Assembly: GCA_949130485.1 (NCBI GenBank)
Contig: OX422190.1
Span: 9,263,944 to 9,327,943, forward strand
DNA from: Agelas oroides
Taxonomy: Eukaryota > Porifera > Demospongiae > Agelasida > Agelasidae
DNA: 64,000 bases
Direction: 5' to 3'
A model generated the notes under the pieces. The model had not been told where the DNA came from. It searched no databases and saw only the letters and a program-made list of their open reading frames with translations. This document shows, piece after piece, positions 1-64,000 of the stretch (position 1 is the first letter of the stretch; every line of letters begins with the position of its first letter). Made by a program: the position numbers and the translations under genes.

Positions 1-228
1 GTACTTCTTTGTTACAACGACAACCAGCGCCTTGCAGTCGCGCAGAGCGATTCTGATCGCTAGCACCGGCTTTTCCGTCCCGGCTGTTATGTCTTCTTTG
101 TCTAGCCAAACGCTCAGTTGCGCGCCTTCCAAGCCTCTCTTCAGTTTTCGCACAAACTCATTCACTGTATCCTCTCGATCGTAGCTGACAAACACGTCTT
201 TGCCAGCCCTAAACCTACTGACTGACAT
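1..228 (-). CDS. TIR-domain protein, first exon, cut by left window edge
   Basis: Read from an ATG at 228-226 leftwards, this is 76 open codons without a stop. It encodes the N-terminal half of a TIR domain: the box-1 strand with the core VFVSYDRED, then helix A, then the BB-loop region WLDKEDITAGTE, then the second strand ending in VTKKY. It is clearly paralogous to the TIR exon at 23818-24304, with one extra residue after the BB loop. TIR domains act as adaptors or as NAD-cleaving enzymes; the candidate catalytic Glu of this family lies beyond the window edge, so activity cannot be judged. The start codon is less than 200 bp from the first exon of the divergent PNP-like gene on the plus strand. 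Confidence 0.85.
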   Translation of the reverse strand, partial: MSVSRFRAGKDVFVSYDREDTVNEFVRKLKRGLEGAQLSVWLDKEDITAGTEKPVLAIRIALRDCKALVVVVTKKY

Positions 229-415
229 TTTCAAGTTTTGTTTACTGAATACTGTATTGTTCCATGAAAAATTGACACAGGATTCGCTCGCTCCACCCAC
301 AGAGGCGCGGTTCAGAGTCGATCTTGGTAGTTCAGCATATTAAATTTTCGTTGTCAGTTACCACTTTTCACTGCTTGTGCAGGCCTACAGGGTCGTTTTT
401 TAACTGCCTGAGTCA
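229..415. promoter_or_regulatory. Short intergenic region between divergent TIR and PNP genes
   Basis: The start codons of the minus-strand TIR gene (228) and the plus-strand PNP gene (416) are only 187 bp apart, so this stretch must hold 5'UTRs and probably a shared promoter. Its right part (about 320-415) is similar to the sequence before the relic exon at 8042, including a polypyrimidine tract and AG at 380-382, so part of it is probably an intron plus a 5'UTR exon. No clear TATA box is seen. Confidence 0.45.
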
Positions 416-2431
416 ATGGCTGGTAAGTTAGGATATTTATGAATGGTGGAGCCATCTTTGGGTTTGTAGCTAAATGCCAGCCCCCCGGTGGTAGATCTAC
501 ATGTACTTTCTTTATACAGTGCCATGCACACAGTTTAGTATTGCATATGGAGGGCTGGATAGTCTCGTATGCTTTGCATTTTGTTAGTAGGCCAATATAG
601 ACTTTACTCAGGGGAGTGGGGCAAGGTTGGGATTTGACTACTTTTTAAAGCATCAATTGCCCCAGTATATATATATGAGGCATACCATAGAATCAAATCC
701 CCTAGCATTAAAGTGGGGAATTACTGGGGATTTGACACATACAGTGTAACTATCAGTATACAGAGAACATTGCCGTATTCGAGACATCCTCAGAAGTTGT
801 TTGCCTACCCTAACCCCCCTATAATTTCCCTCCTCTGCCTGTATGGGGGTAATGAGGCATAACATTGATATGTGCACAACATAACAGCTAATTTCTAGAA
901 AGGGAAGTTGGCTTATTTTTGTGAGATTGTGGTCTTGGTAGAGTCAGTAAATCAAATGTGACAAGATTAATGCCTCCATTTCCTTTACAGAAGATACTTC
1001 AGAGCCAAAGTTTGTCGACAAGGAGCGCGTAAGCCTAATGAGGCAACTCGATCCTGTCACTTTGCACATTCACCAAACAGATGAGACCACAATGAAAGCA
1101 GTGCAGCTGTTTGCAAGACAAGTGGTGGTTGTTCTCCATACCTGCAATGACAGTGAGTATTGGGCAGCACTTGAGAGGCTGAAACCAGCGACTAAAAGGG
1201 ATGGTGGTAAAATTCGAGATCGTCCCATCATCTACCCACAAGTTGGCTCGGTAATTGGGTGGTTTGCAGGTTACAGGGCGGCTGTGGTGAGGACTGGACA
1301 GGGGAACAAATGTCGTGATGAGCTTATGAAAGCCCTTACTGAATCCTTTCCAAATGGCAAGGTAATCATTGGAGCTGGTATAGCATACGCCAACAACCGA
1401 AAACATAAGTTTGCAGATGTTCTCATTTCAGACCAGGTAGAAAACTTTGTCCAGTATAAGAAAGAAGGAAATGAAATCACAAACCGTGGCCCACGTGAAG
1501 AGATTGATGCAAACGTACAGAGAATCTTTGAGAATCCAGCAAGAGATTGGACAGACATGCAGTGTTTCCCTTGTGCAGACAATGGCCGAACATCAGTCGC
1601 TCACATTGGCTGTATTGTCAGTGCCCCGACACTTGTTAGAGACAAAGTCCTGAGGGACCAACTGATGAAACACACTCCAAATGCCATCGGGGGTGAAATG
1701 GAGGGGTGGGTTCTTCTTGAGTTGAAGAGGACTCTAAGAGGTCAACACGATATTGAAGTCATCGTCATCAAGGGTGTTGCTGATTATGGTGACCTTTCAA
1801 AGGGAGATAAATGGCAATGGACTGCTGCCAAAGCAGCTATGGATTGCATCCACTACTGCCTTGAGAAAAGTGGAGGCATTGAGTTCAGCAGTAAGGTGAC
1901 TGTAGTCACTTTATCTACAATAATGGTGCCAAATACCACTACAAATTCCAGTAGGGAAATGAATAATGAATTCACATTGTTAAGTGACTGCTCGGAAATG
2001 GGTATGGTGCATTTAACTGACAGAGGCTAGATGGTATTAGGCTATGCAAACTTCACTATTAACTTTCCATGATAGAAACAGAAGTGCGTGGGAGTTATTA
2101 TTGGTCATGAACAGCTAGAGTGGGAGATTTCTTGGTCTTCTGTGAACCTATAGAACCTCAAAGAAGACAATGAAATGATGTTGAAAAACAAGGATACTTG
2201 ACCTTTGAACTCCATAGGACCTGTTCCCATGTCTCCTCACATATGGAGCAGTAGGTGGGTGCGCCAGAGGCATGTGGGCGGGATTAAGAAACTAATGATG
2301 TGGTTTGCCTGACATTCTGTATGGGCATCAACAGTTATGCCATTTTTCCTTCTATATACACAATCACTCTTATAGCCAATGATATTGCAAAGAGAGAAGC
2401 AGGACAATGTGAACAAAAACCACAGTTATAA
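416..2431 (+). CDS. Nucleoside phosphorylase-like (PNP/UDP family) protein, no CARD
   Basis: Model: exons 416-422, 991-1890 and 2376-2431, all phase 1, giving about 320 aa. The tiny first exon gives Met-Ala plus one base and joins the ag/AAGATACTTC acceptor in frame. The body is a PNP_UDP_1-type domain, with core motifs IGWFAGYRAAVVRT, VIIGAGIAYANN, SDQVENFVQY, GGEMEGWVLLE (the EMEG ribose-binding motif) and VIKGVADYGD (the Asp expected to act on the base). Family members cleave N-glycosidic bonds of nucleosides or nucleotides; some bacterial defence effectors of this superfamily degrade ATP. An unspliced reading would run to 2030, but the donor GTAAGG at 1891 and the terminal exon ending in TAA at 2431 match the two paralogues at 6926/7219 and 8220, so the spliced end is preferred. 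The tiny first exon is the weakest part of the model. Confidence 0.78.
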
Positions 2432-2559
2432 GTGAACACTTAGAAATTTGTTTTTTGTATACATGTAATCAGCAACTAATTTTTGTCTTCACAGTCATTT
2501 GGATTAACAACATGCCATAATGCATGAGCCATTATGGCATGACTTAGTCACATAAAACC

Positions 2560-2870
2560 ATGGGCGAACAGCATCTCTTACAACAAACACTTCCAAAAGC
2601 ATTGGTACGTATATAACATGCTTGAAAGATAAACTGGTCGGAGAATACATAGATGGGGAACTACACACAAAAGGAGAACATGATTGACAATGCCACACAC
2701 TAATACACTCAACAGAACTTAGGCTACATTTTTAAGTCTTCCAAAAGCACAGGCAACATGTCTGAAGGATAAACTGGTAGGAGAATACATACATACTTCT
2801 CTCACAACTACACAAAAGGAGAACATGATTGACAATATGCCACACACTAATACACACTGAAGCTATACAT
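2560..2870. repeat. Two imperfect tandem copies of a ~150 bp non-coding segment
   Basis: Segments at about 2580-2710 and 2730-2870 share blocks such as CTTCCAAAAGCA, GATAAACTGGT, GAGAATACAT and AAAGGAGAACATGATTGACA. The same AAAGG-GGAGAACATGAC block occurs before the two p47-type terminal exons (about 14218 and 15060). The segments therefore look like relics of the 3' flank of the thioredoxin-UBX gene. No open gene is seen here. Confidence 0.6.
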
Positions 2871-2890
2871 TGTGTGTGTGTGTGTGTGTG

Positions 2891-3148
<258 letters not shown>

Positions 3149-3219
3149 GAGGTGAAAGAATTGGTACACAAGTGGGAGAACATGACATACTTGTAGCAAA
3201 CAAAAATTGAACTGTAAAT

Positions 3220-3750
3220 GTGCAGAGGCAAGGGGGAAAGTGCACAAGTGTGTGGGATGTTCTCCGCTTTGTGAAGGTTGGGGACTCTAGCCCTTGGACA
3301 TGCAGAAACCACAAGGAAAGATTCCAACATCAGTCTGACCCCTCCCTCCTTCATCTATGCTCTGTCTACCTTCATGTACAGGTAGAGATGACATTGGTAG
3401 CTATTGGTGTCATTCATTTGATCAAATCTCTCATTCCCTCTTCGTTACTGTCAGCAATCAAAGAATGGAGGCATGGGGAAGGCCTGGGATTTTTCTATGC
3501 ATAAGTAATTTTGCAATGTGTAGCTACATACATAACTACACATGTGAAAGGCAAAGCTAGTTGGTTTGAGGATCTGATATCCAGTTAGTTCTTTGTGAGC
3601 AGAGACTTGTGGTGCATCCCTACCTTGTGCAATAGTTTTGGCTTTCTGAAGAACGCAAATGTTGGGTATGCATTCAGACCATACTTGATGACTGCACCCT
3701 ATAGAGAGAGAGAGAAAGAGAGAGAGGGGCCACAACAAGTAATTGAACAA
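3220..3750 (-). pseudogene. Orphan thioredoxin exon (3624-3698) with flanking intron relic
   Basis: Minus-strand 3698-3624 is a 75 bp phase-0 exon with intact AG and GT borders. It encodes 25 residues with the core LNAYPTFAFFRK, almost identical to exon 3 of the first thioredoxin domain at 18965-19039. The downstream intron is also copied: 3240-3360 matches about 18660-18790. No other thioredoxin exons surround it, so it is a transposed or duplicated gene fragment. Confidence 0.75.
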
Positions 3751-4535
3751 ACACGCTATTTACCAGTAGTGCCACATGCAAAGTCTGCTATATCTGTCTT
3801 CAATACTGCCATTGTTTTTGAGTATTTCAGACACCAGACTACAATGCCAGCAGTGGTCAGCTAGCTAACTGTGCATGGGCGAGAGTTCAGAGAGACTGAA
3901 TTTCAGGATGGATTGAATTGATTGACCAATGTGCAGTTAACGGTATCCAGAACATAAAGGGCTTTAAAATGGGATGTTTCAAAACATAGGCAGACATACA
4001 GACTCCAGAAACAGCTGAAATTTAATACAATAGTGACTTGTACTTCACACAAACAATATTTGGCTCCTGGAAAATAGTAAACAACTATGACAATACTTCA
4101 TAATGTTTCACACACAATAGCTACATTGTCTTAGTGAGTTCAGGTGGCACACTGTCCTTTCCGAAGGATGCCCTGCTGCTCGGCCATTCAAAAACTCTCC
4201 TACACTAGTTACCTTTGTGTGTGGCAACCAGAGCTTTATGACCTCATAGCTACTTGGTGTCTCCTATCTGATAATAAATGAGTGATGTCAGAAGGGAGGT
4301 GAAATTTGGTTTTCATCTAGGAGAGTAAAATTCCTAATCCCCATGCATATCATAAGAGTTGGGTCCAGTGTTGGTGTTGTATAGCTAAGTACCATAACAT
4401 GCAGGAGCATAAGAGCAGATTTGTTGTTGAAGTGATCGCATGAGCACAGTTTTCTGTAGAAGTGAATGTATAGTCACCAAGTGTCACAAAGTACTGAGAT
4501 GGGCAATAATCAAAGCTGCTGTGGAATGTACTATT
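3751..4535. other. Intergenic stretch without recognised gene
   Basis: AT-rich, with stops in all frames. No splice-consistent coding block or repeat family was recognised. Confidence 0.5.
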
Positions 4536-4616
4536 GTATTTGCAAGCACATGTTTTGCCTACCAACAAATCATCACTATCTTGTGGTTCATTATCACTTC
4601 AATACCTTACATAGTC
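4536..4616 (+). promoter_or_regulatory. Upstream block shared with the NB-ARC gene
   Basis: This block starts with GTATTTGCAAGCACATG and contains TTTGCCTACCAAC and TTCATTATCACTT. The reverse strand of 13295-13372, upstream of the NB-ARC gene, carries the same words in the same order. It lies about 420-500 bp before the CARD start codon. It is duplicated promoter sequence, or at least a duplicated 5' flank. Confidence 0.7.
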
Positions 4617-4643
4617 GTTTTTCCTACGTTGCGTATGGTTTTG

Positions 4644-4651
4644 TATAAAAG
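4644..4651 (+). promoter_or_regulatory. TATA box of the CARD-PNP gene
   Basis: The sequence TATAAAAG lies about 30 bp before the start of a likely 5'UTR exon that ends at 4766 (donor GTAAGT at 4767). The UTR intron would end at the AG at 5028-5029, just before the ATG at 5036. Confidence 0.55.
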
Positions 4652-5035
4652 GGCAACTGTTTGTGTGCTAGTTCATCCGCAGTTCAAACATCGAGAACAT
4701 CGCTGTGATTATACCGCGTCCAGTGTTACATCAATATCCGTGCAGGCGCCACCGAATCACTCCGCAGTAAGTCCACGAACATAGTCGTAGCTTCGTATGG
4801 CACAGTGCGAAGGTAGTGCCGGTGAGAAACACGTATTTGCATGCTTACGCTGAAGATAGACGATATGTAAGGCAATATTTTTTGTGATTCTATTGCTACT
4901 GAAGTTAGATATCTTATGCTGCAAGTGATGTAGCCATAGAGACTTACTCATATGCTAGATACTATGTGTAACTGTGTAGAGATTGTGTGTGCTTTGTCAC
5001 GGTACTGCTCCCTTCTCCAATCTGTACAGGACTGA

Positions 5036-7219
5036 ATGGCTCACGCTATTGAGGAGTTTGCCAATAAAATTGCTCTGGCAATCCAGGGAAATCTCACCAT
5101 TATTGCTAACGACCTGAAATGGAAAGACCTGCTCGGTGACGAGGACTATGGCAAAATTGTGAACACCCCAGCCATCTCTCAACTTCAAAGAGCTAATGAG
5201 CTAGTCCAATGTGTCTCCAGACAGGTCCAGATAGACCCAGGGCAGTATGAAGTCTTCTATGGTGTTTTAGAGAAGCATCGCAATCTACAAGTCTTGCTGA
5301 AGAAATTACCAAAACCAAATGATGAGCCATGCTGCACTGCAGGTCTGTTGTGCTAGTTAGCTAGCTAGTGAACCAGTGGATGTGCAATCTTCTGCTAACT
5401 AGTATACCAGTTTATATCTAACAGTAATTGCGTTTCTAACACTGCACAATACTTGCCAAGGTGTGAGCAATATTTGATTTCGTGGAGTGTCTGTTGAGCT
5501 CTGTCATTTTTCATTCACTTTAAAGGTGGTGGTGAACAGCTGGCTGAGTCAAAGACTGGTTCTCAACAACCTGGACAGCCATTCCAACCTGAGCCTGAGT
5601 TGCCTGGTAAGTTAAAACATCAATGGTAGGGGGCTATAACATCTGAGACATGCCAACCCCGTGTGCCTTTGGTGTGGCAATACAATAGCACTTCCTGCCT
5701 CCATTTGTTAGTCCCATCTTCTTTACTGCAGCTGGTGTCTTTTGTGTGTTTAATGTAAACTGCATGTATAAAATTTAATAGTGGGTGGACTTTTGAAATC
5801 TAGAAAGAGGTGAGGGCTTAGTTTCAGAGATCACTTTAGTGCAAGATCCACTGATTGTGTTCATTAGAATCAAGAATCTATCATGGTCCAGCCTCATTGT
5901 TTCAATCCAAGTATTTTGTCAGGACCAAAATCACTATGACAAAGAGGGTTGGCCAGGCTTAAAAATTATAGTAGTGGTAAAGTCTTCAATATGATAAGAC
6001 AGTGATTGTGTTTTCTTTACAGAAGATACTTCAAAGCCAAAGTTTGCTGCCAATGATCGTGAAAGCATAATGAAGGAAGTCAATCCTGCCATTCTACACA
6101 TTCAGCGGAGAGACAAGGCCACAATGAAAGCCGTGGAATTGTTTGCAAGACAAGTGGTGGTTATTCTCCATACCTGCAATGACAACGAGTATTGGGCAGC
6201 ACTTGAGAGGCTGGAACCACCAACTGCAGAGGATGGGAGTAACATTCGAGATTATGCTGTCAAATACCCAGGGACACCTTCAGTAATTGGGTGGTTTGGA
6301 GGTTACAGGACAGCTGTTGTGAGGACTGAACAGGGGAACAAATGTCGTATTGAGCTTACAAAAGCCCTTACTAAATCGTTTCCAAATGCCCAAGTAATCA
6401 TTGGAGCTGGTATAGCATACGCCAACAACCGAAAACGCAAGTTTGCAGATGTCCTCATTTCAGACCAGATAGAAAACTTTGTGCAGTACAAGAAAGAAGG
6501 AGACAAAATCACAAACCGTGGCCCACGTGTGGAGATTGACCCAAACGTACAGAGAGTTTTTAAGAAACCAGCAGGTGATTGGACAAGCATCAGACCTTTC
6601 CATTGTGCAGAAGATGGCCGAACATCGGTTGCTCACACTGGTTGTATCGTCAGTGCCCCAACACTTGTTCGAGATGAAGTGCTGAAGGAACAATTAATGA
6701 AACACACTCCGGATTGCATTGGTGGTGAAATGGAGGGGTGGGTTCTCCTTGAGATGAAGAGGGAACTCTCTCAGTATAAGAAAAATGTCGAAGTCATCGT
6801 CATAAAGAGTGTTGCTGACTATGGTGACCGTAAAAAGGGAGATGATTGGCAGTGGACTGCTGCCAAAGCAGCTATGGATTGCATCCATTACTGCCTTGAG
6901 ACAACCGGAGGCGGGGAGTTCAGTGGTGAGGAAGCTTTCTCTATAATACATAATATAGATAAAATATTGACGACAACAACCAACATGAATTCCAGTAAAA
7001 TAGGATACCCTACTTAACCATAGTTACTTGACTGCTCAAGAGGGGTATAATAGCATAGGTTGAAAGAGCCTGCTAGACCATGAAAAAAACTTCTAGTTAC
7101 ATAATTATGTATGGCAACATAAACTTTATGTCAACTATCTTCCTACATGCACAATCATTCATGCAGCCATTGATATTGCGGAGAAAGAAGCTGAGTATGA
7201 AGAACAGAAGAAGAACTGA
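5036..7219 (+). CDS. CARD-like domain fused to PNP-family enzyme domain
   Basis: Exons 5036-5342, 5526-5606, 6023-6925 and 7167-7219, all joined in phase 1, give about 447 aa. Residues 1-100 form a helical CARD-like domain (cores GNLTIIANDL, LLGDEDYGKIVNTP, YEVFYGVLEKHRNLQVLL). It is the same domain as the first exon of the NB-ARC gene at 12718-13018. A Gln/Pro-rich linker (about 103-145) leads to a PNP_UDP_1-type domain with IIGAGIAYANN, GGEMEGW (Glu365, Glu367) and SVADYGD (Asp395). The last exon adds a charged tail ending EEQKKN. The expected role is an immune or cell-death effector recruited by CARD-CARD contact; the substrate is not readable from sequence, although ATP or another nucleotide is plausible from the bacterial effectors. 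The ancestral CARD-exon donor is mutated, so splicing has shifted downstream by 23 bp. Confidence 0.85.
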
Positions 7220-8041
7220 TAGAACCATTGTAAAGATTTTCTAGAAAGACCTAGTATATGCTACTTACCAAACATGGTCTTTGTATTATTCATAATTTGG
7301 TCGTATATTGCATACGGTATATGCACAGTGAATTCACATTACACAATCATGCATCTGTTGTATGACATGCCATGTGCCGGTATAGTGTGCACAAAAGTTG
7401 TAGCAGTATCTAGTAAAAAAAGAGGGGAAGGAAGCAAAGTTTGTGACAACAATTTCAAAATGACCAAAAATTACAAAAGCAAAAAAAATTTCTTTTCCAG
7501 GTCCTCTACGTTAACACATGCCCTTCACTCTTGACGCATGCAATACGCATGAGTCAGCACGCACGCGCTAGGAATACTGACGTGGGTTGTTTCAAACACA
7601 GCCGTTTTGTAGTGCACACGAGTTTGCTGCTCACAAGATAGCAAATGACAATTAAGTTTTGCACCCACTGACCCAGCAGGATCCAGTTGGTAGAAGTGAG
7701 TCACATCACAAAGTAAGTCTCATGTATTAAATTAAATTGTTCTCTCCTGCATAGTCTCATGGAAAACGAAGAAATTCACAGTGCTTCGCATTTACAAAGA
7801 TGTAGGCATGCAGGTTATCAGCTGGTTGCAATCAACTTCAGCAACAACAGCAGGGCTAGTGTTTGCTTGCCACACCCACACAGAAAGGTCTGGTGTAGAT
7901 AATTGCTAGTTCAGCAGTTCATTGTTAGTATTAGCCCAAGCAAACACTTCGTGCATGGCAGTTCAGCATTTTGTTGTTATTCAATACCAATTTTCAGTGG
8001 TTGTGCAGGTCTACAGGATCATTTTTCAACTGCCTGAGTCA
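7220..8041. other. Spacer; 5' flank of relic PNP copy
   Basis: No coding block. The part from about 7905 to 8041 resembles the sequence before the first PNP gene (about 300-415), so it is the duplicated promoter/5'UTR of the relic copy. Confidence 0.5.
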
Positions 8042-8220
8042 ATGGCTGTTTCTCAACAACCCAACTTATCTGGTAAGTTAGGATACTGATGATGTTGATG
8101 GTTTAGCTGTATCCTACATTTTTCACAGTACTGTCAAACATTTAATACCAACTTCTTTGTGCATGCACACTCACTCCTTTAGCCAATGACATTGTGAAGA
8201 GAGAAGCAGATATTATGTAA
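8042..8220 (+). pseudogene. Exon-skeleton relic of a third PNP gene
   Basis: Two exon-like pieces remain. 8042-8072 is an ATG exon encoding MAVSQQPNLS plus one base, with donor GTAAGT; it resembles exon 2 of the CARD-PNP gene. 8183-8220 is the terminal exon after TTTAG, encoding NDIVKREADIM and a TAA stop. Spliced in phase 1 they would still give an open 22-residue peptide. The ~900 bp enzyme exon between them is gone. Most likely this is a deletion derivative. Confidence 0.6.
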
Positions 8221-8917
8221 AGGATTTATACACTTAAATCGTAGTATTAGACTAATTTCGTGATCTTTTGTGTTTGTTTTACAGATACCGGTACATACAG
8301 TATTTTACAGTTATTGAAGGGCATGTATCTTAAAATTGCTAACATCTTCTCATTTAGTGCATGAAGTGCAACACTATCGCACGAGTTAGTCACACAAAAC
8401 TTGGCACATGTCATTTCTTGCTTCTGTAGTCTTCATGCGCTTTGACCTTGATCCAGTTGCTCTCATTTCACTGCAGTACTTGCTGATCACAGATGAGGTA
8501 TGGGGAGATAATTGGTTGGAGACAGTTCAGACTGGTTTCCTGTTGCAAAAATGCTTGCTTGTTACACCAGCCTAGTCAAGACTACCGTAGCTCCGCCATG
8601 TATCATTCAACAGTGCATGGAAGTGCAGTGAACAGAGAAAGTCAGCCTCATTCCCAACTATATAGGCCTTCCCTGCCTCCAGTTGTTGATCACTTGCAGT
8701 ACACTGGAGGTAGAGATGGCCTGGAAATGAGGCTAGAGAGAGTACCCAGGCTCTTACAGGCAATCTGTAATCTTATACTGGAGGAATGTTTATCTTGATG
8801 TACAAAAAGAAGCTTGTTCTGTTGATGCAATACCATGGCAACGAAAACGAAAATGTAAAGTTTTGAATCTGATAAGCTAAAAGATGTATATATATGTACA
8901 AATATATGTATATATGC
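8221..8917. other. Convergent spacer with degenerate hairpin repeat
   Basis: Lies between the 3' ends of the PNP cluster (plus) and the NB-ARC gene (minus). About 8644-8745 has weak inverted ends related to the TTCCCAGGC MITE family (ATTCCCAAC and GGAAATGAGGCTAG). No gene is seen. Confidence 0.4.
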
Positions 8918-11900
8918 TCATAGAGTGTGTTTTTGACGGCAGCATAGCCAAGTATAGCTGCCCAAACTACCAGTATAACTACCAACTATAACTACAAAAA
9001 AGATTGCTATGATGGTCAGTAAGCCTCTTAAATTACTCCTACAATATGTGTAGATTAGTGATGTTGACTCTTCAGAGTATACTTCATGGTTACACCACCT
9101 AGTGTTAGTGAAGTATGGTGACTGTCTTTCAAAGTGGTGTCCTAACACACGATTTAGAACTCTCGCCAGTGTTGTTGTTTCCTTTGAGCTTAAGCTGCTG
9201 TAGAATGCTGCCAGAATCTTACATGTTTGGTAGTTCTCTGAGGATATTGTCATACATTCTTGATCCAGTATCCACGCAGTGGAATGATCTGGTGGGTGTT
9301 CATTGTAAAGAATAGACATGGTAGTTGAGTTTTTGTGGTCTGTGGCATTAATTGTCTTTATTGAAGAAAACTTCGAAAGAAAGCGATCTTTTGTAAGAAG
9401 TTCTGAAGCCTTTTGGACTTCTTCAAGGTTCGTGTAGGAAACATGGAGTAGTATAAACAGCTGAACTCTCCTGTTGCCTCGCAGTGTCCTAGACTGTAAC
9501 AGACCTTCCAGATGCTCTGCTGACTCTTCATAGTCTCCTTCTCCAAAATGTGCTAAAGCCAAGTGGGTAGAGTTACAGTGTTCTTGATTGCACTGTGCCA
9601 GGGACCATTTCAGTTGGAGAATTTCCTTCCAGCTTTCTAGGAAGAGGTCAAATCGTCCAAGATCAATATAGTTGTGTGCAAGGGTTGAATGATACTTGGT
9701 ATATATCTGAAGCCTTGTTGCATCCTTGGAGCCATTTGCTGTTGGATACAAATATACTTGAATTATTCTGCTGTGTCTTGATTGTAACATGTGTATAGCA
9801 TGTTCTTTGCCATGAACAAGAGCTTCTAATTTGCTAAGGCGAACAAGCAACTTCACATAAGTCATGAGCCACATGTGCAATCCTTTCCGCACTGAGACAA
9901 GCTTGAAATCTGCGACAAAGTGCACTACCCCTTCCTGTCCAATTGTAATCCCCATTGATAGGGCCCGATGAACATCACCATTCAGAAAGTATGAACGCCA
10001 TTGTTGTAGTAGTTTTATAAACGCATCTGTTGTTACTGAAGTGGGATGGTTACCATCTACTCGATGCAGCTTCATAATCTGAAGAACTCTCGTTGCTCGA
10101 TGTAGTTTCATCATCTGAAGTGCCCAGCGTTTCTTCAGCAGAGAATTTCTGACACTGCTAGAGTGTGAGTAGAGTGTATCGCAACTGTGTAGAACATTTA
10201 ATACAGCATCTATTCTAGTACTCGTGATTCTTGTGATAATTTCTAATTCAGTACTTGTAACCGTCTCAAGCATGTGATCATAAATAAGATCAATGTTTGG
10301 CCGTTCTAAATCCAAAAAGTTGAACAGCTCAAGTATGCCATTAGACTTTGCTTTAAAAGCAAGTGTTCCATAGTAAACTCTAAAGCGATAAAAGAATAGC
10401 TTTTGGTTATCAGATTGACCTGATATGCGAGTAAAAAACTCCTTAATAAGTGGCTGAAACCTATATCGACGAGTGTGAGCATTGTACTCAAGTAAAGACT
10501 TGTAGTAAAGTTCTCTTAAACACTTGGAAGAATCCGGCACCAGTTGACCTTCCAAGATACCTTGGATTGCGTTTTCATCAAAAGATGCTGGAAAATTTGC
10601 TATGAGTCTTCCACATTTCTGGTGTTCAGGACTGAGGTAGTGATACGAAATATTGAGTCTTGTAAAGATACGTTCTGTAGACGGAAGTTGTTCTGGACTC
10701 AACGCAAGTATAGGATCTCTTCTGAGGTCATGAGCTATTGTAGATGGGTCTACTTGCAGCAGTAAGGACCCAACCACTTCTAGTGCTAGTGGAACATTTC
10801 CCACCAAGCTGGCAATTTCCAGAGCCATTGTTCTATTCAGATTGTTGCTCAGTTTCAGAAGTACATTTGTGGCAGACTCTGGTGATAGCTCTTGGACAGT
10901 GAAATTTCTAAAAGGACCAAGGAAAGATGCCCATTGTCGTACAGTAAGCATCACTTTTACTAACTGCGACTGTCTAACAAGGGTCTTCATCAATTTCTGA
11001 AACGCATCTTTGTTTCTGTGGAGTAGCTCGTCACAGTTATCAATGATCAAGAGTGAAGGGACTTCCAGCTTGCTAGCCCATATGAAAAGGTAGTCACTAG
11101 TTTGTCTCTTCTCACCGAGGACGAGGAAGGTCAATTTCTCCTTGAAAGTGGGAATATCGTGTACCTCATGGAGATCAACATAGTGTACGGCTACTCCACC
11201 CAGTTCTGTGACCATGTGACCCACGTGAATAGCTAGGGTTGACTTACCAACCCCTGGTGAACCAACAACGCTGATGATGCTAATCGTGGAAGAGTTTCCA
11301 ATCCAGTCAGTTAATATTTCTACCTCAGCTTCTCTGCCAACAAACACCTCTTCTTCCAAAACCACTGGCAGCATGTTTGAAGGGTAGACTGGTTGAGACA
11401 CGTACCACTCAATGGCCAATGCGAGGATGATGGGTATGAAGACCAAAGCTATCAAATACATGATTTGTCCTTTGCCCTTTCCTATAAATGGCAGATGGAA
11501 AAAAAACATTAGCAAGGTTTATCCTACAAGATACTAGACATAATTATAATGTGTTACTGCATGCGGCACAATTGCTGCAATTTAGTTATTTTAGACTTAT
11601 AGTCGGGCACAAAATGAATGCACAGATTGGTTTCCAATGTAAGCATATGGAAAGAAGGTTATCCTATAGGGTCACAGTGCCTCTATATGGTACTATAACA
11701 CAGCCTCATGGAGGAGGAGGATGGCCTGTCTCTAGAGCCACCTACATGTTTCTGTGCATGCTATGCGTGTGAAGTGAGCCTGGAAACACCTAATATAGCT
11801 AAAGGCTAAGTCTTGTGCATTCTGTTTATTGTAAAACATGCAGCAGCTAGCTTGCTATACACTGCATTCTCACTGGGTGTGGTCTATCCTCATTCCCAGG

Positions 11901-13018
11901 CCTCCCCCATTTTTGTTCTTCGGTTTGCATTCAGTATAATACACAGAAGCGGAAGAATGGCAATTTCCACCACTCTTCCACTTCCATGCATGTATTATCA
12001 AATTGAAGAACAAACGGGGGAGGCCCGGGAACGAGGCTAGGTGTGGTCAGCAACATCATGGAGTGGTAGCAAATACCTACTACCAAAGGCTAAGTCTCAC
12101 ACTCTGAACAACTAACTAAAAGCACACAAAACATGAGCACCATTATAGCTAGCGAGGCAGTATCTACTACACAGTAGTCTTGCTAGATGTGGTCTGCAAC
12201 ATCATTGGAAGAAAGTACCTGGAGGAGGATTAGGAGGTGCAGGTTGTTCTTCACTCTCCTCATCTTCTCCATCCACTGCTGTAAAGACAACAATGCACAA
12301 GATGAAGGGGAGAACAGGTACTAGTAAACATGCAAATGTGGCAAGCACACAGGTATCTGGTAACAATTGTGCCTAACTTCTAGGCCAGGCAACTCAGGCT
12401 GTTGAGAAACAGTCATATAGACTCAGCTGTCTGTGCATCACTACATTCACAAAATGATATAGGGTTCATGCACTGAACAGAATTGTCAATCTGTTTATGC
12501 AATCATAGACAGTAGAGTATAGTATCAGTGATCCAAATATGCATGAGTAGTGTATGTACCTTGGCAAGTAGAGTTGTTGGATCAATTAGCATGCACAGAC
12601 TATCAGACATAAACTGGTATTGTAGTTAGCGATGTTACACAGCTACGTACTCATAATATAATGCATGGTTCACTTAGCCTAGCTACAGAGATACGTATGC
12701 ATTGCATCATGGCTCACCATTTGGTTTCGGTATTATCTCTAGCAAGAACTGTAGATTTCGATGCTTCTCCAAAACACCATAGAAGACTTGATACTGCTTT
12801 GGGACTATCTTGACTTGTCTGTAGACACACTGAACTAGGTCATTAGCTCTTTGAAGTGGAGGGGTGGCTGGGGTGTTCACAATTCTATCATAGTCCTCGT
12901 CACCGAGCAGTCCTTTCGATTTCAGGTTGTTAGCAATAATGGTGAGATTTCCCTGGATTGCCCTAGCAATGTCATTGGCGTTCTCATCAATAGCTTTCAC
13001 TTGAAAAGAAACATCCAT
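8918..13018 (-). CDS. CARD-TM-NB-ARC-TPR STAND protein
   Basis: Exons 13018-12718, 12278-12219 and 11481-8918, both junctions phase 1, give about 974 aa. Residues 1-100 are the CARD-like domain (core GNLTIIANNL, LLGDEDYDRIVNTP). An acidic/proline linker precedes a hydrophobic segment at about 127-148 (LIALVFIPIILALAI), predicted to span a membrane. The NB-ARC follows: Walker A GSPGVGKS (194-201), Walker B LLIIDNCDE (Asp268) and the GxP motif GNVPLALEVVG. The long helical remainder has TPR-like spacing. A second hydrophobic segment lies near 940-958. NB-ARC ATPases oligomerise on ligand sensing and expose an adaptor domain; Apaf-1 is the closest functional analogue. The start codon follows a probable UTR acceptor (CTGCACAG). 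It faces the CARD-PNP gene tail to tail. Confidence 0.85.
11885..12039. mobile_element. MULE-like MITE with 9 bp target duplication
   Basis: The inverted ends begin TATCCTCATTCCCAGGCC on the left and, on the reverse strand of the right end, TAGCCTCGTTCCCGGGCC. Perfect 9 bp direct repeats GGTGTGGTC flank it (11876-11884 and 12040-12048). The interior is also nearly self-complementary (TTGTTCTTC ... GAAGAACAA). It sits in an intron of the NB-ARC gene. Confidence 0.85.
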
Positions 13019-13294
13019 TTTTCTCCTGTGCAGATTGGAGAGGTAAGCAGTTGATCACGGCGACCGTCCAGCTTTATTCTTGCCGCCAGGGAGCCTGAAA
13101 ATTCTGGACTCTCCGAAGACTTCACCTGTCACCACTGAGTACGCGCTACGTTTGTGTGAACTGACGGCAGAGTCGAAATGATCCCGTGGACCGGACGTGG
13201 TAACTTTCTCGATGTTCTTGATAAACTAGCTAGCACACGCAATAGGAAACCATACATGGCTAATAGTTGATATTTAAAACATTTAAAGTATTAA

Positions 13295-13372
13295 AGTGAT
13301 AATGAGCCCAAAGATTAGTGATAATCAGTTGGTAGGCAAACCATGTGCTTGCAAATACAATTAACCAACGTC
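13295..13372 (-). promoter_or_regulatory. Upstream block shared with the CARD-PNP gene
   Basis: Read on the minus strand, it carries GTATTTGCAAGCACATG, TTTGCCTACCAAC and CTCATTATCACTTT in the same order as 4536-4616. It lies 280-350 bp before the NB-ARC start codon. The CARD-bearing duplication therefore included 5' flanking DNA, which suggests shared regulation. Confidence 0.7.
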
Positions 13373-13859
13373 GCCTGCGAAGTGCAACCACCCCACGAAG
13401 ACATTAATGTCATATATGCAAAAGTACATATATAAAAGATAACTATACAATTATTTTGACAATATTCATGCATGTATGCTACAGGAGGTTTGGTCCTGCA
13501 CAAAAATTAACTTGGATTGGGTGACCAAAATTCCACAAATATTTTGGTTTGTATTGTCAGTCTAATGGTCAGAGCAATTCCTAGCGCACACATAGCTTCA
13601 TTTCTCAACTCTAAAGTTGTAACTCTGCATGTGAGTGCTGAGTGAGGATCAAAGCCTCATACTTAGTTCTCAGTGAGTGGGGGCTTTTTCTCCCCTGCAC
13701 CTAAGAGTCTGTACAAACACCCAATATGTCTAATAATCACATACACCTCTGTAATAAAGATAAGTGCATCCTCTTCATACTTTACTAGACATTAGTTATC
13801 TCTTCTATGAACTTCCAGTTGCATATATAATTACATACAGTGTCTCATTTTTGATAAGG

Positions 13860-14150
13860 GTTGCTTGTGGCTTTAGTGGTTAAAGCACTAGCTGGACTGT
13901 GAGGTAAGGGTTCCCAGGTTCCAGTCCCACTTGCAGCAGAGATTTATTTATCTTCTGAGTGCACTCAGCTCTAACTGAGTAGAAGGTTTTTTTCATGTCC
14001 TTCAGACAGGACGTTAAGCTGCTGGTCCTTGGGAACCCCTTAACATGCTATTGGGATTAATTTCCTCGTTAACTGCATCATCCCAGATAAACGTTCTGAG
14101 ATGCTGCAGTTAGCTAGCTGTATCAACCAAAGACTATATAGAACCAGCAA
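13860..14150 (+). repeat. tRNA-derived SINE-like element
   Basis: The head looks like a tRNA: a box-A-like stretch GGCTTTAGTGGTTAAAGCAC followed about 35 bp later by the box-B-like GGTTCCAGTCC. The body continues with GACAGGACGTTAAGCTGC and further unique sequence. The tRNA cloverleaf is not intact and a long tail follows, so this is a SINE and not a tRNA gene. The exact ends are uncertain. Confidence 0.6.
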
Positions 14151-14299
14151 AGGCAACAAATATTGTGTTTTATATTATAAGTAGGTTGGACTACAAAATA
14201 TTGGGAAATTTTCACACAAAAGGTGGAGAACATGACATACAGAAAACAATGCCAACAAAGAACACACTAAGAATTGTACATTTTTACACTCAACAGAAC

Positions 14300-14432
14300 T
14301 TATGTCTTTTTCTGAACAATAAGAGCACTGAGGAGGTTAGCATCAGCGAGTGTCTGTGTGTCATCAGTCAGTTCTCTCCTGGGATAGGTTATCATGAGAA
14401 CATAGCTGGCAGCTGCTAGGTCAGGTCGAGAG
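14300..14432 (-). CDS. Second copy of the p47-type UBX terminal exon
   Basis: A 133 bp block with the same CATCAG acceptor, phase and stop position as the terminal exon at 15131-15263. It encodes 43 residues with the cores RPDLAAASYVLM, RRELTDDTQTLADANLL and VQKKT. It is open and uses conservative replacements (for example N to D, N to S, R to K), which suggests selection. It could be a mutually exclusive last exon of the thioredoxin-UBX gene or a recently duplicated unused exon. Confidence 0.65.
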
Positions 14433-15130
14433 CTGATGGTGTCGTCAAGGAAGTCAAGAGTTTTTCTATCAACATACAACCAGTGAGTACATGCTGCATT
14501 TGTCTAGCTAGCTAGACAAGTATATATCATCACATTACTCTTCCTTGCCTCTGTACTTTGACCTCTACTTAAACACAAACTAATGTCTGTACAGGTTTTC
14601 ATGCAGCAGAGATCATGGGTTTGGTGTGTAATGACGAAGCATTACATGGGTCTCCAGGCTCTGCCCTTGTGAGAACTGCAACTGGAATGCTCCAGGGAAC
14701 ACAAGGAGGATATAATACATGCAGATCTCCCAGGCCTTCACTCAATTGCCCTCCAGTGTTCAAGATATTATCTGAATTGGCCAGCTTCCCCTGTGCAGTC
14801 GATTCCTGAGAACCTCTCATATTGTTTGTTTGTTTGTTTGTTTGTTTGTTGAAAAGACCAATTTGTTTTTTCCAAAATAGTTCTACCACCAGTGTATTTT
14901 TTAATCCTGCACCCACAAATAGACACCTCAAAAAAAAAAGAAAAAAAAAAAGATGTACAACATAAAATTCTATATAACAGAGAAGAGAAATAGTAACCAA
15001 TACAGGTTGTTAGGAGTGATGGTCGGAGAAATTTTTAATAGATAGGGAACTTTTCACACAAAAGGTGGAGAACATGACACACAGAAAACAATGTCAACAA
15101 AGAACACACTACAATAGAACTCATGCGCAT
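14433..15130. other. Spacer between duplicated terminal exons
   Basis: Contains a (TTTG)n run near 14822-14850, an A-rich tract near 14929-14952, and a second copy of the AAAGGTGGAGAACATGAC block (about 15060) that also precedes the other terminal exon. No gene of its own. Confidence 0.5.
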
Positions 15131-16905
15131 TTATGTCTTTCTCTGAATAATAAGAGTGTTGAGGAGGTTAGCATCTGCGAGTGTCTGTGTGTCATTGGTC
15201 AGTTCTCTCCTGGGATGGGTTGTCATGAGAACATAGCTAGCAGCCGCCAGGTCAGGTCGAGAGCTGATGGTGTCGTCAAGGAAGGTGAGAGTTTTTGTGT
15301 CAGCCAGTGAGCTGCATTAGTCTAGCTAGCTAGACAGGTTTCTCACTCTAGCTGCATGCAGCTCCTTCATCCACACACCAGACAGTGAGTCAAGTGATTG
15401 TGCTTTTCTCCTTATGGCAACAAAATTTACTACTCATCAACTATACAATTTTCGACAGTCTGTATCTACAGACAGAGAATATAATCTCAGTTATCTACAG
15501 ACAGGGAATATACATAGGTGGAATCATTGCTTGATGTAGTGACTGAAAGGATACTATGAGATGAACCGATGGAGATCTCCAATGGTGTGGGTGTGGTTAA
15601 ACTTCTCTCTCAACCTGTGAAGAACACATTAATTTATTTAATTTCTGCAAAGTACATATTACATCAGCTCTCAATCTTGTACACGTACACACACTGGTAG
15701 TTGTGAATTTAAGTAGTCTCATTCCCAGGTTCCCTTGCAGCAAGAGAGTTTGGGAATGAGGATTACATAATAATTATGACAGATGTTGATGTGCTGTTCA
15801 TTGTACTTGATCAATGACTTCACTATATAACTCACCTGGATCCATCTGCCAGCCTGATCTGCACCGTGGTGGTAGGTAGGGAGGGGTCGACAGTGACAGG
15901 ATCAGGAAGTACAGGCTGCTCCTCACTCTCCTCCCTGTCTCCTCTACCCACTGCACCCTCGTCACCTCCCTCCTCCTTCTTCTCCTCCCCACCACTCCTC
16001 CTCTCTCTAGTTCTTTCTCTCACTCCCTCCTCTCTAACAATCTGTCTCTCCTCCTCCTCCTCCTCTCCACTGTGTGCAAGTGTTCCATATGTTCATGACT
16101 AGCAAGAACATTAACGCCCTCATCTCCCACCTCTCCCTCACTCCCCACTTTCCTCACCCCTTCCCCTTCCTCTTTCCCTTCCCTTCCTTCCCTCCCTCCT
16201 CCTTCCCTGTCCCTCCCTTCCTATTTCTCCCTCTTTCCCTCTCCCTCCCTCCCTCCTCCCCTGCTCCCACCTGAGTCCTTTCTCTGCTCCCTTGCCCTCC
16301 AGAAAGTGTTTGATTGCAGCCACTAGTCGCTCAGGATTAGCACCACTGAACTGTGTGTGTGTGCGTACATACGTGGAGGGGGGTGAAAGAAGGTGTTCAT
16401 ACCGAGACTAATTGCATGACTCTAAGTTCCCGCTCAAGTCCACCCTCAATCTTTAACACGTGTTACAGTGCCACATAGAAAGTTAAATATTAGCATATTG
16501 GCACATTCGAATGCGCCAATACACAGGGCCTACACATGCTTCAGAGATGCATGAATATCTGATGCATTTACGAAGTGTGTGTGAGCCTAACCCTAATTAG
16601 CCCTAGCAATACCGCACTTGAAACACGGCAATGTGATTGAAACACGGCAATGTGATTGAAACACGGCAATGTGATTGAAACACGGCAATGTGATTGAAAC
16701 ACGGCAATGTGATTGAAACACGGCAATGTGATTGAAACACGGCAATGTGATTGAAACACGTGATGAAATAACCATTCTACATGTGACCACCACATGCAAG
16801 TCCCCATTCCGAAACATGTACATGTTTACCTGATAGAGTACTTTTTTCTTTCTGAAGAACACAAACATCGGTACTGCATCCACATCACACTTGGTGACTG
16901 CACCC

Positions 16906-16974
<69 letters not shown>

Positions 16975-19324
16975 TATGGAGTAGGTGAGTAAGTTCCAAG
17001 GTAGTATTGATCAGCATCTCGACCCATTCTTGTCTCAACAGTAACAGGTGGGTATTCTACTGACAGGAAGTTGTAGATTCTGTTTCATATATTGCAGGAA
17101 CCCCAATCAATCATCGCCAAGACTCAGGTAATTAATCACATGTAACAACTATCATATTGAGTACATAATACAATGTGGCTGTCCCAGCTAGAAAGTGGAT
17201 ATTATTCTGTTGCATATTTTGAGTGCATCATTGAGTTTGAAGTGCTATGGTGCCGAACTTCTGCTAAGGGCTGGACTCATATGCACTTTGTAAAGTCATG
17301 AATATCTGATGCATCTCTGAAGTGCACATGAGCCCCACCCTTAATGGAAGGTCAGTGCTACAGCATGTCAAACTCTGTGATGAGCTCAACAAATGTGTCC
17401 TTGAATAATATTCGATTTCTATCCCGGACTGCCACATACACACAACTACATGTATGTACAGTTAACAGTAGCTGCTATACCTTGCACTTGTCTGCGTCCA
17501 CTAGGAGGAACCTGGCTGCAGTGTAGCGTTCACTGAGCACTTCAAACACCGGGTCTATGAACTCTGACCACGGGCACCTGGTGAATAGATACTGATCCAT
17601 TATGTACATGTACAAAATAAGCACAATTTAATGCAGGAAACATTTACCACAGCGCCAGGATGAAAGCTGACCAGAAGTGGTTACTAAAGATACTCGATCC
17701 CCTTCTCTTCTTCTTACATCAATTTTACTTCCTATCACTCAGTAGCCAGTGTCTGCCTGTGGCCGGACCCAGGCTACTATAGTACAATTACAACAGATTC
17801 TGATTTTCTCCCGCCCCCCCCCCCCCTCCCCAACTCCTGTGTGTAAATATTTATGCAATTGAATGAAGAGTTATACCATGAGCTATTATCCCAATTGTCC
17901 CACTCACCGATCACTTGTGAAGTCCACCACCACAAGAGTCTTCCCTGCCTGTGTCAGCTCATGCTCAAACTCTTCATCACTAGTGATGCTCCGGACACCT
18001 CCCTTGGGCTCCGGCTCCTGGGAGCGTCTCCTCTCTTCCCCAACACTCCTCCCCTCTTCTTTCACTCTCTCCAGTTCACTCTGCTTCCTCCCTTCTCTTA
18101 CTCCCTCACCTCCACCAGTCAGTTTCTCCTTTGCTGGTGTTGACGTGGGAGGTAGAAAGGAGGAGGATGAGGAGGAGGGGGGTGGGGAGGAGGAGGTGCC
18201 TGCAGTGTCAGGATCGTCCTTGGTACCAAGACTGTGTGGTGGTGCATGTGGTGTGAGTGTTTGGGGAGGGAGGGGGGAGGGAAGGGGGAGGGTGGCGAAT
18301 AAGAGCAATCAGACTGCAGGTACACATACCCTATTACACCTTCCCAACTCCTTCACAGTCCCCGCTCCAGTCCACTCGCATCCCTTCCATGGGAATTTTC
18401 CTACTTTTTTTTTGTATCCCTCACCTGTGTCCCTTCCCTGGGAATGAGAATCTCCTGCACTTGACTCCTTAACTCCTTCCTCCCCATTCCTCCCTCTCCC
18501 TTCCTCCCCCTCCCCGGCTCTCCCTTCTTCCCATCCCTCACCTGTGTCCCTTCCCTGGAAAGTATGCTCCCTTTCCCTCCAGAAAATGTTTGATTGTCAT
18601 CACCAGTCGCTCAGAGTTAGCACCACTGAACTGTAAGTGTGCACAGAGGAGAGAAAAGAAACTCTAAAAGTGCATGAGCATGTGGGACGTTCTCTGCTTT
18701 GTGAAGGTTCGGGACTCTAGCTCTTGGACAGACAGAAACAAAAGATGTCAAGATCGTTCTGACCCCTCCCTCCATCATCTACGCTCTGTCTAGAGAGAGA
18801 GCGTAGATGAAGGAGGGAGGGGTCAAATCTTCATTTCCCTGTTCATTACTGTCAGTGGTCAAAGAATTGAGGCATGGGAAAGGCCTAGGATTTTAAGTAA
18901 TTTGTAATGTGTACATAACTATATGAGCAGGGACTGTCTCACTCCACTTATGGTACATCCCTACCTTGTGCAGTAGTTTTGCCTTTCTGAAGAACGCAAA
19001 TGTTGGGTATGCATTCAGACCATACTTGACGACTGCACCCTAGAGAGAGAAAGAGAAAGAAAGAGAGGAATCACAAAAAGTAACTGAATGGACACGACAA
19101 TGGACAAACTGTAAAAAGACATGACAGAAATGGACAAAACACATAAAACTGCTGTACCCTGCACTCCTCTGAGTCCACCTGGAGGAACTCAGCTTCAGTG
19201 AACTGCTCACTGAGGACGGCAAAGATCGGGTCCATGATCACCGACCAACCACACCTGGGGGAGACAGAGAAATGGGGTTAACAAGTCACAGGAGAATAGG
19301 GAAAGCATAGCTCTCAAACTCACT

Positions 19325-19361
<37 letters not shown>

Positions 19362-19408
19362 TACAGGCAGGCAGGCAGGCAGGCAGACATACAGGCAGGC
19401 AGGCAGGC

Positions 19409-19471
<63 letters not shown>

Positions 19472-19664
19472 TACACATGTAAAATTTTGGGCAACTAGCA
19501 AGATAGGCAAATGTAATATGCACATGGACTGTCCTGCAGCTGTCTTTAACCCACCAATCAGCAGTGAAGTCCACGACCACAAGCGTCTCTCCTGCCTCTC
19601 TCAGCTCACGTTCAAACTCTCCATCACTAGTGATGATCCGCACACGTCCTTGGGACTCAGTCAC
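15131..19664 (-). CDS. Thioredoxin-thioredoxin-UBX (p47/NSFL1C-type) fusion protein
   Basis: Eleven exons: 19664-19555, 19254-19158, 19039-18965, 18630-18542, 18231-17908, 17577-17481, 16904-16830, 16350-16271, 16069-15836, 15614-15555 and 15263-15131. Phases agree throughout, giving 457 codons from the first mapped exon. Thioredoxin domain 1 (about 1-123) has VVVDFTADW then CGWS where classical thioredoxins have CGPC; domain 2 (about 205-315) has CPWS. A Ser/Pro then Glu/Arg-rich linker (124-205) separates them, and a second acidic linker precedes the UBX domain (cores TVQIRLADGSR, EKFNHTHTIGDLHRFI, RPDLAAASYVLMTTHP), which matches the p47 cofactor of the p97/VCP ATPase. p47-type UBX domains bind p97. 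The initiator Met is not certain: the first exon starts GTG after CTCTAG, so a short upstream coding exon is needed. Confidence 0.82.
15930..16270. repeat. Low-complexity polypyrimidine/purine tract, partly coding
   Basis: CTC/CCT-rich plus strand. Within 15836-16069 it encodes an acidic Glu/Arg/Gly linker of the thioredoxin-UBX protein; from 16070 to 16270 it is intron. Similar tracts lie at 17960-18300, 19870-20040, 28540-28690 and 49985-50180. Confidence 0.7.
16480..16610. repeat. Partial copy of the TGGCAGTCC fold-back family
   Basis: Contains GATGCATGAATATCTGATGCAT with flanking sequence shared with the full copies at 17176-17434 and 20182-20437, but lacks recognisable ends. It lies directly before a 19 bp tandem repeat. 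Confidence 0.5.
16615..16762. repeat. 19 bp tandem repeat, about 7.5 copies
   Basis: The unit is GAAACACGGCAATGTGATT, almost without variation. It lies in an intron of the thioredoxin-UBX gene, 70 bp downstream of exon 7. The lack of divergence points to recent expansion. Confidence 0.9.
16907..16971. repeat. (GA)n microsatellite at a splice acceptor
   Basis: On the minus strand this is a (CT)n tract that ends in CTCCAG directly before thioredoxin exon 7, so the repeat serves as its polypyrimidine tract. Confidence 0.85.
17176..17434. mobile_element. Fold-back element, TGGCTGTCC/GGACTGCCA ends
   Basis: The inverted arms run for most of the length: the TGGCTGTCC end pairs with GGACTGCCA, and the centre around ATGAATATCTGATGCAT is symmetric. 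It is a more diverged member of the family seen at 20182-20437 and is intronic. Confidence 0.7.
19323..19470. repeat. (AGAC)n/(AGGC)n tetranucleotide array
   Basis: AGAC runs with two AGGC blocks, in the first intron of the thioredoxin-UBX gene. Reading it as protein gives repeated Cys-Leu-Ser-Val, which is an artefact. Confidence 0.9.
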
Positions 19665-20007
19665 CTAGAGGAGAGGGAGAGAGAGAGAGAGAAGGCTGAG
19701 TACCAGGAAACCTTTAATCGTGCATACTGACATCACATGATAGCTGGGGTAGCTTGTCATAGAGACTGCATCTGTATGGGGAATTCCCTACTCAGGTAGG
19801 CAAGATGGGTCATTTCTACACAAGAGGTGGTGTATCAATAAGCGGGTCCAATGGCTGAACTTTCTTTTGTCATCCCTTTCCTCCCTTTCCTCCCTCTCTA
19901 CATTCCTCCATCCTACAATACATCTTTCCCTCACTTCTCTTCTTCTCTCCTCTCCCTCCCCCCACCTTTCCCTCCCTCCCTCCCTCCCTCCCTCCCTCTC
20001 TACCACC

Positions 20008-20536
20008 CTACTTCCTCACCATCTCTCCTCCCTCTGCGACTTCAACAATTTCTTCTGCAAACTGCGGTATTATCCCACTTGTCACCAGCTCTTGCTGCAT
20101 GTGGGGAGGGGGAGAGGGGGAGGGAGGGGGGAGGAGGAGAGGGGAAGGGGATGGAAGCATGCATGACCGAAACTACAAGTGTGGCAGTCCCATGTAGAAA
20201 TCGAGGTTATTCCGTCGCGCATTTCGATCGCATAGCTGTGTTTAAAGCACTGTATCACAGAACTTCCGTTAACGGCGGGGCTCATATGTGCTTCGTAGAT
20301 GCATGAATATCTAATGAATCTACGAAGTGCATATGAGCCCCACCCTTAACGGAAGTTCAGCGATACGGCGCCTTGAAGGCAGCGATGCGATCAAAGTATG
20401 CAACAGAATAACCTTTGATTTCTATACGGGACTGCCACAAGTGTGTACATATATGTGTACAGCAGTAGCCATGTAAAATAATGCCATTGAAGTTCAGCAG
20501 ATCAAGTCCACACACGCACTCACACGCACACGCACA

Positions 20537-20621
<85 letters not shown>

Positions 20622-23600
20622 CTGCATCTCACAAACATGCACTCCTCTCACACACACACACTACCTCCATGAACTCACACACACACACACTCACCAACTC
20701 TTCCCTAGGAATCTCAAACAGACACTTATCATCACACGACAGTGACAGGACGGCACACTGCAGAAGCATCTCCTGGTCGTCTTGTGACAGCTGAATCCTC
20801 TTGATCGCAGCTGCTATCTCGTTTGACACATGCCAGACTATAATACACGACCCCTCGTACACCCCGTGCAAGCTCATCGCTGGTTTTGGTGTTCCTGTAA
20901 CTGTTGCTACGACATTCTTGACACAGCTGTACATCCAGCTGGCTATCTGGGGACAGTCAACCTTCGCGATAAGAGAGGCCCTGTTCAGAGGAAGCTTATT
21001 GCAACAGCCAGGGTGGAAGTGGAAGCATTGCAAGCATTCATTTGATTCAGGATCTGGAGCCGATGACTGTTTTGGTTGCTCAGTAACCGGTTCATCGACC
21101 GTAATAACCACCTTTTCGTTGTTTTGTTGGACAATGTCAGATTGAGGTACGAGATCGGCGTCTGCACATTGCGGTGGAGCGCTGCTATTTTGTGATGATG
21201 TTTGCTGAACTTGGCAGGCATGTTTTGTACCTTTTTCGGTGTCATCAACTTTGCAAGCTTTCTCATCACCGTCAAACTTACAAGCTTTCTCATCACCCTC
21301 AAGCTTGCATTCATTATCCCCAACTTTGCAAGCCCTCTCTGTATCCTGAAATTTGTAAACTTTCTCTTGAGGCAGACAATCCTGGGACAGATTCGAAAGT
21401 TCACAGGCCTTTTCGTTCTGTGGTGAAATGGCAAATCTTTTGAGTTGCCTGCCTGTTGTCTGTTGAGGGGAACCCCCCAAACGATTTCCTCCTTTTGCCA
21501 TCTCAGAGGAAGAACCGACTGTCAGCTCTCTCGGTCTTGAATCACTGCTACTGCCTTGGCAAGGTGACTTGAAAGGAGCTTCTGGACACTTTTCAGTGGG
21601 GATAGTCAACCCACGATCTCTGTTCCGGAGAAAATCATTGAGTATCTTCATTGCCTCCTCATTCTCAGTTGACTCAATCAGTGTTACCAGGAGATCATGA
21701 TCATCATAGCAATTCCAGTACTTCGCCATGACTGTGAAGAATTCCGTCACAGTCTGTGTGCCCCGGTGCACCTCAGGTTCAATGGCGATAGATTCATCCT
21801 GTCCCTTCAAGGTCGCAAGAGCTAGCTTCATGGAAGCCAACACATCAGCATCTGATTCTGGGTCTTTACTGAGTATTCTGCTCAGTTTGCCGATGAGTTT
21901 CACAAACTGGCGACATTGTGGGGGCATGCGTTTCGGTTTCTTCTGTTGTGGTTCCTGCTTTGTGCTATCGCTGGGGACTGATGTCGGAGGGGCCACTTCA
22001 GGTGGAGTTGATTTGCGTCCTACAAGGTTCTCTTCAAGACACACATTGAAGCACACACAGAGAGAAAGACAAAATTCTCAAGTGGGGTGAACGAAAGTTT
22101 GGCAAGAAAAACTTACCCCTCTGGGCCATAACCCCCCCTTGCTCTTCTCTAATCAACAAAAAAGTCATTTGAGTTGAAGAAGGCAGCGCAACATACTGTA
22201 TGGCAAGAAATTTTTGCGGGACAAAATTTTCGCGGATTGGCCGCTGGCAAAGATTTCGCGAAAATTTTGCGGTTAAAATTTTCGCGGTCTGAGGCAAATC
22301 CGCGAAAACCACGAAAATTTTGTCCCACGAAAATTTCTCGCCATACGGTACTCTCCCACATGCATTGTGCACTTCTGATTACATTTCAACTACTGAAGTA
22401 GAATCACCAGCTATAGTATTGTATGACGTGCAGACTTTTCCACTGGAACCAGACAAATGCTCCAAGAACAAGGAGGAATGACAGCTGGTGGTCTAAAGCT
22501 TACCTCACAGTACCCTCTGAGTAAATTTCATTTCAAACAATCTAAGGGCAGTTTTCTAAATTGATTCACTATGGGCCTGTATCACAGCTCGTATGATTAC
22601 ATTTACATGTAACTACCTTGCATGTACCACTAATTCCTAGCGTCCAACCTTGTTTGACTCCTCCCACCCCCTACTGAATAAACTGTTGACTACATTCCAG
22701 CTACTGAATATCTGATAAGCTACCACACAAACACTGTATCTATACTTTGTATGCTGGGGAATACCAATGCAACTGATTGGACAAGGGTCATTGAACAGTT
22801 ACCATAAATGGTATCTTGTTACTGTGTTGCCACATTGGTTTACTACATGTCACAGCTATCAATCTGACATCCAGGAACATTGACTGGAATGATCGGAATG
22901 TGAGGCAGTTCACTAACTAGGAAGGGAAAACAGCAAACAGTGGGATGAGGGGGAGATAGCGTGGAAGCTGCTGCCCAGAAAATTTAAGTGTCTCAGTTTT
23001 GAGACTATGTAGACCACTTGAGTAAAAAAATTTTTACCACAGCCCAACGCCCATCTAGAGTAGATACAGCAGGTACTGACTTACCGGTGGGTGGGGTTGG
23101 TTGTGCCCAGCTCCGGTTAGGTGGCTCAATGTTGGGGGTCGGAGGTTGTCCCGTGAGTGAATCTGAAGGTAGCAGAGCAGAGCTGCTATAAAGATGAGGA
23201 AGCACTAACTCACTTGTTTGCTTGCAAAGTTCGAACTCTGCAAATAAAACAAATTTCAACATTTGAGCCTTAGGCTTTTCTTCAGAAGAACAAGTGTTTC
23301 CTGTTGGTCCCTATAGATGAGGGTTCTGATGGCACATACAAGGTGGCTGCTTTTTATACCCAGTTCACTGGTTGCAGCAAAAAGTACTTTGGTACTCATC
23401 CTGCAGAGTTAAATACCAAGACTAAGCAAAATCCAGCTTGAGAATCGAACCGTGTCTATGGCCATCTTTCCTCAGCTCCAATGCCAGAGCTCCAGGCTCA
23501 GTTGGTAAGAGCCTCTGACTGGAATTCAGAAGGCCCAGGTTTAAATTAGTCTCGCAAGCCAGACCCTTTCTGTTCTGCAGTGTCGCTCGCTTTCAGTATG

Positions 23601-24304
23601 CAGCACGTGCCGCAAGCGAACGGCACTGTGGAATGGAAAGGGTCTGACTTGCGAGACCAGGTTGGAATCCTGGCTGGATTCTCAATGTCTTTTTTCGCCA
23701 AACAAAAGATCTATATCCTTTACAAAGCATAGCTGTAGTCTCACAAGCAACACCCCTCGCAAAGGGTGTGGCTTGCGAGACTATACATGTAATTACCAGC
23801 GTAAAAACATGTCACACCTTGCTTCTTCAGATCATCAACTGGTCTCTGCAGTGGCCGTCCGAGACGTCCCTTCAGTCCAGCAATCAGCCTCTGTATCGCC
23901 GAGCCGTAGTCGTCAGTGGGGAGAAAGGTCACCCAGTTGCTGGCGGCTGTCATGTATTTGACGCCCTCGCACTCCTTATCTACAGACACATCCCAGCCTT
24001 CCTCGCGTATGACTGGGAAAATTGGCTTCTGATTCGTACACGCAACGTACAGCTCGCTTTTACAGAAGCGTGAAGAGACGTATTTCTTTGTTAGGACGGC
24101 AATGAGTGCCTTGCACTCGCTCAGAGCGATGCCGATCGCTAACGGCCATTCCGTCCCGGCCGGTATGTCTTCTTCGTCTAGCCAGACGCTCAGCTGCGCA
24201 TCTTCCAAGTCTTTCTTCAGTTTACGCACAAACTTCTTCACTTCGTCCTCTCGGCCGTAGCTTAAAAACACGTCTTTGTTGGTTCCATACTTACTGACTG
24301 CCAT
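20008..24304 (-). CDS. TIR-domain multidomain protein
   Basis: Exons 24304-23818, 23237-23085, 22031-20695 and 20094-20008 (junction phases 1, 1, 0) give about 687 aa. Residues 1-150 form a full TIR domain: VFLSYGRED, BB loop WLDEEDIPAGTEW, and FCKSEL with Glu84 at the place of the catalytic Glu of NAD-cleaving TIRs. A linker exon is followed by a helical region (256-355, cores FVKLIGKLSRIL, LVTLIESTENEEAMKIL). Next come short Cys repeats of the type E-K-A-C-K (about 420-486). A C-terminal domain (about 580-687) contains GVYEGSCIIVWHV, which resembles the middle of the NLR gene at 60.5 kb. It may act as a signalling adaptor or NADase. The last exon is short and its assignment rests on phase and borders only. 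Confidence 0.75.
20182..20437. mobile_element. Fold-back MITE with 6 bp flanking repeat
   Basis: The ends are TGGCAGTCCCATGTAGAAAT and its inverted copy ATTTCTATACGGGACTGCCA. The arms continue almost to the centre (ATGAATATCTAATGAAT). Direct repeats CAAGTG flank it (20176-20181, 20438-20443). It lies in the last intron of the TIR gene. Confidence 0.8.
20538..20619. repeat. (CA)n microsatellite
   Basis: About 80 bp of CA, in the last intron of the TIR gene and shortly downstream of its exon 3 donor GTGAGTGTGTG. Confidence 0.95.
22194..22350. mobile_element. MITE, TA-flanked, GTATGGCAAGAAATTTT ends
   Basis: Inverted ends of about 45 bp, with TACTGTATGGCAAGAAATTT on the left and the reverse complement TACCGTATGGCGAGAAATTT on the right, rich in TTTTCGCGG. 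The ends coincide with TA dinucleotides, as in Tc1/mariner-like insertions. It is in an intron of the TIR gene. Related copies lie at 26136-26349 and 58240-58448. Confidence 0.85.
23485..23690 (+). repeat. tRNA-like SINE head split by a hairpin element
   Basis: GGCTCAGTTGGTAAGAGCC (box A) and the start of box B (CCCAGGTTTAAAT) lie left of a hairpin at 23550-23662; GGTTGGAATCCTGGCTGGAT resumes on the right. Undisturbed relatives lie at 33583-33655 and 47797-47868. Confidence 0.65.
23550..23662. mobile_element. Hairpin MITE with TAGTCTCGCAAG ends
   Basis: The inverted ends are TAGTCTCGCAAGCCAGACCC and the reverse-strand TGGTCTCGCAAGTCAGACCC. Imperfect 9 bp direct repeats (GGTTTAAAT, GGTTGGAAT) come from the duplicated SINE box B. 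A related pair of ends is at 23736-23784. Confidence 0.7.
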
Positions 24305-24861
24305 TTCTTATCTGTTTGTTTTGCTGATGGTGGTACACCCACACATCACTCATCAGTGCAGATGACCACGCCCATGCACTGTTAGTCAGCCACGCCCCCT
24401 CCCTCACTGGACCGTGCATGTGTGTGCTGCACGAACGCGGAGGATTTCAGCCTGTGTATATCTTTACTGCCTAAATAGAAGTGCCAGACCGTACATGCAT
24501 ACAGGTAACCAGCCACCAACCTAGCTGGGGGAGCTCTGCTGGCTAATTTAATTATGAGCAGGCTGGCATGCAGTGTATGTCTGTCAGCTACAGGCCTAGC
24601 TGCTTTTGTCTTTGTAAATCCTTTACAATCTTACACACATATAACCATACATTTTCTGAAGTACAAAAAAATGCTTTGGTGTAGAAATAAGTACATATTA
24701 AAGTGTAGTACCAAGTGATTTTCAAACAGAATAAAAGTTACTGCATACTATAGCTCCAGCTCCTGGAGGTAGGGAACAAGGGAAACATAACAAGCCAATA
24801 CTACCACAAAACTTTGCTTCTCTTGGTCACTGTTGAATATTTAATTTACACATGGAACATA

Positions 24862-24912
24862 TAGTCTCGCGTAGCCAGACTCTCGCTGCGAGAGTCTGGC
24901 TACGCGAGACTA
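24862..24912. mobile_element. 51 bp palindromic micro-MITE with perfect 9 bp target duplication
   Basis: Two perfect 25 bp arms beginning TAGTCTCGCGTAGCCAGACT around one central base. It is flanked by the direct repeat TGGAACATA (24853-24861 and 24913-24921). This is a complete insertion made of terminal repeat only, of the MULE type judged by the duplication length. Confidence 0.85.
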
Positions 24913-24921
24913 TGGAACATA

Positions 24922-26135
24922 CACAGGAAGGTTACCAACTTGAAATTGAAAACATTTGCTAACAACACACTAATTATGTACGCAGACTGGGTTTATTTCA
25001 GGATGATGGCACAGCACTATTCTTGCACATACGTTAGCTATCAGTTCACACTGTAGCGCAAACTAATTTTTAACGAAGCCAAGGAATCAGCTGAATGCCG
25101 CCAGACCTTTGCCTCTCAGGTCTGGGAACGAGATTGTGTGGTATGTTCACCAGGGCTGGCATTCTCCCTCTATTCTTGTAAGTGATCAATGAAGGATGAT
25201 GATGTCTGGGAATGTCCAGCTTGTTTAGTGTCACAGGATGATACTGCCAGGCCTTCCCCCCACATACTACAAGTGCCATAAAGTCTGGAATGATGTCATT
25301 ATAAGTTCAAAGGTCAAGGAGGAAATGAGGAGGAAACAACAATGGACAATGAAACTGTTAATGTTGGTAGCTACTATCACATTAGCATTTCCTGAGTCAT
25401 CCCCAGGTGCTATTATGTCAGGTGACTAAATCACTGCGGACTAGTTTGGTCACAATCGAGTGTGTAAGTTTCTCATTAGATGGTGTATGCGTAACAGCAT
25501 GGTATGCTTGTCATCACAAGAATGTAGATTATATGATTATGAATGTGAAAATCATATATACTAAGAAAGAACTCAAAACTACGGGCAGCGTGGTGCTTGG
25601 GACAGGTGAGTATGAATGTCCAGTACAGAATGTCCAGACTTGTCGTTTACATGTGCCAACTGCAAGTTATTCTCCACACACACATGCATGGTGAGTCATC
25701 CGATTGGTTCTTGTAACAAGACCTTCATTTGTCAGTTGAACTGCAAGTGAGAAAAACAAATCTAGCCAGAAAGGGTGAGGGGGGAGGGGGACCAATTTTC
25801 ACACATTTTGCTTACAGGCAGGAAAGCAGTCATGGTACCTCAGACTTCAGCTAAGGAACAATGAAGTACGGTAGCCATTGCCATGTCTTGTCTATGGAGT
25901 GCCGTCACTTGCTTTGCAATTTAGTGCTGCTTTTGCACAGGGCAACACACAACGCTTGAGGGAGTTTGCAGTATGTGAAGGGGGGCCGCTCAAGGTCTTT
26001 TCAGTCTCGTGCTCAGACCTCACCCTCTGAGAGGTGCATGTGGTCTGGACTACAGGTTCTAACCTAGCCACTGAAATGATATTATAATGAAGTGTTGGAC
26101 ATTATGTGTTGATGCCTGGTTACTCTACTGAGAAT
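24922..26135. other. Intergenic stretch without recognised gene
   Basis: Several short open frames (for example 25238-25694 plus strand), but none has a domain, codon bias or splice support. Near 25080-25140 there is sequence related to the TTCCCAGGC repeat family. Confidence 0.5.
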
Positions 26136-26349
26136 TACTGTATAGCGGGACATTTTCGCTGGTACAAAACTTCGCGGAAATGCCTCCAGAAAAAGCGACT
26201 CACACCAATACGCATGCAATGCATCACAATGATGTCATCAAAATTTCCGGCCTGGTTCATTTTTTCACGGCTTATATTTTCACGGTTGCTGATCAATCCG
26301 TGAAAATTGCAAAAAGTTGCACCCAGTGAAAATTTCCCACTACACGGTA
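26136..26349. mobile_element. Diverged copy of the TA-flanked GTATGGC MITE
   Basis: Starts TACTGTATAGCGGGACATTT and ends in the inverted TTTCCCACTACACGGTA. The interior keeps CACGG/TTTTC words. It is older than 22194-22350. Confidence 0.65.
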
Positions 26350-26366
26350 CTTTACATTCATACTGC

Positions 26367-29859
<3,493 letters not shown>

Positions 29860-29989
29860 CCTGCAACAGTTCAGAACAATTTTAGCTCACCAGAAACCTT
29901 ATAGAATTAGACCCACCCTCAAGATGCTACTACTATATGGATAAGGTCAGGCACCCAACTGCCATGAGATAGCAACACTCATCTCCCAG

Positions 29990-30240
29990 TCACCCAAGTG
30001 CAGCTGATGAGGCCTGGTATGATGTTTGCCAGGTGTGCGACTGAGTGCCAGAAATGGACTCCATACAAAAATAAAAATAAAAAAGGCAGAGGAGCAGTTT
30101 CTACGCCAGTTTGTGCTAAAAAGGAGATAAATGGCCCAACCAGTGCTGACCGAGGCCTTTCTACAGTCAGCCAACACAGGTGCCATGTGCCCACCCACCT
30201 CCCCCTATCCCACCCTTCTTTGTAGTGCAAAACCTATCTT
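29990..30240. repeat. Dispersed repeat shared with 57960-58140
   Basis: Shared words include ACCGAGGC/ACCAAGGC, CTACAG-CAGCCA, GCCATGTGCCC-like and CCACCCACCT-CCC blocks in the same order. It is probably a SINE-type repeat; the ends could not be fixed. Confidence 0.45.
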
Positions 30241-30551
30241 CCAAACAGATTGCGCCAATTGATAACATGCGGCCAAATTTGCATGACGAGCACACTCATC
30301 ATCAGTGGTTAAAGGATTTTTGCTATAGCTAATATATACCACACATCCACGCACGCCCCCCGTTACAATACACAATGCACTGCATTGAGAGTTATAAATT
30401 GTTTACTGTAAACAATGTATAACTCTCCAAATTATAGGGGGTATACAATTACAACCTAGAGCCTAATTCATGATGCAAAAACTGACAGTTACTATTACTA
30501 GCTCGAGAACTAAAAATAGCAAGGGTTCTCGCACGCATTCATGACATTTAC

Positions 30552-30768
30552 CTGTCGCTTTAACCTTGCCGGGTCCAGAACAATGGGCGCAGGATTGGCA
30601 AATATGTACTGACTGGTAAGAGCAGTGAAAAGTTGCTTTCTGCACAAGTGTGGCTGCCTATCTGCTGATAGTCTCGGGTAGGGTCTGACCACGCACGAGA
30701 CTAATCTGCTGATGGTTCATACTCTCCACATGCACGTGGGGGGTGGGGCTGCCTCAACCGTGTGCGGG
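30552..30768 (-). promoter_or_regulatory. 5'UTR exon and GC-rich promoter of spermidine synthase A
   Basis: The donor CGACAG/GTAAATG at 30552-30551 matches the equivalent positions in B (37720) and C (52678). There is no ATG in frame with the next exon, so the exon is taken as untranslated. A GC-rich box (GTGGGGGGTGGGGCTGC, plus strand about 30737) is conserved upstream of B (about 37901). A 35 bp micro-MITE lies within this region. Confidence 0.55.
30669..30703. mobile_element. 35 bp micro-MITE with perfect 9 bp target duplication
   Basis: Begins TAGTCTCGGGTAGGGTC and ends ACGAGACTA. It is flanked by perfect ATCTGCTGA repeats (30660-30668, 30704-30712) and sits at the 5' end of spermidine synthase A. 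Confidence 0.8.
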
Positions 30769-32474
30769 CAAGTGTACGGTCTGGCTAGCGAGACAAGAAC
30801 TGTACGTGTACCAGTCGACGAAAGGAGATACGTATATATAAGGCAGTTTCCTTTTTTCTCTGTTTTCGGCACTGTCCTCAGGACCAATATCAGAGTTCAG
30901 AACTGGAAGAGGGATGCCAAGATGACACTTTACCTCCAGACGAGTGTCTTGCTCAAGCTAATGATTCCAAGCTAAGTTGAAAAGTAAGTTTATTTGTGGT
31001 GTCTTCAGATACTACTCTACAATCTATGCTCCTAGCTAGTACATCAAACAGTATGTGTTAACTTCATATTAAAGTATACCCCCAGCTCTCATGCATGGGC
31101 AGAGAAAAGAGGGCCTGACACACACTGTTCATGCATGCCAGTTCCACCAGGATTTCTGAATATGAACCGACTTCTGCAAAATCTGTTCTGTTACACTAAC
31201 TTCTGTGAGTCGGTTAATTTTACTCATCTGAACAATACCAATGACCACACTCTGCATGTGAACAATGATGAGTAAGTGATGAAAGCCAATCACTTTATCA
31301 CTTGTTCTTCACTTACAGGAGATATAAACACACTTGTCCTGGACACAGAGTGTGGTCAGTGGCAGATATCGTCCATTCTAGCTGTGTAGTAAAAGATACA
31401 GCACATGAGTGATGCCCTTTAAAGCTCATCGATTGTCTCAATTGAATGATGCAGACTGTTACCTTAAAAAGGTAGCAATCAGCATCAGACTATTGTATCT
31501 ATATGTATGCCTTCTCCTTGGGTTGTGGTGTTGGTGGAAGTGTGTTCACTGCAACTGCTCTCCTTGACATCCTGGTAGCATAAGAGGTTACAATTTCCAG
31601 GTTGTGCCTGTCTACTCTACACACTGGTCTGCATCACTTACCATGGCCTCAAAGTCGCCCATAAAAATCAGCTCCAATGTTTCCTGGTTCTGAACATGAT
31701 CATTTCAGTCATGCATATAAAATTACAATGTGATTTGAGCTCTCAAATTGGAGAGTGACAGTGACCCCGCCCAGTGTGAAAAGAAAGTCACTCAGAACAC
31801 CAGACCCTCTTTCTCACACATGTGAGAGTATCTGGGTGTCAGACTAAGCAGGTATGCTAACACATTCAAGCATGGTACATGCCAATTGGCCAAGCTGCCT
31901 CTCATTTTTCAAAGTATAAATATATAATGCATCTGTGAAAAGTATACCAGTTGCAATGCTAGTCTATACGCTACCACTGTTTATTGTGGGGCTAAAAACA
32001 GTACAAGTCACTGATCTAAAGTTCTGATTCTGTTGTCTTGGTAATTTCAAACGTTTCAGTGTGAAAATTCCAGCTCCTGAAATAGAAATTAGAGCCAAGC
32101 ATCCACATAAGTACCTTCTTTTTGCTGAAGTTCATCACAGCTAAACGTATTTAGTTAACAGAAATAACTCAATCATGGGGCGGCAGCCTTGCTGCTCAGA
32201 ACAACTAAGGAACAATAGTACCCACCCAGTGCATGTGTGCCAGCTGCAAATCACTCTTCATGCACACACACATGCTTGGTAAGTTAATTGCCCATTTATT
32301 GTACCAAAGGTCTTCACCACAGTGTTCATACAGGGCCGTCTCTTACCTTGCAAATTTGATGATGTGTTTTATGTTGTAGGGATAGGGCAGCACTAAACAC
32401 AAGTGAGTTTTAGAAGATAAGAAGGCCCTTTACCTGTGAGTTACTGAGTTAGTACGGTCATACTCCTTATATCT
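30769..32474. other. Intergenic region between spermidine synthase A and B
   Basis: No gene. The part from about 31970 to 32474 is duplicated at about 38450-39000 downstream of copy C (for example CTGATCTAAAGTTCTGATTC), so it marks the 3' side of the segmental duplication that made B and C. Confidence 0.55.
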
Positions 32475-36744
<4,270 letters not shown>

Positions 36745-37720
36745 CCTGCAGCACAAAGAGATTAAATATTGTACTTGTAACACATGCTGCACCAGACTTA
36801 GACACTACCTTTGAGATGAGATTACCACACTATATATGATACACTTCCTCCTCTCTCTGCAATAAAAATCATGCACTCTTGGCTAAAGATATAAAGATAC
36901 TGGCCCACAACCACCTTGTTTACACAACCTCCACCCACTGGCTGCACTAATACGACTTCTATACTCTGTCATGCTTGGTTGTTTCTTTGGCCAAATTGTA
37001 CAACTGGGTTTGAATCACCATCCACTGTTCACCTGGGGTGTGGTTAGCTACCACTTAAAAACTGAAAACAATTTACCGATTGACCAATCCTACATTCTTG
37101 TGGTTGAGTTATAGTCCAAACAAACAGAATGGACCAATGTACTGCAATGCTCTGCATTCTTCCTAGCTCTGTGCTCTGTGTTCTTAATTTGATATGTGGC
37201 AGAGTTGTACTGCAGGTCACTCCTATGCACACTGTACTGCAACAGGCCCTCATCCCAGCTACTGTTGGATGTGATAATTTAGCTAATATACTTAGGACAT
37301 ATCCCTGCCAAGCGGGATATAAGACCCCCTCGGGAAAGGTCGGTGCTTCAACTGAGTTGATGCAAACTATACTATCATTTTTGACTTTCAAATTGTACCA
37401 AAGAGATGCGGCAGTGTTTACAGTTCACAATGTAATAGCATCATTATGGTAACATAGCTATGGTATTTACAGTACACAATTGGTTTTTTGCATTAAATTA
37501 CCATTCTTATTACCATGCAGTACAGGATACTATTGCACAAGTGCAATATCCCGTATTGCATGAAAACTATATAGTGTATACTAGTACTTTTATAAACTAA
37601 ATACGCATTAAACCGAAAATCGTCTTGCAAACAGATGGGCAGTGTTTACAATACACGAGTAGTGCCACGAATATTAACAAGATGCACACTTAGAGTATAG
37701 AATGAGAAATGGTATTTACC

Positions 37721-39002
37721 TGCTGTTCAAGAGAGGTTAACGCTGGAGGGTCCAGGACAGTGTTTGCAGCATGTGCGAATTTGTACTGAATACTTTGTGC
37801 ACAACTTGTCGCTGCCTATAACTGCATCCTCTTGGCGAGGAAATGCTGAGTGCAGAATCTCGTTCCCAGACTGTTTGGAATGCATACTCTCTACATGGAT
37901 GTGGGGCGGGGCTGCTTCAACTGTGTGGTACGTGGCGTGGAGTGTACGTACAGTAGTCGATGAGAAGAGAGCCAGCCACATAAGCTTACATGCAACAGTA
38001 CATTGCAAACCAGCTTCCCTAACTTTAGTCAGCTGCAGACAAACTAGTAGTTGGTTATAGGCCTATTGGCCATGACCATACTCTGTAAGTCAGTCCTGCC
38101 CCTTACTATGCTGAAATTTATTCCTTTGCTGCATGCATGTGAACAGAGAATCTTGGTCTTTGTAGATCTACTGCCTGAATGTGTATGTGTTAGAACTCAC
38201 ATGCATGCAGAATTGAATCTGAGACGTAGCTCATGCAGGCAGTCATTTGTCCTACTAGGAGCTCTGCCCTCTGCTGTTTGTGAGCAGCTGGCTTGCCTGT
38301 AAGGCCTGTTATTTACTGAATTAACAGAGAGTTACAGTGCATTGACTGTTCATGCAAGGTCGTTATATGGTCTGAGTCCTAAATAAACCACAGGTAAGTT
38401 GGCCTGCAAGCCAGGAATGCAGCCATTTACCACCTCAAGCTGCTTCTCATTTTCAAAGTATAAAAATATAATGCCAGTCTATACTCTACCACTGTTTATA
38501 TTGTGGGGCTAAAAACAGTACAAGTCACTGATCTAAAGTTCTGATTCTGCTGTCTTGGTAATTTCAAAAGTTTCAGTGTGAAAATTCCAGCTCCTGAAAG
38601 AAGGAAATATATGTTAGAGCCAAGCATCCCAATACTTCCACACAAGTACCTTCTTTTGCTAAAATCCATCACAGCTAAATATCTAGTTCACATGTGAACA
38701 GAAAGAACTCAAATCATGGGCAGCCTGCTGCTCAGGACAACTGAGGAACAACAGTGTGTGTATGTGTGTGCCAGTCATTTGGCAAGTCATTTAGCTGGTC
38801 CTTCTACCAAAGGTCTGCACCGCAGTGTTCATGCAGTGCTGTTTCTTAATTTTGATGCTGTTGTTTTATGTTGTAGGGTAGGGCAGCCCAGAGTTACAGA
38901 AGACAAGAAGGCCCTTTAGGTCCTATGAGTTACTAAGTTAGTATGGTCATACTCCTTATATCTCTAGTGATACCTATATAGCAACAGTGTGTACATGTTT
39001 AG
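37721..39002. other. Promoter of copy B and spacer before copy C
   Basis: GTGGGGCGGGGCTGC at about 37901 is a GC-box-like element upstream of the copy B 5'UTR exon. From about 38450 the sequence repeats the 3' flank of copy B. No gene seen. Confidence 0.5.
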
Positions 39003-51041
<12,039 letters not shown>

Positions 51042-52412
51042 CCTGCAGCACAAAGAGATTAATATTGTACATGTAACACATGCTGCACTGGACCTTGGAT
51101 GCTACCTTCATGGAAAAGTTTATACTCTCTTAATTCCTCCTCTCTGCAATAAAAATCATGCACTTTTTGGTAAAGGTATAAAGACGCTGGCCCACCACAA
51201 CCACCTTATTCACATAACCTCCACCCACTGGCTGCACTAATACGACTTCTACACTCTGGCATGCTTTGTTGTTTCTTTGGCCAAATTGTACAACTGGTTT
51301 GAATCACCATCATTCCACTATTCCCCTGGGGTGTGGTTACCACTTAAAAACTGAAAACAAAAGACACCACTTTGCCAGTGGACAATCCTAAATTCTTGTG
51401 GTTGAGTCCAAAACGAACAGAATGGCCTAATGTAACTGCAGTGTTCTGCATTCTTCCTAGCTCTGTGCTCTGTGTTCTCAATTTGAGAGTTGTACTGCAA
51501 ATGAGGGGTTGGTCATTCTCATGCACACTGTAATGCAGTAGGCCCAGCTACGTAATTATTGCTGCTTGCAATAGTTTACAAAGTGGAGGTAGAGTTGGTC
51601 AGTGACTCATCTAGACTCTGGAGAAATGGCACATTCTTAAAATACTTGCTAGATGGTCTTTCGTTTGGGTGTGGCAGCACCGTAGACAGTAGGAATATAT
51701 ACATTTTCACCACTTACTTTTCCAACTTGGAGTGCACTTTATCAGGCCATAACAAAAACTGATTTCATATTTAACAGATTCAGTGGGTCTATTTTTTTAT
51801 GAAGGAAGAAAAATTGCACATTAGTGGGTGTGGTTAGCCTCGCGAGCTACCTCGTGGCCTAACACTATAGTGACATCATCAGCAAGATTGAGCATGCAGG
51901 TCAAAACGTGGTCAGGAGGTAATAAATGTAGTCCAACATTAGGTCACTACAAGTACAAAGTTTGTGGGATGTGATAATGACTAATTTATGATATTCATTT
52001 TTTATTTTTTATTTCTTGGCCTGCCACCTGGGTCAAAATTTGGGACTGGGTTGTCTGTGAAACAATTTGGTGTGGCCTCACTTGAAATCTACTAAGTCTT
52101 GGAGTGCACTTTATCACTTAAAATACACACTTTCTGGACAAACTACACATGTGCAGTGTGCATCATACACGTCTTCAGCATATGAAAATACATTTACATT
52201 ATTTTGAAATTATAATTATGAATCGCAATTTAGATACATGAGACAGGTCCACATAGAAGAACAAAATAATGACTCACACTGTGATTATGGTACTGTGATC
52301 AACATGCATGGTAGGTCCTGCCATGCCCAGCAGATGAATAGTGTTCTTACAATACACAATACTTAATTAGCAGCTTTAGCATATTTAGAGTACACAAGTT
52401 CATCCCATAATG

Positions 52413-52571
52413 CAGGGCCGTAGACAAGTTTTTTAGTTTGGGGGTGCTAACTTTCACTGCGCATCATAAGCAGTTGTGTGCTGTGGCTAAGTGCTATATC
52501 CTTCAAATACAAATGCCAAAAATTTGGGGGTGCTTCAGCACCCCCAAGCACCCACTTGTCTACGGCCTTGT
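52413..52571. mobile_element. Short inverted-end repeat GGCCGTAGACAAG, copy 2
   Basis: Same ends and interior as 50611-50762, with an extra CCCCCAAGCACCCA block near the right end. Confidence 0.8.
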
Positions 52572-52677
52572 AACGATATAAAAAGCTTAATTGTGCAATA
52601 CGGGGTGTGCAAATACACAACACTGGCTCAAAAGCAGACAGTGAAAGCACTGAAGGTTTCTCACACATGAAATTTAC

Positions 52678-52923
52678 CTGCTGCTCAAGAGAGGTTAACG
52701 CTGATGGTCCAGAACAATGCAAACTTGCACTGAATAGTAAGAAATACTTTGTGCACAACTGTGGCCACCGCTATATTATGTAAGGAGAGTGCATAGTTCC
52801 GTTCCCAGACTGTTTGGAACGAGACGATGCATCCTCCTGCGTGTTGATCTCGTGACGTGTCATGCGTGTGGCCGTGGGGGAGAGCCTTCCTAACAGTCTA
52901 AACAGAGACAAACAATTTCGAAG
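52678..52923. promoter_or_regulatory. Divergent region: spermidine synthase C 5'UTR and 2A-NLR promoter
   Basis: The copy C 5'UTR exon (donor at 52678, minus strand) and the first coding exon of the NLR gene (52924, plus strand) point away from each other with less than 250 bp between. No TATA box is clear. Confidence 0.45.
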
Positions 52924-55900
52924 ATGCCTCCCAATGGTCCGGATGAGTGGCGCGCTAGAATAGGTCACTGGGAGAACAGAAAGCTGCGGTGGTACCAGGC
53001 GCACTGCGGATCTCGCCCGCGCGTCCCACTACATCTACACCTGGAGCGGGTGATCTCGGAGGCGCCTCTGTCGTGCGTCTTGCTGCTGCTCTCACTGGCG
53101 GGGAAGATGGGAACTGGCGTGTGCGAGGCAGGAAATGGTGCGCCCTCCTGTCTGGGCAAGCTGGTCCGGTGCTGCGCGCGTGGTCGGCGTGGAAGGGTGT
53201 GGGCCACGCCCCTTTTATCTCTGTTTCTGGCGCTGTCCTTGTTGCTGGTTGTAGCAGGTGACGTGGAAACAAATCCGGGGCCAATCAGCGGTGAGGAAAC
53301 GACTAAACTTTAATGTGACAATCATGCGTGACCAGGAGGTCATTTCTTTCCCCTCAGATGATCTTCTTGATCAAGTTGACGATTCTGAGCTAAGTAAGTT
53401 TGCCGTGATCTGTGTGGTATTTTTTCTCAAGACTTGTAGTATGTCATACTGATACCATGCTCTCATGTCACCTGAGCTGAACCAGAAACCAGAATAGCTG
53501 CTACTCCAGCAGCATGCATGCATGGATTTCCATCTGTGCATAATACACTAGGACATCAAAATCTCATACTGCACTCGTGCATTGTTAGGTGCATACACTT
53601 ATCTCTCCACAGGAAGGGAGTGAGTACCAAACAGCGAAATGCGCTTAACAGCGAATTGCATTCAGTGTGTGCTTTGTTTAGAGTTATGCGGTGACCTATA
53701 CCCAGGCTTTGGCTGGCTTGGCCAAACAAAGCTAGCTAACTTCTGTATATGGCTATAGCATGGGCAGCTGGGCAGAAGATGGCCATGCTACTGTTATCTC
53801 TATCTGACTTATGTATGAGCTAAAAATACCACATTTGAGAGACGTCAATCGGTGTTATATGTTATAAAGAAGCACTGTTGCCATCAAAAGTACTGTGGAT
53901 GTATGTGATGTGCTGCAGTGTAGCAAACCAGTGTTCAGGTGTCCTTATATACTTTGGAGGCTTCCTGTATATTTCTGGTAGCCATGGCAGCTTGTACTCA
54001 GACCACGAGGCAACATTTTCAGACCTCTGTCTTGCTGTATGGGTGTACACTGATAAGAAAGGCAAGGGAGATGCAATTTCTAGGATTAAAGAAGCAGTGG
54101 CGGACAATTTCAAAAGTACAGGTAGATGAATGTCTGAAGGAGGTCGTTCAGTATAATTTGTTAGCCTATAGCTAATGGGACAGATTTTAGTGTCCATTAT
54201 GAGGAATATGGAGGTGTCCACATTTCAGAGAGGCATAAAGTATTACATTCAATGGAGATTCAATCCTTTGGTTTAATGAGATTTCACTGTATATGCAGCA
54301 GCAACCAGACTTACAGGTATGGCAGCTCTAGTGCCATGTATAGATTGGTGCCTGTTTTTGCAAGGCTGTTAACCCTTTCATCGGTATATTCCCAGAGACC
54401 ATGCAGTTCTAGCAGACATATATGCAAACCTGGACGCTTGCTGCTGTAGGAGAGCAACCATAGCTAATCCGGTAGCCCAAGGGTTGGTGTGCATTATTTA
54501 GAAAATCGTCGTCAAAAACCGCATCCAGTACTTCATCAACAGTTAATCTTGCTGCCATTTTTACCACGTTTCTTGTTGCTATAGCCGGATGCACTTTGAT
54601 AATTGGGGTGAGCGTGAGCGAGCCCCACACTTGTGAGTTTAACGGCGGAATTTCTCTTATATATTTTTATATGTATATATATATATGTATTGAGCAAAGT
54701 AACCACACCCCAAATGCTGATAAGAGGTTAGTGCTGCAGGTTTACCTTGACTCTATGTATTGTACATACGTCCAATGCACGCATAGGCGCGCCGTGTGCG
54801 GACAATATGTGCGTGATCAACAACATGTGTGCACCTACACAGTTGAAAGCCCTTCTGCACAGAGTTTAGAGTTGTGTGCTACTTGTAGTGAACATGGATA
54901 CTCCAAGTAAGAGCACTGAAACCGTCGGACGACAAGGAAGACAGGCTACGGCGCAGGAGAGAACGAGAGAAGGTTCGACGTGCGGCAGAGACAGCTGTTC
55001 AAAGGCAGGAAAGATTAACGAAGCGGAGGGAGAAAGAGAAGGCTGGACGCGCGGCAGAGACAGACGAACAAAAGCAAGAAAGGTTGAGAAAGTGGAGGGA
55101 GAGAGATAGGAGCAGACGCTCTACTCAGACTGCCAATGAAAGAGACGCGAGATTACAACAGATGAGAACCCGTCAGCGTGAACGGTTGGCAGCTGAAACC
55201 ACTGCTGATAGACACGCCAGATTGCAGCAGATGAGCACCCGTCAGGATGAAAGGTTAGCAGCTGAGACTACCCCTGAAAGAGATGCCAGATTGCAGCTGA
55301 TGAGTGCCCGTCAGCATGAAAGGTTAGCAGCTGAGACTACCCCTGAAAGAGATGCCAGATTGCAGCTGATGAGTGCCCGTCAGCATGAAAGGTTAGCAGC
55401 TGAGAGTGCTGCTGAAAGAGATGCCAGATTGCAGCTGATGAGTGCCCGTCAGCATGAAAGGTTAGCAGCTGAGAGTGCTGCTGAAAGGGACATCAGGTTG
55501 CAGCGGATGAGTGCCCGTCAGTGTGAAAGATTGGCAGCTGAAAATACCACTGAAAGAGACACCAGATTACAGCGAATGAGAGACAGACTGGCAGCTGAGA
55601 CCACTGTAGAAAGAGATGCCAGGTTGGAGTATGACAGAGCAAGACACAGCTAGGGAACAACGGACTGTTCAGTCACAGCTCCCTCTGTTTCAACAGTGTT
55701 CCATCCAAGTCAAGATAGGGAAATTTCATGCGAATATGGCTGCATTGGATATACCAGTACCTGCTCAGAGAGATTTCCTGGCTTCACTCAAACTCAACTG
55801 AGTGTCTGCGTTGTGGTCGTGACAAACATACTCCCAAAGTATACTCCTCTGATAACAACATGAACCCTGGCACCATACCATCTCAACTGCAGGTTAGCAA

Positions 55901-58900
55901 CATACACATGAATGCATATTAGTGTCTTAACTTCTGAAAATACGCCCATGGGTAATGATGTAGAGAGAGTGAGTGTGTTTTTAAGAGTTTTGAAATTACA
56001 TGTAAAAGGTATATACCTCCAATCACACAGAATTGATATTCTAGCCCTCTAGCTATGCTTTTTGCAATGCCTCCTTTGTCAAGCACCTGCTTATGCAACA
56101 GTATCAAATGCTGCCTGCTCAAAATATCCCCCTCCATATACACCTATACAACTAGCCCCTTCTCACCATGTATACTACTGTGCAATGTCATTCACACCCA
56201 TACCTCTTGTGAAGAGCTAAGACATTGCACCACAACATTCAGTGATCAGCCCAAGCAATAATTTTAACCCCCAAGGCCCAGTCCAAGCAATTTCTACCCA
56301 AGTACGTTATGCTGAAACTCTCATTATCTGCTGTATGTCTCTCTCCTGTAGATGATGTTCATACCAAGATCTTTGAACAATGTTGGTGGTGTGTGAGAGG
56401 GTGGCGGGAGGGAGGGCAGCAATGCAGTGTGACTGCCTCGTGATGGTGCTACCTGGGAGCCTATACTTTTGTAGGCTGCAAACTACACTGCTGCATAATG
56501 ACTTTTCTCACACACCATCATAACCATGCATTGACTAACTGAACTTACTTTTACTCAATTTGTATAAACATAACTGAATTGTTTTTTCATACTGGCTGCT
56601 GGCAAAGAGATCCGTTAAAGCAACATGATCATCCATGTTACATGAATGATGTGTACAATCTGCACATTTTTATGCAAGCAATCAAATTACTACCAATGTC
56701 ATTGGTCAGGGTGCAACCCTAGCCTCGTTCCCAGGCTCTTGTGCGGGGGAGGAGGAAAGAGAGCCTGGTACACACTGTTTGCGCATGCGCCAAATTCCCT
56801 TGGTAACCTGCATACTACTCCGCTACACTAAAATTACGGTCAATTTCTGTTTACCTTCTGAAAGGCTGCACTGCCTGGTTATACTCCCTGTGGGATACAT
56901 ACGGGTGGTTTTGAAGTCAAAAACAATATTGCTTTGACGGTAACGGTCTGCACTGCTTCGTTCGAGGCGATCGGTAAACTTCAAAGGGAAAGATTGCATC
57001 AGTCACGTGCCGCAGCGTTTAGCTGGAATGGACAAACGCGTGGACAATTCCTGCAAGCGAAGAGCTGAGTACCTTCGTCGCTCCCTCGTCATCGTGTACA
57101 CAGAGCGTGGTCAGTGGCAGGCATCTTTTATACGGGGGTGCCTTGCGGAGGTTAGTGTAACGGAGCAGATTTTACGGAAATTTCCAAATTCCCAGAAATC
57201 CTGGTGGAACTGAGCATGCGCAAACAGTGTGTACCAGGCTCTTTTCTCCCCGCCCACGCACGAGCCTGGGAACGAGGCTAGGTGCAACCCATGCATGCAC
57301 GGTTAGTAAAGACAGTTTTCACCCAGTGGAAAGCTAACAAGTGTACGTAGAATCTGATGTTGGCATAAGGTAGTGCTATGAAACACTAGTGCACCATGCA
57401 ACTCGCTCATGCTCGCCCCCTTAATGCACTGCATTCCCCTAGTTACCTTAGCAACCGGAAGTGTATGAGCCCTGCCCTTTGCATGCTGGAAAAAAAAACA
57501 TACTGCGATTATTATTGCACGCTTGGCGCACGTATACATTGTACCAAACTGGTTGTTAATGAGATTCATGCCTTAATGAGATTTATGACCCTCCTGATTA
57601 GGGTTGAGGTCAAGGTAGGGCTGAACAAAGGCTTAGGGCTCAATTTAACTTGAGCCTGGTGGACCTTTGCCTCTAAATTTTGACCCTCAGCTGACCCTTA
57701 ATTAACCTTTAACACCTAAATTTTATTCATTAAAATTTTATTCATTTCAGACTACTTTTGGCATATGCATGCCTCAGCGCACCATACTTTCATTTCTGTA
57801 AGGACCCTGAGTCCAAAACTGAACCCAAGTGCACTTGTAGCCACAATGAACAGACTCGTGACCCTAACCATGCCTACTTATTAACGAACTTGCACTAGTT
57901 AGCATTCTCAACCAGCAAACAACCGTTCAGGACTCAAATCACCTTCACTGCCAGAAATAAGGCCCCTACAAGGTGAGAGTAGCATTTTCTAAGCCCATTT
58001 GTGCAACCAAGGTGAGAATTAGACCACCCAGTGCCAACCAAGGCATTCTACAGCCAGCCACGACAGCCACCATGCACATGTTGCCCTGTGGGTGACCCCA
58101 CCCACCTTCCCCTGTCCCACCCTTTCTGCTCACACTGTGCAGTATGATGTCAACAAAAATTGACATTAGGGTTAATTAAAGGACATGTTTATCATGGACA
58201 CAATGACCTGGGGATGGTAGTTATCATACACCTCAGCATAGCACCATATGGTGAGAAATTTTCGCAGGACAAAATTTTCGCGGATTGGCCGCTGGCAAAG
58301 ATTTCGCGAAAAAATTTCCGCAGTTCGACGATCACAAAGCACAAAGTACGACGATCACAAAATTTCGCGGTTAAAATTTTCGCGGTCTGAGGCAAATCTG
58401 CGAAAACCGCGAAAATTTTGTCCTGCGAAAATTTCTCGCCATACGGTATTTACATATGTGTACTGAGAGTTACAGCTATTTGACCTTGTAAGAAAAAGAG
58501 AAATGTTAAGGAGGAAGCACCAAAAGCCCACAACTGAGTCGCTGTAATTCAAATACAGGCAGGGAAGTTGGCACGTAGCTGCTTTGAATAGTGCTAGCAA
58601 TTATAACCACTCAGTAAGATTCATTGGAACAGGTTTGTGCTTTGTAGGAGTCTGTATATCATGGAATTCTGTGTGCACACTATTCTACCTTGTAGCCATA
58701 CACAAAACCTGATATATGCACTCCAACGGCTTGTTAACATGACTGACATGAGTGTTCTGGAAACAAACTAACTTAAGCTTTGATTGTCTCACTATTGTTT
58801 GTTTTCTCAGCTGAGGATGATACATTTGATGTGTATTGTGAAGTTGTTGGCCTAGCTGGGAGATGGTCAAATATGTGCCTGGCTTTGAGACTGCTTCCTT

Positions 58901-61900
58901 CTGATCGGAGCAAAATTGCAGTTGCTCACCCTGGAAACCCTGATGAATGTCTTCAAACAGTTATTGTCAAGTGGTTGCAGAAAGGTTATAACTACCAGGT
59001 ACGTGGTTCTCCTTGTTGGAGAATGCTGGTTGGAGCTGTGGGTAATCCTGCTGGAGGAAATGATTGTGCTTTGGCAGAAGCCATAGCAAAGAAACATCCA
59101 GGTATGTACTGAGATCAAGCTGGAACTGAAAAAAGGATTCTCTGTTACCCAAATTGCATAGTTTGACTGAATGCTTCAATTCATCAATAGTGTGAACAAC
59201 ACATTTTCGCCTAGCCACGTGGCCTGGGTACGAGGCTAATTTTCGCCCTGATGATGACTGAAACATTCAGTTGAAACATTGGCAAAAAGGTTTTTGATTT
59301 CAAGTTGGTAATCGAAAACTTTCCATCGATGTAAGGAGCCAGCTGAGAAGCCACTGAAATAAAAATGGTGGTTTGCATTTTTGGAGCAAACCTGAGTGAG
59401 CCCCACACTAGCGAGACTGCATTGTGCATGTGTGTGTGCATGCTTGTTTGCTTGTTTGCAGCCACTTACCATAAATTTTAATTGAGCACATTGAATATTT
59501 CACAAAGATTGAATGTCCACGTGCACTGTTGGCATGAAAGTGCACTGCTGGCATGAAAGTGCAGCGTTGGTATGAATGAAGCCTGGAATGAATTTGACTC
59601 AAGCTGAAGCACGCATGGCAACTTATGTATTGTTTAGTGTAAACTATCTCAACTTATGACCATGGCAGACAAACTTTACAGCAGACTACTCACAGACAGT
59701 ATGCACGGTGGGTGATTGAGGTTACACAAACTACACTCCAGAGATTCAGCTCACGATTTGGGTGTGAAGCTCTATGCGTGTGTAGCCATAGTAGCTGCCC
59801 TGACTGACAGCAGTCATTCACAAAACCTGCTGCTATTTATGGTTTGTGTGCCATGACATAATCAACACAATATGCTGCTCACTCAGGCTCGCCCCACGAT
59901 GCTGAAGCATCTCCCTAGGTTTAGATCTGATTATCTCCTTGCACTCTATAGTAAAAAAGGAAGCAGTAAAACTGCTCCACGGAAATTCATCCAGCAAACC
60001 TCATCCAAATCCAAGGGAGACACACCACCTCAGCAGAGAGTTTGCCAGCATGTTTTCAGATGTGACTGACCTTCTGGACAAGAGTGTGGACATGGCCAAG
60101 CTCAAAGACTTTTTGGACTGCTACTCTCACCCTCTGTATCCTGAGCAACTCTATGTTAATCCTAAGACCTACGAAGGTGCTAATACTACCAAGCAACTGA
60201 TCAAGTCTCTCTGTCCTCAGTTCATCAACTTCATGCACTACTACCTGCTAGAAGATATAGTGAGAAAGTTTGGCTGTGACAAAGCAATAGAAATCTTGCA
60301 ACAATACACTGGTGTGAAGTACAGTCGAAAGAGAAAGCTCAGTAGTCTGCCTGGACCCATTACTGATGGGGAAATTGAACAATTTCATGGTACAAAGAAG
60401 TTGAAGGTACAGGTAGAGGGAGATACAAGTGATGCAACTGTGGAAATCATTGATGAATTACAGAAAGTATTGGAAAAAGCTACTGGAATAAAGCGAGCAT
60501 TTATTCCATATGGCTTCCATGACCCTGGCTCTGTCCTCCTTACCTTCCTCATTCCTGAAACCATTCTCCACATCTTCCTTGAGCTAAATACTGAGGACCT
60601 GGCCCTCCTGGCAGACAGTGGCGTGATGAAGTTGGAAGTTGATGAAGTGGTAATTGATGACATTCAGCAGTACTCTGCAATTGTAGTAGCTGTTGACAGT
60701 GGTGAGTGCACCAAACCAACTGGCCTGGAGTACTTCCTGAAGGAAAGGGCCACAGAAATGACCTCAGATAGATACTTCCACCTCGTGAAGATGCTGGGTA
60801 GTGTTGGAACTGGAATGGTCGATGATGTGTGTTCTGAACAATTTCTTGAAACGTTTGCAGAAGACCTTCAAGACTGGAAGAAACTTGCCCCTTACTTTAG
60901 CATCCATGAGCGGAGCATTAAGGAGCTTGTATACAAGTACCCAGATGAGGATGATCAGAAACACCAGGCTCTTCTATGCTGGAAGAGAGCAGAAGGATCT
61001 ACTGCCACCTACTACAACCTGCTAGAGAGTCTGATACTCCATGGCAACATTGGGGAGGTGGAGGCATTGCTGCAGAAGCTGGGAGAAGGTAACTGGCCAA
61101 GTTAAATTATAGCAGTACAATAATCTTTGCGTAGTGCATGTGCATCCATTTACTATTACAGTACCTCTTGTAGGGCCTGTGGTGCTCCATGCCAGTAGGT
61201 GGCTGAAGCAGCAGTACCTGGCTCATGACAGTTGGCAGCAGTGGAGAGAAGTTCCTAACCTAATACAGTTTGACCAGAGAATAGGAGAGTTGACCACACA
61301 AGCCAGTAAAGAACTAAAGAACACGGACTACTCCAAGTGCTATTATGATATACAAGATGAGTTCCCTTCCAGTGTTATCCCAGTATCAATGAAATCCCTG
61401 GTGAATGCATGTGCAAGTAGTGCCCATCCATGGTCTTCTGACTTGTGTATTCTAATTAAAGGAGCGCCAGGCCAGGGAAAGTCATTTCTGTTATCCAAAC
61501 TCTGCCAGTACTGGGCTTTAGGGTATGGAATGAGGAGCATCACTCTCATGTTTTGGGTAGACTGTTCTCAATTCAAGAGCAGAAGAATGACACTCAATCA
61601 GTTGTTATCACAATTACTTCCTATTGAAACCCAGGATATTTACAAGTGGATTATGAACAAGCGAGGGAAAGATGTTGTCTTTATTTTGGATGGATATGAC
61701 CAACAACAGAGTGGTGATGTTTTTCACAACTTGGCTTCTCGAAAATTTCTTCCAAAGTCTGTTGTGTTGATAGCTTCCACCTGCACACCAAATACAATAC
61801 GAGTCAAGCAGCTTGAGCTTCTTAATCTGACTGACAATCAAATCACCAAGCAAGCTGTTCAATTCTTTGGTTTCAGACCATCAAAAGTGGAAGACTTTTG

Positions 61901-63655
61901 TCTGTATCTAAACAATAATCCTGATATGAGGCTGTTAGCATCTACCTCAGTATACCTGTATACTCTTCTGTTTGTTTACAACAAACTTCTGGACACTCCC
62001 TCTCGTGACCTTCCAGTTACATGGACTGAACTTTTCACAAACATGATATTGCTTTTATTGCAATCAACATTTTCAAAACTGCCACAAATCGAAATAACAC
62101 CAGGCTCTTTAAGTGAACTACCTATAACTGTGCAGTCATTTCTTCGTGACTTATCAACTGTAGCTTTTGAGAACCTCGCCACCGAATCTTTTCATTTGAC
62201 TTTGCCAGCAGCAAGGTCTCTTGGCCATGGGTGTGGTTTTGCATTGATACATCCTTATAACAAACCGCTGAACCACAGTGAGGAACAGTGTTTCCAGTTT
62301 TCTTCTCCACTGCTTCAGCAATTCTTAGCTGCACTGCATGTACATAGCCTGCCGCAAACAAAACAAACAGAGCTTATGGTGCAGAAGTCGGAGCTGAATT
62401 TCCTTTGGCAATTATTTGCTGGGCTGCTTACGTCTGAATCATACGATAGGTTTCTAATTTCAATAAAAACATATCATAAGAAGAAAATGAAAATGCTAGT
62501 CAATTGTGCGTATGAAGCTGACTGGTCATGTGACATGCCATCTGTGTTCATTGACCACATTCTAACACCTGCTGATATACACCATATTGTGATGAGTTAC
62601 AAATTTCCACCAGATTTGTTGAATTTTGAGCAATGTTGCTTTGGGAGAGCAACTCTATTTCATTTGACAAGACAGGTACATGCACTTGCTCAAAGTGAAC
62701 AGCAAGGCTTCAGAGTGATGTAAGTCATGACCGTATGTCCTGGTTAACTGGGATTGATGATGTCACAATGTACCCCTAAGATAATCTATCAGGTTTTCAG
62801 TGTTTAGGAAAGACATGATAATATCAGTTTATCACAAGGACAGAGTTTATGAACTTCTTACTGTGGTTTAGTCAGACTCCCATGGTGTTCGAGTGAGGAT
62901 TTGGTTGCAAGAGCCAATAACAGTTTACATTCTTTGCACTGATTGGGTACAAATGGCACTCTTGATGTTGCAAGGCTGTACCAAGTACAAAGATAGGACA
63001 AACTCTAGCAGAAAATCAAGTATTGTCTGAGTTATTGCTAAGCAGTGTGCAAGGCATCCACTACTTAATTTTCAGCAATTTCTTTCCTACAGTTTTGAGA
63101 ATTGTATTTTTTCATCTGAAGGACTTTGGTCACTTGCAGCAGCACCATTTCAAAAGCTGAGGTAACAAAAGTCACTAGGAGTCCGTAGTATTCGTTCTCT
63201 TCAAAGAAGGTACCTTAGTTAAAACATCTACTGTAGTAACTACTGCCACTTTCCTCTCAGTACAGACACCATGCCACCAATTACCATACCTGCACTGTTG
63301 GTGGTTAATTGTTGCCATAGCAACAGAATATGAGTTTAGATATACATAGCCATGTTATATGTACAGACATTTGGCTTGCCACCTTTCTGAGATGTTTTAT
63401 GTGAAAATCTGATATACAAACGTTTGATCGCTTGTATATAATTTCCAATTGAAGCCCATAAGATCACTAGCGCCTCTGGTGCATGTTGAAGACTTATCGT
63501 TGCCATAGCAACAAAACATGGTTAATGAGGATGTACCTAGTGTGTTCATGTCTGATTATACTTCACTGCAGCCTCTACCGCAGTAATCTGACTGATACTG
63601 GAGTCATAGCTCTGGCCAGAGCACTGCAAGATAATAAGTCACTGGAAGAATTGAA
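52924..63655 (+). CDS. NLR gene: 2A peptide - death domain - death domain - NACHT - LRR (right end missing)
   Basis: Exons 52924-53290, 53358-53393, 58811-59101, 59952-61088, 61162-62719, 63093-63161 and 63572-63655; phases 1,1,1,1,2,2 agree; about 1180 aa so far. A hydrophobic run (94-111) leads into the 2A motif DVETNPGP (113-120), the ribosome-skipping signature D-x-E-x-N-P-G-P. Death domain 1 is at 135-231 (LAGRWSNMCLALRLLP, KWLQKGYN, LAEAIAKKHP). A region of unknown fold follows (235-470, contains DPGSVLLTFLIPE). Death domain 2 is at about 527-610 (LQDWKKLAPYF, LLCWKRAEG). NACHT has GAPGQGKS (711-718) and FILDGYD (Asp787). LRR exons begin, the second being 84 bp and phase 2 like vertebrate NLR exons. 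The 53.3-58.8 kb intron link rests on phase and context. Confidence 0.75.
53200..53290 (+). other. 2A ribosome-skipping / signal-like segment
   Basis: Leu/Val/Ala-rich stretch WATPLLSLFLALSLLLVV followed at once by AGDVETNPGP. All invariant 2A residues (D, E, N, P, G, P) are present; skipping would occur between Gly119 and Pro120. The hydrophobic part looks like a signal or anchor segment. Confidence 0.88.
53394..54893. other. First part of the large NLR intron
   Basis: No domain-bearing open frame. Around 54540-54600, minus strand, there is a short ATG frame (MAARLTVDEVLDAVFDDDF core) that could be the start of a dead transposase, but this is weak. Confidence 0.4.
54894..55920 (+). pseudogene. 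Helitron-type ORF fragment with 23-residue repeats
   Basis: Arg/Glu-rich N-terminal repeats of the form ERDARLQLMSARQHERLAAE (23 residues, 69 bp, about eight units between 55100 and 55650). After a frame change come CLRCGRDKHTPKVYS and NNMNPGTIPSQLQ, which match the region at the start of animal Helitron Rep/helicase proteins. Rep and helicase domains are missing. It lies in the large NLR intron. Confidence 0.65.
56720..57280. mobile_element. 561 bp MULE-like element with 10 bp target duplication
   Basis: Inverted ends of about 75 bp starting TAGCCTCGTTCCCAGGCTC on both strands and including GCCTGGTACACACTGTTTGC. Flanked by GGTGCAACCC (56710-56719, 57281-57290). No transposase frame, so non-autonomous. 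NLR intron. Confidence 0.9.
57281..58239. other. NLR intron, non-coding, with dispersed repeat
   Basis: Holds a run of short related phrases (GACCCT, TTTAACTTGAG/CTTAATTAACC) near 57590-57720 and, at about 57960-58140, the repeat shared with 29990-30240. No gene. Confidence 0.45.
58240..58448. mobile_element. GTATGGC/TTTTCGCGG MITE, copy 3
   Basis: Shares the ends and the GCGGATTGGCCGCTGGCAAA interior with 22194-22350, plus a GTACGACGATCACAAA duplication in the centre. Just upstream of death-domain exon 3 of the NLR gene. Confidence 0.85.
59212..59238. mobile_element. 27 bp micro-MITE with perfect 9 bp target duplication
   Basis: Begins TAGCCACGTGGCC and ends GGTACGAGGCTA. Perfect ATTTTCGCC repeats flank it (59203-59211, 59239-59247). 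Only the outermost ends of the TAGCCTCGT family remain. Confidence 0.78.
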
Positions 63656-63691
63656 GTATGTTGTAAACTGAGTGTCTTACTATCATATAGC

Positions 63692-63890
63692 TGCGTTTAC
63701 ACGTAGTGCTTAAGCCAGTTCCCAAGCCATGCAGTTTCTATTGAACCAGTTTGGAAGCCCCCAGGTGTAAACGCGCTAAACCGATTTAGAAACCGGTTAG
63801 CGAACCGGTACACAAACCACTTCCGGGAGGTGGTTTGAAGCCGTCTTCAATACGGTTTAGGCGCGCACGTGGTGCGTGTAAACGCTAAGT
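63692..63890. mobile_element. MITE-like repeat with GCGTTTACACG ends
   Basis: Starts TAGCTGCGTTTACACGTAG and ends CGTGTAAACGCTAAG. The interior holds paired words (AACCGGTT, CCACTTCCGGGAGGTGG). In an intron of the NLR gene at the right edge. Confidence 0.6.
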
Positions 63891-64000
63891 GGCGGCTGAG
63901 CGGGTTCTGTGTCTGTGCAATAGCAGTATAACGATTTGACGCAATGAGTCTATGGAACTATTCGGTCATATGAGGCGGTAAGCGGTTAGAACAGACCTGA

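Follow-up and report, generated by a model that had tools for sequence, protein, structure and literature searches.

Within the 64,000-nucleotide stretch of Agelas oroides DNA analyzed here (the window), a gene for an NB-ARC protein and a gene for a PNP-superfamily enzyme begin with nearly the same CARD exon, and we ask whether the two form a private sensor-effector pair, as the original prediction had it. That reading is only partly supported. A plausible version of it, which we favor tentatively and as somewhat short of probable, is CARD-mediated recruitment of the nucleosidase by a membrane-anchored STAND protein, with a CARD cassette as the origin of both first exons. The features discussed below are these:

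990 to 1877, + strand: another PNP copy; the upstream DNA searched has no match to the CARD family
4533 to 4612, + strand: CARD-PNP upstream block, common to 13361-13281 (-) and present in part or whole in six other CARD loci
4640 to 4766, + strand: TATA-like stretch and inferred 5' UTR exon of CARD-PNP, read from sequence; GTAAGT donor at 4767; C2 copies similar
5036 to 5342, + strand: CARD exon of CARD-PNP; family donor mutated (GATGAG), and the model takes CAG/GTCTGT at 5343
5526 to 5606, + strand: Gln/Pro-rich linker exon of CARD-PNP (gene model)
6023 to 6925, + strand: PNP/MTA-nucleosidase-like enzyme exon of CARD-PNP, with EMEG and VADYG motifs
7167 to 7219, + strand: final exon of CARD-PNP, short and containing the stop codon (gene model)
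8918 to 11481, - strand: large NB-ARC exon; encodes a membrane-type segment, the NB-ARC domain (P-loop GSPGVGKST), a long C-terminal region in which TPR matches are weak, and another hydrophobic segment close to the C-terminus
12219 to 12278, - strand: acidic/Pro linker exon of the NB-ARC gene (gene model)
12718 to 13018, - strand: CARD exon of the NB-ARC gene, donor G/GTGAGC
13281 to 13361, - strand: CARD-NB-ARC upstream block, without the TATA-like stretch

Two neighboring genes and their predicted domains

The duplicated exon tract (5045-5341 on the + strand, 12994-12698 on the - strand) spans 297 nt at 86.5% identity (E = 2e-99), starting 9 nt into the CARD-PNP exon and ending 20 nt beyond the splice donor of the NB-ARC copy, and the encoded CARD proteins are identical at 72 of 95 aligned residues. 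The upstream blocks align over 81 columns at 86% (E = 3.9e-20). Both similarities are far above chance, which these E values rule out as an explanation, and the duplication of exon and flank stands at the coordinates first given, as does the adjacency of the two genes. As modeled, these are neighboring genes with the same motif in both, the arrangement of an adjacent NLR-effector pair. We infer the joining of exons in both models from the sequence: CARD-PNP has four coding exons with GT-AG, phase 1 introns (447 aa), and the NB-ARC gene has exons 13018-12718, 12278-12219, and 11481-8918, also joined in phase 1 (974 aa). The proteins would be laid out as a CARD, a flexible linker, and a PNP/MTAN superfamily nucleosidase in the first, and as a CARD, an acidic linker, a membrane-type helix, an NB-ARC STAND ATPase, a long C-terminal part, and a hydrophobic tail in the second.

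The shared exon had been called a CARD, and structure prediction agrees, giving a predicted six-helix CARD-type death-fold bundle whose top fold match is the Apaf-1 CARD (VIA-align, 270 chains compared). The CARD profile scores the NB-ARC copy at 13.8 bits (curated cut-off, 23.9) and does not match the CARD-PNP copy; four of 13 family members match at E values up to 1 (best, 0.0011), the family profile reaches CARD11 at an E value of only 1.1, and profile-profile comparison yielded nothing significant when the family was set against Pfam-positive CARDs or Death-type frames from this genome.

The partners are also those first named, an NB-ARC/STAND protein and a PNP-superfamily enzyme, as judged from profile matches and retained catalytic residues. 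The NB-ARC protein matches AAA_16 at 33.5 bits (cut-off, 32.6) and NB-ARC at 23.7 bits over 44 residues (cut-off, 23.5), finds AfsR and plant NLRs in the PDB at E values of 1.5e-4 to 0.009, and groups with P-loop NTPases of the NB-ARC/AAA type. It has no profile match to WD40 or LRR, with weak TPR matches only, and is not a bona fide NLR in the sense of NACHT plus LRR. A membrane-type segment is predicted to precede NB-ARC in 11 of the 11 NB-ARC relatives examined, which suggests that the protein may be membrane anchored. For the enzyme, PF01048 scores the window copy at 23.7 bits, just below the cut-off of 25.1 that a copy on C17 exceeds (26.9 bits), and the family profile finds solved nucleosidases at an E value of 1.9e-7. 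Residues E238 and D266, conserved in at least 90% of 20 PNP copies and kept in both window copies, align to the nucleosidase ME and SD motifs, which we take to be catalytic; the profiles and this Glu/Asp pair point to the PNP/UDP phosphorylase superfamily (MTAN branch). The PADLOC PN-superfamily effector profile matches in part (residues 211-293, E = 1.4e-7), and there is no peptidase match in the effector, which is not the CARD-bearing protease of an apoptosome. Structure prediction from the two window PNP copies was unusable (pLDDT 35), and a search for bacterial relatives through back-translated patterns gave 57 pattern matches, none of them confirmed.

A dispersed CARD cassette and competing explanations

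Neither the flank nor the CARD is specific to the pair. The genome holds 14 close CARD loci, both window copies included, and eight flank matches (counting the query); each of the eight precedes a same-strand CARD-family exon, in two cases by more than 2 kb. Coding 3' of the CARD exon was identified at three of the 12 other close loci, Kelch at L009 and L014 and VIT-VWA at L018; at the remaining nine, coverage extended to open frames within about 1.5 kb, with 4 kb more at L012. Flank and CARD exon are a dispersed cassette, copied ahead of many genes. A pair-specific promoter is ruled out by the presence of the flank upstream of CARD exons at eight genomic places, and the proposed co-regulation is weakened because a TATA-like stretch retained in the CARD-PNP and C2 copies is missing from the NB-ARC copy. 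Nor was conserved adjacency found within the genome, because no other of the 23 PNP loci has a CARD-family exon in the roughly 1.5 kb preceding it. By position, the second-closest PNP and CARD-family exons, on C2, are separated by about 18 kb, with the CARD downstream, and no second adjacent PNP/NB-ARC CARD pair was found within the flanks examined.

This dispersal, with CARD copies ahead of Kelch and VIT-VWA coding, argues for the alternative that survives best, a possible but doubtful one: that duplication and gene conversion disperse the cassette, that the resemblance of the window copies reflects their being inverted neighbors, and that CARD-PNP may have other CARD proteins, or no particular protein, as its signaling partner. 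Consistent with this, the CARD exon tree groups the PNP copy with the NB-ARC copy (bootstrap 99), whereas flank quartets mostly do otherwise; with L017 as outgroup, counts for PNP with C2, PNP with NB-ARC, and NB-ARC with C2 are 8, 1, and 5 for L012 and 7, 0, and 6 for L013. Such disagreement is as expected of exon-limited conversion. Nonetheless, the flank conflict is weak, as the tree joining PNP and NB-ARC is not rejected on the flank data by the KH and SH tests or at the AU p value of 0.068, on which we dropped a claim of proven gene conversion, and only the RELL proportion (0.03) rejects it; moreover, the best flank tree places PNP with L015/L017 (support 58), not with C2. Conversion is also compatible with pairing, and neither reading frame is interrupted. 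We also rejected descent from an ancestral duplicated PNP/NB-ARC unit: the NB-ARC-like pieces at 2615-2855 measure only about 40 nt and have no protein match at an E value of 0.01.

It is distinctly unlikely that the CARD ahead of PNP is a decaying or nonfunctional insertion, with the enzyme made without it through a skipped exon or another promoter. The family splice donor is lost in CARD-PNP only, among 12 CARD copies examined, the CARD-PNP branch is longer (0.12, compared with 0.07 for NB-ARC), the CARD pair has a dN/dS not significantly below 1, unlike the enzyme coding, which is under significant constraint, and the examined upstream flanks of other PNP copies lack such a CARD. However, the CARD-PNP exon keeps 97 stop-free codons, an in-frame, phase 1 substitute donor 21 nt downstream completes the 447-aa protein, and the promoter and 5' UTR region is 84-86% identical to the C2 copies. 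A metabolic role for the enzyme, as an MTA/SAH or purine nucleosidase rather than an immune effector, is very improbable: its nearest solved relatives and top NCBIfam matches are MTA/SAH nucleosidases, though at 28 bits against an NCBIfam cut-off of 260, whereas 23 PNP loci in one genome, hits against profiles of anti-phage effectors, Death coding alongside a broken copy, and TIR coding beside five copies (among loci examined) indicate an expanded, immune-like family.

Proposed recruitment of the enzyme

In the recruitment reading that we favor, both first exons would have been copied from one CARD cassette spread in the genome. The NB-ARC protein would be a membrane-anchored sensor that oligomerizes on activation and clusters its CARDs; CARD-PNP would be pulled into this assembly because its CARD is nearly the same as the sensor's, and the crowded enzyme domains would switch on and cleave a purine nucleoside or nucleotide, with ATP the leading candidate if PNP immune effectors are a guide. 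Apaf-1 engages caspase-9 through charge-complementary CARD pairing; the near-identity of the CARDs here predicts like-with-like co-assembly instead. CARD-PNP is probably not a private partner of its neighbor, and other CARD-family members could recruit it. A bolder and rather unlikely extension is a "nucleotide-depleting apoptosome," in which the membrane-anchored CARD-NB-ARC sensor would nucleate a CARD assembly that activates the CARD-nucleosidase, infected cells would be killed or stalled by loss of purine nucleotides, exon-limited gene conversion would keep the pair's CARDs alike, and one promoter-plus-CARD cassette would have built a repertoire by spreading to sensors, enzymes, and Kelch and VIT-VWA proteins.

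If recruitment is true, an animal would be using a bacterial-type PNP effector according to the homotypic CARD logic known from apoptosomes, and the genome would illustrate how an animal assembles such circuits, namely by placing copies of one exon and its promoter ahead of new proteins. As a system the pair is compact and testable; whether sensing takes place across a membrane is a question prompted by the membrane-type segment that separates CARD from NB-ARC.

Relation to known systems

Apaf-1/caspase-9 and CED-4/CED-3 each combine a CARD-NB-ARC sensor with a CARD-bearing caspase, and the parallel first drawn with Apaf-1 and caspase-9 holds in its logic of such a sensor with a CARD-bearing enzyme. 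It does not extend to the parts, the enzyme here being a nucleosidase and no protease, the CARDs near-copies, and the sensor one with a membrane-type segment between CARD and NB-ARC and no WD40 match. Detocs and eukaryotic PNP effectors reportedly cleave ATP, as Rousset is said to have described in 2023. Such effectors, described or cited in the portions consulted of PMC12881547 and PMC11249213, likewise place a PNP-superfamily effector in immune-like architectures, with ATP a putative substrate of the window enzyme; Detocs itself, unlike the window pair, is a three-gene two-component system from bacteria.

The view that no described animal pathway has this pairing needs qualification, given two groups in the sections consulted of PMC8195603. 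In bacterial conflict systems, bDLD3 death-like domains are fused to PNPase, NPCBM, or caspase in neighboring genes, some of them AP-ATPase-linked; these share with the window a death-fold adaptor common to neighboring proteins, a PNPase effector among them, and a STAND ATPase in the wider set, whereas here the CARD is on exon-built animal genes, in near-identical copies in sensor and effector, with no operon. Animal Death-superfamily/TRADD-N proteins with a C-terminal PNPase unite death fold and PNPase within one animal protein, whereas the window gene has a CARD only, with no TRADD-N noticed in a Pfam search, and a neighbor with the twin CARD. The exact pair, CARD-PNP with CARD-NB-ARC, was not found described in open-access full text judged mostly by titles and abstract openings. 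As far as the consulted part of PMC5485727 goes, fungal NWD2/HET-S systems are similar in that an NLR and an effector from adjacent genes have one common self-assembling motif, but that motif is amyloid and the effector a HeLo pore former, in contrast to a helical CARD and a PNP here. CARD-NLRs and transmembrane NLRs are reported in sponges (Dysidea avara, PMC12909245, in the part consulted); those are NACHT-LRR proteins, whereas the window gene is NB-ARC/STAND with no LRR match. Our best guess is that the pairing is a variant of known death-fold/effector logic.

CARD cassette copies

The CARD-PNP gene, in which a CARD exon and linker precede a PNP-superfamily enzyme exon, and the neighbouring NB-ARC gene, a putative sensor, are modelled as convergent genes. 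Their first coding exons form an inverted duplication (297 nt, 86.5% identity; encoded CARD proteins 76% identical), and an upstream block (4533-4612 versus 13361-13281) matches at 86% over 81 columns, so the original prediction located the shared exon and flank correctly.

Modelled features in the window
5036-5342, 5526-5606, 6023-6925, 7167-7219, + strand: CARD-PNP gene (447 aa; GT-AG, phase-1 introns)
13018-12718, 12278-12219, 11481-8918, - strand: NB-ARC gene (974 aa)
23741-24307, - strand: further TIR exon

The duplication is real but not exclusive to this pair: a CARD search of the genome returned 17 rows, representing 14 close loci (one split over two rows, one of them containing a stop) and 2 distant loci, and 261 nt of flank matched eight places, the query included. 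A CARD-family exon lies downstream on the same strand at all eight, no more than about 2.6 kb away, and other CARD copies precede Kelch (L009, L014) or VIT-VWA (L018) coding, to which they are presumably spliced, indicating that the promoter block and the CARD exon have spread as a unit. The window CARD pair is two of many copies of this cassette.

Among 12 CARD copies whose donors were compared (of 13 full-length), ten have G/GTGAG and one has G/GTGAA (slash, exon end); CARD-PNP alone has GATGAG. CARD-PNP has CAG/GTCTGT 21 nt downstream of the family position, preserving frame and phase, and the fusion therefore depends on this substitute donor, which we take to be weaker.

Relatedness of the shared exon and flank

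Exon DNA identity is 84.5% inside the window pair versus 69.5-77.8% to ten other copies compared, and the two copies group together in the exon tree (ultrafast bootstrap 99). The flanks nearest to that of CARD-PNP belong to two copies on C2, L012 and L013 (84-86% over about 250-300 nt). Flank quartets gave PNP+C2, PNP+NB, and NB+C2 counts of 8, 1, and 5 (L012) and 7, 0, and 6 (L013) with CARD copy L017 as outgroup, and 8, 1, and 1 (L012) and 6, 0, and 1 (L013) with L015. Exon-limited gene conversion between the inverted neighbours is suggested but not shown, because the best flank tree groups PNP with L015/L017 (support 58) and a PNP+NB flank tree is not rejected by the AU (p 0.068), KH, or SH tests, although the RELL proportion (0.03) does reject it. 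The NB-ARC gene flank has lost a TATA-like stretch, and faster decay of this promoter would give a similar exon/flank picture.

The CARD exon appears to have become shared more recently than the enzyme copies diverged, since dS is 0.23 in the CARD pair versus at least 0.35 between the CARD-PNP enzyme and 15 others measured. Constraint is significant between the two window PNP copies (dN/dS 0.41, p 2e-6); dN/dS for the CARD pair (0.69) is not significantly below 1 (p 0.24).

PNP and NB-ARC exons across the genome

The PNP exon is present at 23 loci (E below 1e-30), of which three or more are broken or split, and the genome also contains two degenerate fragments of it. A 20-copy profile matches MTA/SAH nucleosidase structures (E 1.9e-7, positions 98-286), aligning EMEG and VADYG onto the nucleosidase ME and SD motifs; profile matches also include a PADLOC PN-superfamily effector (PNP residues 211-293, E 1.4e-7) and PDC-M60C (residues 131-302, E 2.7e-10). 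A search for bacterial relatives with back-translated patterns confirmed none.

No second pairing of the two genes was found in the flanks searched in this genome: in CARD profile searches of about 1.5 kb upstream, 1 of the 23 PNP loci, CARD-PNP itself, has a CARD-family exon. None was found in this interval plus 6.4 kb more upstream of the second window PNP copy (990-1877, +), and elsewhere the shortest distance from a PNP exon to a CARD-family exon is about 18 kb. At L046 (C22:6972839-6976093), a broken PNP copy is followed by a same-strand Death domain and then by coding that by eye resembles NACHT, giving another PNP neighbourhood with a death-fold NLR-like gene.

We note several further features around PNP copies. 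The second window copy and TIR coding (1-231, -) are arranged head to head, a layout seen again at four other PNP loci (L025, L027, L037/L048, L039), probably through recent segmental duplication. At 7985-8209, linker-exon (89% to 359-422) and last-exon (81% to 2346-2402) matches without the enzyme exon are likely a relic of a third PNP gene. Open frames of 292-326 aa, 82% alike, lie upstream of two C17 PNP copies (L026, L032); a Pfam scan of the former gave no match. Nor did one of a long open frame at 20629-22077 (-), which by eye resembles another in locus L080 (3871-5247, - strand).

The NB-ARC exon is found at 18 loci (28 search rows). In 11/11 copies examined (window plus 10 relatives), the exon carries at its start, ahead of NB-ARC, a hydrophobic membrane-type segment whose 19-residue mean Kyte-Doolittle value is 1.97 or more, the exon start having been checked for the window copy; another (over 2.0) lies close to the frame end in 7/11, some frames ending at the locus edge. 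CARDs above the Pfam cut-off lie upstream of NB-ARC at L054, L056, L057, and L055 (C12:7365897). L064 has a Death domain in this position, and L058 a weak CARD-family match that Pfam misses. Since the segment is universal in this sample and upstream CARDs occur at several loci, CARD-[membrane-type helix]-NB-ARC is likely a recurrent design in this genome. A single membrane span would put CARD and NB-ARC on opposite sides, which matters for any apoptosome-like model. At 2615-2855, two short tandem pieces look like the beginning of the NB-ARC exon (86% over 42 nt) but are too short to call.

Function and known systems

The most likely function is that a STAND sensor would recruit a nucleosidase through its CARD, the NB-ARC neighbour being the likeliest, though not the sole, candidate partner of CARD-PNP. 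Published work describes bacterial fusions of death-like domains to PNPase, in gene neighbourhoods whose members share the domain, and animal Death/TRADD-N/PNPase proteins (both PMC8195603), ATP-cleaving PNP effectors (PMC12881547, PMC11249213), and membrane-bound sponge NLRs (PMC12909245). The general kind is thus already known. Of the exact combination, CARD-PNP with CARD-NB-ARC, open-access titles, abstract openings, and passages yielded no description. The predicted Apaf-1/caspase-9 logic survives insofar as a CARD sensor and a CARD enzyme are neighbours, but it is not the best parallel: the near-identical CARDs suggest like-with-like assembly, and the pair is nearer to fungal NWD2/HET-S, adjacent genes with one shared motif (PMC5485727).
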